In this document: piece by piece, positions 1 to 64,000 of the stretch
Numbering within the stretch: position 1 is the first letter of the stretch
Layout of the letters: each line of letters opens with the position of its first letter
NCBI GenBank assembly: GCA_001029295.1
Contig: LDXJ01000060.1
Location: forward strand, 127 to 64,126
Source of the DNA: Peptococcaceae bacterium CEB3
GTDB lineage: Bacteria > Bacillota > Desulfitobacteriia > Desulfitobacteriales > Desulfitobacteriaceae
DNA: 64,000 nt
Direction: 5' to 3'
Made by a program: the position numbers and the translations under genes
Notes under the pieces: generated by a model
The model's database searches: none
The model's input: only the letters and a program-made list of their open reading frames with translations
What the model was told of the DNA's origin: nothing

Positions 1-2
1 GC

Positions 3-230
3 GAAAACGGTAGTAAACGTGCCGCTATCGAAGGAACCAATTCCGCTTTTAAACGGGCGCATGGAGCTGGGAAACTTAAAGTTAGAGGTTTAGTACGCTG
101 TAGTTTGGTCATGGGCTTGAAAACAATCGCTCATAACTTCCACCAGATCGTTCGTCTCCTCCAAGGTGATACTCGTCAAAAGTGCAGAAAAAATGCAGGC
201 CTACACCAAGGGACACTTGCGACCATTTAG
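3..230 (+). pseudogene. Transposase C-terminal fragment (IS1182-like DDE)
   Basis: The window opens inside a reading frame that ends in TAG at 230 and encodes about 75 residues. The visible block IEGTNSAFKRAHGAGKLKVR followed by a Leu/Lys-rich tail ending in HNFHQIVRLLQG is typical of the last part of IS1182-type (DDE_Tnp_1) transposases, in which the Glu of the EGTNS motif is the final catalytic acid. The start lies outside the window, so intactness cannot be judged. The roughly 110 bases after the stop hold no gene and probably include the right end of the element; no terminal repeat could be defined. Family placement is from motif recall only. Confidence 0.75.
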
Positions 231-339
231 AGAAAATGACAGGTTGGAGAGAAGAAATACCCTCCTGCACCACGAAAATATGCGCTATTTTCTATGGATA
301 TTCCGGATTTTGAGAAACACAGGATCCATGAACTGGTAA

Positions 340-1011
340 AATCAATTTGAGCGTACAATTAAGAGCGGGTCGGCCTACTATATCTTTAGACTTTTAGCAC
401 TGGAATCATTAATCAATTATTTTAGAATATCTGACGAGCTAAATTCGGTTACTTCCGCGCCATCTGACACCGGGGAGTATGAGCGGTGGGTTGACGACCG
501 AATATATGGAATCTCTTCACAAGAAATAATACGTAATTTTACTCTATACAGACCTCGCCATGTTGTTCGATTACTTAATTTATCAAAACTGCTGTGCGGT
601 GGTAGCGAAAGGATCTCTACAACGACCTACAACGCAATAAGAAGACGCTATTCGCTCGAGTGTTGGAACGAGGTCACCGAAGAGTTATCTCTCTCCTACA
701 CATCAAAGGAGCTAGAACTTATTAAAGAATGGTTGACCGGCATGCCGCGGCTAACAGGGTACCAGGATATGAAGGAAAAGGCTGAGCGATTGTGGGCAAG
801 TAACGACTGCAACAGAAGCCTGCTTCATCGCGTTGACGATTTGATAAGGGACTTATATAAAGCAGGGGTAATTGGAAATTACCATAAGCCATATAGAAAC
901 AAACCCGCTACCCACCGTTGGTACTTTCGAGGTGACGAGACCTTGTTAGTAACTCAGGATGTTCAAGTACACCGCATATTTCAAACCGTTCTTTCTACCG
1001 TTCACCCATGA
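340..1011 (+). pseudogene. 5'-truncated P-loop ATPase-like protein, C-terminal part
   Basis: An open frame of about 223 codons runs from just after a stop at 337 to TGA at 1011, but no start codon with a ribosome site precedes the conserved part. It reads like the helical C-terminal half of a large STAND/Sll1717-type P-loop ATPase: a segment with YRPRHVVRLLNLSK, then a winged-helix-like region and a final block with RWYFRGDETLLVTQD. The nucleotide-binding half is missing and would lie where the upstream transposase debris now sits, so I infer that insertion removed the 5' end. These ATPases are often found in accessory and defence regions. The family assignment is tentative. Confidence 0.5.
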
Positions 1012-1165
1012 ATAAGGTTGGTGCAAGTATGTTAGAATTGGACTGAGGCGTAGCGGTCAAAGAAATGACCCTTCCGCCCTCCGCACGAAAGGATAAAAGT
1101 GAATTGTACCCGGTTTAAAAGACACTCCGAACTGAGATAATATTAAACAGTCGGAGGTGCCTAAA

Positions 1166-1462
1166 ATGACCAATAATGGTAGGAAGTATAACAAAGAGTT
1201 TAAGACGGATACTGCAAAGCTCGTTGTTGAGAAGGGCCGCAGTGTGCCCAGCCTCTCAAAAGATCTCGGCGTTAGCGAGAAGACCCTCTATGCCTGGGTA
1301 GCGGCATTCCGGAAGGACTCAAACAACGCCTTCCCTGGTAGCGGCAAATTAAAACCCATAGATGAAGAGATGCGCCGAATGAAGCGTAGGCTGGCTGATC
1401 TTGAGGAGGAAAATGCTATCCTAAAAAAAGCAGCGGCCATCTTCATAAACCCCCGGAAGTAA
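1166..1462 (+). CDS. IS3-family transposase OrfA
   Basis: OrfA is 98 residues, the usual length. It has an N-terminal helix-turn-helix of the HTH_8 type (KEFKTDTAKLVVEKGRSVPS then LSKDLGVSEKTLYAWV) and a C-terminal leucine-zipper-like coiled coil (MRRMKRRLADLEEENAILKK) for dimerisation. I chose the ATG at 1166 because CGGAGG at 1152-1157 sits eight bases before it; the upstream in-frame GTG overlaps that ribosome site. A run of seven A and a G at 1423-1430 is a classical IS3 slippery sequence, where -1 frameshifting would make the OrfAB fusion. Because orfB is cut short, the element should be unable to transpose on its own. Confidence 0.85.
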   Translation: MTNNGRKYNKEFKTDTAKLVVEKGRSVPSLSKDLGVSEKTLYAWVAAFRKDSNNAFPGSGKLKPIDEEMRRMKRRLADLEEENAILKKAAAIFINPRK

Positions 1463-1764
1463 GGTTTCAATTTATTGACGCACACCGCTTCGAATTCCGG
1501 GTGGTGAAGATGTGCCAAGTGCTTGAAGTGTCGCGAAGCGGTTATTACGGCTGGCTTAAGCGCCCAAAGAGCAACCGGCAAAGGGCCAATGAGGAGTTGC
1601 TTGATCTGATCAAGACGATTCACGAGCGCAAGCGAAGGTTATATGGGGTTCGACCGATGACCCATGAATTAAACAAGAAGGTAAAATGCGGTCACAATCG
1701 GGTGTACCGGCTCATGAAAGAAAACGGCATTCATTCACAAATGCTCGAGCACAATTTCTCCTAG
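1429..1764 (+). pseudogene. IS3-family transposase OrfB, 3'-truncated
   Basis: In the -1 frame from the slippery site the sequence continues as KKSSGHLHKPPE, then FIDAHRFEFRVVKMCQVLEV and SRSGYYGWLKRP, the HTH_21 start typical of IS3 OrfB. It ends after MKENGIHSQ, before the rve/DDE integrase domain. The last residues (MLEHNFS) are encoded by the left arm of the hairpin repeat that starts around 1742, so the repeat sits exactly at the truncation point. An internal GTG at 1501 opens the same frame but is probably not a real start. Confidence 0.8.
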
Positions 1765-1794
1765 CCAGTCGAAATTGTGCCGGGGTCGTACCCT
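1742..1794 (+). repeat. Hairpin repeat, covarying variant
   Basis: Left arm CACAATTTC (1750-1758) pairs perfectly with GAAATTGTG (1771-1779), followed by CCGGGGTC. The family consensus is CACAATTCC / GGAATTGTG, so both arms changed together at the same pair. The tail continues with the family's ACACAACGGGGAACGATTC. Confidence 0.8.
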
Positions 1795-1870
1795 CACACA
1801 ACGGGGAACGATTCTGAACATTTAATAAAACATCGAATGGTTTTCAAAATGATTATTTAAGTTAAGGATT

Positions 1871-1887
1871 TGTGCCGGGGTCCGACC
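1871..1887 (+). repeat. Hairpin repeat, right-half remnant at intron 5' junction
   Basis: Only the right part (TGTGCCGGGGTCCGACC) is present, directly abutting the 5' end of group II intron copy 1. The left arm and loop are missing. Confidence 0.75.
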
Positions 1888-2540
1888 GTGCGCCAAGAAA
1901 AGGGTGTGTCATAGAGTGGGTGGGAATCCCACCAGAAAAGGTTAGCCAACCATTCTGTAGCGAGTCTTGAGAGGCACAGGGTGACCTGTGTATCTAAGCG
2001 TAGACAGCAAACTAGCAGGCCGGAAGCGTAAGTTGAAGCGATAGAGCCCCGAAATCCCGAAAATGGTGAAGGCCGATGCTGTGGTCGGAGCAGAAGGCTA
2101 CACCTTGCTGGTCGCAAATGGCAAGAACAGCAAGGCTTCCCCGGGGTCGTAAGCCTAGCATGCTAGATATGGCTATGACACATCAACTTGGGAGACCTTA
2201 CCGTCCTTCAGAAATGGAGTATGGCGGACAAGCAATAAGAAAGCAAGGAAGCCAAATGACAAAGGTAAGGAGTCGGATCATCGCATAGTACTGATGAGAC
2301 GGGGTAATGCCCGTAGAGGGAAGGCGGTGACGTGTTATCGTCCCTGTCCGGGACACGCGAACTACACTTACGGAGGTAGGTAATTTGTGTTAACGAAACT
2401 GGCAGGGATAGCAGAAGTAGCTAAATTGCGGCCACAAGAGAAGTTCACATCTCTGGCACATCTTATCAACGTCGATATGCTGAGAATGTGTCACACGGAG
2501 ATGGACGGCAAGAAAGCGACTGGAGTAGACGGGGTAACGT
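1888..2540 (+). mobile_element. Group II intron copy 1 (5' RNA domains and start of maturase), truncated
   Basis: The segment begins GTGCGCC, the conserved group II 5' end, and runs about 500 bases of structured non-coding RNA (domains I-IV region) before the maturase start at 2387. The same sequence recurs at 12350 and 28666 at near identity, and its first about 50 bases recur at 37429. The intron breaks off at about 2540 inside the maturase gene, so it lacks the reverse transcriptase core and domains V-VI and cannot splice by itself. Confidence 0.8.
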
Positions 2541-2881
2541 CGGGCGGCAGCCAGCCGGCAGGCGTGGATTCACCCGGCGGGAACGCCACCGCCCAACCGC
2601 TCACGGAGGCGGAGGTTGTCCGGAAGTACATGCCGGAAATCCAATCCTTGCAAAGCGTGGCCCTCAGCCGTCTGGATACGTTGTATGGAGCGGCTGTTCA
2701 GGAGTACCGCCAGGAGAAGGCAACAGGGAGGGTCAACCGTGCGGCCTTAGCCCAGAAATATATCCAGGCGGGAAACCTCTTGGAGGGTAATGTGGACGGG
2801 CGCTTCTATTTCTATCCTGGGCTCTATGCAGTCCGAGCTGGTCTCCGACGGCCTGCCGACGGATCAAGTGAGGGTGATTAA
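2387..2881 (+). pseudogene. Chimeric ORF: maturase N-terminus fused to a fragment of the 20569-21399 protein
   Basis: The frame starts at GTG 2387, nine bases after GGAGGTAGG. About 50 residues are the N-terminus of a group II intron maturase (EKFTSLAHLINVDMLRMCH, then EMDGKKATGVDGVT). From about 2560 the frame reads into a copy of the C-terminal part of the membrane-anchored protein at 20569-21399 (SPGGNATAQPLTEAEVVRKY and onward). The copied part later loses frame around the FYFYPG segment relative to the intact gene and ends at an out-of-frame stop. The ORF is therefore a junction product of two truncated sequences. Nothing suggests it makes a functional protein, although its start and ribosome site are intact. 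Confidence 0.8.
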
Positions 2882-2948
2882 GAGCGAATATGAAGCGGCC
2901 AAAGCGGCCAGGCGCTCGGCGATCTTTGGGAGGGCGTTAGGGGGGTAG
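2560..2948 (+). repeat. Degenerate copy of the 3' end of the 20569-21399 gene
   Basis: This stretch is very similar base for base to 21018-21400, down to the GCGTTAGGGGGGTAGGC that contains the original stop. It carries small changes that break the frame. It is one of three places where this gene's 3' end occurs (also 10975-11102 and the intact gene). Confidence 0.85.
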
Positions 2949-2995
2949 GCTGAAACAGCCCCCGATATTTTGAGGCCACGATGAAGGGACCCAGC

Positions 2996-3110
2996 GGAGG
3001 GCGCGTTGCGTTTCAGTGGGTACGAGAATTTTGTGGTCGTCAGCGACCGGGGGGTCGTGCGCCTGCGGAACCTCCACGGCGACAATGTGTTGTTGACTTC
3101 CGTATGCTTT
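2996..3110 (+). pseudogene. Fragment of a capF-like cupin domain
   Basis: In the frame starting near 3006 the residues NFVVVSDRGVVRLRNLHGDN align with LLVANGRGVVRLRKVHSDK encoded at about 42637-42700 in the capF-like gene. The DNA is also similar there. This is a piece of roughly 35 codons of the cupin part of a second UDP-sugar reductase gene, cut off on both sides. It precedes the NERD gene and is unlikely to be translated usefully. Confidence 0.6.
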
Positions 3111-3220
3111 ACTTTGACAACGCCCAGCGGAAGAGGGAACACCTCTCCGGCAGGACAGCTAGCGAGAAAGGTGTACCGACAACAAGGTATCCTTGCTCCA
3201 AAATAGAAGGGGGGGTAACA

Positions 3221-3961
3221 GTGGGCTTTTGGGAAATGCTCACGGGCGAGCAACCAGGTATCATTACGTCAATATTAAATTATAAGAACAAAGGACAATG
3301 GGGCGAATACTTGACGACGTTTGCTTTGAATCACGATAATCTTACAGGGCATCTTAGGACAATGTGCAATCTCTATATTCCCGATAAAGAGAAAACTACC
3401 GAAATCGACGTACTTATGATCCACGAAAAAGGTTTCTTTGTCTTTGAAAGCAAAAATTACAGCGGCTGGATCTTCGGTGATGCGGACGCGGAGAAGTGGA
3501 CACAATGCCTACCAAATAAGGAAAAGCATCAGTTCTATAACCCCATCCAGCAGAACAAAACACACATTAGAGCCCTTGCTGACTTCCTCCAACTCCCGGA
3601 AAAGGCTTTCTTCTCGTACATTATTTTTTCCGAAAGGTGCGAGTTGAAAAGTGTCCCGGCAGATACCGAGGCATATACCATTGTTAGGCGTCACCGCCTT
3701 CTGAAAACCCTTCGAGCAGATTTAAAAACACGTAACAGTTGCTATACAAAGGAACAAGTTGACGATTTCGTCAATAAACTTGAAAGTACAACACATGTAT
3801 CTGATGAGGAGAAGCGGCAGCATATCCAGGCAATCAAAGACAGAACCGAAGGGGACGTTTGCCCGTACTGTGGGGAAAAACTGGTGCTGCGCCAAGGGAA
3901 ATACGGAAGTTTTTACGGGTGCAGTACGTATCCCAAGTGTAAATTCATAAGGAAAGCATAA
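3221..3961 (+). CDS. NERD-domain nuclease-like protein with topoisomerase-type zinc finger
   Basis: The product is 246 residues. The N-terminal two thirds is a NERD domain, a PD-(D/E)XK nuclease-related fold: the block TEIDVLMIHEKGFFVFESKN shows the Asp and the E-x-K pair expected of the active site. The C-terminus is a four-cysteine topoisomerase-type zinc ribbon (CPYCGEKL ... GCSTYPKC), suggesting nucleic-acid binding. I chose GTG 3221 because AAGGGGGGG lies about six bases before it and the frame upstream is debris from other genes. The family is common in accessory and defence regions, often with helicases; no partner gene is next to it. The function is not established and nuclease activity is inferred from the motif. 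Confidence 0.85.
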   Translation: MGFWEMLTGEQPGIITSILNYKNKGQWGEYLTTFALNHDNLTGHLRTMCNLYIPDKEKTTEIDVLMIHEKGFFVFESKNYSGWIFGDADAEKWTQCLPNKEKHQFYNPIQQNKTHIRALADFLQLPEKAFFSYIIFSERCELKSVPADTEAYTIVRRHRLLKTLRADLKTRNSCYTKEQVDDFVNKLESTTHVSDEEKRQHIQAIKDRTEGDVCPYCGEKLVLRQGKYGSFYGCSTYPKCKFIRKA

Positions 3962-3984
3962 GAAGGGAAGGTGAGAAGAATTCC

Positions 3985-4150
3985 AGAACGGGGACTAGTG
4001 CCCCGTGAGGGTACCTTCAGCCACTGAATGGCGGACGGGTGCGTCCGGTTGGACCAAGGATGTGTTCCTAACGTCAATGCGGTATTTATTATGAAAGGAT
4101 GGCCTTCGAAGCCGGTTTTTAGGAACGAGTTCAAGACACTCTAGCTATGG
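3985..4150 (+). other. Non-coding segment resembling part of a group II intron
   Basis: The stretch around GGCCTTCGAAGCCGGTTTTT (about 4101) matches GGTCCTTCGAAACCGGTTTA at about 35630, inside another non-coding block. The paired sequences and lack of any ORF suggest an RNA fragment of an intron domain, but the class is not identified. Confidence 0.4.
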
Positions 4151-4177
4151 TCGGCGGCCAAGGGGAAAAGTAAAGTT

Positions 4178-4873
4178 ATGAAGAAGTACTTAGTGGCACT
4201 TATCAAAATAACTGATCATCCGGAAGATTTAGTCGAAGGAAACCTATATTGTAACAGGCTTGGGTACTTTGTAGAAAGCGAAGAAAAGGAAATAGGCGAC
4301 TCTAAAGAAGCCACTGCGATAGTTTCCAGGCCCCACAACATTTTTAACAGGCTCTATCGATTCAACATCCAGGACAGCGAGCTGTTGAACAGTCCGGTAT
4401 TTTGCCTATACGGCGTTCTCGGAGATAAATACTGCGATACATCCAAAATTCACTTCGATAATAAAAGACTCATGGCCTTTGGTGAGCGGGCCGTCATCAT
4501 AAAAGACGTGAGAAGATTTCTTAACCAGGTTGACAAGAATCAACCGCAGTTCTCGTATAGCATTGTGAGGTATATTGATTTTTCAAATCCTAGAGGCGAA
4601 GACGAACGCGCTATATTTAACCCCATTGTCAAAAAGGACTTGCGTTTTAGGTATCAGAAGGAATTTAGGATATATAGCCACCACGTCGATCTGGAGGGGG
4701 CAAAAACTTTCTATATAGGAGACTTGCGCAACTTTACGGAAATATGCGAAACGGAAGAGTTATATGTTGGGAAAGATGTTGATCTAAAAGTTGATTGGAA
4801 TCATTGCGATATTAACAACTTCGATAGAACTACCCGTAAGAGCTGGGGGAAACTGGAGGGATCCCCAACCTAG
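4178..4873 (+). CDS. Uncharacterised 231-residue protein
   Basis: A complete ORF opens at ATG 4178 with a weak AAGGGGAAAAG ribosome site about 6 bases upstream. I do not recognise a named family. The layout LYCNRLGYF near the N-terminus and RFRYQKEFRIY near residue 160 resembles a loosely conserved group of accessory-region proteins of unknown function. There is no signal peptide or membrane segment; the protein is charged and probably cytosolic. It stands alone between two non-coding intron-like blocks. Its base composition is more AT-rich than the helicase remnant downstream, consistent with separate acquisition. A role in phage defence or a toxin-like activity is possible only by association. 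Confidence 0.7.
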   Translation: MKKYLVALIKITDHPEDLVEGNLYCNRLGYFVESEEKEIGDSKEATAIVSRPHNIFNRLYRFNIQDSELLNSPVFCLYGVLGDKYCDTSKIHFDNKRLMAFGERAVIIKDVRRFLNQVDKNQPQFSYSIVRYIDFSNPRGEDERAIFNPIVKKDLRFRYQKEFRIYSHHVDLEGAKTFYIGDLRNFTEICETEELYVGKDVDLKVDWNHCDINNFDRTTRKSWGKLEGSPT

Positions 4874-4899
4874 GGGCGTGTTGACAAGTGAGCGATGTC

Positions 4900-5345
4900 T
4901 TGGCATTACGATGATACGATGTGGGCTCTTCCTTGCTAAGCTTAAGAAGTCACATTGATAAAGCCTAGCGGCTAATTCGTGGTCCTAATTCGTTAATCGA
5001 AGGTGTTGTCCTTCGCAAAGGCATAGTATTGAAGCCTCGGATGCAGCGCAACTGCCCGCATGGTGATACTCGGTGCGGAATAGGCGGGATGCCTTCTGCC
5101 GCCGGATCTTTTGCTGTTATTTAAGCTTTCTTAGCAGGAAATAGAAGAAGCACGTCGAACGATAAAGATGCGCCAGAGCTGGTCTCCAGGACTAGATGGT
5201 TCGTCTGTTGCAAGAGATTGCCTGGTGAGTGTGGTACATTGTGTTCGGGAGCAGGAAGGACTCCTGCGCGATGACATACAAGGGGGCGTCACTCCAAGGT
5301 AATCACCATGTCGCTTGCGCCTTTTTGGGCTACCAGAGACCTTGA
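4900..5345 (+). other. Gene-free interval with intron-like sequence
   Basis: No credible ORF is seen. The part around CCTTGCTAAGCTTAAGAAG (4932) matches CCTTGCTAAGTTCAAGAAG at about 35525, both followed by TTGA(C/T)AAAGCCTAGC. The remainder shows nothing recognisable. Confidence 0.5.
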
Positions 5346-5378
5346 TGACGCTGGAAGGATTCCCGACTTTACCAGAAC

Positions 5379-6731
5379 TTGCTTGGCATTCTTATGGAGG
5401 AAGAAGTCGACCTGTCAAAGATTCCTGAGACGGTTCGGAGCGCCTTTCTACAATACCTTGACTTGTGCCACGAAAACGGTATCTTGACTGTTCCGGACCA
5501 AACCATTTACCAGTTTCGCGGCAGCGATGTCGGTAACATCTTGCAGTTTGCCAAACGATATTCGGATGTGAAGTCCATCCGGCTCAATGATAATTTTCGC
5601 AGTAATGAAGGCATCGTTTGCGTTGCGCGCTCGGTGGTCGAAAGGAACCCGGAACGTTTGACGAAGAAAATGGAGGGCACGCATGCCCAGCCGTACGAAG
5701 CTGGGAGTGTCTTGGCGCTGTCTTTTGCTGACTGTGATGAGGAGGCAGGTTGGATGGTGGCAAAGATCCAAGGGCTCTATGGAACCGAGTACCGTGACAG
5801 TCCCGATAGACCGGCGCGTGGGCTCTCCTACGCGGATTTTGCAATTTTGCTGCGCAGTGTTAGGCATGATGCCGAGCCGATTATCCAAGCCCTCAAGGGG
5901 GAAAACATCCCTTTCGTTGTGGGTGGTATGGCTAAGCTATTTCAAACTCAAGAAGTGCACGCGCTGCGGAACGTATTTTACTACCTGGCGGATTTTGCCC
6001 CAGCAGATGAAACAGCGCTGACTAGTGCGCAGCTTCGTAAGATCCTCCTTAAAGCAGGGCTCGGACTTACGCAGGACGCTGTAAATCGTGGCATAGCATT
6101 TTTGAAAAAGCGCAAAGCCCAGATCGGAAATACCACGATGGCGGAACTCTTTCCGCAGCGTTTGTATCTGGACTTTCTCGGGGAAATTGAACTGCGTGAG
6201 GAGAATGTGGAGCAGGTCGCAGATGACAGCTTCCGAACGGGGGAAATTGTCTACTATAACCTGGGTAAGTTTAGCCAGGTCATTTCCGATTTCGAACGGG
6301 TCAATTTCCACACGGCCTCCGACGGCCAGTACCAACAGTTTGCCAATTTCCTGCGCTACCAAGCAGAGGAGTACTATCCGGAAGGTTGGGAGGAGGCGGC
6401 CGCGGCCAGACCGGATGCGGTGCAGGTTATTACGGTACACCAAGCAAAGGGCATGCAGTGGCCCGCGGTGTTTGTGCCTTGCTTGCGCAAAAACAGATTT
6501 CCGTCCGGTCGTAGGGGTGGTCGTTCGGTTTGGCATGTTATTCCGGAAGCTGCTGTGAAAGACGCAGCTCGTTATAAAGGAACAGTGGAGGACGAAAGGC
6601 GCCTTTTTCATGTTGCGCTCACTCGGGCGGAGCGATACCTTTTTTGTTCCTGGGCACCTATTCCGGACAATCAGCAACAGCGGAAAGTGTCCGCGCCAGG
6701 GCGACGTCACTGTCCCTCTCACCTTCAGTGA
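5379..6731 (+). pseudogene. UvrD/PcrA-type helicase, N-terminally deleted
   Basis: This frame encodes the second half of a superfamily 1 UvrD-like helicase. Visible motifs are PDQTIYQFRGSD (motif III region), RLNDNFRSN (motif IV), VITVHQAKGMQWPAVFVPCL (motif V) and RLFHVALTRAERYLF (motif VI). The Walker A region is absent, and the DExx motif that should precede PDQTIYQF has been deleted: CHENGIL runs straight into TVPDQTIYQ. Homology can be followed back to about 5370. The frame is then lost near 6690-6720 and continues in the 6610-7530 frame. ATP hydrolysis should be impossible. The parent was probably a helicase fused to a nuclease domain, as in many AddA-like bacterial proteins. Confidence 0.85.
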
Positions 6732-7530
6732 ATTAAAGTATTATTTCCTCTGCCCCTACCTATTTAAAATGCGCTTCCTCTATGGCTTTGACGAGCCTAT
6801 CGATCCGGCTTTGGGTTACGGAAAGTCGCTGCACGACGCCTTGGTCGAGATTCATACGGAGTCCATTCGAGGGCATATTCCGGTTAGCGAGGACATTCCC
6901 CGCCTAGTGGAAGACCACCTTCATTTGCCGTTTGCGAACAGTCGGATTGAAGCCAATCTGCAGCAAGCGGCTGAAGAAGCCTTAGCGCGGTATCTTAGGG
7001 AGCATCGGGATGAACTGTGGCGGCTCGAACATGTCGAGAAGGAGGTTGAACTCAATCTCGGCGAGGGGGTGGTTGTCAGTGGCCGCATCGATCTCATTCG
7101 GAATACGGACACCGCTGAGATCGTTGTGGTGGACTTTAAGTCTGATCAGCGCGCCCAGCAAGAGAATATCACGAGGATGCAGCTCCAGATTTACGCGGCC
7201 GGCTATGAGCGACTCACGGGCAGGCGTCCGGACCCGATTGAGGTCCACAACCTAGACCGGGGCGGCTCAAAACGTGAGCCGGTGGACAATTCTTTGCTTG
7301 AAAAGACGATGCAAGAAATTAGCCGGGCCGGCCGCAAGATCGGGGCAAATGACCTACCACGCTGGCGGCGCAAGGGGGAATCGTGCGGACAGTGTGAGTT
7401 TACGGGTATCTGCCGTTCGGAATATGGTTTTCCATGGGTCGCCTATACTCTCAAAAAACAACAATGCCCTCCCCTTTTGGGGAGGGCGAGGCTCACGGGT
7501 TCGGTTAGGAATCGAGAGATTGTTGGATGA
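6610..7530 (+). pseudogene. PD-(D/E)XK nuclease domain of the same helicase-nuclease gene
   Basis: From about 6720 this frame carries the continuation of the helicase: LTFSELKYYFLCPYLFKMRF is the usual start of a PDDEXK_1 domain, followed by VSGRIDLIRN and EIVVVDFKSDQR (Asp and D-x-K of the nuclease site) with LQIYAAGY. The final CGQCEFTGIC resembles the cysteine cluster of AddB/Cas4-like nucleases. The first 30 codons of the frame are the helicase read out of phase. The natural end should be near PWVAYTL (7446); after that the frame runs into the terminator and Rpn block, which marks the junction of a duplicated segment. Helicase and nuclease parts were one polypeptide. Confidence 0.85.
7466..7487 (-). 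terminator. Palindromic terminator after Rpn remnant 1
   Basis: Perfect nine-base stem GCCCTCCCC / GGGGAGGGC with a TTTT loop on the plus strand, just beyond the stop of the minus-strand Rpn gene. The second Rpn copy has the same hairpin at 16299-16320 with an AAAA loop. Confidence 0.65.
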
Positions 7531-8119
7531 CCTGTTTTGCTTCATCCAGGGTGCCGGTCGTGTAGACGCCCCTGAGAATTCGGTTTAACCGATCGAGGCT
7601 CTCGATGTGACGAATGGTCTCCTGAAGAGCCTGCGAGTCCGGACCAAAGCGCACTTCAAGGTATTGACAGATGTCATCCGCTCTGCCTTTTGCTTCACCT
7701 TCTGCTTTTGCCTTTTGCACTTTCAATTCGGCGGCCCGTGCCGCCGCCATGCGATCCATAAGAGCCTTTCTGCGATCAAAATAGAGTTCCCGCAGTTTAG
7801 GGTCGCCGCTCATATTTTCCCAATTCTTCATCGCCCGGTCAATCATCGGATCTTCCACTGCAATCGCCTCCAGTTGCTTGCGGATTTCCTCGTCCTCGTT
7901 GCCGTCGAGTAAGAACAACCAGCGGACTAAACGGTCTTGTTGCGGTGTGACTTCTTTTTGCCGCCATTTCTTACGTAATTTCGGTAATTCGATATAATGC
8001 TGCGCTAAGGCATCGGTGAGTAAAAAGTGTTTGTCCTTTTCATATAAGCCAAAGATACTGTGAAAGTCCTCGGTTTCCTTAAAGCAAGAAAAGTTGAGAA
8101 TATCAATCGTAATGGTCAT
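7505..8119 (-). pseudogene. Rpn-family (PDDEXK) transposase-like nuclease, 5'-truncated copy 1
   Basis: The frame encodes the C-terminal 200 residues of an Rpn/PDDEXK_2 recombination-promoting nuclease: VTIDIL-like start, FLLTDALAQHYIELPKL, then the Ala/Glu/Lys-rich coiled stretch and the C-terminal YLEVRFGPDSQALQETIRHI. Full proteins of this family are about 300 residues, with the catalytic core in the missing N-terminal third, so no nuclease activity is expected. Upstream on the minus strand the sequence changes at about 8120 to a dispersed 200-base repeat. A second, shorter copy lies at 16338-16898. These genes are abundant and usually multicopy in Bacillota. Confidence 0.85.
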
Positions 8120-8124
8120 GGTAT

Positions 8125-8330
8125 ATCATTTTTTCCGTCTCCAGGTCGAGGGTCTGACTTGCAATTCGGGCCGCTTTGAGTGATGAATTGGTGCGCACAC
8201 ACCTCAACGCGCTTAACGACCGCCTATTCGACACAATAAGGGAAATTTTATGACGTTGAAGAAGGATTTTCCCTATGGGTGACGAATAGTGTCATTCAGT
8301 GGGAATAAAGTCCTAAACAGGGACAGGCGG
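8125..8330. repeat. Dispersed ~200-base repeat, copy 1
   Basis: Runs from TTTTTTCCGTCTCCAGGTCG through CGACCGCCTATTCGACACAA and GAAGGATTTTCCCTATGGGT to the AAACAGGGACAGG at its right end. Copies lie at 17715-17905 and 36055-36265. On the minus strand a decayed frame (LSLKAARLATQTLDL in the third copy) can be read, so the repeat may derive from the 5' part of a lost gene plus its leader. Confidence 0.75.
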
Positions 8331-8424
8331 TGGGTGTGATTTTTGGCAGACCCTTGACCATTGCCGCTACCCCGGAGCCAGTGAAAAGCATCTATGAGAG
8401 GCCCTGGTCTGCCTGGGCCGACCA

Positions 8425-8525
8425 GGCAGGAAATTACGCAAATTTTATGACTTGGAGGAAGGATTTTCCCTACGGATGACGAATAGTGGTATTCAGTGGG
8501 AATAAAGTCCCAGATAAGTCCCGTA
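8425..8525. repeat. Partial second unit of the dispersed repeat
   Basis: The right part of the repeat (GAGGAAGGATTTTCCCTACG ... TTCAGTGGGAATAAAGTCC) occurs again about 190 bases after the first. It directly precedes a hairpin element. Confidence 0.7.
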
Positions 8526-8531
8526 CACAGG

Positions 8532-8720
8532 TGCTCGACCACAATTCCTCCGTCCCGTCGGAATTGTGCCGGGGTCTGACCCTAACACAACTAACACAAC
8601 GGGGAACGATTCTGGCAATTCAATACTTAGAATCTGATCAACAAGAAATCGCTGCTCACCCCTGGGATTTCCCACCCGATCAACCGTGGGCTGGGGACCG
8701 TCCCCCTCAAATGGGGACGC
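8532..8720 (+). repeat. Hairpin element, full and unoccupied
   Basis: TGCTCGAC leads into CACAATTCC (8540-8548) and GGAATTGTG (8560-8568), then GGGTCTGACCC, itself a five-base palindrome, then ACACAACGGGGAACGATTC and a tail ending in small GGGGACCGTCCCC-type palindromes. No intron is present at the GACC site where other copies carry one. Confidence 0.8.
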
Positions 8721-8730
8721 GATCAAGAGA

Positions 8731-8966
8731 ATGAGTGAGGCAGACTACCGGAACCATATTGAGACTATGGTCGAGAAGGCGTGGGCGAATAATATTACCC
8801 CAATCTTGGCCCTGCCCGTTCCTTATAGGGGGTTCTCTCAGCCCATAGGGGCGATGCGCGGCTGGCTCACGGCGTACGCACAAGAGCAGAAGATCCGGAC
8901 TCTGGATTTTGCTTTCGTCTTATTATATAGCCGAGGCAACTATCTTCCGGGCCGCGCCGCCAAATA
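8731..8966 (+). pseudogene. SGNH/GDSL hydrolase fragment 1
   Basis: The residues SEADYRNHIETMVEKAWANN, then ITPILALPVPYRG and RTLDFAFVL, resemble the middle of an SGNH hydrolase (GDSL-like esterase), where a block-III type region precedes the C-terminal Asp-His pair. The GDS start and the DxxH end are missing; at about 8970 the frame passes into an unrelated LuxR-type protein. A second, longer copy at 10546-10833 keeps the C-terminal part. Both copies follow a hairpin element. Confidence 0.6.
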
Positions 8967-9620
8967 CATCGATACGGGCAGAATTGGGCGGTATGACCCG
9001 CTCTCCTCCATGAGGGAAGATGAATACACCGTCTATGCCCGGTACCTTCTAGCGGCAAACCGTCCGGACGACGCGCTCATCCTGCTGGGTCGCTTACCAA
9101 ATTTCGCAAATCATTGGAAAACCAGCTCGGCCTCCAAATCGAGATTCTGTGCCTTGAAGCCTCCAGCTGCGATATGAAAGGCAACTTAAGCGGCGCTTTG
9201 ACCGCTTTGGATTGGGCATTCTCCCTCGGCGTTGAGGAGGGGTATGTCAGGACGTTTGCGGACGAGGGGGAGCCGATGGCCGCCCTGCTGGAAAAATACA
9301 TCAGCGTCAGCGGCGGGAACAGCAGGTATCTTGACTATGCGGGGAGCCTGCTGGGAAGCGCCTGTGAGTACGCCGGGCTGCTCAGGAAGGAAGCGCACTT
9401 CCAAAAATCCGGCTTAGGCAGCCTGTTGACAAGACGGGAGTTTGAGGTTCTGAGCCTTCTCGCTGAAAAAATACCGAACAAAGAAATCGCCAGCCGGCTC
9501 TTCGTCTCCGTCAGCGCCGTCAAGCAACTCAATACCAAAATCTATGCCAAGCTGGGCGTAAGAAGTCGGCATGAGGCAATCGAAAAGGCCAAGGAACTCG
9601 GATTCGGATTAATAGAATAA
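8967..9620 (+). pseudogene. LuxR/MalT-type regulator, C-terminal fragment
   Basis: The first part (MREDEYTVYARYLLAANRPD and ALILLGRL) is in the SGNH frame; the continuation is in another frame from about 9114 (GLQIEILCLEASSCDMKGN). Together they are the last TPR-like repeats and the DNA-binding domain of a MalT-like ATP-dependent regulator. The C-terminal 60 residues are a clear GerE/LuxR helix-turn-helix: LTRREFEVLSLLAEKIPNKE, IASRLFVSVSAVKQLNTKIY, AKLGVRSRHEAIEKAKELG. A frameshift lies near 9105. The P-loop NTPase half is gone. The 9114-9620 ORF could still yield a lone DNA-binding domain, but it has no convincing ribosome site. Confidence 0.75.
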
Positions 9621-9687
9621 TTCGAGGGTGGCAAACGGCTTTAAAAAAGTAATAGATAGTGTATACTGTACTTGAGGGGTGACGCTG

Positions 9688-10119
9688 ATGCTCATATATT
9701 TGGATAACTGTTGCTTTAACAGACCGTTTGATAATCAATCGCAACTTAAAATTGAAGTTGAGTCTAAGGCAAAACTGCTGATACAGGCTAAAATTCTGAA
9801 CAAAGAATACGAGTTGTGCTGGTCTTACATGCTAGATTATGAAAACAGCATAAACCCCTTTACGGACAGAAAAAATAGAATAAGCAAGTGGAAGCAACTG
9901 TCTTCCGTTAATTGCGATAAGAAAAATAAGGCAATAATAGAAATATCAAAAGGCTTGCTGGAAAAAGGATTAAAAATAAAAGATTCCGTACACGTAGCTT
10001 GCGCCATATACTGTAAATGCGAGTACTTTATAACGACCGACATGGGCATACTTAATAAAAAGGTTGACGACATTAAAATTGTCGACCCGCTGGAATTTAT
10101 AAGGAGGGAAAATTTATGA
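9688..10119 (+). CDS. PIN-domain protein, probable toxin
   Basis: The product is 143 residues, starting at ATG 9688 with GAGGGGTG six bases upstream. It has PIN features: an early Asp in MLIYLDNCCFNRPFD, a central Glu-rich region, and the late IKDSVHVACAIY ... FITTD block carrying the other acidic residues of a Mg-dependent ribonuclease site. Its stop overlaps the start of the next gene (ATGA), so the two are cotranscribed. Toxin-first order is less common than antitoxin-first but is seen for this PIN subgroup. RNA cleavage is inferred from the family, not shown here. It is AT-richer than surrounding remnants, consistent with recent acquisition, and appears intact. Confidence 0.8.
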   Translation: MLIYLDNCCFNRPFDNQSQLKIEVESKAKLLIQAKILNKEYELCWSYMLDYENSINPFTDRKNRISKWKQLSSVNCDKKNKAIIEISKGLLEKGLKIKDSVHVACAIYCKCEYFITTDMGILNKKVDDIKIVDPLEFIRRENL

Positions 10120-10331
10120 GCAGTAACGAAACCGTCCTGGTCAAAGAAGGCTTGGATATGATTTTTGATAAATTTGGGCTGGTTAAGGGAGAAGAATTTA
10201 TTGCCGCTTTGCAGAAGCTTGCGGATTTTGACTATACCGCGTGGCGGCAGGATAAGCTGGAAAGCTTAAGCCTCGAAGAACTGCACGAGAAGGCTTCCAA
10301 ATACAGCCAATCCATCGCGGATAAGAAATAA
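10116..10331 (+). CDS. Small partner protein of the PIN gene, candidate antitoxin
   Basis: The product is 71 residues, translationally coupled to the PIN gene by a four-base overlap, with AAGGAGGGAAAATTT just before its ATG. The sequence is acidic and helical (LVKEGLDMIFDKFGLVKGEE, LESLSLEELHEKASKYSQ), with no recognisable DNA-binding motif. I do not recognise the family beyond its recurring linkage to PIN proteins. An antitoxin role is inferred from size and arrangement only. A hairpin element begins ten bases after its stop. Confidence 0.6.
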   Translation: MSSNETVLVKEGLDMIFDKFGLVKGEEFIAALQKLADFDYTAWRQDKLESLSLEELHEKASKYSQSIADKK

Positions 10332-10340
10332 TACGTTGAC

Positions 10341-10540
10341 TGCTCGACCACAATTCCTGTGTCCCGTCGGAATTGCGCCGGGGTCCGCGCCTAACACAAG
10401 AATCGACCCTAACACAACGGGGAACGATTCAGACAATTCAACACTCGAAATCTGATCAACAACAAATCGCTGCTCAGCCCCGGGATTTCCCTCCCGGTTA
10501 ACCGTGGGTTGGGGATTGTCCCCTTCAAACGGGGATGCGA
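10341..10540 (+). repeat. Hairpin element, full and unoccupied, copy next to SGNH fragment 2
   Basis: CACAATTCC (10349-10357) faces GGAATTGCG (10369-10377), with one T-to-C change that leaves a mispair. The tail through ACGGGGAACGATTC and CTTCAAACGGGGA is the same as in the copy at 8532. No intron is present. Confidence 0.8.
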
Positions 10541-10545
10541 TCAAG

Positions 10546-10833
10546 AGGGTGAGTGAGGCAGACTACCGGAACGATATTGAGGCCATGGTCCAAAAGGCGT
10601 GGGCGAATCATATTACCCCGATCTTGGCCCTGCCCGTCCCTTATAAGGGGGCTCTCTCAGCCCATAGGGGCCGTGCGCGGCTGGCTCACGACCTACGGGA
10701 AAGAGCAAGAGATCCGGACTCTGGATTTTGCTTCCGTCTTATTTGATAGCCAAGGTAACTACCTTCCTGGCATGTCGAACGACGGGAAATACCCCTCGCT
10801 TCAGGGTTACAGGGCGATGGGGGAAAAATTGTG
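10546..10833 (+). pseudogene. SGNH/GDSL hydrolase fragment 2, frameshifted
   Basis: This is the same fragment as 8731-8966 but extends further: after RTLDFASVLFDSQGNYLPG it continues GKYPSLQGYRAMGEKL, which resembles the C-terminal catalytic-loop region of SGNH hydrolases (normally DGxHPS). The His is replaced by Tyr here (DGKYPS). A frameshift around 10650 splits it between two frames. It ends at 10830 in the right half of another hairpin element. Confidence 0.65.
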
Positions 10834-10974
10834 CCGGGGTCCGACCCTAACACAACGCTAACACAACGGGGAACGATTCAGACAATTCAACACTCGAAAT
10901 CTATCAACAACAAATCGCTGCTCAGCCCCGGGGTTTCCCTCCCGTCAACCGTGGGTTGGGGACTGTCCCCTTCA
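10829..10974 (+). repeat. Hairpin element lacking its left arm
   Basis: Starts at AATTGTGCCGGGGTCCGACC and continues through the usual tail to GGGGACTGTCCCCTTCAAGG. It is directly joined to a fragment of the 20569 gene. The left arm CACAATTCC is absent. Confidence 0.75.
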
Positions 10975-11102
10975 AGGTTTGTCCGAGTTGGTCTCCGACG
11001 GCCTCCCGACGGACCAAGTGGGGGTGATTAAGAGCGACTATGAAGCGGCCAAAGCGGCCAGACGCTCGGCGATTTTGGGCAAGGCGTTAGGGGGGAGGTG
11101 AG
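10975..11102 (+). pseudogene. 3'-end fragment of the 20569-21399 gene
   Basis: The sequence from GTTTGTCCGAGTTGGTCTCC to GGCGTTAGGGGGGAGGTGA corresponds to the last about 40 codons of the membrane-anchored protein (SELVSDGLPTDQVGVIK and onward). The original stop is altered. It is too short to be functional. Confidence 0.8.
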
Positions 11103-11295
11103 GCACAGACGACGGACTCTTATTCAGTAAATGAAGAGGCGAAGCGTAGTGGGGACGTGCCATAAAAGGCCTAGGTTCCCTGAATTGCCCGTAAAATGTC
11201 ACACGATTTATGCTGTGTTGGCGCTACTCTTGTCTAGCGCACTTCGCTGCTTATGGAACAATAACCGTTAATAAAAAGAGAGGGTAAACCCTCTC
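11103..11295. other. Gene-free interval
   Basis: No ORF is seen. A short AT-rich palindrome-like stretch (GAGAGGGTAAACCCTCTCTT at 11278-11297) lies at the 3' end of the minus-strand pair and may serve as its terminator. Confidence 0.45.
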
Positions 11296-11556
11296 TTAAT
11301 GCATAGCTTGATAAAGTTCATCCACATCAAAACTAAAAGGAATAGAATCCTTTAGGCACTTTCTATCTCTCCTAGAGAAGTCCATTATTGTGACACCGGA
11401 CAACCTATTATTATCCGCAGACCTCCTAATCAAGATGCCATCAATATCATCGTCGCAATAGGAAGATTTTGGTTGACCAATTGACACATACATTACATCA
11501 TGAACTGGGTCATAATTCAATGTCAATTTTCTTTTACGAACGCTCATATAATACAC
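11296..11556 (-). CDS. DUF2283-type small protein
   Basis: The product is about 82-86 residues; MSVRKRKLTLNYDPVHDVMY is a plausible start. The block YDPVHDVMYVSI ... DIDGILIRRSADNNRLSGVT matches the DUF2283 layout, an acidic beta-rich domain (YDxxxDxLYI then G hhhRxD). DUF2283 genes are frequently paired with small DUF4258-like genes in putative toxin-antitoxin modules. Here the gene overlaps the 3' end of the preceding one by 23 bases on the same strand, supporting a coupled pair. The role is inferred from arrangement. Confidence 0.7.
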   Translation of the reverse strand: MYYMSVRKRKLTLNYDPVHDVMYVSIGQPKSSYCDDDIDGILIRRSADNNRLSGVTIMDFSRRDRKCLKDSIPFSFDVDELYQAMH

Positions 11557-11869
11557 CTGCCTTTGTGACTGCCTGACGATTGGTACTCTTAATAGGGTAT
11601 GCCGTTATTATGTCCCCAGTTCCAGAAGAAAAATCAACCACAACCTTTAAAATAGATAAAGATCCGTTATTTGGAATGTTGCAAAGATCAAAGTAGTCGT
11701 TTCTTTCATTCTGTCTGTCATTAACAACGATGTAAGTTGGGTTCTCAATCACTCTTTTCACTAATTCATGATGTCCATACAGCTCACTATGGCCCACACA
11801 AATATGGGTCGTCCATGTTTTCCGCCGTAAACTTACCTCTAAACCCCTAGGATCTCTAACGGTAAACAT
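11534..11869 (-). CDS. Small toxin-like protein paired with DUF2283
   Basis: The product is 111 residues. The layout KTWTTHICVGHSELYGHHEL, VKRVIENPTYIV, LKVVVDFSSGTGDIITAYPI resembles DUF4258/BECR-like small RNase folds, in which an N-terminal His, a central Lys/Arg and a C-terminal Ser/Thr-Ala-Tyr strand form the site. It is the first gene of a minus-strand pair with the DUF2283 protein. A toxin function is a reasonable family-level guess, not demonstrated. No ribosome site stronger than GAAATTATAAG is visible upstream. Confidence 0.6.
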   Translation of the reverse strand: MFTVRDPRGLEVSLRRKTWTTHICVGHSELYGHHELVKRVIENPTYIVVNDRQNERNDYFDLCNIPNNGSLSILKVVVDFSSGTGDIITAYPIKSTNRQAVTKAGVLYERS

Positions 11870-11932
11870 CTTATAATTTCACCTGTTTCCGAGCCTGGCC
11901 GCGGTTACCTCGGCCCGTGCAGTCATCTCGGT

Positions 11933-12214
11933 TTGTGCATTAACAACGGCGTCCTTATCAGCTTCAAGATTGATGGTGCCAAAAATGGAGTTACCGTAAC
12001 GACCTTCGATATGTCGCTGAAATTTGCTTACAAACGCGATAACGATCCAGTAATCAAACCTGAGGAGGTAGTTGCCGAGATTGTAATGAGCCCTCAACAT
12101 GCAAAAGCGTTAGCGCTATTGTTACAGCAGAACGTAGCTGATTATGAAAGGCGTGGTTTGAATAAAATCTTCCATTCCCATTTTCCATTTTTATGTATGC
12201 CTCCCCTGCTTTAG
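11933..12214 (+). pseudogene. DUF3467-like protein, probably truncated
   Basis: The segment GVTVTTFDMSLKFAY ... VVAEIVMSPQHAKALALLLQ QNVADYE matches the DUF3467 pattern (F-D-F near the start, then MSPQHAK and a YE near the end). The apparent start GTG 11933 has no ribosome site and the first residues look foreign. After NVADYERRG the frame runs into AT-rich sequence without similarity. I read it as a remnant, though a short functional protein cannot be excluded. Confidence 0.45.
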
Positions 12215-12299
12215 TACGACATAGGTATATAAGTATTCTTCATAAACTTAGAAAATCCTGCAAAGACTTGACCCCAATTCTGCCCCGTCGACAGCCGTG

Positions 12300-12349
12300 T
12301 GCTCGACCACAATTCCTCCGTCCCGTCGGAATTGTGCCGGGGTCCGACC
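12300..12349 (+). repeat. Hairpin repeat occupied by an intron
   Basis: CACAATTCC (12308-12316) / GGAATTGTG (12328-12336), then CCGGGGTCCGACC. The group II intron begins at the next base. This is the canonical filled configuration. Confidence 0.85.
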
Positions 12350-12680
12350 GTGCGCCAAGAAAAGGGTGTGTCATAGAGTGGGTGGGGATCCCACCAGAAA
12401 AGGTTAGCCAGCCATTCTGTAGCGAGTCTTGAGAGGCACAGGGTGACCCGTGTATCTAAGCGTAGACAGCAAACTAGCAGGCCGGAAGCGTAAGTTGAAG
12501 CGATAGAGCCCCGAAATCCCGAAAACGGTGAAGGCCGATGCTGTGGTCTGAGCAGAAGGCTACACCTTGCTGGTCGTAAATGCAAGAACAGCAAGGCTTC
12601 CCCGGGGTCGTAAGCCTAGCATGCTAGATATGGCTATGACACATCAACTTGGGAGACCTTACCGTCCTTCAGAAATGGAG
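12350..12680 (+). mobile_element. Group II intron copy 2, 5' part only
   Basis: Near-identical to 1888-2218, from GTGCGCC to CCTTCAGAAATGGAG. It is cut there, inside the RNA domain, and the next base starts another hairpin repeat. No maturase or 3' domains remain. Confidence 0.85.
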
Positions 12681-12760
12681 TGCTCGACCATAATTCCTCC
12701 GTCCCGTCGGAATTGTGCCGGAGTCGGGCCCCCACATAACGCAGAACGATTTGACAATTA
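12681..12760 (+). repeat. Hairpin repeat at intron truncation point
   Basis: CATAATTCC (12689-12697) / GGAATTGTG (12709-12717), with a G-T pair replacing one C-G, then CCGGAGTCGGGCCCCCAC and a degenerate ACATAACGCAGAACGATT tail. It lies about 200 bases upstream of the REP-associated transposase. Confidence 0.8.
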
Positions 12761-12773
12761 AAAGCTTCGGAGA

Positions 12774-12832
12774 GGGAACCCTCTTCGGAAGGAGAGCCCC
12801 TGATTTTCGGATCGGGAGCTCTTTTGGCATAT
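12774..12832 (+). terminator. Possible terminator hairpin
   Basis: GAGCCCCTGATTTTCGGATC GGGAGCTCTTTT forms an imperfect hairpin ending in TTTT. No intact gene precedes it, so it may be a relic. Confidence 0.4.
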
Positions 12833-12933
12833 TGAATGAAAAATAGATTTATAAGCTATTAATCAATAGGAAAATGGTAAGACATGGCGAATAAATAAAA
12901 AGGAGGAAAATCTGAGGGGAGGGCGGGAAAGAA

Positions 12934-13584
12934 GTGGCGAGAAAACTTAGGGAGTGGTGGACAGGAGCAAGCTATCATATTATGAGCAGGGGCAATCATC
13001 GGCTGGAGATCTTTCGAGATGACGAAGACCGCGGAGTTTACCTGAGTATGTTGGCACAGGTTAAAGATAAACTTCCGTTTATACTGCATGCTTATTGTCT
13101 CATGAGCAACCATGTGCATTTTCAGCTTGAAACGACAGAGAATGATCCAGGAAAGATCATGAAACTTCTCAACATGAAATACGCGATCTTCTTTAACAGG
13201 AAGTACCGCTTCGTGGGTCAGTTGATGCAGGGACGTTTCCGGGCTGAGGCTATCCAGGATGAACGATATTTCTTGGCGCTCAATCGCTATATACATTTAA
13301 ACCCTGTTAAAGCGGGTATCGTGCTCCACCCCCGGGACTACCGTTGGAGCAGTTACAACGCATATTTGGAGAGTAATTCTGTTTCCGCGGTGGATACAGA
13401 GAAGACCTTGGGTTATTTCCCGGAGCCCAAAATTAGCAGGTTTGAACAGTTTACGGTTGCCGGATTGACTACAGGTCCATCGCACGTTTCCTCTTTGCCA
13501 TCGAGACTCCAACTTGAAGATGATGGTGTAGAGGATAACTGCCCGAAGGATCAACAGGTAGAGACCTGCGAGGAGGTACAGTAG
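12934..13584 (+). CDS. REP-associated tyrosine transposase (TnpA_REP / RAYT)
   Basis: The product is 216 residues. HUH-type features are clear: SYHIMSRGN near the start, CLMSNHVHFQLE with the His-x-His metal motif, and RYIHLNPVKAGIV, where the Tyr is the expected nucleophile, followed by YRWSSYNAY. The length fits RAYTs. Such enzymes nick single-stranded palindromic REP sequences and are usually single-copy, domesticated genes not flanked by insertion-sequence ends. The GTG 12934 start has GGGAGGGCGGG upstream. The stop TAG is directly followed by the yifB ATG, and the yifB ribosome site GAGGAGG lies inside this gene, so the two are one transcript. Palindromic repeats that could be substrates are common in this window. 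Confidence 0.85.
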   Translation: MARKLREWWTGASYHIMSRGNHRLEIFRDDEDRGVYLSMLAQVKDKLPFILHAYCLMSNHVHFQLETTENDPGKIMKLLNMKYAIFFNRKYRFVGQLMQGRFRAEAIQDERYFLALNRYIHLNPVKAGIVLHPRDYRWSSYNAYLESNSVSAVDTEKTLGYFPEPKISRFEQFTVAGLTTGPSHVSSLPSRLQLEDDGVEDNCPKDQQVETCEEVQ

Positions 13585-15129
13585 ATGGCGACAGTGGTTC
13601 AGTCTTTTGCTGTATCAGGGGTTAACGCCTATCCGGTCATCGTGGAGACGGTGACCCTCCATGGACAGCCATCGGTAAACATCGTCGGGCTTGGCGACAC
13701 GGCGGTTAAAGAAGCAGCTCACCGCCTGCAAGCAGCCCTGAGTTCAGGACACTTTGAGTTTCCCAAAATGAAAGTGGTTATTAACCTAGCGCCGAGTGGA
13801 GTCAAGAAGAGTGGTTCCCACTTTGATTTGGCGATGGCAGTGAGCCTTTTACATGAGGCGGGCCAGATCTTGGTCGTTCCCGAAAAACTCGCTGATACAG
13901 CCTTTGTGGGTGAACTCTCTTTGAATGCGGAATTGCGTCCGGTCCGCGGGGTTTTGCCCATGGCCATAGCCTGTAGAGAAACTGGGACAAGGCGGCTCTT
14001 TGTTCCGGTAGAAAACTATCGGGAAGCGAGTTTGGTAAAAGGACTGGACATTTACGCATTCGCATCGTTAACAGATGTCGTGAATTATCTCCAGGCTAAG
14101 ATGGAGTACAGGCCTCCGGAACTAGGAGACAAGTCACCGAACGAAACTTTGCCTGATGGGGTTGATTTTGCCGATGTACGGGGGCAGGATGTTCTCATAA
14201 CTTACATTGTGGCAGCCGTGGCCGGGGGTCACAACATTCTTATGATTGGTTCTCCGGGGTGCGGAAAGTCGATGATTGCTAAACGCATTCCGACTATCAT
14301 GCCAGATCTCAGTGAAGAAGAGGCTCTGGAGATAACCAGGATCTATAGCATTACCGGACATTTGCGGGAGAGAGGGAGCTTGATCACTGAGCGTCCCTTT
14401 CGCTCTCCCCATCATAATGCCTCGACCAATGCCTTGGTAGGGGGAGGAAGCCCGGTGGTGCCAGGCGAAATCTCGCTGGCTCACAATGGGGTTCTCTTTT
14501 TGGATGAGATTGCGGAGTTTGATAAGAAAAGCTTGGATGCCTTGCGCCAACCGATGGAAGATAAGATTGTCACGGTTTCACGGGTTAGAAGTACGGAGAG
14601 TTTTCCCGCCAACTTCATGCTGGTAGCAGCCATGAACCCGTGCCCCTGCGGGTATTATGGACAGTCTCGGTGTCGGTGTACCGATTATGAGGTGCTCAAA
14701 TACAGACAGAAACTGTCAGGTCCCATTCTCGATCGGATCGAAGTCCATAAATATGTGCAGCCGGTTGCCTTCTTAAATCTCTCCACCCATGTCAAGACAC
14801 AAAGTTCTCATGAGCTTCGTGAGAAAGTCCAAGTTGCGAGGAGGATCCAGCAAGTACGCTTTGAAGGGAATCCTAATGTGAATTCGAATGCTCAGATGAC
14901 AGAGGCTATGATGAAAGAATTTTGCCAATTGGACGGGGAAAGTATCCGCCTACTAAGTATGGCCTTTGAAAAATTTCAGTACAGTGCCCGGACCTACAGC
15001 AAGTTTTTGAAGATTGCCAGGACGTTTGCCGATCTGGAAGAGTCCCGGTTTATCAGAAAGCAAGACATTTCTTCAGCCCTTATGGCAAGAGATTTAGAAA
15101 AGGATCGCAGCGGGATGCTTGTGATCTAA
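13585..15129 (+). CDS. yifB: YifB/ComM-family Mg-chelatase-like AAA ATPase
   Basis: The product is 514 residues, the family length. It has an N-terminal Lon-protease-like (ChlI) domain (NIVGLGDTAVKEAAHRLQAA), a central AAA+ module with Walker A GSPGCGKS near residue 220 and Walker B VLFLDEIAEF near 303, and the conserved MNPCPCGYYG cysteine patch followed by CRC. ComM proteins are helicases that promote branch migration during natural transformation. The downstream dprA supports a role in processing incoming DNA. GAGGAGG lies about 6 bases before ATG. The gene appears intact. A transposase gene directly upstream replaces the more usual yraN neighbour of Clostridia. Confidence 0.95.
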   Translation: MATVVQSFAVSGVNAYPVIVETVTLHGQPSVNIVGLGDTAVKEAAHRLQAALSSGHFEFPKMKVVINLAPSGVKKSGSHFDLAMAVSLLHEAGQILVVPEKLADTAFVGELSLNAELRPVRGVLPMAIACRETGTRRLFVPVENYREASLVKGLDIYAFASLTDVVNYLQAKMEYRPPELGDKSPNETLPDGVDFADVRGQDVLITYIVAAVAGGHNILMIGSPGCGKSMIAKRIPTIMPDLSEEEALEITRIYSITGHLRERGSLITERPFRSPHHNASTNALVGGGSPVVPGEISLAHNGVLFLDEIAEFDKKSLDALRQPMEDKIVTVSRVRSTESFPANFMLVAAMNPCPCGYYGQSRCRCTDYEVLKYRQKLSGPILDRIEVHKYVQPVAFLNLSTHVKTQSSHELREKVQVARRIQQVRFEGNPNVNSNAQMTEAMMKEFCQLDGESIRLLSMAFEKFQYSARTYSKFLKIARTFADLEESRFIRKQDISSALMARDLEKDRSGMLVI

Positions 15130-15145
15130 TAAGGTGGTTGGATTA

Positions 15146-16255
15146 GTGGAGCTTTATTGGCTATGGCTAAGCGAGCAGAAGGGCATAGGACCCGTGACCC
15201 TGCGAAAGCTCGTAAGAGTTTTTGGTTCTCCCCAGGGCGTTTACGAGGCAAGCCCCCGTGATTTGGAAATCTCAGGTCTGCGCTCAGGCCTGGCTCGGAG
15301 CTTCGCCCTTAACCGTTCCTTGGAGCGGGCTAATCAAATTGAGGAGGCTATGAAAAGACAAAACGTTCGCCTTTTGACCTTTATGGACCCTGCTTATCCT
15401 CAACACCTCAATACGGTATCCAACCTACCTGCTCTTCTGTATTACAAAGGGATTGTCATTGACACTCGCGAAAGCGTGGGAATTGTAGGAAGCCGCCGGT
15501 GTACATCCTATGGGAAACAGGTTGCGGCGGAGGCATCCGCTTATTTAGCCGGGGCAGGAGTCACGGTCGTGAGCGGGATGGCCAAGGGAATTGATAGTTA
15601 CGCCCACACAGCCTGTTTAAAGAACGATGGGTATACCCTAGCTCTTGTGGCTAATGGGCCGGATATCTGCTACCCGCCAGAAAACACGAGTCTCATGGAA
15701 GAGATTATTAAACGGGGTGCGGTAGTGTCGCCGTACCCGCCCGGGACCCGTCCTAGGCAAGAATACTTTCCTTTACGTAACCGTCTCTTGGCGGCTTGGG
15801 TGGACAAGCTCCTCGTGGTTGAGGCCGCCGAAAGGAGCGGGGCCTTAATCACAGCTAACTATGCGGTGCAGCGGAAGCGGAGGGTTTTTGCCGTTCCAAA
15901 TAGCATCTATAGCCCCGAGAGCATGGGGACGAACCGGTTGCTCTTAGAAGGGGCCGAGGTGTATTTGGAACCGGCGCAGCTCGTGAATTCTGGTATGCCA
16001 ACGGTGAAGGGAACTGTTACAGAAAGCCAAACCCAGGTTAATAGGCAAGAAGCGGCAGCGATAAGTTCCCATAGGAGGGACGAGGAACCTCCTTCTAAGG
16101 AAAGAATGATCCTAGGAAAGCTCAATGAACCAAAAGCAATCGTAGAGTTTTTGGAACTGTTTAGCGGAGATCTAAGTGCTCTGATGCTCTTTCTATGTCA
16201 GATGGAGCTGGAAGGGAAGATCAAAATCGCTGGAGACAGGGTTGAAAGAGAATGA
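15146..16255 (+). CDS. dprA: DNA-processing protein DprA
   Basis: DprA binds incoming single-stranded DNA and loads RecA in transformation. The Rossmann-like DNA_processg_A core is complete: VGIVGSRRCTSYGKQ, VVSGMAKGIDSYAH, LALVANGPDICYPPEN and a C-terminal winged helix region. Total length is about 370 residues, as usual. I prefer GTG 15146, because AAGGTGG (15131-15137) is eight bases upstream; the in-frame GTG at 15134 overlaps that ribosome site. It is 16 bases from the yifB stop, so the two form an operon. A half-copy of the hairpin repeat and the duplicated Rpn terminator follow immediately after the stop. Confidence 0.95.
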   Translation: MELYWLWLSEQKGIGPVTLRKLVRVFGSPQGVYEASPRDLEISGLRSGLARSFALNRSLERANQIEEAMKRQNVRLLTFMDPAYPQHLNTVSNLPALLYYKGIVIDTRESVGIVGSRRCTSYGKQVAAEASAYLAGAGVTVVSGMAKGIDSYAHTACLKNDGYTLALVANGPDICYPPENTSLMEEIIKRGAVVSPYPPGTRPRQEYFPLRNRLLAAWVDKLLVVEAAERSGALITANYAVQRKRRVFAVPNSIYSPESMGTNRLLLEGAEVYLEPAQLVNSGMPTVKGTVTESQTQVNRQEAAAISSHRRDEEPPSKERMILGKLNEPKAIVEFLELFSGDLSALMLFLCQMELEGKIKIAGDRVERE

Positions 16256-16292
16256 ATTGTGCCGGTGTGCTGGGGTCGGACCCCCACACAAC
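16256..16292 (+). repeat. Right-half hairpin repeat remnant
   Basis: AATTGTGCCGGTGTGCTGGG GTCGGACCCCCACACAAC follows dprA directly; the left arm is absent. Confidence 0.6.
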
Positions 16293-16298
16293 AACAAT

Positions 16299-16320
16299 GC
16301 CCTCCCCAAAAGGGGAGGGC
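16299..16320 (-). terminator. Palindromic terminator after Rpn remnant 2
   Basis: GCCCTCCCC-AAAA-GGGGAGGGC, the same stem as 7466-7487 but with the loop complemented (AAAA instead of TTTT on the plus strand). It sits between the convergent dprA and Rpn remnant and could serve both. Confidence 0.65.
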
Positions 16321-16337
16321 GAGGCTCATGGGATCGG

Positions 16338-16898
16338 TTAGGAATCGAGAGATTGTTGGATGACCTGTTTTGCTTCATCCAGGGGGCCGATCGTGTAGAC
16401 GCCTCTGAGAATTCGATTTAACCGATCGAGGCTCTCGATGTGACGAATCGTCTCCTGAAGACCCTGCGAGTCCGGACCAAAGCGCACTTCAAGGTATTGA
16501 CAGATGGCATCCGCTTTCGCTTCAGCTCTACCTTCTGCTCTACCTTCTGTTTTACCTTTTGCTTCGCCTTCTGCTTTTGCCTCTTGCACTTTCAATTCGG
16601 CGGCCCGTGCCGCCGTCATGCGATCCATAAGGGCCTTTCTGCGATCAAAATAGAGTTCCCGCAGTTTAGGGTCGCCGCTCATGTTTTCCCAATCCTTCAT
16701 CGCCCGGTCAATCATCGGATCTTCCACTGCAATTGCCTCCAGTTGCTGGCGGATCTCCTCGTCCTCGTTGCCGTCGAGTAAGAAAAACCAGCGGACTAAA
16801 CGGTCTTGTTGGGGTGTGACTTCTTTTTGCCGCCATTTCCTACGTAACTTCGGTAATTCGATATAATGCTGCGCTAAGGCATCGGTGAGTAAAAAGTT
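16338..16898 (-). pseudogene. Rpn-family nuclease, 5'-truncated copy 2
   Basis: Nearly identical to copy 1 from the C-terminus up to LLTDALAQHYIELPKL, then cut at about 16898, where CCCCTAGGGGACTGG begins. An Ala/Glu/Lys-rich expansion (EGEAKGKTEGRAEGRAEAKA) makes the middle longer than in copy 1, consistent with slippage in a degenerate repeat. A GTG at 16727 could start a 129-residue product, but the catalytic core is missing. Confidence 0.85.
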
Positions 16899-16948
16899 CC
16901 CCTAGGGGACTGGTACATTCGAAGTATGGAAAAACAAAAAAGGCTCCA

Positions 16949-17368
16949 CTAACTTATAACAATGAATGGCTTGCCTAAAAATATTAGACTATTGGGTATG
17001 TGTATCGAGTTCCACTTTGACTTTTTTCCGATTTTAATTTCAGAATTTCTGGCAACTCTCCGGGCTTTCTTTTCGTCCAGTAACAGATAATCCGCTCCTA
17101 GCTCCTTTGCCAGCACAACAGCCTCAGCCTCCCCAGGATCAAGGTCTATTTGAAGCAGGGAAACAGCGAGGAGATTTTGTACCTCTCTTTTTATTATCCA
17201 TGAGGCATTAGCAACCTCCTTTACACCCGGTCTTCCGGTTCCTTCCGATACCACCTCCTTGTATACGGCGCTGGGTACAATTATGCTGCCGAATATGACG
17301 TGCAAGAGCTCAAATTCATTGATCCTGGACAAAGCAATGAGAGGGGTTGAGTTAGAGACGATTTTCAT
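16949..17368 (-). CDS. DUF3368 PIN-like toxin, C-terminus altered
   Basis: The start MKIVSNSTPLIALSRINEFE is a typical DUF3368 opening, where the Asn-Ser-Thr-Pro segment contributes to the PIN fold. A later IDLDPGEAEAVVLAKELGAD and LLLDEKKARRVARN carry the acidic residues. After ARNSEIKI the family's usual TGTLGVL-type ending is missing and the frame reads GKKSKWNSIHIP, indicating a frameshift or truncation near 17030. The gene overlaps the end of the UPF0175 gene by 17 bases. Activity may be lost. The GTG/TTG codons upstream of 17368 lie inside the antitoxin gene and are not preferred. Confidence 0.75.
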   Translation of the reverse strand: MKIVSNSTPLIALSRINEFELLHVIFGSIIVPSAVYKEVVSEGTGRPGVKEVANASWIIKREVQNLLAVSLLQIDLDPGEAEAVVLAKELGADYLLLDEKKARRVARNSEIKIGKKSKWNSIHIPNSLIFLGKPFIVIS

Positions 17369-17645
17369 CTTGTAAAAACTCCTTAACCGATGATAAATCT
17401 TCATCTAATTCACGAATGTCATAGTTAAGGGGTATATTGTGACTTGCCAAAAAATCCAAGAAATCTTGTTTGGATACATTGGCTATTTGGGCTGCTTTAC
17501 CTAAAGATAGACTGCCGTCAGCATAGAAAGTGGCAGCCAGTCTTTTTAAAGCCTCAGCTTTTATTAGTGTCTGACTGATGATTGGATTTCTAAAGAATAA
17601 ATCTTTGGGTAATTCAAATTCTATTTTTATCGTTTCGCCCGACAT
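17352..17645 (-). CDS. UPF0175-family antitoxin
   Basis: The product is 97 residues. The block ALKRLAATFYADGSLSLGKA AQIANVSKQDFLDFLASHNI is the conserved UPF0175 helix-turn-helix-like core. These proteins are partners of DUF3368 PIN-like proteins, as here, with the antitoxin first and an overlapping toxin. GGGAGGAGAAAAAC precedes the start on the minus strand. The pair is inserted between the truncated Rpn copy 2 and the dispersed 200-base repeat. Confidence 0.85.
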   Translation of the reverse strand: MSGETIKIEFELPKDLFFRNPIISQTLIKAEALKRLAATFYADGSLSLGKAAQIANVSKQDFLDFLASHNIPLNYDIRELDEDLSSVKEFLQDENRL

Positions 17646-17714
17646 GTTTTTCTCCTCCCGGATGTTTATTCAATGAATTATGTAATATTATACCATAAAT
17701 TGCGTCCAATCTCA

Positions 17715-17905
17715 ACTGGCTCTGAGTTGCAATTCGGGCTGGTTTGAGTGACGAATTGGCGCGCATACACACCTCAACGTGCCTAACGACCGCCTATTCG
17801 ACATAATAAGGGAAATCTTGTGACTTCGAGGAAGGATTTTCCCTATGGGTGACGAATAGTGCTATTCAGTGGGAATAAGGTCCTAAAGAAGTCCCAGGGA
17901 CAGGT
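17715..17905. repeat. Dispersed ~200-base repeat, copy 2
   Basis: Matches 8145-8330 from CTGAGTTGCAATTCGGGCTG to CAGGGACAGGTGGAG with scattered changes. In copy 1 the Rpn remnant abuts this repeat; here a toxin-antitoxin pair lies between them. A half hairpin (GGGAATTGTGCCGGAATCTG at 17919) follows. Confidence 0.75.
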
Positions 17906-18064
17906 GGAGTGCGTTGGGAATTGTGCCGGAATCTGGCCCCAACACAACGTCGGGTTGGCTCACAGCGACTGCTCAGTTCATTAGGCAGTGTCATGCCCAG
18001 ATCTCTGAACCCATTAAAGAACATGTTTGTCAATCGCAACTTTGGTGAAGGGAGGTGTTTGTCG

Positions 18065-18634
18065 ATGAACGTGATAAAAACGCACTTGCCCGGGGTCCTC
18101 ATTATTGAGCCGGATATCTTCGGGGATAAGCGGGGCTTTTTTATGGAGACATGGAATAGGGTGCGCTATGGGGACAAGGGCCTCGCGGTCAACTTCGTCC
18201 AGGACAACCTTTCTTTTTCCCAAAAAGGGGTGCTCCGGGGCCTTCACTTCCAGTACCCGAACCCGCAGGGAAAGCTGGTCTACGTCCTGCAAGGAGAAGT
18301 CTTTGACGTGTCGGTGGACATCCGGCTCGGTTCCCCGACCTTCGGCCGCTGGCAGGGAGTGACCCTTTCGGGTGAGAACAAGAGGCAATTCTACATACCG
18401 GAAGGGTTTGCCCATGGCTTTTGCGTAACCAGCGATACGGCTCTCTTTGCCTATAAGTGCACGGAGGTTTACACCCCGAAAGCCGAGCACGGGCTCATCT
18501 GGAATGACCCTGATCTCGGCATTGACTGGCCGGTGGCTGAGCCGTTATTATCTGAGAAGGACACGGTCTATCCCAGACTGCGTGATTTAGGGTCTAGGGT
18601 TTTGCCAAGGTACGCAAAGTCCGGTTCGGAGTAG
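18065..18634 (+). CDS. rfbC: dTDP-4-dehydrorhamnose 3,5-epimerase
   Basis: The product is 189 residues, the family length. RmlC converts dTDP-4-keto-6-deoxyglucose to the rhamnose-series sugar for cell-surface polysaccharide. Visible features are FGDKRGFFMETWN, VQDNLSFSQKGVLRGLHFQY (catalytic His in RGLHFQ), VDIRLGSPTFGRW and YIPEGFAHGFCV. GAAGGGAGGTG lies eight bases before ATG 18065. The other rml genes are not in the window, so the gene is isolated from its pathway. The frame opens upstream into repeat debris, which I exclude. Confidence 0.93.
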   Translation: MNVIKTHLPGVLIIEPDIFGDKRGFFMETWNRVRYGDKGLAVNFVQDNLSFSQKGVLRGLHFQYPNPQGKLVYVLQGEVFDVSVDIRLGSPTFGRWQGVTLSGENKRQFYIPEGFAHGFCVTSDTALFAYKCTEVYTPKAEHGLIWNDPDLGIDWPVAEPLLSEKDTVYPRLRDLGSRVLPRYAKSGSE

Positions 18635-18784
18635 GAAGCAGGGCGTAGTTGGAGCGTTGGCAAGGCTTTGCTAAAGCCGGGGGAGTGCCGGATGAAGCGG
18701 GGCTCAAGTGAAACTCGGCCCGGGAGGCGAAGCTGTCAAAGCAGTCAAAGGAAGCCCCTCTCCCTTGCAGCGAAAGGATAAAAG

Positions 18785-19329
18785 ATGTTCATTTTTGGTC
18801 ACGTGGGGTTTACGACCTTAGCCGCGAAAGGTGTGGAAAAGGTAACAGGCGAAAAGAGGATGGATTACAGGCTGGTGGTCGTCGGCTCCATTCTGCCCGA
18901 TCTTATTGACAAACCCATCGGGAGGATCCTGTTTCAGAGCAGGTTCGAGAGTGGGAGGGTCTATGCCCATACTCTGGCCTTTGTCATCCTCCTCACTGCG
19001 ATCGGGTTATACAGGTTCTAAGGTATGACAAAATCGGCGTTTTGACCTTGGCGGGAGGGAGTGCTTTGCATGAGGTGTTCGACCGCATGTGGATGTTTCC
19101 GAAGACCTGGTTTTGGCCGCTCCTAAGCCCACAGCTCGGCCGAGCGGCAAACGGAGCTGTTCCCGCGGCGAGGATGGCCTGGGTGTATTCCGAATTCCAG
19201 GGTCTCATGACGGATCCCTACGTTTACGTCTCCGAAATCATGGGGTTTCTCATCACAGTTTACTTCGTCGTTAGACTTTACCGGCGGCATGGGTTTTCGA
19301 TATTCCTTAGAACGGGCAAAATGGTGTAG
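18785..19329 (+). pseudogene. YdjM-like membrane-bound hydrolase, single frameshift
   Basis: The first frame (18785-19021) gives MFIFGHVGFTTLAAKGVEKV, VVVGSILPDLIDKPIGRILF and YAHTLAFVILLTA, a YdjM/DUF457-type start in which His and Asp residues line a metal site between membrane helices. The continuation from about 19010 is one frame over: RYDKIGVLTLAGGSALHEVF DRMW and a last helix ending in VYFVVRLYRRHG. A single-base change near 19000-19015 explains the break, so this could be a recent mutation or a base-call error. Another YdjM-like gene lies at 36500. Confidence 0.7.
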
Positions 19330-19557
19330 GGCGAATTTCTTCACTCCGGATAGAGGGGAAGACGGGACAGTAGATATGGCCCGGATAGAACCAAAGTGTC
19401 CAAGCGAAAACGCGGGTGATTATAAAGAAGTTGCTGAAGAAATATGGCTGCCACCCAGACAAGAGGGAGAAAACGGTCCTGGCGGCTATGGAACAAGCGG
19501 GGTTCATGTGTTTAAACGAAACGGAAATGGATAAGTGGGTCGAAAGGTGGGGTTTCT

Positions 19558-20160
19558 ATGGGATCCAGAGATGACACGCGCCACTTGCCCCCCAAAACTG
19601 GGGAGAAGGGTCAACTATCAAGGGAGGGCTCCTTCGCTGAATCTAAAGAACCGGACGAACCTGAGAAACCATGTTATTCCACGGCTATCTTCATGAGACT
19701 TGGTATCAATAAGTCTTTAAAATTGACTGGGTCGCAAACAATAGCGGTGTATAAAGGGTTTTGTGATACCAATGGTGCGGTATGGTTCTCAACTGATTCC
19801 TTGGCCACCGGTATGGCAGAAAAGAAGGAGGAAGAGTTTGTCAGGGCCGTCAAGGATGGGTTTGTCGTAGAGATGTACTTTGCTATCGGGAAGAAAGGAG
19901 AAGGAACAAACGAAATCGCGTACAAAGCTGAAGTTATCGATATCGTCTCAGACGCCATCGGGAGGAGGTCGCCTGACAAGAATTTAACCCCTGCCGAATG
20001 GGAGACAGATAGGAGCAGGATATGGATTAAGCTCCAAAAGCTGGTTCCTTTTACCTCTTTGACAACTGCAGATTTTATCGTGGCGAGTACGGGAAATGTC
20101 TTAGTCGATTCTATTCGCCGGTCTCAGTACCATTTCGGATACATCAGGCGGAAATTATGA
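19558..20160 (+). CDS. Uncharacterised 200-residue protein
   Basis: ATG 19558 follows AAAGGTGGGG at good spacing. The first 40 residues are charged and low in complexity. The rest looks globular: YSTAIFMRLGINKSLKL, GAVWFSTDSLATGM, YKAEVIDIVSD, IWIKLQKLVPFTSLTTADFI. The alternation of beta-strand-like segments with VWFS and a late I-W-I-K recalls EVE/PUA-like folds, but this is a weak resemblance. No membrane segment or signal peptide is present. The neighbours do not suggest a pathway. Confidence 0.6.
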   Translation: MGSRDDTRHLPPKTGEKGQLSREGSFAESKEPDEPEKPCYSTAIFMRLGINKSLKLTGSQTIAVYKGFCDTNGAVWFSTDSLATGMAEKKEEEFVRAVKDGFVVEMYFAIGKKGEGTNEIAYKAEVIDIVSDAIGRRSPDKNLTPAEWETDRSRIWIKLQKLVPFTSLTTADFIVASTGNVLVDSIRRSQYHFGYIRRKL

Positions 20161-20430
20161 GGTTTGATCCGTAGCCTATGAACACCATCGAGCGGCTTCT
20201 TGTCCGACTTCATAACGGAAGGGCCTGCATCTCTTGCAAAGTTGGCTTGGACGACATTCGCACGACTGGGAGTTACGGTGAGCGACCGGTGCATTCCGGT
20301 TGTCGCCAAGGGGTAGCTAGGGCCTACAAATGGGAGGACAGCTCGGCAAAGGCGGGACAGCTTGGCTTCACACCTGCAAAGGAGCACTGACAATTTCTCC
20401 GACACTTCTCCTATCCGGACGGAGGTGAAG

Positions 20431-20556
20431 ATGATGCCGTGGAAACCCTGGAAGGGAGCCTTTTTACAAAAACCCAGTCGTCAGGAAGTCATGATGATCC
20501 TAGCCGTCGCGCTGGTTTCCGCTCTGGTTATTGTGTTCTACATGCTGCGTTCCTAG
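20431..20556 (+). CDS. Small single-pass membrane protein, 41 residues
   Basis: ATG 20431 has GGAGGTGAAG directly upstream. The peptide has a basic N-terminus (MMPWKPWKGAFLQKPSRQE) and one hydrophobic helix (VMMILAVALVSALVIVFYML) ending RS. A paralogue with the same layout lies at 44258-44380 (MPWKTFKSSFLQRPNRQEV), which argues that both are real genes. It sits 12 bases before the membrane-anchored protein at 20569, probably in the same transcript. The family is unknown to me. Confidence 0.7.
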   Translation: MMPWKPWKGAFLQKPSRQEVMMILAVALVSALVIVFYMLRS

Positions 20557-20568
20557 GGACCACGGAGA

Positions 20569-21399
20569 ATGGGTGGAAAAGAAGTGAAAAACACACTGAA
20601 TAAGGCAATGAAGAAGACGACGAAAAAGACAATGAAGAAGAAACTTCTGGCAGTGACAAGCGTTATCGTTGTGGTGTTGGCCGTTGTGGGCCTCTGGGGA
20701 TATAATACCTTTTTCAGGGCTAACCCCCAAGTGAAGCAACAGCTCTATCACCAGTTCGGAGCGAATTTCTTCAACACATTTCCGGATAGCGCAGGGGGGA
20801 AGACTGCCGCTGCTGTTGGGGGCGTAAGCGGGCAGGGTGCCGGGGTGAAGCCGGGAACAGGTACACAATCACTTGGATCCACTGGGTCCACCACGCCTTC
20901 CGATCCGTCCCGAGGTGCTGCTGGGGGTTTGCCGACGAGCGCCGGCCTGGGGAGCGGGTATCCTAGTAACGCGGCCACGGCAGGGGCTGGACCGAGCAAC
21001 AGCGAGCCCGCAACAGTAGAGTCACCAGGCGGGAACGCCACCGCCCAGCCGCTCACGGAGGCGGGGGTTGTCCGGAAGTACATGCCGGAAATCCAATCCT
21101 TGCAAAGCGTGGCCCTCAGCCGTCTGGATACGTTGTACGCGGCGGCTGTTCAGGAGTACCGCCAGGAGAAGGCAACAGGGAGGGTCAACCGTGCGGCCTT
21201 AGCCCAGAAATATATTCAGGCGGGAAACCTCTTGGAGGGTAATGTTGACGGGCGCTTCTACTCTATCCTCGGCTCTATGCAGTCCGAGTTGGTCTCCGAC
21301 GGCCTCCCGACGGACCAAGTGGGGGTGATCAAGAGGGAATATGAAGCGGCCAAAGCGGCCAGACGCTCAGCGATTCTGGGGAAGGCGTTAGGGGGGTAG
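20569..21399 (+). CDS. Membrane-anchored protein with Gly/Ser/Thr-rich linker
   Basis: The product is 276 residues. A Lys/Thr-rich cytosolic start (KKTTKKTMKKK) leads into one transmembrane helix (LLAVTSVIVVVLAVVGLWGY), then a Gly/Ser/Thr/Pro-rich extracellular linker of about 90 residues and a helical C-terminal domain (VVRKYMPEIQSLQSVALSRL ... ALAQKYIQAGNLLEGNVDGR). I do not recognise the domain; it has the look of a four-helix extracytoplasmic domain. Two degraded copies of its 3' end occur at 2560 and 10975. The small membrane protein upstream may work with it. The start could also be GTG 20584. Confidence 0.75.
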   Translation: MGGKEVKNTLNKAMKKTTKKTMKKKLLAVTSVIVVVLAVVGLWGYNTFFRANPQVKQQLYHQFGANFFNTFPDSAGGKTAAAVGGVSGQGAGVKPGTGTQSLGSTGSTTPSDPSRGAAGGLPTSAGLGSGYPSNAATAGAGPSNSEPATVESPGGNATAQPLTEAGVVRKYMPEIQSLQSVALSRLDTLYAAAVQEYRQEKATGRVNRAALAQKYIQAGNLLEGNVDGRFYSILGSMQSELVSDGLPTDQVGVIKREYEAAKAARRSAILGKALGG

Positions 21400-22103
21400 G
21401 CCAGAAAGTAGAAACCGTTTATCTAAACCGGGCAAGCAGGCAAGCGGTCCTGCCAATGTGGAACTCATAGATGTGGGTAATGACTGGTGTTCAGTGTTAC
21501 CGCGCTGAATTGCTAGGGAAGGGTCTCCAGGCCAGGTCAATCCCTTAAGGTCCGCGATTTAATGCAAATATTTCCTGTGCGCTTGCAGGAATCGTCGGAA
21601 AGATGTCGAAAGCTGAAACACAGTGGGCAAACAATGGTCAGCCCTTGCCCCGCATTCACTGATCTTTGAAAGAGAAGTATTGAGGATCTGGTGAATGCAC
21701 ATGATTGCAAGGAAACGCGCCATCTTGGGCGCGTGAGCCCGGTTTCCGAGGCAAAGCCCTCGACTTGTGAGTCAATATGTTCTAGTGGACATCCCATGTG
21801 GAGTGCGTAATTAGGAATGCAAAGGAAAGATACGTAGAAATCCTTAGTTTTTAGCACTTTGCGAGATATATGACTTTTACCACAGATGGCGAAATAATAT
21901 AGAATTTATTTAGGTTGGCCAAAAAAGAAAACATGCAAAAGTATGCGCTATGTCATATAACGGTGGTGACTATGGACATTCATAGCAAGGAACAGGTGTG
22001 ATATGAAGACTCAGATTCTTCAATAGTGTCATCAAGATACAAACTCGACAAGTCATGGATGCAAACACTAAAGATAGCTTTAGTAAGTTGAAGGGAGGAA
22101 AAT
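21400..22103. other. Gene-free interval before the defence island
   Basis: About 700 bases without a credible gene. The right part becomes AT-rich, matching the island. No terminal repeats or tRNA were found. Confidence 0.5.
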
Positions 22104-23246
22104 ATGAGTAACGATTTAACATTATTCTCTTCGCCCGAACTCAAGGATATAGTTCAAGACATGCGAGATTTGCTCTCACAAAGTTATCTAGCGTTCTTGC
22201 TAGGAGCCGGATGTAGCAAGAAGGCGGGGCTTCCGCTAATGCCTGAACTCACAGTTGAGGTTTTAGGACATGAGAAGATCGGCGTGGAAACTAAAAAGCT
22301 TCTCGGTAAAGTGAGTGAGGCGTTTTCTGGCGCAGAAGCCGCTACAATCGAAGATTATATGAGCGAAATCGTTGATCTCCTATCCGTTGCTGAGAGAAGA
22401 TCACGGCGTGGGGCTACGCAGTCCAAGGTCTTCGTAGGGGGGCAAGAGAAAGACGCAGTTGAGCTTCAGAATGTGCTTGATGAAATAAAACAGGCTGCAT
22501 CATCCGCTATTGGTGATAAGGAAGTTGATATTACAACGCACCAACAATTCGTCAGAGCAATCCACAATTCGCTACAAGCGGGTAAGTCTGGCAGGGGTGT
22601 TGATTACTTCATCCTCAACTATGATACATTAATCGAAGATGCGCTGGGCCTTGAGCGAGTTATCTATTTCGATGGCTTCTCCGGTGCGGCAACTGGTTGG
22701 TGGGAACCGAGTACGTTTAACATTAAGACTCACTTAAAGGCTGCACGTGTGTTTAAGATTCATGGATCTATTGACTGGTGTTTGCTTGAAGGTGATACCC
22801 TACCAAGACGTATTCGCTCGGGAATCGAGACTAAGTTCGCCAAAAATCACATTCTAATCTACCCCGCCTCGACAAAATATCAGGAAACACAGCGTAATCC
22901 ATTCGCTCAAATGCTTCAACATATGCGTGAAAGCCTTTGCCCCAGCGAGGGAAAGGAAATGGTTCTGGCGATTTGCGGATACAGCTTCGGTGACTCACAT
23001 ATTGACTTGGAAATCGAAAACGCCTTGTACCAATCAGAGGGGCGCCTCACAATAGCGGCCTTTATAGGTACGGATGAGCCGGAAGGGAAATTGAGCAACT
23101 GGTTAGCTGATTCCACTATTTCACAACAGATTAGGGTTTATGCCAACAAGGGTTTTTTTCATGGTGATAAGGCTCTCAGGTTGGATAATAATACGCCATG
23201 GTGGAAATTTGAGATTCTATCAAGGCTACTGGGAGGGGAACGATGA
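22104..23246 (+). CDS. sir2: SIR2-family NADase of a SIR2-HerA (Nezha) defence system
   Basis: The product is 380 residues. SIR2 fold signatures are present: FLLGAGCSKKAGLPLM near residues 30-45 (NAD-binding loop), FILNYDTLIEDAL near 170 with the Asn and Asp of the active site, and VFKIHGSIDW near 217 carrying the catalytic His. Bacterial SIR2 effectors of this type deplete NAD when phage infection is sensed. ATGA overlaps the next gene, a HerA ATPase, and the pair matches the described SIR2-HerA antiphage system, in which a HerA hexamer and SIR2 form a complex. GGGAGGAAAAT precedes the ATG. All key motifs are intact, so the system may be functional. Confidence 0.92.
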   Translation: MSNDLTLFSSPELKDIVQDMRDLLSQSYLAFLLGAGCSKKAGLPLMPELTVEVLGHEKIGVETKKLLGKVSEAFSGAEAATIEDYMSEIVDLLSVAERRSRRGATQSKVFVGGQEKDAVELQNVLDEIKQAASSAIGDKEVDITTHQQFVRAIHNSLQAGKSGRGVDYFILNYDTLIEDALGLERVIYFDGFSGAATGWWEPSTFNIKTHLKAARVFKIHGSIDWCLLEGDTLPRRIRSGIETKFAKNHILIYPASTKYQETQRNPFAQMLQHMRESLCPSEGKEMVLAICGYSFGDSHIDLEIENALYQSEGRLTIAAFIGTDEPEGKLSNWLADSTISQQIRVYANKGFFHGDKALRLDNNTPWWKFEILSRLLGGER

Positions 23247-25003
23247 AGGCGAAAAGAAATCCAAACGAGCCAATCTCTAATCTGGAAATTGGTGCAGTGA
23301 TCGAAGTCGATGGAACACATATCGTTGCCGAGTTGGAGCCGATGATTACAGAACTCACTCGTGTTTACGGTGGGATCATCTACCCGATTGGCCAATTCGG
23401 CTCGATCATCAAGATACATTATGGAGCAAGGCTTATATTTGGTTATGTAGGACGTCTCCGCATGAAGTCCGAGTACGAACGCGACAAGGGACTTGCTCTG
23501 GAATCAGACGGAAGCGCACGCATTATCGAGGCTGATCTGTTTGGTGAGGGTGAATGGGTTTTCGACAACAGTGAGTGGAGGTTGGATTTTGAGCGTGGCG
23601 TGACCACCTTTCCTTTGCCCCAGCAGAAAATATATTTGACACCGCGCAATGAACTCGGCTTCATTTATGGTCAAGGAACCAGATCTGTGATTCTCATCGG
23701 TGAACACGTTGGATCAGGTGGAACCCCTTGCTATGCTGAAATGAATGAGCTTCTTGGTAAGCACACAGCGATATTAGGATCTACAGGATCTGGAAAGTCG
23801 GGAACAGTTGCCGCGCTCCTGCATGCAATTCTTGACAGAGGAAGCGACGTTGGACATCAAAACTGGCATCCTCAAATTATCGTTCTTGATCCGCATAATG
23901 AATATGGTGCGGCCTTTCCTAGTCACATTCGCCTATGTACCGATGAAAATTCACTCGCGCTTCCATATTGGCTTTTGAATATGGAAGAAACTGTTTCCCT
24001 GTTTGTTGGTAAGACTGAAGAAGCCGCAACATCTCAGACAAACATCGTCAAGAATGCGCTTCTCACTGCTCGACAAGACGGTGCTGGTAAGATTGGCATA
24101 TCGCCTAATGACATTAACGTAGATTCGCCGATCCCATACGTTTTGGGAAATCCAACCGGTCTCGATGATTTTGGGAAACGAAATGGAATTTTGGACGAAG
24201 ACGGATTTATTGGAGCAGTTAACAAACAGCGTCCTAATGGACAGAACCGCAAAGACCATGAAGGATTTAACAAGGTTATCCGAAAAGTTGACTCTCTTTG
24301 TAGAGATGGCCGTTTAAAATTCATGATGCAAGGTTGGGATGGCGTTGCCGATCCTTTACCAGAGGTAGTCAAGCAATTCCTTGGAGATAGCAATCCTATA
24401 CGAATCGTAGACCTATCTGGTGTCCCAAACGAAGTGGCAGGTGCGGCAAGTTCCGCAATTGCTCGAACGCTCTTTTCCGTGAAACTATGGCAGACACGTG
24501 AGGAGCGTGAAAGTAACCCGGTTCTACTTGTTTGCGAGGAAGCGCATCGCTATGTGCCGAATCGTGGTGAAGCGCAATACGAAGCCGCCCAGGATGCAAT
24601 CCGACGTCTTGCTAAAGAAGGGCGCAAGTACGGCATTGGCTTGATGCTCGTTTCGCAACGACCGAGTGAGGTGGAGGCTACCGTGCTTTCCCAGTGTAAC
24701 TCATGGATAGTCTTGCGCATCACGAACGACTCGGATCGTAGCCATGTCCAAGGAATACTGCCAGATTCACTGGCAGGGTTGACTAAGGTGCTTTCCGGAC
24801 TTCGTCGCAGGGAAGCCATTTTTGTGGGACAGGCCGCTGTCCTACCGTCACGTATTATGATTCGTGATCTTGTTAAAGACGGTAAACAGTTGCCTCGCTC
24901 TCAGGATATAAACTTTGATAGGGGCTGGCAAAGCAGCCCGATAACCGATGAGCACCTGACGAAGGTGGGCAAGAGGTGGCGTCTACAGAGAAGGGATGCG
25001 TGA
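23243..25003 (+). CDS. herA: HerA-type hexameric ATPase of the SIR2-HerA system
   Basis: The product is 586 residues. It has an N-terminal HAS-barrel-like segment (about residues 1-120), a RecA-like DUF87 core with Walker A LGSTGSGKSG near 176, VLDPHNEYG, Walker B with VLLVCEEAHRYVP near 428, and a sensor-like MLVSQRPSEVEATVLSQCN followed by the arginine-finger region RITNDSDRSHVQ. HerA ATPases are DNA translocases; paired with SIR2 they assemble a defence complex that combines ATPase, nuclease-like and NAD-consuming functions. It is translationally coupled to the SIR2 gene. No separate NurA nuclease gene is present, consistent with SIR2-HerA rather than HerA-NurA. Confidence 0.93.
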   Translation: MKAKRNPNEPISNLEIGAVIEVDGTHIVAELEPMITELTRVYGGIIYPIGQFGSIIKIHYGARLIFGYVGRLRMKSEYERDKGLALESDGSARIIEADLFGEGEWVFDNSEWRLDFERGVTTFPLPQQKIYLTPRNELGFIYGQGTRSVILIGEHVGSGGTPCYAEMNELLGKHTAILGSTGSGKSGTVAALLHAILDRGSDVGHQNWHPQIIVLDPHNEYGAAFPSHIRLCTDENSLALPYWLLNMEETVSLFVGKTEEAATSQTNIVKNALLTARQDGAGKIGISPNDINVDSPIPYVLGNPTGLDDFGKRNGILDEDGFIGAVNKQRPNGQNRKDHEGFNKVIRKVDSLCRDGRLKFMMQGWDGVADPLPEVVKQFLGDSNPIRIVDLSGVPNEVAGAASSAIARTLFSVKLWQTREERESNPVLLVCEEAHRYVPNRGEAQYEAAQDAIRRLAKEGRKYGIGLMLVSQRPSEVEATVLSQCNSWIVLRITNDSDRSHVQGILPDSLAGLTKVLSGLRRREAIFVGQAAVLPSRIMIRDLVKDGKQLPRSQDINFDRGWQSSPITDEHLTKVGKRWRLQRRDA

Positions 25004-25456
25004 TAAACATCAGGCCTAACAACCGCATGTAATCCCACAGCGCTTTGCACCGCAGCTGATGGTGAGTATTAAAAAAACGAAAAAGAAAAAATAGGCGGAA
25101 AAAGCAAAAGTTTCTTCACACAAGCTAATAACAACCGAAAACTATGGCGTTATCCCCAGTAGGCGTAAGATATGATAAATCATACGATATGCGCTTTGTT
25201 TTTCAATTCAAAACATCATCATGCTATAAATACAATACAGCACATTAAGGCAATTGAATATTTGCGGAGTCAATGAAAAAACTTTATTTCCTGGTCTGGT
25301 GGTATTGGCAGATACATTGCCGATATATATCGAACGAACACAGATCATTTGATAATGCTGTAATTGATGGTGCGTAGGAGGCGAAATGGATATGCATTAG
25401 GCTAATAATCGGAACCTGAGCAGTATAGATGCGTATAGTCGGTAGTCGAGGAAAAT
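25004..25456. other. Gene-free interval between the two defence systems
   Basis: About 450 AT-rich bases with no credible ORF. It must contain the promoter for the Hachiman pair; no clear -35/-10 pair stood out. Confidence 0.5.
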
Positions 25457-26398
25457 ATGATGCAAAAAAAGACGTTTGACAAGAAAAACATAATACTTCT
25501 CAAAGTTGAAGAAGATGATCTGAATTCTTTTCTAATTAATATGGACATTGACGATAATGGAAATCCATTATATCAATTGGATGATTTGTCGAGAGCTATT
25601 ATAAATACTATCCCTGAATATGTGTTTGCAAATTACGAGGATCAAGAAATTCCACAGACTGATTCTGTTGAAAAACTTCGTGAAGCAGCTCGAGGTATTT
25701 ACAAAATCAAAGACTATGATTTAATGCGTCGCTGGTATTTAGATAACGAACAAGCAGCATATGATGAATTAAAGAATACCGGCAGCTCACGGCGTGGTGA
25801 GTTTGGAGAACTATTATTACACTTGTTATTGCGTGATTTCAACGGCACCATTCCGCTTGTTTCAAAAGTGTATTTCAAAGATGCTGCTGGTGTTCCAGCG
25901 CACGGTTTTGACGCTGTGCACATTACTCCAGACGATCAAATATTATGGTTGGGTGAAAGTAAGTTTTACACAGATAGCAAACGTGGTATTCGTGAATTGC
26001 TTGCTGATCTTTCCTCTCATTTTAAGAGAGAATACTTGGACGAACAATTTCTTATCATAAAGAAAAATTTACAGAATAATTCTATTCCGCAACGAGATGA
26101 ATGGATTGAAACCCTTAACGGATGTACCAAGTTAAGGGATCGGCTGCAAATGATAAATATCCCGATGTTATGCACATACCCTCATGATATTTATACATGC
26201 TTTTCTGATATGGATGATGCAGAGGCCATATCTTATCATGAAGCAAATGTTCGTGAACTCAAATCGTATTTTGCCACCCAGAATACGCATCCTTTGAAAA
26301 GCCAATTGAACGTAATTTTATTGCTCTTTCCCATTCGTGACAAAAAAGAACTCGTCACCAAGCTACATGAACGTCTTTGGCATATGCAGAATATGTGA
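25457..26398 (+). CDS. hamA: HamA (DUF1837) effector of a Hachiman defence system
   Basis: The product is 313 residues, the usual size. A DUF1837 PD-(D/E)XK-like nuclease site is visible: HGFDAVHITPDDQILWLGES KFY, with Asp near residue 151 and E-x-K near 166-168, preceded by RRGEFGELLLHLLLRDF, whose Glu is also typical. In Hachiman, HamA is the nuclease released by the HamB helicase when it senses aberrant DNA. HamB begins eight bases after the HamA stop. GAGGA lies about five bases before ATG. The composition is clearly AT-richer than the host genes, as expected for a transferred island. Confidence 0.92.
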   Translation: MMQKKTFDKKNIILLKVEEDDLNSFLINMDIDDNGNPLYQLDDLSRAIINTIPEYVFANYEDQEIPQTDSVEKLREAARGIYKIKDYDLMRRWYLDNEQAAYDELKNTGSSRRGEFGELLLHLLLRDFNGTIPLVSKVYFKDAAGVPAHGFDAVHITPDDQILWLGESKFYTDSKRGIRELLADLSSHFKREYLDEQFLIIKKNLQNNSIPQRDEWIETLNGCTKLRDRLQMINIPMLCTYPHDIYTCFSDMDDAEAISYHEANVRELKSYFATQNTHPLKSQLNVILLLFPIRDKKELVTKLHERLWHMQNM

Positions 26399-26406
26399 GG
26401 TGAACC

Positions 26407-28605
26407 ATGGACGATATTATCTCAATCATTGATATCAACGAAAGTGTTTCATATGAACAAAGTTTTGATATCGCTCAGCGTTGTTCAAAGTTGCTTTCAA
26501 GCGGTAACGAAGAGCAAGAAGCTCTTGCCCGAAGAGTTGCAATTCACATTCTTAATAACTGGGCAAAAATCCCCAGAGAAACTTATTCGCTATGGACCGA
26601 TATAGTTGAAGCAATAGGGTTTTATCCGTACTTAGAAAAACACAAAGCAACAATGCAGGTTCAATCATTGTCCGATGAAATACGGCAAAAGAGTTTTTTG
26701 TCTCATTTTTTGAGTGAAACATATTTGCACCGAGAGCAGAAGAAACTATCGGATTATATTATGGCGGGTAAAAATGTAATTGCAAGTGCGCCAACCAGCT
26801 TTGGAAAAAGTCTATTAATAGAAGAAATCGTCGCATCGGGGAAATATAAAAGTATTGTTATTATTCAACCAACGCTTGCGCTGTTAGATGAAACACGACT
26901 TAAATTAAAGAAATATAGTGACCGTTATAAAATTATCGTTAGAACGTCACAACCAGCCGTTAAGGATAAAGGAAACCTTTTTCTCCTTACTGCTGAACGT
27001 GTTATGGAATATAATGCGCTTCCTCCAATCGAGTTGCTTATTATTGACGAGTTTTATAAATTAAGCCTAAAACGAATTGACGGGCGAGCTAATACATTGA
27101 ATAATGCCTTTTTGAAAATAGTAGGAAACTGTAACTCGAGCTTCTATTTTTTAGGTCCAAATATCGATGGGATTACCACTGGCTTTGCTGAAAAATATAA
27201 TGCCGTTTTCTATAAATCAGATTTCTCATTAGTTGATTGCAACGTAATTGATATGACATCCAAAATAGACCACAGTAAAACAGGCAAAGCATTGGAAGAA
27301 GAAAAAATCACACATCTTTGTTCACTACTTGATTCGCTCAAAGATGAGCAAACGCTGGTTTACTGTGCTACTCCTGCACGCGCCAGACGTTTCGCAAAAT
27401 CCTATCTTGATTATTTAGTTTCCAAGGGTGAGTCGTCTACCATAAACCTGCCATTAGTAGAATGGATCGATAGCAATATTTCCACAGAGTGGAGTTTATC
27501 TGAAGAATTACGTCACGGCATTTCAATCCATGACGGTTCTTTGCAAAAGCATATCGGGACTTCGATTATAAAATACTTTAATGATGGTTTACTGCATTGC
27601 ATTTTCTGCACATCTACTATCATTGAGGGTGTTAATACGAGTGCAAAAAATGTCATCCTCTTTGACGGGAAAAAAGGTGGAAAAGACATTGATTTCTTTG
27701 ATTACAGCAACATAAAGGGACGATCAGGTCGGTTAATGGAACACTACGTTGGAAATATTTATAATTTCGTGGCACCACCTCCAAAAGAAGCTGTGTTGAT
27801 TGACATTCCTTTTTTTGAACAAAATCCGGTTTCGGATGAAATACTTGTTAATATCCCAGAGAGCGATATACATGACGATATGCTATCCAGATACCAAGAG
27901 TTGCATCAAACCCAATCTGAATTATTGGACATCATCGAGCGTAATGGTGTTTCAATAGACGGGCAGTTAAATATATATTATCAACTGGAACAGGACGTAA
28001 ATACTTCCAAGTATAATGATATTGCATGGGCTCAAATGCCTAATTGGAATGAGATGCAATATATATTGGGGTTAGCGGAGAATGAATTATTTCACATTGA
28101 CCATCACGGTATTAGCTCTGTCAGACAGTTGGCACTGTATTTGAATCAGTACAGGACAAGTAAAAACATTATGTACATTGTCAAAGACATCTACGGACAT
28201 AAAATGAGCAGTGTTCAGTCAAGTACCGGAGAGAAAAACTCATTAAAATACTACGACGAAGCAATTGAACAGGCTTTTCATATTTATCGTCATTGGTTTC
28301 AATTTACAGTTCCAAAGGTATTTCGAGTGATTGATAGCTTGCAAAGATATGTATGTGAAAAGCATGGCCGTAGAGCCGGTTCATACAGCTATTTTGTTCA
28401 ACAATTGGAAAATGATTTTCTTCGCGAAAATCTTTCGATTCTTATTGAGTTTGGTATCCCTGCAAGTGCAGTTCGGCAGTTAGAGGTGGAAATCCCAAAG
28501 GGAATGACGGAAGATGAGATAATCCAGTTTATCAAGAAACACAAGAACCGTTTAACGGCATCGTGGTTGCAGTACGAAAAAGACAAGCTCGATCAATGCT
28601 TATGA
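26407..28605 (+). CDS. hamB: HamB helicase of a Hachiman defence system
   Basis: The product is 732 residues, a superfamily 2 helicase. Motif I ASAPTSFGKSLLIEE lies near residue 128, motif II LLIIDEFYKL near 210 (DEFY rather than DEAD/DEAH, as in HamB), motif III region FYFLGPNI near 245, and motif VI SNIKGRSGRLMEHYVG near 434. The long C-terminal region is the HamB-specific part. The known role is surveillance of phage DNA and control of HamA. The gene is complete. Its stop lies just before a hairpin repeat and intron copy 3, so mobile elements flank the island on the right. Confidence 0.92.
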   Translation: MDDIISIIDINESVSYEQSFDIAQRCSKLLSSGNEEQEALARRVAIHILNNWAKIPRETYSLWTDIVEAIGFYPYLEKHKATMQVQSLSDEIRQKSFLSHFLSETYLHREQKKLSDYIMAGKNVIASAPTSFGKSLLIEEIVASGKYKSIVIIQPTLALLDETRLKLKKYSDRYKIIVRTSQPAVKDKGNLFLLTAERVMEYNALPPIELLIIDEFYKLSLKRIDGRANTLNNAFLKIVGNCNSSFYFLGPNIDGITTGFAEKYNAVFYKSDFSLVDCNVIDMTSKIDHSKTGKALEEEKITHLCSLLDSLKDEQTLVYCATPARARRFAKSYLDYLVSKGESSTINLPLVEWIDSNISTEWSLSEELRHGISIHDGSLQKHIGTSIIKYFNDGLLHCIFCTSTIIEGVNTSAKNVILFDGKKGGKDIDFFDYSNIKGRSGRLMEHYVGNIYNFVAPPPKEAVLIDIPFFEQNPVSDEILVNIPESDIHDDMLSRYQELHQTQSELLDIIERNGVSIDGQLNIYYQLEQDVNTSKYNDIAWAQMPNWNEMQYILGLAENELFHIDHHGISSVRQLALYLNQYRTSKNIMYIVKDIYGHKMSSVQSSTGEKNSLKYYDEAIEQAFHIYRHWFQFTVPKVFRVIDSLQRYVCEKHGRRAGSYSYFVQQLENDFLRENLSILIEFGIPASAVRQLEVEIPKGMTEDEIIQFIKKHKNRLTASWLQYEKDKLDQCL

Positions 28606-28615
28606 TTTTTGTTAA

Positions 28616-28665
28616 TGCTCGACCACAATTCCTCCGTCCCGTCGGAATTGTGCCGGGGTCTGACC
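28616..28665 (+). repeat. Hairpin repeat occupied by an intron, after hamB
   Basis: CACAATTCC (28624-28632) / GGAATTGTG (28644-28652), then CCGGGGTCTGACC, with intron copy 3 starting at the next base. Confidence 0.85.
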
Positions 28666-29640
28666 GTGCGCCAAGAAAAGGGTGTGTCATAGAGTGGGTG
28701 GGAATCCCACCAGAAAAGGTTAGCCAGCCATTCTGTAGCGAGTCTTGAGAGGCACAGGGTGACCTGTGTATCTAAGCGTAGACAGCAAACTAGCAGGCCG
28801 GAAGCGTAAGTTGAAGCGATAGAGCCCCGAAATCCCGAAACGGTGAAGGCCGATGCTGTGGACAGAGCAGAAGGCTACACCTTCCTGGTCGCAAATGGGA
28901 AGAACAGGAAGGCTTCCCCGGGGTCGTAAGCCTAGCATGCTAGATATGGCTATGACACATCAACTTGGGAGACCTTACCGTCCTTCAGAAATGGAGTATG
29001 GCGGACAAGCAATAAGAAAGCAAGGAAGCCAAATGACAAAGGTAAGGAGTCGGATCATCGCATAGTACTGATGAGACGGGGTAATGCCCGTAGAGGGAAG
29101 GCGGTGACGTGTTATCGTCCCTGTCCGGGACACGCGAACTACACTTACGGAGGTAGGTAAAAGGACAAGGGAGAAGGCGGACCTGGAGGGGGAAAACCAG
29201 AAACCTTCGACTTTCTAGTAGGGTTTACACACTACTGTAGCAAAGACCGCCTGGGAAGGTTCCGCGTCAAAAGGAAAACCAGTCGCAAGAAATACCGGGC
29301 GAGCCTGCTTAGGCTCAAACGATGGATAAGGGAAAACCGGCACTTGCCAAAAGCCATCTTAATGGAAACTCTGAGCCGCAAACTCCAAGGGTACTACCGG
29401 TACTATGGGATAACGGATAACCAAGATAGTGTGAAAGACTTCCTCGACGAAGCCAAGCGGTATCTCTTCAAATACCTGAACAGGAGAAGCCAGAGACGCA
29501 GCTACACATGGGATAAATTCCTGCTTTTCCTGAAAAGGTATCCGCTGCCCAAACCGAAACTGTACATGAACATCTTCGAATTAAGAAGGCACATCAGCTA
29601 CCTACTGTAAATGGTAACATGAAGAGCCGGATGTTCCCGA
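28666..29640 (+). mobile_element. Group II intron copy 3, with internal deletion
   Basis: Begins GTGCGCC and matches copy 1 to CGGAGGTAGGTA (29158). It then jumps to the 3' third of the maturase gene, skipping the maturase start and catalytic core. At the 3' end GAGCCGGATG looks like the start of domain V, but it breaks off into TTCCCGACGCC, unrelated sequence. The intron therefore lacks its reverse transcriptase core and most of domains V-VI. Confidence 0.8.
29161..29610 (+). pseudogene. Group II intron maturase, C-terminal fragment
   Basis: In the frame from 29161 the residues KPETFDFLVGFTHYCSKDRL, then RFRVKRKTSRKKYR and KLQGYYRYYGITDN and RYPLPKPKLYMNIFELRRH are the maturase X domain and thumb region. 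The polymerase YADD box lies in the deleted part. An extra GTA codon within DFL-V-GFTHY is an insertion not seen at copy 4. The internal TTG/ATG at 29344-29362 are not real starts. Confidence 0.85.
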
Positions 29641-30043
29641 CGCCAAAGACCCCACCGCATCCGGGAAAACTATGAAAAGCGGATACGGCATCAATCAGAC
29701 CGTTACCGCAAATGTCAGCACTAATCAATCCTCGGCGGTGACAGACGCGCAGACGGCCGTGACATATTTCCCCGAATTCCGGTATGAAACCTACTGGCGG
29801 CTGCTGGAGCAAACACAGGCCGGATACAGCTCAAAATTTGAGTTTAAGCCTAACAAATACTCGACCTACAAGCGCCGGACACATTTCACGCCCATATGGT
29901 TCCCGGACGGAAGCTATACGCCTTATACCTGGCTCATCGACTGCTGGACTCCGGCGGGTATGCTTTCCGTTAACCTTACTGACTCAGTGACTCTCCGGAG
30001 AAGCCTTTGGGATGACTGGCACATCGCACCGGTCAACCCATAA
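29640..30043 (+). pseudogene. C-terminal fragment of an integrative-element protein
   Basis: The frame is continuous from the intron end region through PDAKDPTASGKTMKSGYGIN to a TAA at 30043. The block AVTYFPEFRYETYWRLLE, FKPNKYSTYKRRTHFTPIWF and SLWDDWHIAPVNP is the end of a large secreted protein that I recognise from integrative and phage-like elements of Clostridia, function unknown. Its N-terminal part is missing. With the recombinase fragment at 32545, it marks the debris of such an element. Confidence 0.55.
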
Positions 30044-30061
30044 CAACAGAATAAAGAAACA

Positions 30062-30096
30062 GGGCCGCAGAGCAAAAACGTTTTGCGGTCTTTTTC
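30062..30096 (+). terminator. Rho-independent terminator after the element protein
   Basis: GGCCGCAGAGCAAAAACGTT TTGCGGTCTTTTT folds as a GC/AT stem followed by five T. Confidence 0.7.
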
Positions 30097-30135
30097 TTAT
30101 ATATCTGGACGATTTTGGGTATGTAGTAGTAAAAA

Positions 30136-30172
30136 AAGGCAGGGCAAGGATTTTTGAAATCCGTTGCCCTGC
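30136..30172. repeat. Long hairpin
   Basis: GCAGGGCAAGGATTT faces AAATCCGTTGCCCTGC, a stem of about 15 pairs with one mismatch and a two-base loop. It may terminate the minus-strand cluster ending at 30246 or be a small mobile hairpin. Confidence 0.5.
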
Positions 30173-30245
30173 ATCGCTCTCGGCGAAAAGGGCGCAGTAA
30201 ATAATGCTTATTTAAGCAATACGCAACACATCCGGGTTTACTTTT

Positions 30246-30752
30246 TTAAAGCTCATATATAGAACCTAACAGGTCATTCAAGCTAATTATTTTTGCACCT
30301 TTGCTTTCGTAATAATGCAGCATTTCGTCAATTTTCTTTTTATCATAACTGGTAATGCAATCTGATAATACATTAACTCTATAATTTGCTTTACGCAAGT
30401 TGTAACAGGTTGATTTAACACAAGCGACAGCATCTGCCCCTGCTATGTAGAAATCACATATTTCGTTTTTATCAATAAAGTCTGCGAACTCCTCACTGCT
30501 TAATGCATTTCCTCTATATTTTGTAAAAACTTTTTTTGACGCTATTTTCAAATCCGAAGCTAATTCAGACCCAAATGTATTGGGTTTAAAAGTCCTCGTG
30601 CCGTCTGATAAATTTTCATGCCTTATGTAAACAACATGAATGTCTTTTTTTGCTGCCCAGTCTATGGATTTGTTTATATTATCAATTATTTCCTTGTAAT
30701 TCTTTGTTATATCATTTTGAATATCTATTATTACTAAAGCTTTTTTCAGCAT
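30246..30752 (-). CDS. Isochorismatase-like cysteine hydrolase
   Basis: The product is 168 residues. MLKKALVIIDIQNDIT provides the catalytic Asp, the Lys lies in VFTKYRGNAL, and the Cys lies in the IAGADAVACVKSTCYNLRKA segment, the usual D-K-C triad of the family. Substrate is not predictable; nicotinamidase-like or isochorismatase-like hydrolysis is typical. AGGAGG precedes ATG on the minus strand at good spacing, so I start at 30752 rather than further upstream. It is the last gene of a minus-strand cluster with a DUF3795 protein and a WYL regulator. Confidence 0.85.
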   Translation of the reverse strand: MLKKALVIIDIQNDITKNYKEIIDNINKSIDWAAKKDIHVVYIRHENLSDGTRTFKPNTFGSELASDLKIASKKVFTKYRGNALSSEEFADFIDKNEICDFYIAGADAVACVKSTCYNLRKANYRVNVLSDCITSYDKKKIDEMLHYYESKGAKIISLNDLLGSIYEL

Positions 30753-30903
30753 AGGGTTTCCTCCTGATAGATTGATAGGAAAAGTTTTTTTCGTAAAATA
30801 TAATCTTTCGATGACGAGTGTAAAACCGCCTGTCAATTGCAATGCGGCTCGCCCAAAGGGTATTCATAATCGGCGAAGCGTTCCAATAGAACCAGTTTCT
30901 TCA

Positions 30904-31173
30904 TTATGCGTTCACACCCCACTCCCTGCATTGCTCGATGCGCTTTCCATCATCGCCCTGTTCTTTGTCATAGGCGAATTGGTTGAGCAAATCGCAGGGA
31001 AAGTCACTGCATTTACCGCAATGCTCCAGGCCTTTACCTTCGCAGCAACTTTTTACAGGGCAGGAATCGCCCCAAAACGGTTTGTCAATATGTACACAGC
31101 TCCTGCAATTCATCTTGTCCCTGTATTCGCACTCCCTACACAAAATGCCACACCTTGATTCAACCATTGCCAT
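30904..31173 (-). CDS. DUF3795 cysteine-rich small protein
   Basis: The product is 89 residues with nine or more cysteines in a DUF3795 pattern: CGILCRECEYRDKMNC RSC, then SCPVKSCCEGKGLEHCGKCS DFPC. Metal binding is likely, function unknown. GGAGGGC lies just before ATG on the minus strand. A copy of a candidate WYL-regulator operator lies 45-70 bases upstream. Confidence 0.85.
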   Translation of the reverse strand: MAMVESRCGILCRECEYRDKMNCRSCVHIDKPFWGDSCPVKSCCEGKGLEHCGKCSDFPCDLLNQFAYDKEQGDDGKRIEQCREWGVNA

Positions 31174-31214
31174 GCCCTCCGATTTTCCTTTTTTATTTTT
31201 TTTATTTTAGCACA

Positions 31215-31243
31215 GCAAACACGACAACAGGGCGTCTTGTTTA
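31215..31243 (-). promoter_or_regulatory. Second candidate operator (imperfect)
   Basis: AAACACGACA (31217-31226) and GTCTTGTTT (31234-31242) resemble the perfect palindrome upstream of the regulator. It lies between the regulator stop and the DUF3795 start. Confidence 0.5.
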
Positions 31244-32149
31244 TTTGTACCTCGATAAAATATTTTCAGCGGCGGTTTTCAGATTTTCCACGATATATTC
31301 CGGCTCTAACACTTTCACCTTGCCGCCAAAGCCGAGCAGCCAGACGAGAATATAATTGCGTTTCGTAAACTTGATTTCAAAACGCAATCCCTCGGTTGTT
31401 TCTTCGAAGCAATGGAGTCCGTAGGTTTCAATAAGCTGATACTTTTCTGATGTGTCAAACAGCGCGACCAGTTTATTTTCTTTATCTTCCTCAAACCACG
31501 CTTTAAAGTCACGCTTCTCCGTCGGGATGTCGCGTGGGACAAACCTCTCGTCACATAAACGCAGATTCCACAGGCGTTGGAGTTTGAACAGCCGAAAATC
31601 TGACCGTTCCAAACAAAACCCGAAAACATACCACGCCGCCCATTGAAAAATAGCGAAGTATGGTTCGATATGGCGATGGGATTCGCCTTTTTCGTAGAAA
31701 TAGTCAAACTCAATGATCTGACCGTAAAGCACAGCGCGTTTTATCAGTTCAATTTTATCGGTAAGTTGCCCCCTGTCATGCGAAGCGAGGTCGATAATGA
31801 CAGGCTCGCGCATTGAAACAACCGCGTCAGTATTGGCGCGGAGTTTGTCTAAGACGCGCTCGATATTCGACTGCTCCGACACGCTGCCAATCCCTTTCAA
31901 CGCGGCGATAATACCGGACAATTCATCTGCCGTTAAGACGCTCTTGTCCAGTTTGAACCCTTCGGCGATCGAAATACCGCCGCCGCTTCCTTGATGGGCG
32001 ACTACGGGGATTCCCGCCCTGCACATTGCGTCAACGTCGCGCCCGATTGTACGGCGGCTGACCTCGAACTTTTCAGCCAACTCAGGCGCGGTCACGCGGT
32101 CTTTTTGAAGAAGTATGGTAAGTATACCAAGTAGTCGGTCTAGTTTCAT
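31241..32149 (-). CDS. YafY-like HTH/WYL-domain transcriptional regulator
   Basis: The product is 302 residues, the typical length. It has an N-terminal HTH_11 (MKLDRLLGILTILLQKDRVT, APELAEKFEVSRRTIGRDVD), a central segment, and a C-terminal WYL domain with GQIIEFDYFYEKGESHRHIE PYFAIFQWAAWYVFGFCLE, followed by a WCX extension. WYL proteins are ligand- or nucleic-acid-sensing regulators, common in defence and metabolism. A perfect ten-base inverted repeat 30 bases upstream of its start, echoed before the DUF3795 gene, suggests that it regulates itself and the two downstream genes. Confidence 0.88.
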   Translation of the reverse strand: MKLDRLLGILTILLQKDRVTAPELAEKFEVSRRTIGRDVDAMCRAGIPVVAHQGSGGGISIAEGFKLDKSVLTADELSGIIAALKGIGSVSEQSNIERVLDKLRANTDAVVSMREPVIIDLASHDRGQLTDKIELIKRAVLYGQIIEFDYFYEKGESHRHIEPYFAIFQWAAWYVFGFCLERSDFRLFKLQRLWNLRLCDERFVPRDIPTEKRDFKAWFEEDKENKLVALFDTSEKYQLIETYGLHCFEETTEGLRFEIKFTKRNYILVWLLGFGGKVKVLEPEYIVENLKTAAENILSRYK

Positions 32150-32178
32150 CTTTCATCACCAATATCAGTATAACACAA

Positions 32179-32204
32179 AAACACGACAACAACGTGTCGT
32201 GTTT
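32179..32204 (-). promoter_or_regulatory. Perfect palindrome, candidate WYL-regulator operator
   Basis: AAACACGACA-ACAACG-TGTCGTGTTT, ten-base arms and a six-base spacer, starting 30 bases before the regulator's ATG. Confidence 0.6.
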
Positions 32205-32542
32205 GAAATCATTCCAAGGAAAGTATAAATACTCCACCTGCACCTTATCCACAAAATGCTCATGATAATAGGGGCACTTTTTCATTTTACCACACACCCC
32301 AAACCACATACAACAGAAAGGAGGTGTTCGCCATGAATAGAAACAAATTCCACCGCCCTTATGCAAGCATTGACTGGCAGATTCTAGGGACGTAGGAGAA
32401 GAGGACAAAATCCCCAAGCGTATAGTTAATTAATTGGAACGCAGATTTCGCAAAGGTGTTGACCTATTAGTGGAGCCGCATAGCGTTCCAAAATCGGCCG
32501 TGTAGGATCAGGCAGATAGTTGTCTGCAGAAAGCAAACAGCA

Positions 32543-32750
32543 GAATGTCCAGCGCAGCCCCAAATTATCGTAATTCCCGCCACCCCGTCCACACAACTCA
32601 GAACCGTACAGCGCCAGCTGCGAGTGGCGGCCTACTGCCGGGTGTCCACCGACCAGGAGGAACAGCTTACCAGCTACGAAGCCCAAATAGCCTACTACAC
32701 TGACAAGATTATGACCAACCCCGAGTGGACCATGGCGGGTATTTTTGCTG
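32543..32750 (+). pseudogene. Large serine recombinase, N-terminal fragment
   Basis: The frame reads [50 protein letters not shown] and [11 protein letters not shown], the start of a resolvase/integrase catalytic domain of integrative elements; the Ser of RVST is the nucleophile. At 32749 it passes into a hairpin repeat, where the family would continue DEGITG. No start codon is identified, so both ends are lost. Confidence 0.85.
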
Positions 32751-32806
32751 CTCGACCACAATTCCTCCGTCCCGTCGGAATTGTGCCGGGGTCAGACCGT
32801 GCGCCA
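32749..32806 (+). repeat. Hairpin repeat with an 8-base intron relic
   Basis: A full hairpin (TGCTCGACCACAATTCC to GGAATTGTGCCGGGGTC) ends AGACC and is followed by GTGCGCCA (32799-32806), the first eight bases of the group II intron. The next hairpin then begins. Confidence 0.8.
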
Positions 32807-32807
32807 A

Positions 32808-32880
32808 TGCTCGACCACAATTCCTCTGTCCCGTCGGAATTGTGCCGGGGTCTGACCTCAACACAACGGGGGGCTATTCT
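32808..32880 (+). repeat. Tandem second hairpin repeat, unoccupied
   Basis: CACAATTCC / GGAATTGTG with CCGGGGTCTGACCTCAACAC AACGGGG continuing into the usual tail, 59 bases after the first copy. Confidence 0.8.
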
Positions 32881-32899
32881 GATTGCGCCAGGATAAGTC

Positions 32900-33856
32900 T
32901 GGTAAAGGGGAATGCCAACGGGCTGAAACCTTTAGTAGGAACCTTGCAGGGGGAAGTGACCTGCCCGGTAAAGTCTGGTCAACAGCCGGAAGCGAGTCTT
33001 GCATGTTAGGAAGCAATTTCTAGCGTGAAGCGTAGACAGTGAGTGCAAAAGCCGTGTGATTGAGCCTCGAAAAGTTTATCGCTGGAGCCTCCGTTTTTCA
33101 GAAGGCGGGGGCAGGATAATGGTACTGTAGTGACCTGGTAGCGTTATCCGGTCGGGGTCGGAGAGCAGGGCAAATGCATGAAAGGTGATGGACCTATGGT
33201 TCGAGACAGCGGTCAAACCACGTATGCAGGGAAAGGTATTCATGGTTCGTTTTGCCGACGACCTAGTGATAGGGTTCGCGAATAAGCTGGACGCCATGCG
33301 GGTGCTTGAGGTACTGCCTAAGAGATTTGCTAAATTCGGGTTAACAGTACACCCGGAGAAAACGCGCCTAGTTTCTTTCAATCGACCGAAGAAGTTTGAC
33401 CTGAAACCAAGCGAGGGCACAGGGACATTCGACTTCCTGGGATTTACTCACTATTGGGGCCGAAGTCAAAAAGGGACATGGGTAGTCAAGCGGAAAACTT
33501 CGGGCAAACGTCTGAGTAGCAAAATACAAGGAATAGCGGAATGGTGTCGGAATAACCGTCACCTACCCATACGGGAACAGCATAAAACCTTGTGTGTAAA
33601 ACTGCAAGGGCACTATCAGTATTATGGCATAAGTGGAAACTACAAAAGTCTTAGCGCTTTCCTTTATGCGGTAACGCGATTGTGGCTGAAATGGCTAAAT
33701 CGACGGACACGGAAAGGCAAGAGGAGTTGGGACTCGTTTAACGATTTTCTTATTCGTTTACCACTTCCAAAACCAAAGATAATGCATTCCTACATTTAGC
33801 AAAACCATAGTAAGAGGAACCGGATGCGGGAAATCTGCACGTCCGGGTCTGTGGGG
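32900..33856 (+). mobile_element. Second type of group II intron, 5'-rearranged, domain V present
   Basis: A non-coding region (about 32900-33180, with CGGTAAAGTCTGGTCAACAGC and GCGTGAAGCGTAGACAGTGA) precedes a maturase fragment. The region after its stop contains GAGGAACCGGATGCGGGAAA TCTGCACGTCCGGGTCT (33813-33850), a good domain V: a GRAAA-type loop between two arms. The maturase N-terminal half is missing, so the intron is defective for mobility, though its ribozyme end looks sound. It differs in sequence from the GTGCGCC copies. Confidence 0.75.
33185..33799 (+). pseudogene. Group II intron maturase, C-terminal two fifths
   Basis: Begins within the polymerase palm: MDLWFETAVKPRMQGKVFMV then RFADDLVIGF, the YADD-type catalytic box with Phe first. 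Later GTFDFLGFTHYWGRSQKGT, KLQGHYQYYGISGNYKSL and [13 protein letters not shown] are the X domain and C-terminus. A full protein would be about 420-450 residues. The N-terminal part, including the first catalytic Asp, is lost; the gene joins non-coding RNA sequence at about 33185. Confidence 0.85.
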
Positions 33857-33952
33857 GCTATGGGCGTGTAAGCGCCCATTTCTACCCGGCCAAGTCGGGA
33901 CAGAGTTCCAGGCGAACGGGCCTCGGAGGGGGAAACTTCTCCGAGGCCTTTG
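33855..33952 (+). repeat. Intron-end plus terminator repeat, copy 1
   Basis: GGCTATGGGCGTGTAAGCGC CCATTTCTACCC ... GGCCTCGGAG-GGGGAAACTT-CTCCGAGGCCTTT. The last part (33919-33952) is a strong terminator. The whole block recurs at 35122-35219. Confidence 0.75.
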
Positions 33953-34043
33953 CGCGTCTTGAAGATCGACAGTGCTCGCGACTGGCAAGAGATGAGATTT
34001 TGATCGCTATAGAAAACACAACGGGACCAATTCAGACAACTCA

Positions 34044-34379
34044 ATGACCCAAAAGGGAGTCGGTTCGCCTTCGAGCGGGTCGGCTCCCGATCTGTTTTAT
34101 CGGCGGACGCTCGCAGCAGAACTTCGGCGGGCCAGCAGCAAAAGTTACTCAGCCTATCTCGCTTATAAAGACAGCCGGGCTCTCAACCTGACAAGGACCA
34201 AAGAAGGCATCGCCCTGCTAGAAAACCGGCTCGCCTTGATCTTTGGCTGCCTTTCCAATCCCCACACGGCACAGGGCAAAGCCGGTCTCGACCAGGAATA
34301 CACGGCGACTATCGGGGAACTGAGCGCTCTGCGAGAACAGGCCGCCCAAGCGGCACGGTCAGTCGGGAAACCAGCCTGA
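34044..34379 (+). CDS. Uncharacterised helical protein, 111 residues
   Basis: The ORF runs from ATG 34044 to TGA 34379. The C-terminal two thirds are helical and Ala/Leu-rich (AAELRRASSKSYSAYLAYKD, SRALNLTRTKEGIALLENRL, YTATIGELSALREQAAQAAR). The N-terminal 15 residues are encoded by GC-rich palindromic sequence and may not be part of the gene; no ribosome site is seen. A hairpin-element tail (ACACAACGGGACCAATTCAG) lies just before it. It could be a 5'-damaged remnant. Confidence 0.4.
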   Translation: MTQKGVGSPSSGSAPDLFYRRTLAAELRRASSKSYSAYLAYKDSRALNLTRTKEGIALLENRLALIFGCLSNPHTAQGKAGLDQEYTATIGELSALREQAAQAARSVGKPA

Positions 34380-34740
34380 TGAGGAGGAGACTACTTGAAA
34401 AGAGTTGCTAATTTGGCTAAACATGCCCCATGGTTTTAACCGTAGGGAAAAGGCGGGTTTGTTCGTGGGCTTCAGCCCAAAAACTTAAGCAAACACTTCC
34501 CAAAAGATGGTTCTTACCCTATAATTAGAATAGGGGTATTGATAGGAGTTGCGAGTTATGGTAGCGGCCAGGCCGCAAATACTTCCCGTATCACTTACCC
34601 AGGGGTAGCCTGAAGAAAAGAAGCTACGCGGCCGTAGCCGTTGTGGAGTGTCACAGTTGATACTCTAAAACAAACGCTATATACTATAGGTGTGAAAGTG
34701 GGAAAATACGACTATAAATTTATGCAATAATAATGCAAGC
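34380..34740. other. Gene-free interval
   Basis: No ORF is seen. AAAACAAACGCTATATACTATAG near 34670-34690 could include a -10 element for the following antitoxin gene, but no convincing -35 was found. Confidence 0.4.
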
Positions 34741-34759
34741 TTATCGGAGGTGCGGAAGG

Positions 34760-34945
34760 ATGGAGAGTGCAAGGGAAAAAGCGATTAGCCTTATAAAGAA
34801 TTTACCGAGTGAGACATCCTTAGGCGAGATTATTGACCGTTTAAGGTTTATTGACTGCGTGAATAAGGGAATTGAAGATCTGGAAAATCATGATATTATT
34901 AGCCACGAAGAATGCAAAAAAGGTCTAAGAAAATGGCTCGAATAG
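34760..34945 (+). CDS. ParD/RelB-like small antitoxin
   Basis: The product is 61 residues from ATG 34760, with GGAGG about nine bases upstream. It is helical and acidic (SLIKNLPSETSLGEIIDRLR, GIEDLENHDIISHEECKKGL), in line with antitoxins cotranscribed with ParE toxins of Bacillota. The toxin start at 34933 overlaps its last codons. Confidence 0.75.
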   Translation: MESAREKAISLIKNLPSETSLGEIIDRLRFIDCVNKGIEDLENHDIISHEECKKGLRKWLE

Positions 34946-35496
34946 TTTGGAGCAAAAGAGGATTAAATGATTTCCATGAGCATCTGTCGTTCATCGAGAG
35001 ATCGTCATTAGGGAATGCTAAGCGGGTTGCCAAGATTATTATAGAAAAAGTAGATATGCTAGAGGAGTTCCCAAAGATGGGTCGAATTGTTCCGGAATTT
35101 GCTAAAAAGGAAATCAGAGGAGGCTATGGGCGTGTAAGCGCCCATTTCTACCCGGCCAAGTCGGGACCAGAGCTCCGGGCGAAGGGGCCTCGGAGGGCGA
35201 AAGCTTTCCGGGGCCTTTTGCTCTGCGCCGAAACTCTCCAGAAAACTTTATTTAAGTTATCTGATGAGAGTGCCTATATTCTAGCCAATTTCACTTGCGG
35301 TAATCCTGAGATAGAACGATATATTAAAGAAGATGCTATTAAAGATAGTAAGAACGGAAAAGGTGTTACCTACATTGTTACTGACATAAATAAAACCAAG
35401 CTAATTGCTTACTACACACTAGTATCAACTGGAGGCTGGAGTTTATATTCCGCCACACCTGGACAACCCGAATCGACGGTATTCCGGACACTTTAG
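34933..35496 (+). pseudogene. ParE toxin gene broken by a repeat and joined to a GNAT fragment
   Basis: MARIVWSKRGLNDFHEHLSF through EFPKMGRIVPEFAKKEIR is the first 60 residues of a RelE/ParE toxin. At 35122 the reading frame passes into the repeat shared with 33855-33952 ([15 protein letters not shown]). From about 35246 it reads FKLSDESAYILANFTCGNPE IERYIKEDAI and VTYIVTDINKTKLIAYYTLV, the N-terminal half of a GNAT acetyltransferase of the TacT toxin type. The ParE catalytic end (normally YRIIYRI) and GNAT C-terminus are missing. The frame is open throughout, so a 187-residue chimera could be made, but no activity is expected. Confidence 0.75.
35122..35219 (+). repeat. Intron-end plus terminator repeat, copy 2
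   Basis: Same as 33855-33952 with a degraded terminator arm (CTTTCCGGGGCC instead of CTCCGAGGCC). It lies inside the parE reading frame. Confidence 0.8.
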
Positions 35497-35514
35497 CGAC
35501 AGCAAATTTCCCCG

Positions 35515-35780
35515 CCTCTTGTGCCTTGCTAAGTTCAAGAAGCCGCCTTGACAAAGCCTAGCCAGCAGTCTTGTGCCAAGAACGTGTTCGAAGAACACGA
35601 TGCTGTATCCGTGATGAAGGTAGGTCCTTCGAAACCGGTTTATAGGAATTGGTTTCAAACAGCCGTAAGCTGCTTCAGACCGAAAGGCCGCGGTAGTGAA
35701 CGTTACGGTCAAAAGCCGAAAATGATCTCGGCATGTGTGGATTAGAGAGACGAACGAAAGTGAACCCCTGATTAAGCATC
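35515..35780 (+). other. Non-coding intron-like block
   Basis: Contains TTGTGCCTTGCTAAGTTCAA (matches 4930) and GGTCCTTCGAAACCGGTTTA (matches 4101), then GAACGTTACGGTCAAAAGCC and a purine-rich end. It may be the domain I region of a third intron type. No gene. Confidence 0.4.
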
Positions 35781-36054
35781 GAAAGCTAGGTAGGATGACA
35801 TCAAAACCGAAGACTGGCTGCTTCTTCGGGATTAGCATGGAAGTAACCTATTTACTGGCCATGTGGTGTCCGGTGTCGGTCCACTGCATCCAGTATCCAG
35901 TAAGCGGGCGGAGCCCACATTGTTGATCGCTCGGGTAATACCGCGGGTATGGGCATGAATGGCATCTGTAACTTCGTGAGTAAAGACAGGGGGCTGAGCA
36001 CCGGCTGGTCCGATGGCGTACCACCAAAAGCCATTCAGTCGGCTCATAGTATAC

Positions 36055-36265
36055 CATTTTTTCCGTCTTCAGGTCGAGGGTCTGAGTTGCAAGTCGGGCC
36101 GCTTTGAGTGATAGATTGGCGCGCATACGCACCTCAACGAGCTTAACGACCGCCAATTCGACACAACCAGGAAAATGTTGTGACCTAGAGGAAGGACTTT
36201 TCCTGCGAGTGACGAATAGTCCTACTTATAGAGCGGGAATAAAGCTTTAAAGGTTCCGGGGACAG
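36055..36265. repeat. Dispersed ~200-base repeat, copy 3
   Basis: Matches 8125-8330 from TTTTTTCCGTCTTCAGGTCG to CCGGGGACAGGTGGGG. On the minus strand it carries the frame MAVVKLVEVRMRANLSLKAA, then RLATQTLDLKTEKMVYY, the best-preserved version of the lost gene's start. Confidence 0.7.
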
Positions 36266-36499
36266 GTGGGGTCCGGCTATTTGATAAGGTTCTGTTTGAT
36301 GGCGAACCGTGTTTTATTTTTGGCCGGAGAGCAAAGGGATATTTTGATTTGAGACGGTTGGATGGGACAAAAGTTAGTGCATCGGCACATATTAAAAAAC
36401 TTACACTTGTTGAACGGGCTAGGACCTTATCGATAGAAAGGGGGAAGGCAAGCGGTTCTCTCCCGGAATAAATTCCGGGGTTTTCACCTCTTGAGATGT

Positions 36500-37213
36500 A
36501 TGATGGGAAAAACACACATTGCCGGGGCTCTAGCCGCTTGGTCACTCATACACCCGGCAGTATCCGGTACTCTGGTCACAGCCCCCAAGAATATCGCCGT
36601 TCTTACGGTCGGACTGGGGGGCGCGGTTTTGGGCGGACTCCTGCCGGACATTGGTCAGCCCGGAAGCACCATTGACCGGGATCTCTTTGGGCCGCTGGGC
36701 AGCTCGCGTGCCGGGTCCATGCTCGGCGGCTTGGTCCTGCTGGCGCTCAACGTATGTCTGCGTATCCCGGCGCTCGCAGAGCGCGTTGTCAGCGCCCACG
36801 CGGCCCAGAGCCTTGTATTACGTTACGGCGGCAAGGCAAGCCTGATCCTCGGGCTGCTCGGGGCCGTCCTAGTCATCGTCTCGTCTCTCAAGCACCGGGG
36901 AATTACCCATACCCTCTTGGGCATGGGACTTCTCCTCTGGGGCGCGGATACGCTCCTCGGTTTGTCGCCGTTTCTGGCACCCTGGCGCGTGCCGCTGCTC
37001 ATGGTCTTCGGAGCCGGATACCTGAGCCACCTGCTGTTAGATCTCATTGCCGACGGGGTGCCGCTGTTGTACCCACTGTACAAAAACCGCATTCGCCTAC
37101 CTGTGTCGATCAAGACCGGCAGTCTTTGGGATGTTGTGGTGATCCGGCTGGGGCTCTTGGCGTGGTTTGTGTATGCCGGGGGACTGCCGATCCTGCACAT
37201 GGCGGGTTTGTGA
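36500..37213 (+). CDS. YdjM/DUF457-like membrane metal-dependent hydrolase
   Basis: The product is 237 residues with about five membrane helices. Metal-site motifs of the family are present: MGKTHIAGALAAW (His), VLGGLLPDIGQPGS (Asp), KHRGITHTLLGMGLLLWG (HRxxTH) and GAGYLSHLLLDLIADGV (HLxxD), followed by YPLYKNRIRLP. The family is linked to surface or lipid metabolism, and YdjM is an SOS-regulated inner-membrane protein. ATG 36500 or 36503 is likely; no strong ribosome site. The TTG three codons upstream is not preferred. The gene stands alone. Confidence 0.85.
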   Translation: MMGKTHIAGALAAWSLIHPAVSGTLVTAPKNIAVLTVGLGGAVLGGLLPDIGQPGSTIDRDLFGPLGSSRAGSMLGGLVLLALNVCLRIPALAERVVSAHAAQSLVLRYGGKASLILGLLGAVLVIVSSLKHRGITHTLLGMGLLLWGADTLLGLSPFLAPWRVPLLMVFGAGYLSHLLLDLIADGVPLLYPLYKNRIRLPVSIKTGSLWDVVVIRLGLLAWFVYAGGLPILHMAGL

Positions 37214-37264
37214 GTCTCGTAGAAGAAAGCAATTGAGGAGGCTTTTCAGGTAAAGCCTATAAAA

Positions 37265-37400
37265 TTGCTGGATTCCATTCTGGCATGTATTCCCCAATCT
37301 GTTCTTGGGTTTCTTTTTCTTCCAGGTGTTGTGGGTTTTGATCAGACGCGCAAAAAAACTCAAGCGAAGGAAAGTCGTTGCACCGTGCAGCGGCTTTTCT
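37265..37400 (+). pseudogene. Short membrane-protein start, truncated
   Basis: The frame from TTG 37265 gives LDSILACIPQSVLGFLFLPG VVGFDQTRKK, a plausible N-terminal hydrophobic segment following GGAGG at about 37233. After about 45 codons it runs into a hairpin/intron remnant. It may be the start of a gene cut by that element. Confidence 0.3.
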
Positions 37401-37406
37401 TCATGC

Positions 37407-37428
37407 GCCAATGTGCCGGGGTCAGACC
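37407..37428 (+). repeat. Right-half hairpin remnant at intron copy 4
   Basis: GCCAATGTGCCGGGGTCAGACC directly abuts the intron 5' end. Confidence 0.75.
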
Positions 37429-37750
37429 GTGCGCCAAGAAAAAGGGTGCGTCATAGAGTGGGTGGGAATCCCACCAAGGATCCCAACATCATTCGGCTTA
37501 TCAAACGCTTTCTAAAAGCGGGGGCCATGGAATCCGAACTCAAACAATTTGGTCTGGAATTGTCGGAAGAGAAGTCCAAGATTATTGCTCTCGGAAGGAA
37601 TACAGGAACGAAGGACAAGGGAGAAGGCAGACCTGGAGGGGAAAACCAGAAACCTTCGACCTTCTAGGGTTTACACACTACTGTAGTAAAGACCGCCTGG
37701 GAAGGTTCCGCGTTAAAAGGAAAACCAGTCGCAAGAAATACCGGGGGACA
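37429..37750 (+). mobile_element. Group II intron copy 4, heavily deleted
   Basis: Starts GTGCGCC and keeps about 50 bases of the 5' end. It then jumps to a middle part of the maturase (frame: DPNIIRLIKRFLKAGAMESE, QFGLELSEEKSKIIALGRNT) and on to CTTTTGATC-free X-domain sequence ending at AAATACCGGGGGAC. The maturase piece is frameshifted. It shows the part of the gene that is missing from copies 1-3. Confidence 0.8.
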
Positions 37751-37769
37751 ACAGCCGCCCTGTATGGTC

Positions 37770-38000
37770 CGCCAGATCGATAGGGTCGATAAAGCGTTCA
37801 TACCAAACATTGCTCATTTCGTACCGGATTTAATACCTCTTATGCCCAAAGAGTTTTATGTTTTTCATATTTATTGTAAAATGATGAAGTGACTGAGCAG
37901 ATTGTTGGGCTGGGCAGCAACTGATCTGAGGTTCTGAATTTGGGCAGGAATTCTGTTAAAAATATTCTGAAACTATATAAATCGAACTAAACAAGTGGCA
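37770..38000. other. Gene-free interval
   Basis: AT-rich, no ORF and nothing recognisable apart from the palindromic repeat that follows. Confidence 0.5.
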
Positions 38001-38004
38001 CCTT

Positions 38005-38072
38005 GTCATCCTGAACGATAGCGAAGGATCTTATAGCTGCATTAAGATTCTTCGCTTCGCTCAGAACGACGC
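38005..38072. repeat. Palindromic intergenic repeat (MITE-like)
   Basis: GTCATCCTGAACGATAGCGA AGGATCTT faces AAGATTCTTCGCTTCGCTCA GAACGAC around an 11-base centre. This palindrome type (GTCATTCTGAGCG...CGCTCAGAATGAC) is widespread between genes in many Bacillota and other phyla. Confidence 0.8.
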
Positions 38073-38121
38073 AAAAACTTAGTTCAACTTATATACAGGA
38101 TTAGAAGGAGGAAGGAAAGTT

Positions 38122-39384
38122 ATGAAAAAATCCAGGTTTCGTTTATCCGCCGGTATGTTGCTATTGGTACTTGTGTTCTCCCTGGTTTTTGCTCCCGGTG
38201 AAGCGCTGGCAAGGAGGAATAGTGATCCTATAAATGCCAGTGGCCCCACAGATACCAATGGTACCGGCCCCATTATTGTTCCTGCGGACGGCAGCGGCTT
38301 AACAAATCTCAAAGGTACCGGCCAAACCGCCCCAACCTACCGTCGGCTCAATACCCTGAAAGCAGGGAATACGGTGAAGTTCGCCGGTTATACCTGGATA
38401 GTGTTAGACCCCGCCACAGGCTACTTGCTTATGCAAGATTCTCTTGTCGATAGGGTGTTTGAAGGAAATTCGAGTGTCCTTGGTTTATTTTCTTTTAATA
38501 ATACAGTTTTTAATCCTAATGACGTAGAAAATATCGCATCCTATCTTAATAATACATTTTACAATAGCTTACCATCGGAGGATCAAGCAGTTATCCAAGA
38601 CGCTGTATGGACCACCGGGAGCATTGCCCCTGACGGCACAGGGGCCGAATCATCAAGTTCAGTCAATTGTAAGATTGGCCTGATCAGCTTTAGTGAATAT
38701 AATAAGTATGGATATATCTTTATTTCAGGTGTATCACATGGAGTTGCTAATTCTTCTCCTGTTTATCCTCAATCTGGTGATTGGTGGACTCGTACACCAG
38801 CATCAGGAATTGCCTCATATCCCTATATTAACTGGGGCGTGTGTTCCGATGGCAGCATGAGAAGTTTTGAACTTGCAACTAATGATACTATTGCTCACGC
38901 CGGCGTCCGTCCCGCTTTGTATTTAAAGCCTGATGTCTGTGTCGAAGTGTCCGGCGGCAACGGGGGTACTGTAATCACCTCGGCCATCCCGGTGATCACG
39001 GTGGTGAATGGTGTGCCGTTTTCCGTGACGATCAACAACACCTCCGGGGCGTTCACCACGAAGAATGACACCACCGGAGCGGACAGCGGCGGAAACTCAT
39101 TGGGCGCTGGGGGCGGGAGTGTTTCAGGGTCTGGACTCGCCCCCGGAGGAGTTCTGAATGGGAGTGAAACGAACGTAACGAGCGTAACGGGCGTGACTAC
39201 TAAATACGGTTCCCTGACAGGTATTCCCGACGGTAATAACGGCAATATCATCTCGGGCACTCTGAGCGGGCTGCCGACAAGCGAACCCACCTATATTTTC
39301 TTCGGTCCCGGCATCCTAAAAGTTGAAGCTGTCGATCCCCCTTCAACAACCCAGGTTAACGCTTCATTTTATTCAGCGGATTGA
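38122..39384 (+). CDS. Secreted DUF6273-domain protein
   Basis: The product is 420 residues. A signal peptide is clear (KKSRFRLSAGMLLLVLVFSL, then VFAPGEALA with an AxA site near residue 31). The middle is a DUF6273-type module: VKFAGYTWIVLDPATGYLLM, SLPSEDQAVIQD, DWWTRTPASG and AGVRPALYLKPDV, a layout found in surface proteins of Clostridia. The C-terminal 130 residues are Gly/Ser/Thr/Asn-rich and beta-like. GAAGGAGGAAGGAAAG precedes ATG. It is 15 bases upstream of another secreted protein, so the two are probably cotranscribed. Function unknown; a surface structural role is likely. Confidence 0.8.
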   Translation: MKKSRFRLSAGMLLLVLVFSLVFAPGEALARRNSDPINASGPTDTNGTGPIIVPADGSGLTNLKGTGQTAPTYRRLNTLKAGNTVKFAGYTWIVLDPATGYLLMQDSLVDRVFEGNSSVLGLFSFNNTVFNPNDVENIASYLNNTFYNSLPSEDQAVIQDAVWTTGSIAPDGTGAESSSSVNCKIGLISFSEYNKYGYIFISGVSHGVANSSPVYPQSGDWWTRTPASGIASYPYINWGVCSDGSMRSFELATNDTIAHAGVRPALYLKPDVCVEVSGGNGGTVITSAIPVITVVNGVPFSVTINNTSGAFTTKNDTTGADSGGNSLGAGGGSVSGSGLAPGGVLNGSETNVTSVTGVTTKYGSLTGIPDGNNGNIISGTLSGLPTSEPTYIFFGPGILKVEAVDPPSTTQVNASFYSAD

Positions 39385-39399
39385 TTGGAGGGATAAGAT

Positions 39400-41037
39400 A
39401 TGTTGCCGATCCTTAATTCCGCGCGGAGCGCGCAGCGGACAATGTCTTTAGTCCGGCGTCTTCTCCCGGCGCTTTTCCTGCTCTGCTTTGTTATATTTGC
39501 AGCCCCTCCCGCCTATGCGGCTACGGCCCAAGCCACGGCCCAGGCCACGGACAAACTGGTTCAATGCGACGGCAGCGGCACAGTAATGAATTACAATCCG
39601 ATTGCCGGGATAAACCTGCCGGACATCCAATTTGACTCCACGGGGCATTTTTACGCCAAAAGTGTAGATGTGGCCATTTTTGCCGGAAGCACACCGGTTA
39701 AAGAATTGGACGGGTTCGCGACAACACGTTTGAAGATCAATTTGGGGGCCGTGACCAATTACGACTATAATGCCGATGCCCCGGTTGTTTACGCAGTCAA
39801 ATTCCGCGGCCATTATGGATTAGTCGGCCAAACCGTCCAGGATATTACGGAAGACTGGCAAAGCTCAGGGCTTTACTTTACGGTGTGGCGGCCAGCGCCG
39901 GTGAAAACCGGTCACCACAGTGCCGTAAGCAGCGACAAAGCTATCACCAGCTTTAGTGTGCCGAATCAGGTGGGTTCTTCAACCATAGACACGACCAACC
40001 ACACGGTAACTTTCCACATGCCTTACGGGACTGATGTGAGTTCGCTGACGCCAACCATAAGCGCATCCGCCAAGGCCACCGTGTCTCCAACGTCGGGAAC
40101 GGCCCAGGACTTCAGCAGTCCGGTGACCTATAAAATAACAGCCGAGGACCGTTCGACGCAGGTATGGATGGCAAGCTGTGTGGTTGACCCGCCGCCTGCC
40201 CACATGGTTAGCGTAACGGCCAATCCCCCGGATGGGGGTAATGTCTTCGCCGATAGCAGCAGCTGCAGAGAAGGGGCAATGGTGACCGTAGGGGCAGTGC
40301 CCAACAGCGGCTATACCTTCGTTAACTGGATGGAAAACGATACGGTGGTGAGTACCCTCGACATCTACGAATTCCCTATGGGCACGGCGGATGCGGCCCT
40401 GGTGGCCAACTTCACGCCCGAGGCTCCAAAAGCACCGGAACTTCTCAGCGCGGCAACCGATACGACAGGGACAAAAATAACGCTTCGGTTTAACAAGGCG
40501 ATGGCCGACCCGCAGGGGAACCAGTCGAATTTCACAGTCGTGGCCAATGGGGATCCGCTTTCTGTGACAGCTGTTGCCCTGGAGCAGAATTCCACCTGTA
40601 TCGATTTGACCCTTGACCAGGGCCGGGTAAACTACGGGGCTCAAGTAAAGCTGAGTTATGCTCCCGGAACTGTATCTGCAGAGGACGGTGCCAAGCTTCC
40701 TGCTCTGAACGACCAGCCGGTGACCAACAATGTGCCTTCGGACAACGCCTTTCTGAGTTCCCTCTCCTTGAGTTCCGTAAGTGCCCAGGCACTTAACTTT
40801 AAGTCTTATGGGTACGATTATTCGGTCAGCGTGGACGACAGCGTTTATTCCACCACGGTCAGCGCCATAACGATGGACAGCAATGCCACAATGACGGTCA
40901 AAGGGAAGGAACTGACAAGCGGCGGGAGAACACAGCCTATCCCCCTCAATGTAGGCGTTAATACCATCACGGTGGATGTGATTGCCCCGGACCGCGTTAC
41001 CACGCAACGTTACACAATTACTATAACCCGCTTGTGA
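39400..41037 (+). CDS. Secreted modular adhesin-like protein
   Basis: The product is 545 residues. Signal peptide: LVRRLLPALFLLCFVIFAAP PAYAAT. An N-terminal beta domain (about 45-160) is followed by a DUF5018-like domain (AITSFSVPNQVGSSTIDTTN ... TYKITAEDRSTQVW), an InlB-B-type repeat (VTANPPDGGNVFADSSSCRE ... GYTFVNWMEND), a SwmB-like domain (TGTKITLRFNKAMADPQGNQ) and a C-terminal cadherin-like beta-sandwich (FLSSLSLSSVSAQALNF ... RVTTQRYTITITRL). No sortase signal or surface-layer domain is seen. Such arrays are typical of extracellular adhesion or carbohydrate-associated proteins. GGAGGGATAAGAT lies before ATG. Confidence 0.85.
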   Translation: MLPILNSARSAQRTMSLVRRLLPALFLLCFVIFAAPPAYAATAQATAQATDKLVQCDGSGTVMNYNPIAGINLPDIQFDSTGHFYAKSVDVAIFAGSTPVKELDGFATTRLKINLGAVTNYDYNADAPVVYAVKFRGHYGLVGQTVQDITEDWQSSGLYFTVWRPAPVKTGHHSAVSSDKAITSFSVPNQVGSSTIDTTNHTVTFHMPYGTDVSSLTPTISASAKATVSPTSGTAQDFSSPVTYKITAEDRSTQVWMASCVVDPPPAHMVSVTANPPDGGNVFADSSSCREGAMVTVGAVPNSGYTFVNWMENDTVVSTLDIYEFPMGTADAALVANFTPEAPKAPELLSAATDTTGTKITLRFNKAMADPQGNQSNFTVVANGDPLSVTAVALEQNSTCIDLTLDQGRVNYGAQVKLSYAPGTVSAEDGAKLPALNDQPVTNNVPSDNAFLSSLSLSSVSAQALNFKSYGYDYSVSVDDSVYSTTVSAITMDSNATMTVKGKELTSGGRTQPIPLNVGVNTITVDVIAPDRVTTQRYTITITRL

Positions 41038-41165
41038 CGCGGGGCGATACTCGCGGCAGGGCTTATCTGGCTTCATGCCGGCAGTGTTCTGGCCTATAAA
41101 GTAAAGGCGCCCATACTCCTCGTAGGAAGCACGGCGGCGGAACAGGCTGAAGTCTTAACCTACCT
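41038..41165 (+). pseudogene. Remnant of a secreted-protein start
   Basis: Directly after the previous stop an open frame reads AILAAGLIWLHAGSVLAYKV KAPILLVGSTAAEQAEVLTY, a signal-peptide-like start followed by a beta strand, ending at TGA after about 45 codons. There is no start codon in frame, so it is probably the relic of a third secreted gene. Confidence 0.35.
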
Positions 41166-41640
41166 CTTGATCACCCCCACTTGATCCGTCCAGGCCACCC
41201 GAGACCAGTTCAGAGTTCGCTCTGCGTAGCGCCCAGAACATTGTAGAAGCGCGCATCCACGTTAATCTCACTCCATTACCCACCCTGTACGCACAGATTT
41301 GTTCATTAGCTGGGGTCTTAGATAGCTTTCGGCCCCTTCGGCCCAAAAACATGTCCGGCGGGAAAGCTGTTGGAGGCGAGTGTGGATGGACGACCCCACT
41401 TTCGTGTCGTCGCTGTCTGCTAATATTAAAGAAGAAGTCAAGCGGCGGGCACGAGGGAGCCGTCTCACCGTGGCAGACACCGGCGGTCTAACCAACATGG
41501 GCCGTCTCACCGTGGAAGAAGCGGGACGCCTAATCGTGGCAGACCCGGGCCGTCCAACCGTGACCGACCGGAGCCGTTGCTCTGGGGCGGGGGCGGATCC
41601 TCACCGGAAAATGCTTAGCCTGATTGTCCCCGGGCCAAAG
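41166..41640 (+). repeat. Gene-free interval with degenerate tandem repeats
   Basis: From about 41455 units of about 30 bases built on GCCGTCTCACCGTGGCAGAC recur imperfectly four to five times. An ORF crosses them but has no other support. Confidence 0.5.
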
Positions 41641-41707
41641 TGGTTCGGCTTGCCATAGTCGCCGCCGGCTTAGACGGAAAAAGGTTTTTTGCCTGCAGAA
41701 GGGGTGG

Positions 41708-42863
41708 GTGATTGCTATCAAGAGTGTATTGGTGACGGGGGCAGAAGGTTTTATTGGCAGAAACCTGCGAGGGGCTTTGGCTGCCCTTGAAAATGTGGAG
41801 ATTCTCAAGTTCGATGTGGGGAATACGAGGGAAGAACTGCGGGAGATGGCAGAGGCCGCTGATTTCGTTTTTCACCTGGCCGGGGTCGACTGTTCGCAGG
41901 ACGCCGAGGAGTATGACGCGGGGAACCGGGAACTGACGGAGGAACTGGTGGCCTGTCTCCGGGGGGCGGGTCGGAAAACTCCGCTCCTTCTTTCCTCCTC
42001 CACAGAAGTGGAGCTGGACCATCCTTACGGGAGGAGCAAGCGGGGCGCCGAGGCTTCGGTGCTCGGGTATGCTACGGACACGGGGGCTCCCGTCTTTGTC
42101 TACCGGCTCCCGAGTGTCTTCGGCAAATGGTGTCTGCCCAACTACAATAGTTTTGTTGCCACGTTCTGCCATAATATTGCCAACGATCTCCCCATTACGA
42201 TCAGCGACCCGGGGGTCACGCTGAACCTTGTCCACGTCGATGATGTGGTCGATGAGTTTTTAGGCCAACTGGAGGGAAAGTTCGGGCCCCAGCTGCCGCT
42301 GGCCGAACTGATCTCCCAAAAACACTGGACACCTTATTCGGTCTACCCGGTCTACCCCTTGAAACTCGGTCAAATCGCGGACCTCCTCTATTATTTCAAG
42401 GCGGGGCGCGAAAACCTCACCATCCCGAATGTGGGGGATGAGTTCACCAGGAAGATTTACTGCACTTATCTGAGTTATCTGCCGGAGAGCAGCTTTAGCT
42501 ACCCCCTGAAAGCAAAGGCGGCTGCGGGCAGTTCTTTCGCCGAGTTCATCAGGACGCCCGACCGGGGACAGGTGTCCGTGCACGTTCTCAGGCCGGGCAG
42601 CACGATGGGCAACCATTGGCACCACAGCCGGGTGCGAGAAACTCCTGGTCGCCAACGGCCGGGGGGTTGTGCGCCTGCGCAAGGTCCATAGTGACAAGGT
42701 AGTAGCCTACTTCGTCAGCGGGGAAAATCCGGAAGTGGTGGACATCCCCTCGGGTTTCGCGCATCATATCCAAAACCTCGGCGATACCGACCTGGTGATT
42801 GTGCTCTGGGCCAACAAGCCCTTTGATTCGAGCCTGCAGGACACGATTTCTATCGAGGTGTGA
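41708..42863 (+). pseudogene. capF: CapF-like UDP-sugar reductase (SDR plus cupin), one frameshift
   Basis: The N-terminal 250 residues are an extended SDR: KSVLVTGAEGFIGRNLRGAL, FVFHLAGVDCSQDAEEYDAG, SSSTEVELDHPYGRSKRGAE (Tyr and Lys of the site) and TLNLVHVDDVVDEFLG. The C-terminal part is a cupin (GSTMGNHWHHSR then EKLLVANGRGVVRLRKVHSD, VVDIPSGFAHHIQNLGDTDL). This architecture matches CapF/FnlB, which makes UDP-N-acetyl-L-fucosamine precursors for surface polysaccharide. An extra base near 42630 in a G run (CCGGGTGCGAG) shifts the frame, so the cupin is read from the frame ending 42863. It could be a recent mutation or base-call error. A fragment of a second copy lies at 2996-3110. Confidence 0.82.
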
Positions 42864-42913
42864 GGGACGGGGTGGTCCGGTGGAGTTCACGCCATCATGA
42901 GCGATTATAGAAC

Positions 42914-43759
42914 GTGCGCGCGAAAACCTTTGGAATTGAGTCCTGGGACGAGCACATGGGAGAAGCGCATGCTGGTTCAGTAGGAGTGTTAGGTTTGTTT
43001 CTCGATCTGCTTAAATCCGCTTACAATTTCCTCTTGCCGCCGGGAATATTCGTCGTCGTCTTGCTGCTGCTGGCATGGTGGTTGAGACGGCGCGAGCACG
43101 GGGTGGCGGTCATCCTGCTTGTGACGGCGTTTATTCTCTATGCTTTTTCCACAGATGTCGTCAGCTCTCTCCTGCTGCGCAGTTTGGAGGGGCAATACAG
43201 CCCGCCGTCTGTCCTGAAAGGGGATGTCATCGTCGTCCTGGGGGGAGGTGCCACCAGTGATACCCCGGATGTAGGGGGAGTCGGCAATCTCGGCGGCTCC
43301 AGCATGAACCGTGTGGTTACGGCGGTTCGCCTGTATAAGGAAACCGGGTTGCCGATCCTGATGTCGTCCGGACGGGTGTTTGCTAATGACGGGAACGAGG
43401 GGCGGATTGCGGAGCGGGTCATGGTATCGCTGGGTGTTCCTAGGAGTAAAATTTCCCTCGATGACAGAAGCAGGACCACCACCGAAAACGCCTTGGACAG
43501 CAAGAAGATCTTGCGGGAAAATCATTTTACTCATCCAATCCTGGTGACCTCGGCCTTTCACATGCCGAGAGCGGTGGACAACTTTGCCAAGATCGGGATT
43601 TCCGTGCAGCCATATCCCTGTGATTACAAGGTGAGTGTTGCCCAACCTGTCTACCTCTTCCGCTTTGTACCGACTGCCGCGGGTCTCAGCCACACGGCCA
43701 TGGCCTTAAAGGAATATCTGGGCATCGTGGCTTTATACCTTTTACCTTTCCGGTCGTGA
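42914..43759 (+). CDS. YdcF/ElyC-like DUF218 membrane protein
   Basis: The product is up to 281 residues. Two N-terminal membrane helices (GIFVVVLLLLAWWL, GVAVILLVTAFILYAF) are followed by a DUF218 domain: DVIVVLGGGATSDTPDVGGV, NRVVTAVRLYKETGLPILMS SG, RSRTTTENALDSKKIL and HPILVTSAFHMPRAVDNFAK. The family is associated with cell-envelope maintenance (ElyC, SanA); the biochemical activity is unknown. GTG 42914 is a possible start; ATG 42956 begins nearer the first helix. It follows the capF-like gene, in keeping with an envelope role. Confidence 0.85.
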   Translation: MRAKTFGIESWDEHMGEAHAGSVGVLGLFLDLLKSAYNFLLPPGIFVVVLLLLAWWLRRREHGVAVILLVTAFILYAFSTDVVSSLLLRSLEGQYSPPSVLKGDVIVVLGGGATSDTPDVGGVGNLGGSSMNRVVTAVRLYKETGLPILMSSGRVFANDGNEGRIAERVMVSLGVPRSKISLDDRSRTTTENALDSKKILRENHFTHPILVTSAFHMPRAVDNFAKIGISVQPYPCDYKVSVAQPVYLFRFVPTAAGLSHTAMALKEYLGIVALYLLPFRS

Positions 43760-44250
43760 GACTCACGCGGCAGGAGTTTCCTGATCAGGTGAAGAATAAC
43801 TTCAGGATTGACTTCCTCCCCGCGTTGAAATTCTTTGGGGAAGCTCTCTAACCGGGGAAGCGCTCTCATCCCTGGGATCGGATTTCGAGGTTTCCCGCGC
43901 ACGTTCAATAATTTCGTGGCTAATTTTAAGAGCAATTCGGGAATATCTTGACGAGCATGGGGTCCTAGGACTAAAGACGTACACAACGGGGGCCGTAGGA
44001 ACTTATAAGGAATCAGTCGAAATCGGGGTCTCTCGCAATTAATGGGATCGGCCCGAACCGGAGTCCGCTGGAGCCGGGGGTGGATGTCGAGCCGGGTGCA
44101 GGATGAATACGGAACTGAGAGCAGGGCGAATGCCGAGCTGAGAGCAGGAGAATGCGGAAATGAGAGCAGGGTAGATGTCGAGCCTGGTGCGGGATAAATG
44201 CGGAACTGAGAGCCGGGCGGATGTCGAGCTGAGTGAAGGACGAATGAGGT
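43760..44250. repeat. Gene-free interval with degenerate tandem repeats
   Basis: From about 44065 to 44240 units of roughly 25-30 bases built on GAGAGCAGGGCGAATGTCGAG recur imperfectly five to six times. The earlier part has short minus-strand frames of no recognisable family. Confidence 0.6.
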
Positions 44251-44257
44251 GATGCGT

Positions 44258-44380
44258 ATGCCGTGGAAAACATTCAAGAGTTCCTTTCTGCAAAGGCCCA
44301 ATCGTCAGGAGGTTATGATTATTCTGGTCATATTGGCGGTCGCCGCTCTGGTCATCGGTTTCTACGTTCTGCGCTCTTGA
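44258..44380 (+). CDS. Small single-pass membrane protein, paralogue
   Basis: The product is 40 residues: MPWKTFKSSFLQRPNRQEV then a helix MIILVILAVAALVIGFYVL ending RS. It matches 20431-20556 at most positions including the MPWK start, FLQ-P-RQEVM and the final LRS. GAATGAGGTGATGCGT precedes it; ATG 44252 is an alternative start. It lies about 85 bases upstream of the binding-protein gene. Family unknown. Confidence 0.72.
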   Translation: MPWKTFKSSFLQRPNRQEVMIILVILAVAALVIGFYVLRS

Positions 44381-44466
44381 CGAACGGGTGGATAGTCGTC
44401 GGACTTAACAGCAAGGATTTTCGGGAAACATGTCGAACTTAAGTTGTAGAGGGAGGAGAGTGCCTT

Positions 44467-45480
44467 ATGCAACTTTGGCGGCGCGTTTTCACGAGAAAGG
44501 CATGGCTGTCGCTTTTTTTGGGCCTTTTTTTGTTGGCATCGACGGTGGTGACCTGGTCCGCTCTTGCTCAAACCGGCAGGACGGTTAAGAAGGTTGCCTT
44601 TCTTTCCTCCTCTGATGTAGAACTAAAAAAAATCACAGGGGTGGAAGAAGGGCTGGTGAAATACGGTTACAGGCAGGGGGAGAACGTGGAGTTCACCTGT
44701 GCCAATGCTGAGGGGAGCAGTGCCCGGCTGCGGGAATATGCGGTCCGGATCGTAGAACAGCACCCCGATGTAATTGTGACGACCGGTGATGATGAGACAG
44801 TCGCCGTGAAAAAGGCTATGGGGAGCCGTAGGATTCCCCTGGTTTTTGTTGGAGCTACCGATCTCCTCTACAACGGGATGATTCATGACATGAATCACCC
44901 GGGTGGGGACATGACGGGAATTGACGGCCGGACGGTACTCCTTTCAGGCAAGCGTTTAGAGTACTTCAAGCGCCTGCTGCCCGGGGTTCGGGACGTGATG
45001 GTACTCTATGACCCGGCGGAGGAGAGTTCCCTCAAGAGTTTGCCCTACCTGCGAGAGGTTGCCCATAAGCTGGATGTCCGGGTCAACCCGATCGGAGTCA
45101 CTTCGGCTCAGGCGGCGGTCGCCGAACTGAAGAAGATTGACCCGGGAAAAGGGCAGGGGGCGATGGTGCTCTGCAGCCTTCTTTTTTCCTCACTTTCAGC
45201 CGAGATCAAGCCGGTTCTCTATGCCCGGGAGATTCCGCTTATGGGGGCCGGGGAAGTGAAAGGCCTCGACGGGATGCTGGCGTCGTACGGCATGCCGTAC
45301 CTTGAGCAAGGAGAACAGGCGTCCCGGCTGGTGGCCAAAGTCCTGGCGGGGGAAAATCCCTCTCATATTCCCGTGGAATCCCCGGCTCAAGTCGAGTTGA
45401 TCGTAAATACCCAGATCGCGCACAGGTTCGGACTTACCCTTTCCCCCTCGGGTTTGGCTCTGGCCAGCCAATTTAAGTAG
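44467..45480 (+). CDS. ABC-type substrate-binding protein (TrpX/PF04392-like)
   Basis: The product is 337 residues. Signal peptide: RKAWLSLFLGLFLLASTVVT then WSALAQ, with no lipobox Cys. The fold is that of ABC_sub_bind: KKVAFLSSSDVELKKITGVE, GLVKYGYRQGENVEFTCANA, PDVIVTTGDDETVAVKK, IPLVFVGATDLL and VRDVMVLYDPAEESSLKSL. No permease or ATPase gene is near. Instead the next genes are a histidine kinase (14 bases away) and its regulator, so the protein probably presents a ligand to the kinase as a three-component system. GGGAGGAGAGTGCCTT precedes ATG. Confidence 0.88.
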   Translation: MQLWRRVFTRKAWLSLFLGLFLLASTVVTWSALAQTGRTVKKVAFLSSSDVELKKITGVEEGLVKYGYRQGENVEFTCANAEGSSARLREYAVRIVEQHPDVIVTTGDDETVAVKKAMGSRRIPLVFVGATDLLYNGMIHDMNHPGGDMTGIDGRTVLLSGKRLEYFKRLLPGVRDVMVLYDPAEESSLKSLPYLREVAHKLDVRVNPIGVTSAQAAVAELKKIDPGKGQGAMVLCSLLFSSLSAEIKPVLYAREIPLMGAGEVKGLDGMLASYGMPYLEQGEQASRLVAKVLAGENPSHIPVESPAQVELIVNTQIAHRFGLTLSPSGLALASQFK

Positions 45481-45493
45481 GGACGAGTACGGT

Positions 45494-47347
45494 ATGAACC
45501 CTGTTTCTTGGCGCGAACCGCTCGCTTGGTGGAGAAAATTCCGTCTTCAGGTGATCCTTTTCAGTGTGGTCATGTCCATTCTCCCTTTGGCCTTTTTCGG
45601 ATGGTACACGTTCGGCTTGGCTCGGCAGAGCTTGGAGCGCAGTGTGACCAGTCAGCATGAGAAGGATGTGGTCGTGGTCGCCGGCGAGCTCGCCTATCTG
45701 CTCCGGGATTTGGAGCACGGTTTGGGGGTTTTTGCGGTTACCGAGGGCCGCCAGATGAATCTCAGCCGGGCTAGACGGATCGACGCGCTCTATGCGGTAA
45801 TGATGCGCTTGCCGGACGTTCAGGGCTTGGCGGCTTTCGACGGTGAAGGCCGCTTTTTGGGTCGGGTATCGCGTTTCCAAGTCTACGGGGCCCATGATCC
45901 GGGGGAGAGTTTAACCGCGGCTGAAAAGCAGGCCCTGGTCGGGCAGAGAATCTACCTCGGTCCGGTGCATCTGGATGAAAACCAGCAGCCCACGTTCCAC
46001 CTTTTTTTACCCTTTCCCCCCGGTGCCCGGACCGAGCCGTCGGGAGGGCTTCTGGCTACGGTGAGTTTGCGCAATATCATGGATGGCATATCAGGGCTCT
46101 CTCCGGGTCAGGGTGGGTACGTCTTTGTTGTCGACGACCGGGGTCGCCTGATCGGGCACGAAGATTTCAGCCAGGTTCTCGCTCACCGGGATGTACGTCA
46201 GAGTCTGCCGCCCGGTCGGGTCATTCGGGAATCGGAGGCGTCCGGCCAACCGGTGGCCAGGATTTACACCTCTTATACCGGCAAGAGAGTGCTGGGCTCG
46301 TACATGCATGTGGCGGGTACGGATTGGGCGGTCATTGCCGAACAGCCGACGAGCGACGCTTTCGCGCCTTTGGCCAAAATGCTCACCGCCCTGGTCGGGG
46401 CGGCGGGAGCCCTGATCGCCCTCGTTTTGGCTGTCAGTCTGTTTTTCAGCCATCGCCTCACGGCCTCCCTAGGTATTTTGGAAGGCGGCATTCTGGCCGT
46501 GGCCGGCGGTCAGGTCGGGCAAGAGATAACGGTTAACCGGAAGGACGAACTGGGGCAGGTGATGGGGGCGTTTAACCACCTCAGCCGGGAACTGGCGGAG
46601 AAGCGGCGCTTGGAGAGCGTCGTCTGCCAGGCCGACCGGATTGCCAGTGTGGGTGTCTTGGCGGCTGGAGTGGCCCATGAGGTCAACAATCCGCTGGCTA
46701 CAATTTCGCTCTCGGTGGAAGACCTTCTGGACCGGCTTTCCTCGGAGTCGGCAGATGCCCTGTATGAAAAAGGAGAGCTCACTTTTTATCTGCAGGCGAT
46801 TCGAGAACAGGCTTCGCGCTGTGCGGAAATTACGGGCGGACTTTTGGAATTCGCGCGCCAGCAAGAGGGTACTCCCGCTCCGGTTAACTTGGCCGGGCTG
46901 GTGGAAAAAGCCTTGCTCTTTCTTAGCTATCGGCTGAAGAAACAGGGAGTTACACCGGAGATCCGAGTGGAGCCCGGATTGCCTGAGGTTCTTCTGGATG
47001 GGCCGAGCATGCAGCAGGTGCTGTTTAACCTCTGTGATAACGCGCTGGATGCCATGCCGGCCGGTGGGGTTTTGGGCATCGAGGCCGGGGTTGCAGGGGA
47101 CACGCTGACCGTCCGGGTTAAAGATACGGGTATGGGAATCCGGCCGGAAGATCTGCCCCGTGTTTTGGAGCCTTTCTTTACCACCAAAGAACCGGGCAAG
47201 GGTACCGGGTTGGGGTTGTCGGTCTGCTACGGGATCATCAGCCGACTGGGCGGAGAGATGCGAGTGGAGAGCCAATGGGGAATAGGAACTCTGGTAGAGG
47301 TTTTTCTTCCCCGGCAGGCGCGGGCAGAAAATGGAGGTAAGGCATGA
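45494..47347 (+). CDS. Membrane sensor histidine kinase (dCache-HAMP-HisKA-HATPase)
   Basis: The product is 617 residues. TM1 LQVILFSVVMSILPLAFFGW near 18-37, an extracytoplasmic dCache-like domain of about 250 residues, TM2 MLTALVGAAGALIALVLAVS near 296, a HAMP-like linker, an H box VGVLAAGVAHEVNNPLATIS with the phospho-His near 394, an N box LFNLCDNALDAMPAGG near 510, a G1 box VKDTGMGI and G2 GKGTGLGLSVCYG. This is the NtrB/DctB type of kinase that works with sigma-54 activators. It is preceded by a solute-binding protein and overlaps the regulator gene by four bases. Confidence 0.92.
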   Translation: MNPVSWREPLAWWRKFRLQVILFSVVMSILPLAFFGWYTFGLARQSLERSVTSQHEKDVVVVAGELAYLLRDLEHGLGVFAVTEGRQMNLSRARRIDALYAVMMRLPDVQGLAAFDGEGRFLGRVSRFQVYGAHDPGESLTAAEKQALVGQRIYLGPVHLDENQQPTFHLFLPFPPGARTEPSGGLLATVSLRNIMDGISGLSPGQGGYVFVVDDRGRLIGHEDFSQVLAHRDVRQSLPPGRVIRESEASGQPVARIYTSYTGKRVLGSYMHVAGTDWAVIAEQPTSDAFAPLAKMLTALVGAAGALIALVLAVSLFFSHRLTASLGILEGGILAVAGGQVGQEITVNRKDELGQVMGAFNHLSRELAEKRRLESVVCQADRIASVGVLAAGVAHEVNNPLATISLSVEDLLDRLSSESADALYEKGELTFYLQAIREQASRCAEITGGLLEFARQQEGTPAPVNLAGLVEKALLFLSYRLKKQGVTPEIRVEPGLPEVLLDGPSMQQVLFNLCDNALDAMPAGGVLGIEAGVAGDTLTVRVKDTGMGIRPEDLPRVLEPFFTTKEPGKGTGLGLSVCYGIISRLGGEMRVESQWGIGTLVEVFLPRQARAENGGKA

Positions 47348-48954
47348 ACAGGCAGGAAAAACCCGTCCGGGTGCTGTTGGTCGATGATGAGGCCTCGTTT
47401 GTCTATTTTCTTTCCGCCCGCCTGGAGCGTAGGGGTTTCGATGTGGCGGCCTGCGCGAGCGGAGAAGACGGCCTCTTTGAGCTGAGCAGGCGTGAGTTCG
47501 ACGTGGCGATCCTTGACTTGCGCCTCCCGGGCCTGAATGGGCTGGATCTCCTGGAACAGATGAAAGGGATGCTGCCGGAAATAGAAGTCATCATGCTGAC
47601 GGGGTTTGGCAGCATTGATACGGCGACCGAGGCGATGAGGCGGGGAGCTTATGACTATCTGACCAAACCGTGCAGCGCTGCCCGTCTGGAACTCTTGATT
47701 GAGAAAGCGGCGGAGAAGAAGCGCTTGGCGGAGCAAGCGCGGGGGTTGTCCGAGGCTCAGAGGCGGCAAAGCGGGAGCCGGCCGCTCATCGGGCAGAGTC
47801 CGGGGATGCGCCAAGTCATACAGATGGTGCGGCAAGTGGCGGACGGGGAAGCTCCGATCTTGATTTTGGGTGAAAGCGGCACGGGCAAAGAGCTAGTGGC
47901 CCGCTCGCTGCATTTCTGGAGCCGGCGGCGCCGGCAGCCCTTTCAACCTTTGAATACGGCGGCCATTCCGGCCCAACTCGTGGAAAGCGAGCTCTTCGGG
48001 CATGCTAAAGGAGCGTTCACCGGGGCTGCGTCCGCGAAGACAGGCTTTGTTGAGGATGCGGAGGGAGGGACGTTGTTCCTGGATGAGATAGGGGAACTGG
48101 ATCCTTCCGTCCAAGCTAAACTCCTCCGTTTCTTGGAAAGCGGAGAGTTCCGGCGGGTGGGAGAGAACCGCATCCGCAGCGTCCGGGTCAGGGCGGTGGC
48201 GGCGACCAACCGGGACCTGGCACGGGAAGTGCAGGCGGGGAATTTCCGGGCGGATTTGTATTACCGCTTGAACGTGGTGACGATTAGGATTCCCCCACTG
48301 CGTGAACGTCCGGAAGATATCGCCCAGCTCGCCGGCTATTTCCTCAGGACCAACCGTCAGGGGAACGGGGGTAAGGAATTAAGCCCCGGGGCTATTGAAG
48401 CTTTGCAAGAGTACGAGTTTCCCGGCAATGTCCGGGAACTGGCCAATTTAATCGAACGCGGGATTCTGCTCGCTCCGGGACGGGTGATTGAGGCGGAGCA
48501 CCTTTTCTTTAATGCCGGGTCGGGGGAAAGGCCAGGTTCTGAACCGTGGCTGGCCGGGCGCCCGTGGACGCGGCCGGACGAGGGGCCCGCCGGGTCGAAG
48601 AAGGGTGGAAGCGGGCTCGCGCCCAAGGCCCTATATTCACCTCCTGATGCCCCCATGGGATCGGGGGCGGATGGAAGCGCGCTTGTACCTGAGGCCGGGG
48701 AAAGTACGGCGGCCGATGATGAGCCGAGGAGGATGCCCGCGCAGGGGGCGGTCACACATGCGGGGCCGCGGACAGCCATGATGACCTTAGCGGAGGTTGA
48801 GCGCCGGCATATCGAACGCGTCCTCAACCTAACCGAGGGAAACAAAACGCGGGCGGCCGCTCTCCTCGGTATCGGCCTGCGGACGCTTTACCGCAAGATC
48901 GAGGAATACGGTTTAGCCGTGCCGGCGGGCGAGAAACGAAGCGTGTCAAAGTGA
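47344..48954 (+). CDS. NtrC-family sigma-54-dependent response regulator
   Basis: The product is 536 residues. The receiver has D14/D15 and phospho-acceptor D58 (VAILDLRLPG) and the Lys in YDYLTKPC. The AAA+ core has Walker A LGESGTGKELVA near 175, the sigma-54-contacting GAFTGA near 224 and Walker B TLFLDEIGEL near 243. A Fis-type HTH ends the protein (NKTRAAALLGIGLRTLYRKI). Between AAA+ and Fis lies an unusual 85-residue Gly/Pro/Ala-rich linker (about 391-477), making the protein longer than the usual 450-470. It overlaps the kinase gene. No clear -24/-12 promoter was found nearby. Confidence 0.93.
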   Translation: MNRQEKPVRVLLVDDEASFVYFLSARLERRGFDVAACASGEDGLFELSRREFDVAILDLRLPGLNGLDLLEQMKGMLPEIEVIMLTGFGSIDTATEAMRRGAYDYLTKPCSAARLELLIEKAAEKKRLAEQARGLSEAQRRQSGSRPLIGQSPGMRQVIQMVRQVADGEAPILILGESGTGKELVARSLHFWSRRRRQPFQPLNTAAIPAQLVESELFGHAKGAFTGAASAKTGFVEDAEGGTLFLDEIGELDPSVQAKLLRFLESGEFRRVGENRIRSVRVRAVAATNRDLAREVQAGNFRADLYYRLNVVTIRIPPLRERPEDIAQLAGYFLRTNRQGNGGKELSPGAIEALQEYEFPGNVRELANLIERGILLAPGRVIEAEHLFFNAGSGERPGSEPWLAGRPWTRPDEGPAGSKKGGSGLAPKALYSPPDAPMGSGADGSALVPEAGESTAADDEPRRMPAQGAVTHAGPRTAMMTLAEVERRHIERVLNLTEGNKTRAAALLGIGLRTLYRKIEEYGLAVPAGEKRSVSK

Positions 48955-48981
48955 CAAGACTTTAAGAAAACGAATCCTCCA

Positions 48982-49016
48982 CCCTGCCAAAATGACATGG
49001 CCAAAATGGCAGGGAG
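48982..49016. terminator. Inverted repeat after the regulator gene
   Basis: CCCTGCCA (48982) faces TGGCAGGG (49008-49015) around a centre containing two more copies of a GGCCAAAATG-like core. It lacks a T run, so it may be an operator rather than a terminator. Confidence 0.45.
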
Positions 49017-49131
49017 CGGCGGAGATTGGGTTTTGGACCTATTGAGAAATGCTCTTTGAGCGGGGGGACAGGGTTCGCGGCCGGAAAGATTCCGGTCTGC
49101 GGGCCCTTTTTGCTTTACCCGGCGGGGGGGT

Positions 49132-49869
49132 TTGAAAGGTTTGAGGGTGGGGATCCGGCGGACCGCGGCACGGGTCTGCCGACAGCGAGGGAGACTTCGG
49201 GAGATTGGAAGGCTTAGCGGTACGGAAATTGCAAGGAGAAAAAGTGCAAGGAGAAAAAGTGGAAAGGGAGAAAGTGGAAAGAGAGAAAGTGCAGGGAGAG
49301 AGGACAGGCAGAAAGAAAAACGACGAGAAGAGCTGAGTCAGCCGAAGCCATCGTACGGAGGTGTCCCAGACACCGGAAAAGAAAAGCCAGAGGGTGAAAA
49401 GGGGGTTTACCCTGATCATATTGCCAGCCTGAAGCTCCCGCGCCAATGCAATCAATGCCGGCAAGCCCCGTGTGAACAAGTGTGTCCGGTGGGTGCCACC
49501 TATTATTCGCCGGAAGGGGTCGTTCTCATCCACACCGACCGCTGTATTGGCTGCCGTTTTTGTATGGCGGCTTGTCCTTATGACGCCCGCTTCATCAATC
49601 CAAAGACGAACAGCGCCGAAAAGTGCACCTTCTGCTACCATCGTCTGCAAGTAGGGCTCTTGCCGGCCTGTGTCAGCACCTGCATTGGCAACGCCCGTTT
49701 GTTCGGGGACCTGTCTGACCCGGAGAGCGCGGTGGCGAAAGCGCTGAGCGAATTTCCTACGGACGTTTTGAGACCGGAGATGAAGACTGGGCCCCACGTC
49801 TATTACATCGGGCTGGACAATAAGCTTTCCGTACTGGATTACAGTCGTTTGAGCAAGAAGAAAGGGTGA
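49132..49869 (+). CDS. 4Fe-4S iron-sulfur subunit (PsrB/DmsB-like), N-terminally truncated
   Basis: From residue about 90 the protein is a DmsB/PsrB-type ferredoxin subunit: CNQCRQAPCEQVCPVGATYY, CIGCRFCMAACPYDARFINP, CTFCYHRLQVGLLPACVSTC and HVYYIGLDNKL. The first cysteine cluster (RCxGCxxC near the start of the family) is absent. In its place the first 80 residues are Arg/Lys/Glu/Ser repeats from a degenerate 15-base tandem repeat, with only a TTG start at 49132 and no ribosome site. The gene overlaps the NrfD gene by four bases. A 5' deletion followed by repeat growth is likely. No catalytic molybdopterin subunit is present. Confidence 0.75.
   Translation: MKGLRVGIRRTAARVCRQRGRLREIGRLSGTEIARRKSARRKSGKGESGKRESAGREDRQKEKRREELSQPKPSYGGVPDTGKEKPEGEKGVYPDHIASLKLPRQCNQCRQAPCEQVCPVGATYYSPEGVVLIHTDRCIGCRFCMAACPYDARFINPKTNSAEKCTFCYHRLQVGLLPACVSTCIGNARLFGDLSDPESAVAKALSEFPTDVLRPEMKTGPHVYYIGLDNKLSVLDYSRLSKKKG
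49225..49320 (+). repeat. 15-base tandem repeat in the iron-sulfur gene
   Basis: Five to six imperfect copies of a unit like AAGGAGAAAAAGTGC or AAAGAGAGAAAGTGC encode Lys/Arg/Glu/Ser-rich residues. Confidence 0.7.
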
Positions 49870-50912
49870 GCGGGATGGTTTTTGTAGATGGCATGGCACA
49901 GATGACCCATGTGATGCCTTTCGGTATCCTGGTGGTTCTGGATTTTTTCCTGGTCGCGACCAGCGCGGGCTTGGTTTTGTTATCCGCCTTGGGGATACCG
50001 CTGGGATGGGGAAGGTTGAAACCGTTCTCTCAACGGGCGGCCTATCTTGCCCTAGCCACGGTGATCGCCGGGCCGGTGGCTCTTCTGGCGGATTTGGGGC
50101 ACCCTCTGCGCTTTTTGAACCTGTTTTTGCATTTTAATGTTCGCTCGGCCATGTCCTGGGGAAGCTATATCTTGCTTGTCTACATCGCGGTCGTGGCGGT
50201 TTACGCCTGGCTGCTCAGGCAGAAATCGGCCCAAGCCCGGCCCTGGGCGGTAGCGGTGGGATTCCTGGCCCTAGCCCTAATCACTTATACGGGGATGCTC
50301 CTGGCGGAAGCGCATACCCGTTTTCTCTGGAGCACGGCCCTGACGCCGGCTTTGTTCATCGTTTCCGGGGTGGCCTCAGCCCTCGGCCTGCTGGCCTTCG
50401 GCCTACGCCGGACCCGGACGCAAAGGGCCGCGGGTTCCGAAGGGTCACAAGCGGGGCAGGTCCTTCGCCTTCCTCTGCTGTGGGTGCTCGCGGCGGAGGG
50501 AGTGCTCACAGTGCTCGAACTGTTGTCCTTGATGGCCGACGGGGCCCGGGGGTGGGGCTTACTGAAAGTGTTTTTCGGGCCCTTGCAGCCGACTTTTCTC
50601 TGGCTGCAACTCGTCATCGGACTGATCCTGCCCATGGTGGTTCTACTCAAGGGCAAAGGGGAGGCGGCGGTGTCCCTGGCCGGTGCGGGCACGATCATCG
50701 GCGTCTTTTTCCTGCGCTATAACTGGGTGATCGGCGGACAGATATTGCCGCAGAGCGGCAACGTCTACAATTATCAGGAGCAGTCGGCCTACACTTGGGC
50801 GGTGTTTGTCTTCGCCCTCGCGGTGGCTGGGGTGCTCGCGCTCCTTATCCCGAAGCTTTTTGAGACTGTGGCGGCGCGGGTGGAGACCAAAGAAAGAGGA
50901 GTTTCCGCTTGA
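49866..50912 (+). CDS. NrfD/PsrC-type polytopic membrane subunit
   Basis: The product is about 345 residues with eight or more hydrophobic helices (FGILVVLDFFLVATSAGLVL, AAYLALATVIAGPVALLADL, SWGSYILLVYIAVVAVYAWL, FLWLQLVIGLILPMVVLLKG and others). DLGHPLRFLNLFLHFN is the conserved quinol-site region of the family. It would pass electrons between quinones and the iron-sulfur subunit upstream. ATG 49875 is an alternative start after GGGTGAGCGGG. A strong terminator follows. The usual third subunit, a molybdopterin oxidoreductase, is missing from the region, so either it is encoded elsewhere or the complex is decaying. Confidence 0.9.
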   Translation: MSGMVFVDGMAQMTHVMPFGILVVLDFFLVATSAGLVLLSALGIPLGWGRLKPFSQRAAYLALATVIAGPVALLADLGHPLRFLNLFLHFNVRSAMSWGSYILLVYIAVVAVYAWLLRQKSAQARPWAVAVGFLALALITYTGMLLAEAHTRFLWSTALTPALFIVSGVASALGLLAFGLRRTRTQRAAGSEGSQAGQVLRLPLLWVLAAEGVLTVLELLSLMADGARGWGLLKVFFGPLQPTFLWLQLVIGLILPMVVLLKGKGEAAVSLAGAGTIIGVFFLRYNWVIGGQILPQSGNVYNYQEQSAYTWAVFVFALAVAGVLALLIPKLFETVAARVETKERGVSA

Positions 50913-50945
50913 GATCCGGCGGCTTGCCGCCGGATCTCTTCAAAT
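50911..50945 (+). terminator. Rho-independent terminator after nrfD
   Basis: GAGATCCGGCGG-CTTG-CCGCCGGATCTC, a perfect twelve-base stem followed by TTCAAATTT. Confidence 0.8.
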
Positions 50946-51054
50946 TTAACCTAAGCTTAACAAAAGGGGACCAGCTTTTTGCCTCGTCAAATATTATAAT
51001 TGATTGGACGGGTTTAGGGCCCGCATTCAAGAGACGAGGAGGAAAGATTAGGGA

Positions 51055-51876
51055 ATGACCTTTTTGCAAACGCTCATCATCGCTATCGTCCAAGGTGTGA
51101 CCGAGTTGTTTCCGGTCAGCAGCGTGGCGCACAGTGTGCTGACCCCTTATGTCTTTCATTGGTCGCTGAATTCCCAGTTTCTGAAGCAGAACTTCTTACC
51201 CTATGTGGTGATGCTCCATATTGGAACGGCGGTCGCCCTTCTGATATTTTTCCGGGACGAATGGATCAATATTATCCGCTCGATTTTCGACTCGAAGAAA
51301 GAAGACTCCCTGCGCTTGTTGCTTTTGATCGTAGTGGGAACGATTCCGGCCGCAGTGATCGGATTTACCTTGGAAAAAGCGCTTACCGCGCTCTTCAGCA
51401 ATGTGGTCAGCGCCGCGGTTTTTTTGATTGTCAACGGCCTGTTATTGTATTTCGGCGAAAAGATGAGGTCTCGCGGGACCAAGCGCATCAATGATTTGAG
51501 CTATGGGCAGGCGGTGGTCGTCGGTCTCTTTCAGTCTATGGCGCTGGTTCCCGGTTTTTCGCGTTCGGGAGCGAGCATGACCGCCGGGTTCTGGGTGGGA
51601 CTGAAGCATGAGGAGTCTGCCCGCTTTTCCATGCTCTTGGCGACTCCGATCATTGCCGGGGCCGGTATCCTGGAGATTCCGAAGCTCATTAAACACGGAG
51701 GCCACGGATTGTTCCTCACGGCTCTCAGCGGGGGAGTATTTGCCGGGATATTTGCCTTCATCGCGGTCTACATCTTAATGCACTGGTTTAAGAAGAAAGA
51801 AATCAACGCCATGAAGCCTTTCGCTTACTATTGCTGGCTGGTCGGCGGGTTGGTTTTGCTGAGTCATTTTATCTAG
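51055..51876 (+). CDS. uppP: Undecaprenyl-diphosphatase UppP (BacA)
   Basis: The product is 273 residues, the family length. It recycles undecaprenyl pyrophosphate for cell-wall synthesis. Signature motifs: QGVTELFPVSSVAHSVL (Glu-rich motif, with Val-Ala where many have SSGH) and LVPGFSRSGASMTAGFWVGL (the PGxSRSG motif). Several membrane helices follow, ending YYCWLVGGLVLLSHFI. GAGGAGGAAAG lies about nine bases before ATG. Monocistronic between two terminators. The usual His after SS is kept as SSVAH, a small variation of the SSxAHL pattern. Confidence 0.93.
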   Translation: MTFLQTLIIAIVQGVTELFPVSSVAHSVLTPYVFHWSLNSQFLKQNFLPYVVMLHIGTAVALLIFFRDEWINIIRSIFDSKKEDSLRLLLLIVVGTIPAAVIGFTLEKALTALFSNVVSAAVFLIVNGLLLYFGEKMRSRGTKRINDLSYGQAVVVGLFQSMALVPGFSRSGASMTAGFWVGLKHEESARFSMLLATPIIAGAGILEIPKLIKHGGHGLFLTALSGGVFAGIFAFIAVYILMHWFKKKEINAMKPFAYYCWLVGGLVLLSHFI

Positions 51877-52027
51877 AAAAATCACGCGAGCACAAGCTGT
51901 TTCTACAAGCTGTTTCTGATTTAGACGTCGGTCTGCCGACGCGTCTTTCCGTGGATAAGGCCCGCAAAGAGAAAGGGTAATGATTGGGTCTGACAGTGAA
52001 ATAACGCGATCCGGTGACGATGAAACG

Positions 52028-52058
52028 AAAGAGCCCCCCTGATTCAGGGGGGCTCTTT
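52028..52058. terminator. Bidirectional terminator between uppP and the wall hydrolase
   Basis: AAAGAGCCCCCCTGATTCAG GGGGGCTCTTT, a perfect thirteen-base stem flanked by A and T runs, suited to both convergent genes. Confidence 0.85.
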
Positions 52059-52074
52059 GGCGGTGCGCCAAGAA

Positions 52075-53847
52075 TTAATTGTAGCGGCGGGCGCCCAGAT
52101 AGCGGGAGGTGTAAAACCTGTCGCCGAGGTTTGACACTTCGACGCCGCTGTTTGGGTTGGCGGCTTGAACAAAGCGGCCGCCCCCGATATAAATGCCGAC
52201 GTGAGACGCGCCTCTGGCATAGGTGGTGAAGAATACCAAATCGCCCGGCTGGAGGTTATCCATGCTCACCGGAGTACCGGAATCGAATTGCGCGAAAGAA
52301 GTACGCGGCAGGGATATGCCGAACTGGGCATAGACGTATTTGGTGAAACCGGAGCAGTCAAAGCCGCTGCGGTTGGTTCCGCCGAAGACGTAGGGCGATC
52401 CGACGTAACTGAGCGCACGATCGACGATATTGGAAGAACCGCCGCCGCCACGGGAGGCCGCAAAAGCGACGCTTATGGGACTCCGGCTGGGGCCTTTGGC
52501 GATGACTTGGCTGACAGAATGCTTGAGAACCTTTTCACTGAGTACCTTCTTCGAGGTATCGATGCCGTTCTTTTGTACGTAGGAATAGGTGATGGAGACG
52601 GCACCGTTGCTGCCCTGTTTGACGATGGAGGTCTGGCCGGGGGCGAGCTTATAATCCGCCTTGGTCACGACGTCAAAGGGAACGGTTTCCGTTCCGGTAT
52701 AGGTTCCCTTGCTCACCACTGTGAGATAAGGCTCGACGTTAACCAGTTTGATGACCTGCCCGGGATGCAGCTTCGTGTCTTTGGTCTCTCCCGGATTGCC
52801 GGCAAGAACTTCATCAGTCAGCATATTGTTCTTGCGGGCGATGAGCCACCAGGAGTCTTTGGGTTTGACGGTGTAATTCGTAGTGGTGGTTTTGCCGTCA
52901 ATCAGCGTCTTGAGGACTTGTGCGGGGGTTTCCACCTGACTGGGCGGCACGTTTTCCTCTTGGATGTTCAGGTTTTCGCCAAAAGCGACGGAGGTCACGT
53001 TGTTGTCCTGACCGGGTGTCACATAATGATCCCGATACTCCCGCAGGACTTTCTCCACATCGCTTTTGCTGGGCAGCACCGCGACCACGCTATTGTTAGC
53101 TTCCAGGGCGTAGCCGTTGAGGTAGAAACTCAACTTGCTTTCCAGGGCTTTTTCGCTTACCCCTGATTTGAGGTACAAGGCCCGATTGACTCGGACATTC
53201 GTGTATGTAATCTGATCGTGAGTCTTAGCCATGAGCCCGAATGGCCGGCCCTGCTGGGTGAGTGCCGTTTGAACGAGGCCCCTGCCGGCTTGAATAGTGC
53301 TAACCAGGCCGATTTGTTGACCGTCGACCATTACGGCGACCGCCGCGGTCGTGGTCGAGAGGTAATAGGTGAGTCCGCCGCCGAGGACTGCCAGAGCCGT
53401 TAGGCCGGCGATAACCGGTGGAGATTTCCAAGATACGTTTTTGGCAAACTTGCGGAAGAATAGGACGAGTTTTCTCGGCGCGTCAGTCTGACTGAACTTC
53501 TTCCGCGCTTGCGTCTGATTGAACTTCTCGACTTGGCGCAACACAAAAGTCTTCGAGGGTGACCATATACCGTGCCAAGTGAAGTCTTTCAGTGGTGGCA
53601 ACAAATCATGCCGAGTGAAGTCTTTCAGCGGCAACCATACCTCATGCTGAGTAAAGTTCTTCAGGGGTGACCATACCTCGTGCAGAGTAAAGTCTTTCAG
53701 GGGTAACCATACCCCGTGCCGAGTAAAGTACTTGAGGGATGATCGTACCCCATGCTGAGTAAAGTCCTTCAGGGGTGACCATACCCGGCGTTGTGCGAAG
53801 CTCTTGACGGGTGACAACGTGGGGTGTACACTCATGTGTTCGTTCAC
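52075..53847 (-). CDS. LysM-G5-NlpC/P60 cell-wall hydrolase with N-terminal tandem repeats
   Basis: The product is 590 residues. Residues about 10-105 are eight or so imperfect 12-residue repeats of the type HGVWLPLKDFTL, cytosolic. A membrane helix follows (VIAGLTALAVLGGGLTYYLS), then a beta-rich region, a LysM-like segment (TNYTVKPKDSWWLIARKNNM), a G5 domain (GTYTGTETVPFDVVTKADYK) and a C-terminal NlpC/P60 peptidase with catalytic Cys in SGFDCSGFTKYVYAQFG and His in GASHVGIYIGGGRF. The enzyme cleaves cell-wall peptides. A probable c-di-AMP riboswitch precedes it on the minus strand. GAAAGGTGAACGAACAC lies before ATG 53847. Confidence 0.9.
   Translation of the reverse strand: MNEHMSVHPTLSPVKSFAQRRVWSPLKDFTQHGVRSSLKYFTRHGVWLPLKDFTLHEVWSPLKNFTQHEVWLPLKDFTRHDLLPPLKDFTWHGIWSPSKTFVLRQVEKFNQTQARKKFSQTDAPRKLVLFFRKFAKNVSWKSPPVIAGLTALAVLGGGLTYYLSTTTAAVAVMVDGQQIGLVSTIQAGRGLVQTALTQQGRPFGLMAKTHDQITYTNVRVNRALYLKSGVSEKALESKLSFYLNGYALEANNSVVAVLPSKSDVEKVLREYRDHYVTPGQDNNVTSVAFGENLNIQEENVPPSQVETPAQVLKTLIDGKTTTTNYTVKPKDSWWLIARKNNMLTDEVLAGNPGETKDTKLHPGQVIKLVNVEPYLTVVSKGTYTGTETVPFDVVTKADYKLAPGQTSIVKQGSNGAVSITYSYVQKNGIDTSKKVLSEKVLKHSVSQVIAKGPSRSPISVAFAASRGGGGSSNIVDRALSYVGSPYVFGGTNRSGFDCSGFTKYVYAQFGISLPRTSFAQFDSGTPVSMDNLQPGDLVFFTTYARGASHVGIYIGGGRFVQAANPNSGVEVSNLGDRFYTSRYLGARRYN
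53530..53835 (-). repeat. 36-base tandem repeats coding for 12-residue units
   Basis: On the plus strand units such as GAGTAAAGTCTTTCAGGGGT-AACCATACC recur about eight times at a 36-base period. They preserve the frame and the residues W-x-PLKDFT. Confidence 0.85.
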
Positions 53848-53852
53848 CTTTC

Positions 53853-53997
53853 CTGGCCTACAGGGTTGTCAGCGGATTTGGGCAATAAGGTGTAAGCCCA
53901 TGGGCGCAGTTCGCTTTAAGTCCGCAAAGAAATGTCCCTGCTCCGGATGAACACGGATTCAGCCTGCATTAATCATCTCCTAAAGCAATCGCCGGTC
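53853..53997 (-). ncRNA. Probable ydaO/yuaA c-di-AMP riboswitch
   Basis: Read on the minus strand, the leader ends TTGCCCAAATCCGCTGACAA CCCTGTAGGC, resembling the ydaO 3' block (GCCCGAATCCGACAGCTAACC). It also contains GGAGCAGGGACATTTCTTTG and GCGAACTGCGCCCATGGGC, similar to the central pairing region. NlpC/P60 wall hydrolases are established targets of this riboswitch class in Bacillota. Some conserved bases differ (GACAACCC for CAGCTAACC), so it may be divergent or decayed. Confidence 0.6.
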
Positions 53998-53999
53998 CA

Positions 54000-54508
54000 A
54001 AGACGATCACTTAACAAATAATTAATATTCGACGCAAAGGGCGAATATCCTGCTTTCCTGTTGAGAAAATTCGTCAAGAAGCTTTTCTCCCCCAATAAAT
54101 ACCATAATATGCCGCCGGATACCGCCCGCAGCGAAGGTCAGTCCTTTGGTTTGCCCGGTTCCGCGCCACCTTGAGCTTCCGGCTCGTCCGCGGCATAGAG
54201 GCAGTAGTAGCGTTTAGAATAACCCGTATTGCCCCAGGTATACGTCGAAGGGGATCTCGGAAGCGGATGCGTTCAGCGGGGGGAAAGGAACAGCCCGGAC
54301 CGGAGCGGGTGAACGGCGCGGCGGGCGGTGGGGGCGGACCGGGGCGGAGGGGTAGAGTGGTACGGAAGGAGGTGGAGTGGACGATGCGGCAAAGCGGTGG
54401 AGTGGCGCGGCGGGTACGGTGCATGTGAAAGAGAAGCGTCAGGCGGATGGTGTAAAAGGGAATCCCAGCTGGAGGCAGTGAGCGGGTGGGTTCGGAAAGT
54501 TCTGATTT
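54000..54508. other. Gene-free, GC-rich low-complexity interval
   Basis: From about 54270 to 54480 the plus strand is strongly purine- and G-rich with irregular repeats (GGAGTGGACG, GTGGAGTGGCG). A short minus-strand frame (STYTWGNTGYSKRYYCLYAA) near 54160-54240 may be a gene relic. No supported gene. Confidence 0.45.
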
Positions 54509-54510
54509 GC

Positions 54511-54540
54511 TTGACGAATGGAAGCGATTAACCGTATAAT
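54511..54540 (+). promoter_or_regulatory. SigA-type promoter of the CoA transferase
   Basis: TTGACG at 54511-54516 and TATAAT at 54535-54540, 18-base spacer, about 100 bases before the gene. Confidence 0.75.
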
Positions 54541-54638
54541 TACCGTATTATAAGAAGCGGGATTCTGGCCGGTGCATATTTATACAGAAATAAATCGGGC
54601 GGGAAACGGTGGAGCAAAAAAGTATGGGGGAATGTGAA

Positions 54639-55934
54639 ATGTCGATCGACGAGCTTTACAAGCAGAAGCGGATGCATCCGGATGAGGCTGTCCGGCAGTT
54701 GCGTGATGGAGATTTTGTCATTGTTCCCACAGGGGTGGGCGAACCACCGACATTGTTAACGGCCCTGTCCAACCACCGGCGAGAGTTTCAGGATGTGAAA
54801 GTGAGCCAAATCCTGCCTGTGCGTACTTATGGTTATATCGATCCGGATACGGCTGAGCATGTCCGGCATGTGGCCCTGTTTTTCGGCTCCCCCACCCGCC
54901 CGGGTGGGCAGGAGGGCTGGACGGATTACATCCCCAACTATTTTTCCGAAATACCCGGCCTCATTTCCCGAGGGCACGTTCCCGCCGACGCCGTTTTGGC
55001 CATGGCATCCCCAATGGACAAACACGGCTATTTCTCCGTCAGCCTGGGCACGGACTATACGATGGCGGCGATCGCCAAGGCGCGGGCGGTAGTGCTCGAG
55101 GTGAACCCCAATGCTCCTTTCACTTTCGGGGCCTGTCACGTTCATATTTCCCAGGTAGCGGCTTTGGTTGAGAGCACGGATCCCATCCTGGAAGTGGGCC
55201 TGCCCAAGATCGGGCCTGTGCAAGAGGCCATCGGCGGGTATGTCGCGGCTATGATCGAGGACGGATCCACCTTGCAGATCGGTTACGGCGGCATTCCGGA
55301 TGCCGTCGTGATGCAGCTGACAGATAAACATGAACTGGGAATTCACACGGAAATGGTGGGTGACGGGATCCTGACTTTGATCGAAAGCGGGGCCGTGACT
55401 AACCGGAGGAAGAACTACCTGCCGGGGAAAATGGTGGCGACGTTCGCACTCGGCTCAAAGAAGCTCTATCAGTTCATGGACCGGAATCCCGTTTTGGAAA
55501 TGCACCCGGTGAATTATACCAATGACCCATACCTGGCCGGGCAAAACGACAACCTGATCACGATCAACGCTTCCATGGAGGTGGATTTTCTGGGGCAATG
55601 CGGGTCGGAGAGTCTTGGCACTCTGCCGGTTTCGGGGACAGGCGGGCAGGCGGATTTTGTACGGGCAGGCAATCGTTCGCGCGGGGGAAAATCGTTTATC
55701 GTCCTGCCCTCGACGGCTAAGAATAATACGGTCTCACGCATCGTGCCCACCCTGACCCCGGGGTGTGCGGTGACCACGAGCAAAAACGATGTCAACTATG
55801 TAGTGACGGAATACGGGCTGGCCCAATTGCGCGGCAAGTCGGCCAAGCAGAGGGCAAGGGAGCTGATTGGTATCGCTCATCCGGATTTCCGTCCGGAATT
55901 GACGGAAGCCGCCAGACGCATGAGGATCATCTAA
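54639..55934 (+). CDS. 4-hydroxybutyrate/acetate-type CoA transferase
   Basis: The product is 431 residues. Family I-type CoA transferase (AcetylCoA hydrolase/transferase): DELYKQKRMHPDEAVRQL at the start, GYGGIPDAVVMQL, the catalytic Glu in GIHTEMVGDGILTLIESGAV, and GTGGQADFVRAGNRSRGGKS near the C-terminus. It exchanges CoA between acyl-CoA and a free acid such as acetate, butyrate or 4-hydroxybutyrate; substrate is not deducible. I start at ATG 54639 because GGGGGAA lies about seven bases upstream and the family begins here; GTG 54609 is possible. It is a single gene with its own promoter and terminator. Confidence 0.9.
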   Translation: MSIDELYKQKRMHPDEAVRQLRDGDFVIVPTGVGEPPTLLTALSNHRREFQDVKVSQILPVRTYGYIDPDTAEHVRHVALFFGSPTRPGGQEGWTDYIPNYFSEIPGLISRGHVPADAVLAMASPMDKHGYFSVSLGTDYTMAAIAKARAVVLEVNPNAPFTFGACHVHISQVAALVESTDPILEVGLPKIGPVQEAIGGYVAAMIEDGSTLQIGYGGIPDAVVMQLTDKHELGIHTEMVGDGILTLIESGAVTNRRKNYLPGKMVATFALGSKKLYQFMDRNPVLEMHPVNYTNDPYLAGQNDNLITINASMEVDFLGQCGSESLGTLPVSGTGGQADFVRAGNRSRGGKSFIVLPSTAKNNTVSRIVPTLTPGCAVTTSKNDVNYVVTEYGLAQLRGKSAKQRARELIGIAHPDFRPELTEAARRMRII

Positions 55935-56030
55935 CGAGAGAACGGGACAGACCAAACTAGACCAAAGACCACCTCATGGCAGAAGCCATCTGAAACCAGG
56001 GGTTTCCGCGTGAAGCATTTGGTGAAATTT

Positions 56031-56079
56031 AAGTTGCCTCGGGTTCCCGGCGGGGGGAATCTTGAGGCAACTTTTTTTT
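56031..56079 (+). terminator. Rho-independent terminator after the CoA transferase
   Basis: AAGTTGCCTC ... TGAGGCAACTT followed by seven more T, with a 25-base loop containing a second small hairpin. Confidence 0.8.
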
Positions 56080-56347
56080 CGTTATCCAATCAACATCCAG
56101 AATACAGGGAACCCATCTCACTTGTAGAAACGGGAGTCTGCCGAGTTCATTCAGCTTTTGGCTCGAGCTGGAGAGTGGATGTTTTAAAAGGTGGCACACT
56201 AGCTATGACATCATGTGAGTATCTTCGGGTTGAATTTCATTTTTGGCTGGGGTTATAATTGTATTTGCAAGAAACGAAATAAAAAGATCTAAAAGTCTGA
56301 GAAATATGTTGTGGGATGAAGTTGTTGGGCTAAGGGGTGAGAACCGC

Positions 56348-58447
56348 ATGATTAAACTGAGTTTGCGACAGACGGATTTATTCAGGAAGCTCGTCGACAA
56401 AGAGAAAGTCACGGTTCAAGGTTTTGCCCAGGAAAACCACATCAGCGTACGGACGGTTTATCGGGAAATTGACAATGTCAACCAGGAAATCGCGCTTTTC
56501 AGGGTGAAAATCGTCAACCGCGGAGAAGGTCTGGCCTTGGAGGGGAACGCGGAACAGATCATTAACCTGAAGTTAAATATCCCCGGCGTTGATTCTGTCA
56601 TGAAAGTTGAGAATAGAAAGAATCTGATCCTGAGTGAACTTTTGCAGGGGCACGGACCGGTCAAGACCCATTACTTCGCCAACAAATTTCACGTCTCCAA
56701 CGCAGCCGTCAGTTATTATTTAAAAGACATCAAGGAATGGCTGGAGAAGAAAAACATCGCCCTGATTTCCAAACCCGGGGTGGGAATTTACATTGAAGCA
56801 GAGGAAAAGGCCATCAGGCAGGCCATTATTGATCTCCTGTATAAAAATTACAGTGCTGATGAGTTGGCGGGCTTTTTGCAAAAGAGTTTTGCCTCCGGGG
56901 ATGACGTGACGGATGAGACGTTGAAACATGAGTTGGATGCGCGCCTTTTAAATATGATCGATTACCACACGATCAAGATTATCGAAAAGGCTCTGTTAGA
57001 TTTTGAGGAGCAGGTCGACTACCAGATCGAAGACCGTCTTTATATCGAGCTTTCCATTCATTTGGCCTTGGCGATCCGCAGGCTCCTCAACGGGGAAAAA
57101 ATCGACCTGGACAGCGGAACCCTGGCAGATTTGAAAAAAGCGCAAGAATATACCTACGCGGAGATGATCGCCCACTTCATTGAGAAGGAAATTCCTTTAG
57201 AAATCCCGGAGGCTGAGATTGGGTACATGACTATCCACCTCCAAGGGGTGAGGATAGGAAGCCGCGTCCTTCAGGTCGAGGAGCAATATTTGGCGACGCT
57301 GACGGCCAAGATTATCAAAGAAGCGTCGGATTTGTTCGCTTTGGATTTCCGGCAAGACCAAACTTTGCAAAAAGACCTGAAGACACACCTCCTGTACTCA
57401 CTCTACCGCCTGCGGAGTGGTTTCAAGATCCGCAATCCCCTGGTGATTCGGATCAAAGAGGAGTATGCCCTGATGTTCGACGGTTGCCGGACGGTTCTGA
57501 GCAAGGTTCTGGAGGAGGATTCGGGGCTGGAAGTCACGGATGATGAGGTCGGCTATGTCACGATGCATTTCCTGGCCTCGCGGGAGCGGCTAAAGGGTCA
57601 GTCGGCCAAGATCGATGCCCTGCTGGTCTGTGCCAGCGGGATAGGGACCTCCCGCATGCTGGTGGCCAAGCTGAAGAATGTTCCCCAGCTGAACGTGGTC
57701 GCCACCGCGTCCGTGCTTAAAATCGCCGAGGCCATGGAAAAATATAATCCGAAGGTCATACTTTCGACGATTCCCCTGCAGAGGGACGACATTAAGGTCA
57801 TCGTAATCAATCCGCTCTTCCTCCCGGAGGATGTAAAGAAGCTGGAACGGGAACTGAATTTAAAGATCAGTTTCCGGGCTGAGGAACAGGGTCCCGCTCC
57901 CCGGCAGGAATACCTGGACCAAGTCAGAGCCATCAAAGACTATGGAACCCAGGTCAGTATTCTGACGAAAAATGTTTGTTTTGCTGCGATTCATTCCCGT
58001 CAAAGCAAGGGGATCGTGACGGAGCTTTTGCGGGAGCTGGCCGGGCGGCAACTGCTGAAGGAAGCTCAGGTTCAAAGCCTGCGTGGTACTCTGCTCGACA
58101 GGGAAGGAAGGGGTACCATCGTCCTCCCTCAACGGAATTTTGCCATTTATCATTGCGCAAGCGCGGAGATCAGCGAACCGATGGTGGCGGTGGGCCGCCT
58201 GGACAAGCCCGTGCAGCTGTTAAACCTTTTGGGCAAGAAGGAGCAAGTAACGACCGCCTTTCTCATGCTGGCGCCCGCGGAGGTCAGAGAAAGCCTGGAA
58301 GTCATCGGGGACATCTCCGGGGTCATGATCGAGGAGGGGGACTTTGTTTCCCGGATCAACGCGAGTTCCGGGGTGGAGGAATGCCGGGCTTTGCTGGAGG
58401 AAGCTTTGCTCAAAAAGTTGTCCCAACAGATCAGAAGATTAGGGTGA
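56348..58447 (+). CDS. PRD-containing transcriptional activator (MtlR/LicR type) with EIIB and EIIA modules
   Basis: The product is 699 residues. Layout: HTH_11 and HTH/Mga-like domains (QGFAQENHISVRTVYREIDN; ANKFHVSNAAVSYYLKDIKE), PRD1 with His in YIELSIHLALAIRRL and GYMTIHLQG, PRD2 with LKTHLLYSLYRL and EVGYVTMHFLAS, a GatB-like EIIB (DALLVCASGIGTSRMLVAKL, Cys site) and an EIIA-2 domain (AIHSRQSKGIVTELLRELAG, NFAIYHCASAEI). Phosphorylation by PTS components at PRD and EII sites controls activity. I start at ATG 56348 because GGGGTGAGAACCGC precedes it. The downstream PTS genes are the likely targets. AT-rich promoter-like TATAAT lies at 56253. Confidence 0.9.
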   Translation: MIKLSLRQTDLFRKLVDKEKVTVQGFAQENHISVRTVYREIDNVNQEIALFRVKIVNRGEGLALEGNAEQIINLKLNIPGVDSVMKVENRKNLILSELLQGHGPVKTHYFANKFHVSNAAVSYYLKDIKEWLEKKNIALISKPGVGIYIEAEEKAIRQAIIDLLYKNYSADELAGFLQKSFASGDDVTDETLKHELDARLLNMIDYHTIKIIEKALLDFEEQVDYQIEDRLYIELSIHLALAIRRLLNGEKIDLDSGTLADLKKAQEYTYAEMIAHFIEKEIPLEIPEAEIGYMTIHLQGVRIGSRVLQVEEQYLATLTAKIIKEASDLFALDFRQDQTLQKDLKTHLLYSLYRLRSGFKIRNPLVIRIKEEYALMFDGCRTVLSKVLEEDSGLEVTDDEVGYVTMHFLASRERLKGQSAKIDALLVCASGIGTSRMLVAKLKNVPQLNVVATASVLKIAEAMEKYNPKVILSTIPLQRDDIKVIVINPLFLPEDVKKLERELNLKISFRAEEQGPAPRQEYLDQVRAIKDYGTQVSILTKNVCFAAIHSRQSKGIVTELLRELAGRQLLKEAQVQSLRGTLLDREGRGTIVLPQRNFAIYHCASAEISEPMVAVGRLDKPVQLLNLLGKKEQVTTAFLMLAPAEVRESLEVIGDISGVMIEEGDFVSRINASSGVEECRALLEEALLKKLSQQIRRLG

Positions 58448-58464
58448 GGAAAGGGGTGATCAGG

Positions 58465-58797
58465 ATGATTCAAGGAGGCAAATATTTATCCATTTCCAAA
58501 AAGCAAATCTTCTTCTTCTATGCTCTTTTGGCCGCTGTTTGGCTGTGGGAGTCTGTGAGCGAACTCAGCCGGAACAATATAGGGGCCGGGCTCTTGCTCT
58601 TTCTCTTCGGGGCCGGTTTTCTCGCCGCCTTATATGGAATCCAGAGCTATTTCAGCAAGATGCTGCGGCTCTACCAGAGCAACTTGACCAAAGCAAGGGC
58701 TAAGGGCCGGAAGTCGGGGGCCCAAGGGCTGGCATCCGCGGACATTCGAAGGAAAAACGGAAGTCAAAGGCCGCAAGCCCGAGCCTCGGCAAAATAG
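58465..58797 (+). CDS. Small two-helix membrane protein between the regulator and PTS genes
   Basis: The product is 110 residues from ATG 58465, after GAGGAAAGGGGTGATCAGG. Two hydrophobic helices (QIFFFYALLAAVWLWESVSE; IGAGLLLFLFGAGFLAALYG) are followed by a basic, Arg/Ser/Gln-rich cytosolic tail (KARAKGRKSGAQGLASADIR). I do not recognise the family. It lies 17 bases after the regulator stop and about 100 before the IIB gene, so it is probably in the PTS operon. Confidence 0.65.
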   Translation: MIQGGKYLSISKKQIFFFYALLAAVWLWESVSELSRNNIGAGLLLFLFGAGFLAALYGIQSYFSKMLRLYQSNLTKARAKGRKSGAQGLASADIRRKNGSQRPQARASAK

Positions 58798-58900
58798 GCG
58801 GGGTATCTGGGCTGAAAGGCAGCCGCGCCGAGGACGTACGGAGTCGCCGCGTGGGTCCTTTGGCCGCCGGGACAAAAAGTATACAAGGAGGGTATCAGAC

Positions 58901-59215
58901 ATGAAAGCGATTATTCTTTGCAGTTGGGGTGCCACATCGAGTTCTCTGGCGAAAAGCGTCACGGATGAAGCCAAGAGGAGAAATCTGGATATTGTGGTCG
59001 ACGCCGGAGGGACGGGGGAATTTAAGAAGAAAGCCGCTGACTATTCCGTCGCTTTGCTGGAGCCGCAGGTCAGGCACCTGAAGAAGGAGATTGAGGAGGC
59101 GGCGGCCAAATACGGCATCCCTGTGGCTTTGGTGGACATGCAGGCCTTTGCTACCATGAACGGCGGGAAGGTGCTTGACCAAATTCTGGCCTTGACCAAG
59201 GAGGTTGAGTCATGA
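58901..59215 (+). CDS. PTS lactose/cellobiose-type IIB component
   Basis: The product is 104 residues. IIB of the lactose/cellobiose family: MKAIILCSWGATSSSLAKSV carries the phospho-Cys at position 8. The following residues (CSWGATSS) differ from the usual CSAGMSTS, so the phosphate loop is atypical. Later YSVALLEPQVRHLKKEIEEA AAKYGIPVALVDMQAFATMN is normal for the family. AAGGAGGGTATCAGAC precedes ATG. It overlaps the IIC gene by four bases. Confidence 0.88.
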   Translation: MKAIILCSWGATSSSLAKSVTDEAKRRNLDIVVDAGGTGEFKKKAADYSVALLEPQVRHLKKEIEEAAAKYGIPVALVDMQAFATMNGGKVLDQILALTKEVES

Positions 59216-60537
59216 AAAACAGCCGCTTTATGGCGTGGATGGATGAGCACTTTATGCCGGTCCTGGCCAGAATTGCCCAAAACATCTATCTGCAGTCAAT
59301 TCGAGATGCCTTTTGCATTTTTGCTCTGCCTCTGATTATCACCGGCTCGGTCTTTTTGATTATCTCCAACCCGCCGGTGGCCTTGCACTGGGGTATCATT
59401 ACCGCTTGGAACAACGCTATTACTCCCATTCAGCCCCAGATCCTCATTGCGTTTAATTTGAGCTTCGGGATCATGGCTCTGATGGTGGCTTTCGGCACTG
59501 CCTACAGTTTGGCTTCGAGATGGGACTTGGATGACGCGATGGCCGGCATCCTGTCCATGGTATCTTTCCTCATCGTCAGTTTTCCGGCCTCGGACATCAC
59601 GAAAGTGCCTTTTGGGGATGTTCTCAATTATCTTGGGGGCGAGGGTTTGTTTGTCGCCATCCTGCTCGGGATCATGACGGCCAAGATCATGAAGTTTTTC
59701 GGCGAGAAAGGGCTTGTCATCAAGATGCCGGCGGGGGTTCCGCCTTATGTCGTGCGTACTTTCACGGCTCTGGTGCCGTTCTTCTTCATGATTACGTTTT
59801 CCTGGGCCCTGGAATGGACGGTTTGGGCACATTTTCACATTACCTTGCCCCAATTGGTCCTAGAAATCTTTAAACCGCTGGTGGCGGCATCTGACAGTTA
59901 TCCGGCGGCGGTGGCTGAAATCGTCCTGATGATGCTGCTCTGGTCTTTGGGCATTCACGGTATGAATGTCGTTTCCTCTGTGGCTTATCCTTTCTGGATG
60001 ACCCAGTTGGCTGCGAACGACGCGGCACTCAAAGCAGGCCGGCCCTTACCGGGAATTGTGACCGAACCTTTCTTCCACATGTTTACGCATATCGGCGGTT
60101 CCGGGCTGACTTGGCCTTTGACGATCATGTTTTTGCTGTCGGCTTCCAAGCAGTTAAAAGCGATTGGGAAGACGGAAATCATTCCGGCTATTTTCAACAT
60201 CAATGAACCGATTATTTTCGGCGCGCCTCTGGTTCTTAATCCCATCATGTTCATACCTTTTATCCTGGCTCCTTTGGCAGCCGTGACAATTAACTACGCC
60301 GCTTTTGCCTTCAACCTGGTGCCGAGGATCGTGACTCAGCCGTCCTTTACCACGCCTGTTTTTCTGGGCGGGATTATTGCCACCGGGGGATATTGGCAAG
60401 GGGCCGCGCTGCAGGCGGTGAATCTGGTCGTGGCGGCCTTGATTTACTATCCGTTCTTCAAGATGTATGAGAAAGAGCTGGTGGCTAACGAGACAGCCGC
60501 GGGAGAAGAGGAAGCGGAAACTGCGCTCGCCGGTTAA
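59212..60537 (+). CDS. PTS lactose/cellobiose-type IIC permease
   Basis: The product is 441 residues with about ten membrane helices. Family IIC features: DAFCIFALPLIITGSVFLII near the start, LWSLGIHGMNVVSSVAYPFW with the conserved His-Gly, PIIFGAPLVLNPIMFIPFIL with NEP just before (NINEPIIFGAP), the conserved sugar-site motif. It transports and phosphorylates a beta-glucoside or chitobiose-like sugar; specificity cannot be read. It is coupled to IIB. The IIA gene lies 280 bases downstream beyond a tandem repeat. Confidence 0.92.
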   Translation: MKNSRFMAWMDEHFMPVLARIAQNIYLQSIRDAFCIFALPLIITGSVFLIISNPPVALHWGIITAWNNAITPIQPQILIAFNLSFGIMALMVAFGTAYSLASRWDLDDAMAGILSMVSFLIVSFPASDITKVPFGDVLNYLGGEGLFVAILLGIMTAKIMKFFGEKGLVIKMPAGVPPYVVRTFTALVPFFFMITFSWALEWTVWAHFHITLPQLVLEIFKPLVAASDSYPAAVAEIVLMMLLWSLGIHGMNVVSSVAYPFWMTQLAANDAALKAGRPLPGIVTEPFFHMFTHIGGSGLTWPLTIMFLLSASKQLKAIGKTEIIPAIFNINEPIIFGAPLVLNPIMFIPFILAPLAAVTINYAAFAFNLVPRIVTQPSFTTPVFLGGIIATGGYWQGAALQAVNLVVAALIYYPFFKMYEKELVANETAAGEEEAETALAG

Positions 60538-60690
60538 GTGAGGGGAGAGTTGGGGAAGAACTCTGCGGCAGTTGAGGAAGAGCTCAGCGCGAGTTGAGGG
60601 AGAGTTCAGCGCGAGTTGAGGGAGAGTTCAGCGCGAGCTGAGGAAGAGCTCAGTGAGTTGAGGAAGAGCTTAGCGAGAGTTACGCCAAGT
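60538..60690 (+). repeat. 22-base tandem repeat between IIC and IIA genes
   Basis: About six imperfect copies of GAGTTGAGGGAGAGTTCAGCGC, two of them (60593-60636) nearly exact. Confidence 0.85.
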
Positions 60691-60818
60691 GGCGGGGAAC
60701 TCGGTCAGTGACGTGAGCTTCCGTACTTGGAGGAGTCTGACGTGAGGACAAAAAATTGGCGCCGGATGGTGTCTGCACCGAGGCCGGGCCGGCAAAAGAA
60801 AAGTGAGGAGGTACACAG

Positions 60819-61172
60819 GTGGAAAACGCACAGCCGGAAAAGTCACAGCCGGATCTTGAGCAAATTGTCTTTAACCTCGTGTTGCACGGGGGGAATGCCC
60901 GGGCCAAGGCCTATGAGGCTTTGGACGCGGCGGAAGCGGGCGATTTTACCCAGGCAGAAAAAAGCCTTGAAGAAGCAGACGAGGAATTTTATGAGGGCCA
61001 TAAATACCAGAATCTGCTCGTTCAAGGCCAGTTAGAGAAAGATACCACACCCAGTTTCCTCGTCATTCATGCTCAGGATCAGCTCATGACCGCTTTAGCA
61101 GAGAAGACCCTAATCAAGAGAGAGATTTCCCTTTATAAAAGGGTGCATGAATTGGAAAAGAAAGTAAGGTAG
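60819..61172 (+). CDS. PTS lactose/cellobiose-type IIA component
   Basis: The product is 117 residues. GTG 60819 follows GAGGAGGTACACAG. The IIA fold shows three helices: EQIVFNLVLHGGNARAKAYE, AAEAGDFTQAEKSLEEADEE, and FLVIHAQDQLMTALAEKTLI, where His in VIHAQDQLM is the phosphorylation site. It receives phosphate from HPr (a ptsH lies at 63634). The 280-base gap from IIC is filled with repeats, but transcription probably reads through. Confidence 0.9.
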   Translation: MENAQPEKSQPDLEQIVFNLVLHGGNARAKAYEALDAAEAGDFTQAEKSLEEADEEFYEGHKYQNLLVQGQLEKDTTPSFLVIHAQDQLMTALAEKTLIKREISLYKRVHELEKKVR

Positions 61173-61227
61173 GCTCAACTAAGAGACAAGCCCAGTATAG
61201 ATGAAAGCTGAGCAAAAAGCAATCCGA

Positions 61228-61262
61228 CCACAAACCCGTTGCCAAAACGGGTTTGTGGTATA
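61228..61262 (+). terminator. Terminator-like hairpin after IIA
   Basis: CCACAAACCCGTT-GCCA-AAACGGGTTTGTGG, thirteen pairs. The T run is weak (TATATTAG). Confidence 0.7.
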
Positions 61263-61325
61263 TTAGAAAGTGTGAAACCTAAAGTTATAATACAGTTGCG
61301 AAACTCACACATAAAACTGTATTAC

Positions 61326-61382
61326 ATATCCGTCATATATAAACATTTGTCTTTGAATATCCGTTAATTATAAACATTTGTC
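61326..61382 (+). promoter_or_regulatory. Pair of 26-base direct repeats upstream of yjeM
   Basis: ATATCCGTCATATATAAACA-TTTGTC at 61326-61351 and ATATCCGTTAATTATAAACA-TTTGTC at 61357-61382 start 31 bases apart, about three helical turns. They lie about 105-160 bases before the yjeM start and look like a pair of regulator binding sites. Confidence 0.6.
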
Positions 61383-61487
61383 CGCGAGATGGACATAAAT
61401 TGAAGGTAATATTTAAATTTCTTTTATAGTATTGTATTATTACTCGAAATAACTATAATTAAATTAAAACTAAGTATTGGAAAGAAG

Positions 61488-63023
61488 ATGAAAGAGATGG
61501 GGTCTCAGGAAAAAAGTAAAAGTAAATTGACTTTGGTGCCGTTAGTTTTAATGATCTTCACTTCTGTCTTCGGATTTACGAACATGCCGCGCTCTTTTTA
61601 CTTAATGGGCTACGGTGCCATACCGTGGTATCTGCTCTCGGGAATTACGTTTTTCCTTCCGTACGCTTTTATGATGGCAGAATACGGCGCCGCCTTCAAA
61701 AATGAAAAGGGCGGCATCTATTCGTGGATGGAACGCTCGATCGGACCCAAGTACGCGTTTATAGGTACGTTCATGTGGTACGCGTCTTATGTGGTCTGGA
61801 TGGTGAACGTGGCCTCGACGATCTGGGTTCCGCTGTCTAATTCCATCTTCGGCAAAGATACGACCGCAAGCTGGACGGTCTTTCACTTGAGTTCAACTCA
61901 AACTTTGGGATTGTTGGGAATCGCCTGGATCATCGTGGTCAGCTTTGTCGCTTCCAAGGGTTTGGACAAGATCACAAAAGTGACCTCTGTCGGCGGTACA
62001 GCCGTGGCTTTGCTCAATGTTGTTCTCTTGCTGGGCGCCGTCTTCGTCCTCATCGCTAATCACGGTCATTTCGCCCAGCCTATTCTGTCAGCCCGTTCCT
62101 TTATTGCTTCGCCCAACCACGCTTACGGAACACCGGTGGCGATGCTTTCCTTTATCGTCTTTGCCCTCTTCGCCTACGGCGGTATTGAAGTGGTGGGCGG
62201 CTTAGTGGACCAGACGGAACACGCCGAAAAGGTTTTCCCGAAAGGAGTCACGATCTCGGCTATTATCATCGCGATAGCGTATTCTTTAGGTATCTTCTTG
62301 GTCGGTATTTTCGTTAACTGGAATCATGTCATGGCTTCGAATAACGTGAACATGGCCAACGTGTCCTACATCGTGATGCAGAATCTGGGCTTCCAGGTCG
62401 GCCGCGGCTTCGGTTTGGCCGAGGCGGGTGCCTTAACCTTCGGCGCCTGGGTGGCTCGCTTGGTCGGACTGTCTATGTTCTTGGCTTTGACCGGAGCGTT
62501 CTTCACCCTGATTTATGCTCCCCTCAAGCAAATGATTGAAGGAACGCCTGCCGGCTTATGGCCGGGAAAGCTGGGCGAGGTTAAGGAAGGGATGCCCCTG
62601 AACGCGATCTGGATTCAGTGCCTGGTTGTCGTGGTCATGATCTTCATCGTATCTTTTGGCGGGCAGGCAGCCTCAGCCTTTTTCAACAAACTCGTGCTTA
62701 TGACCAACGTGGCCATGACCATCCCCTATATGTTCATTTCGGGAGCATTTGCGGCCTTTAAGAAAAAGACCGAGATCGAGAAGCCGTTCCAGGTATACAA
62801 GAGTTACAAATCGGCTTTGGTGGCGACGGTCGTAGTGACTTTCACTGTCGGTTTCGCTAACTTCTTCACCATTATCCAACCGCTGACTCAGGGTGATGTG
62901 CAATCCACCCTCTGGATGATTGGGGGCCCTTTGTTCTTCACGCTGGTGGCTTTCTGGATGTACCACAGATATGAAAAGAAACAGGGGACCCTTGCGCCGG
63001 TGGAAAAGCAGGTTGCCAGATAA
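61488..63023 (+). CDS. yjeM: YjeM-like amino-acid/polyamine antiporter (APC family)
   Basis: The product is 511 residues with about twelve membrane helices. The start KLTLVPLVLMIFTSVFGFTN then GGIYSWMERSIGPKYAFIGT F is close to the YjeM group of the glutamate:GABA antiporter branch. ARLVGLSMFLALTGAFFTLI is the typical later helix. The substrate of YjeM proteins is not firmly known; amino-acid uptake or exchange is expected. ATG 61488 follows GGAAAGAAG. It is a single gene with its own AT-rich leader containing a direct repeat pair. Confidence 0.9.
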   Translation: MKEMGSQEKSKSKLTLVPLVLMIFTSVFGFTNMPRSFYLMGYGAIPWYLLSGITFFLPYAFMMAEYGAAFKNEKGGIYSWMERSIGPKYAFIGTFMWYASYVVWMVNVASTIWVPLSNSIFGKDTTASWTVFHLSSTQTLGLLGIAWIIVVSFVASKGLDKITKVTSVGGTAVALLNVVLLLGAVFVLIANHGHFAQPILSARSFIASPNHAYGTPVAMLSFIVFALFAYGGIEVVGGLVDQTEHAEKVFPKGVTISAIIIAIAYSLGIFLVGIFVNWNHVMASNNVNMANVSYIVMQNLGFQVGRGFGLAEAGALTFGAWVARLVGLSMFLALTGAFFTLIYAPLKQMIEGTPAGLWPGKLGEVKEGMPLNAIWIQCLVVVVMIFIVSFGGQAASAFFNKLVLMTNVAMTIPYMFISGAFAAFKKKTEIEKPFQVYKSYKSALVATVVVTFTVGFANFFTIIQPLTQGDVQSTLWMIGGPLFFTLVAFWMYHRYEKKQGTLAPVEKQVAR

Positions 63024-63205
63024 GTTGATCCGGGTCGAGCCGGATTGACGAAGCCGAGCCGGAACGATAATTGGACGAAGCAGGGCAACGGTAACGGACG
63101 AAGCCAGTCGGAACGATAGTGGGCGGACTGGGAGTGTCGCGGCCGTGCTGCCGGACCCGGCCTGAGGAAAGTTGAGCCGGAACGATAATTGAGAGACGTG
63201 AGGCT
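63024..63205 (+). repeat. Degenerate tandem repeats after yjeM
   Basis: Units like GACGAAGCCGAGCCGGAACG ATAATTG recur four to five times imperfectly (63030, 63049, 63095, 63173). Confidence 0.65.
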
Positions 63206-63209
63206 TTGA

Positions 63210-63245
63210 CGGCCGGGGTGCTTACGCATCCCGGCCGTTTCGGGT
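63210..63245 (+). terminator. Terminator hairpin after yjeM
   Basis: CGGCCGGGGTG-CTTACG-CATCCCGGCCG then TTT, an eleven-pair stem with one G-T. Confidence 0.7.
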
Positions 63246-63421
63246 GCGCCACGCATGACGATTAAGGCCAAGGTTTCCGTAGAGAAGGCGGAAAGGGTTT
63301 GTAGTTGAAGGAACATCGTTCTGTAGTGCATGTAACACCACGAAACGGGGTCGCGAACCCCGCCAAATAGATTCTTAAAAAGATGACAGAATAACTGTGA
63401 CAAAGTGTAAGGATCTTCGGC

Positions 63422-63451
63422 TTGAATTTCCTTTTCGGCAGGCTATATAAT
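63422..63451 (+). promoter_or_regulatory. SigA-type promoter of ptsH
   Basis: TTGAAT (63422-63427), 18-base spacer and TATAAT (63446-63451), leaving a leader of about 175 bases before ptsH. Confidence 0.7.
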
Positions 63452-63633
63452 GGAAATGGACGCAATCGAGCTTCTTGGCCCGGCGGAAACCGTGCAGGCG
63501 ACTTCAGTCAGCGGCGGACGGCGCGGAAGAGCGGCGCTGGCGGAGTGTTGATAAATGAGGCAACAAGGCAGAGGAGCCGTGGCATAGTCGTCCGCATTCT
63601 GTGTTAAACTGTTATTGCCGGGAGGAAAAAAAC

Positions 63634-63897
63634 ATGATTAAACGCGAGTATACCTTGACAAATCCTCAGGGGCTTCATGCCCGCCCAGCCAGCCTGCTGG
63701 TGCAGGCGGCCGGTCAGAGCCGTTCGGAAGTGACCCTGATCAAGAATAACAAAGAATATAACGCCAAGAGCATTTTGGGAGTGCTCAGCCTGGGTGCCCA
63801 AAAAGGGGACAGTCTGGTCATTAAGATAGAGGGTCCGGATGAGGCGGAGACAGACGAGAAGCTGCAGGCGCTCTTTGCCGGGAATTTCGGCGAATAG
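63634..63897 (+). CDS. ptsH: Phosphocarrier protein HPr
   Basis: The product is 87 residues, the canonical size. LTNPQGLHARPASLLVQAAG holds the active-site His-15 and Arg-17; YNAKSILGVLSLGAQKGDSL holds the regulatory Ser-46 site phosphorylated by HPr kinase in Bacillota, so it can act in both transport and catabolite repression. GGGAGG lies about eleven bases before ATG 63634. The upstream in-frame GTG 63601 is not preferred. The usual partner ptsI is not adjacent in the visible part. It could serve the cellobiose-type PTS encoded just upstream. Confidence 0.95.
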   Translation: MIKREYTLTNPQGLHARPASLLVQAAGQSRSEVTLIKNNKEYNAKSILGVLSLGAQKGDSLVIKIEGPDEAETDEKLQALFAGNFGE

Positions 63898-64000
63898 GGC
63901 CGCCCCAGGTACCAGGGGATAGGCGAGGACTTTGAATTGCCTTTAGTGCTCATGTCCTGGTGAGGAAATCGCCGGTGCAATAGGATGGGGGAGGACTTGA

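Follow-up and report, generated by a model that had tools for sequence, protein, structure and literature searches.

A recurrent RAYT-YifB2-DprA2 module in Firmicutes and its possible partnership with nearby hairpin elements

Introduction

In the genome of Peptococcaceae bacterium CEB3 (G000, 5.3 Mb), a gene for a RAYT, or TnpA_REP-like transposase, lies just downstream of a hairpin repeat and is followed directly by yifB and dprA. Does the enzyme act on the hairpins, and what do its two neighbours have to do with it? The window considered here is a stretch of 64,000 nucleotides that forms part of contig C60 of this genome; G001 is the genome of a sister species. An earlier note had proposed that the hairpin is a substrate of the RAYT, and that the RAYT is a domesticated enzyme.

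Sequence comparison partly supports a RAYT-palindrome partnership. The more interesting result is a recurrent RAYT-YifB2-DprA2 module. The preferred reading, to which a probability of a little over one half can be given, is that the gene encodes the HUH-Y1 enzyme of this module, which would act on nearby hairpin elements with the assistance of the other two proteins.

The transposase gene

The open reading frame at 12934-13584 (+ strand) has a GTG start and encodes a RAYT/TnpA_REP-like protein of 216 aa, with HUH motif and tyrosine both intact. The earlier note had described a TnpA_REP with an HUH motif and a single tyrosine about 200 bases 3' of a hairpin copy; the gene is real, and the hairpin ends about 217 nt upstream of it. 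The start position that the note gave, 12681, belongs to this hairpin copy. The HUH motif (H60-V-H62, within N-H-V-H at 13108-13119, + strand) and the catalytic tyrosine (Y119 in RYIHLNP, codon at 13288-13290, + strand) are invariant among six aligned RAYT orthologues.

Pfam Y1_Tnp (43.5 bits, above its cut-off of 23) is the sole domain, and no C-terminal HTH extension was found by Pfam. NCBIfam REP_Tyr_transpos, with a cut-off of 80, falls slightly short at 73.7 bits, and relatives in G041, G008 and on C35 of G024 likewise score below it (74.7-78.3 bits). TnpA_REP 4er8 was the only solved structure matched by the orthologue profile (E=1.2e-4). The enzyme would work in the manner of a RAYT/TIRYT and probably belongs to the broad TnpA_REP group. 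In the alignment with 4er8, most residues with which the E. coli enzyme reads GTAG (numbered as in the available text of PMC6006769) are not kept, Q95 being the exception, which is compatible with a different foot but does not prove one. The second RAYT of G000, on C63 (L083:7050-9330), is in pieces, with IS200-sized and TnpB-sized reading frames in between.

Structure and distribution of the hairpin element

Judged by their sequence, the hairpins belong to a composite element made up of the foot TGCTCG, a hairpin that varies between species, a palindrome reading GGGGTCNGACC(CC), and a tail that is conserved. A full copy in G000 or G001 has the foot, then a hairpin reading CACAATTCC...GGAATTGTG, then the palindrome as CCGGGGTCNGACC(CC), and last a tail close to CACAACGGGGAACGATTCTGACAATT. 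A conserved foot beside the hairpin, which the earlier note had anticipated for a RAYT substrate, is indeed present: of 17 full copies, 14 have TGCTCG unchanged and all 17 have it with no more than one mismatch, after five of the 22 rows tabulated were set aside as non-element (reverse strands of degenerate copies, or chance matches). In G041, in G035 and on C63 of G000, other stems follow this foot. A constant foot with a variable stem is the layout expected for REP-like substrates.

All window copies listed here lie on the + strand. The operon is preceded by an element at 12681-12760 (foot at 12681-12686, hairpin at 12689-12717, degenerate palindrome at about 12718-12732, then the tail), which interrupts a group II intron. 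It is followed by an element core at 16254-16295, which overlaps the dprA stop and carries GGGGTCGGACCCC at 16272-16284. Full copies occupy 8532-8620 and 10341-10438 (the latter with two mismatches in its hairpin), and a copy at 10829-10887 retains palindrome and tail, its outer hairpin missing. At 12300-12349 (foot, hairpin and palindrome) and at 28616-28665, about 10 nt past the hamB stop, a group II intron begins immediately after the element. Another copy, at 32749-32798, lies within a truncated serine-recombinase-like reading frame and ahead of an intron remnant, with a second, tandem copy at 32808-32882. Finally, a degenerate copy at 1740-1822 ends a truncated IS3-like transposase reading frame.

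With up to three mismatches allowed, the hairpin occurs 11 times in G000 (seven copies in the window, three on C12 and one on C40); the window copies were found with at most two mismatches, and a reversed-pattern control gave none. Since seven of the 11 copies fall in the window, the hairpin forms a local cluster rather than a genome-wide family. In the sister genome, three copies lie inside 10 kb. The tail is broader in distribution, being found in 19 of 45 family genomes, mostly with the palindrome ahead of it, and the 9-bp CACAATTCC stem is best explained as a genus-specific arm added onto a more widely conserved element. Exact GGGGTCNGACCCC occurs in 12 of 66 order genomes; its count was dropped as a marker, as it reaches at least 10 places in just three of the 66 (G027, G038 and G041).

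Window copies fold no better than shuffled sequences (z -1.23 to -0.52). Covariation in the palindrome is weak, at 7.22 of 14 pairs against 6.89 when permuted, a value reached by 19 of 2000 permutations with all 64 copies kept, irregularly spaced ones included. In G035 (L077), the RAYT module is surrounded by repeats of its own, about 60-340 nt long and on one strand, several of which have the TGCTCG foot.

Association between RAYT genes and palindromic elements

The palindrome motif GGKGNCNGNCMCC lies within 1 kb of the RAYT at 25 of 68 loci, against 0.4 expected from shuffles; the 12 discovery loci were excluded, leaving 68 that are independent of the motif definition. Near RAYT genes the motif occurs at 0.333 per kb, and far off at 0.089 per kb. 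Within 1 kb, it was not found at the RAYT-YifB-DprA loci L126, L140, L149, L158, L159, L167, L185, L196 and L125. Repeats around the RAYT-YifB loci of Bacilli hold GGTGTCAGGCACC, GGGGACAGTCCCC and similar palindromes, and in L133, L151 and L166 they bracket the whole RAYT-YifB unit. It was the CACAATTCC stem that had been taken for the RAYT-linked palindrome; the palindrome common to other RAYT loci is GGGGTCNGACC(CC) instead.

Proximity is also seen for the element itself. Among RAYTs in genomes that carry both, five of 22 lie no more than 20 kb from an element core (0.40 expected). Both RAYT loci of G000, the RAYT on C32 of G027 and that of G041 are within 10 kb of, or inside, element clusters, and on the same strand. 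By GC skew, the core lies on the G-excess strand in nine of nine stretches and in all 39 copies, while neighbouring reading frames are opposite to the element strand in 13 of 38 cases upstream and 14 of 39 downstream. G027 is the clearest case: along 65 kb of ordinary genes, 15 copies share one strand. This strand rule fits a Y1 mechanism, since IS200/IS605 elements use the lagging-strand template, according to the available part of Quentin 2018 (PMC6006769).

Three comparisons of filled and empty sites place the joining after GGTGT, GGTGT and GGAGT, with a sharp left junction. In the same comparisons, the right flank of the empty site fails to resume past the element. Therefore only the left junction is established, not a clean insertion; one-ended or replaced junctions would look like this.

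Presence and absence tell less. Both RAYT and element occur in 13 of the 45 family genomes, the RAYT only in 12, the element only in six and neither in 14, an association that is not significant in this set (Fisher p=0.22). At E≤1e-20, no RAYT was found in G001, G006, G012, G026, G028 and G039, six of the 19 element-bearing genomes, all with the core. The idea that relatives would have hairpin and RAYT together is not supported in its strict form, as the sister G001 and G006 have the element without such a RAYT. Of the proposal that the hairpin is a RAYT substrate, the foot, the RAYT-type palindrome, the strand rule and the proximity speak for it, and strict co-occurrence is the part without support.

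These distributions would also suit elements that belong to some other Y1 enzyme, either an IS200-type TnpA or a lost RAYT, with the module merely sharing a repeat-rich region: the six genomes with the element and no RAYT, and the 12 with a RAYT and no core, speak for such a case, and G000 also has IS200-sized Y1_Tnp genes. However, the proximity is above chance, the RAYTs of G000, G027 (C32) and G041 sit at element clusters on the element strand, and many other RAYTs are flanked by related palindromes. This alternative is regarded as somewhat unlikely.

The RAYT-YifB2-DprA2 operon and its recurrence

The RAYT comes first in an operon of the order RAYT, yifB, dprA. Its stop abuts the yifB start (13584/13585), and dprA begins 5 nt past yifB (15129/15134). 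YifB2 (13585-15129, + strand) is an accessory ComM/YifB-type AAA+ ATPase (TIGR00368, 515.8 bits; ComM 8rxd, E=1.7e-104) whose Walker A and B residues are invariant. DprA2 (15134-16255, + strand) is an accessory DprA of the RecA-loader family (TIGR00732, 216.6 bits), and the other DprA of G000 is on C25. The window yifB shares 71-81% identity with the second copies of G035, G008 and G041, each of which follows a RAYT, and just about 40% with housekeeping copies. Seven of eight RAYT-YifB-DprA genomes searched have two YifB above the cut-off (the other copy of G369 is split), and seven of eight have two DprA (the second of G149 is fragmentary); G001, which lacks the module, has a single YifB and a single DprA. 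The window yifB and dprA are therefore second, accessory copies, distinct from the housekeeping pair. The earlier view of a domesticated RAYT fused into a yifB-dprA transcript has to be revised: the two genes are second copies within a recurrent RAYT module, which is accessory and probably mobile, and domestication is unsupported.

Genome contigs were scanned with the RAYT as query, and 80 of 574 RAYT relatives were retained. RAYT, YifB and DprA follow one another in this order on one strand at 12 of the 80 loci (Firmicutes), and a further nine have YifB directly after the RAYT without the full triple. One more has YifB further down, ahead of a second RAYT, and one has only a distant DprA. Such a scan is biased, since the RAYT was its starting point. 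A search with YifB, which is free of that bias, covered 398 phylum genomes and at E≤1e-135 found YifB in 46. Six loci, the window included, are of the YifB2 kind, with identity of at least 59% (the next best YifB has 48%). All six have DprA downstream, and all five that can be judged have a RAYT upstream, the sixth sitting at a contig end; among the other YifB loci of this search, a RAYT was found in the available flank of none of 31. The three genes form one operon that recurs at different sites in Firmicutes.

In a quick YifB tree, which leaves out L129 (broken frame), three groups are seen: the 19 YifB of triples (SH-aLRT 99), nine RAYT-linked YifB of Bacilli (100) and the remaining 31 (76). 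The RAYTs of the triples are scattered over the RAYT tree, with at least eight changes forced, and a single origin of the triple argued from that tree was rejected on this count. The RAYT that accompanies the module in G185 is just 35% identical, G024 has a yifB/dprA remnant adjoining its RAYT, and G027 has a RAYT without the pair. Together, the scatter and these cases indicate that YifB2-DprA2 keeps some RAYT, with the RAYT swapped or the pair lost. On these trees, YifB2 is one clade whose RAYT partner has been exchanged or lost repeatedly. At L167 (Clostridium algoriphilum), two RAYT-YifB-DprA modules lie about 3 kb apart, one of them decayed.

No description of the operon was found in the open-licence literature on RAYT/REP, TIRYT, integrons, DprA or ComM/YifB. 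The available parts of Di Nocera 2013 (PMC3733652), Quentin 2018 (PMC6006769) and Nunvar 2010 (PMC2817692) mention neither 'DprA' nor 'chelatase', and that of Quentin 2018 does not contain 'YifB'.

Other window genes include a SIR2-like gene followed by a HerA-like helicase at 22104-25003, a SIR2-HerA defence pair (PADLOC E=9e-73 and 7e-130), and HamA with HamB of Hachiman defence at 25457-28605 (PADLOC E=8e-123 and 1e-230). At 5379-7530, a helicase-like reading frame adjoins a Cas4-like nuclease frame (PADLOC match for the latter), possibly a degraded AddAB-type locus. DprA2 (15134-16255) itself matches the PADLOC models ShosA (4e-55) and PsyrA (2e-28). YifB2 and DprA2 might accordingly be passengers, or a competence or defence cassette that uses the HUH nuclease otherwise, for example in cutting the single strands of incoming plasmids or phages. 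The SIR2-HerA and Hachiman genes and the ShosA/PsyrA matches would fit, although housekeeping DprA may match those models too. Against this, the pair accompanies a RAYT wherever this can be judged, even an exchanged one, and the RAYT has no PADLOC match, and we consider the idea unlikely.

Group II introns and cassette-like arrangements

Rfam identifies introns of family RF02005 in the window. Those starting at 1888, 12350, 28666, 32799 (a remnant) and 37429 share their starting point within the element, exactly after GGGGTCNGACC, which is 13 nt past the hairpin where a hairpin is present. The element at 12681 in turn interrupts the intron that starts at 12350. Bacterial introns of class C have a preference for hairpins. 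From the exact position of the intron starts it follows that introns, too, use the element as a target. That the family is chiefly a homing target for group II introns, its RAYT neighbourhood being coincidental, would account for the five window starts and one more on C12, but most copies have no intron, those of G001 have none at that point, and foot conservation, cross-genus spread and the strand rule would be left unexplained. As a principal explanation this is improbable, and both may hold, with the intron exploiting the element.

Least probable is that the repeats are recombination sites of an integron-like cassette array with RAYT-YifB2-DprA2 as one cassette, which would fit the clustering, the single strand per cluster and the toxin-antitoxin-like small genes between L079 copies, but was dropped, as none of the 45 family genomes has an integron integrase above the TIGR02249 cut-off and the G027 copies sit among ordinary genes of both orientations; nor were ends of the integron site-end consensus, GTTRRRY/RYYYAAC, seen by eye. 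The toxin-antitoxin cassette picture of L079 does not extend to G027, and among open-licence papers no literature on Desulfitobacterium with integrons or attC was found.

A possible mechanism and its implications

If the RAYT-YifB2-DprA2 module does act on the nearby elements, these may be RAYT-type single-stranded substrates, a view that the comparisons above support. The RAYT would recognise the palindrome or hairpin where the lagging-strand template leaves it exposed, and would cut at the foot (T|GCTCG) by means of Y119, with single-stranded element DNA being released or joined. In the roles that we infer for the helpers, DprA2 would bind the single-stranded intermediate and load RecA, and a ComM-type hexamer of YifB2 would drive branch migration. 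Strand invasion at existing copies, or close to them, might then bring the intermediate into the chromosome, which would account for both the local clustering and the one-sided junctions.

More tentatively, the three proteins could constitute a dedicated machine for mobilising hairpins, in which the HUH enzyme produces or joins single strands, and a private RecA loader and branch-migration helicase bring them into the chromosome; this is possible, though we would not call it probable. If true, a transposition system with interchangeable RAYT partners would have captured a recombination pathway of the transformation type, hinting at an unrecognised, helper-assisted movement of tiny DNA elements in Firmicutes. 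For the spread of REP-like elements by RAYTs, and for the host factors that it requires, the recurrent operon of RAYT, ComM-type helicase and DprA would offer a concrete candidate pathway (RecA loading and branch migration), together with a system in which to examine it. The results also suggest that where 'extra' copies of yifB or dprA occur in Firmicutes, the upstream gene should be checked before they are called competence genes.

Comparison with known systems

The locus resembles REPtrons, which combine a RAYT/TnpA_REP with REPs, in its HUH motif and single tyrosine, its Y---NP signature, its match to 4er8, and the presence of foot-and-hairpin repeats near the RAYT. In contrast, the foot of the window element is TGCTCG and not GTAG/GTGG (GT[AG]G), although elements flank the operon; the family has few, local copies where REPs have hundreds; and the RAYT does not keep most of the GTAG-reading residues and shares an operon with YifB and DprA. 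Unlike the inverted REP pair of RAYT type, the copies at 12681 and 16254 have the same orientation, while those of L166 are inverted.

TIRYTs and TIRtrons (Di Nocera 2013; TnpA_REP subclass 2.1 in Quentin 2018), as the available parts of these papers present them, have GGGGWSAS-kind palindromes, of which GGGGTCAG is an example among the repeats here. The copies bracketing the operon read GGAGTCGG and GGGGTCGG, and GGGGTCAG occurs elsewhere, for example at 32788. The window RAYT differs from TIRYTs in being short (216 aa) without an HTH match, in having direct rather than inverted repeats around its operon, and in its YifB/DprA partner genes, which go unmentioned for TIRYT in those parts.

With IS200/IS605, the locus shares the HUH-Y1 family, the hairpins, joining after a short target, and an orientation that tracks the replication strand (nine of nine stretches match GC skew). 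It differs in lacking TnpB and in having gene-free substrate elements, and it may also lack a defined right end, since the filled and empty sites show a sharp junction on the left only. With the ComM (YifB) and DprA of natural transformation, finally, the two helper proteins share their sequence family and catalytic motifs, whereas the window pair are second, separate copies that are linked to a RAYT.
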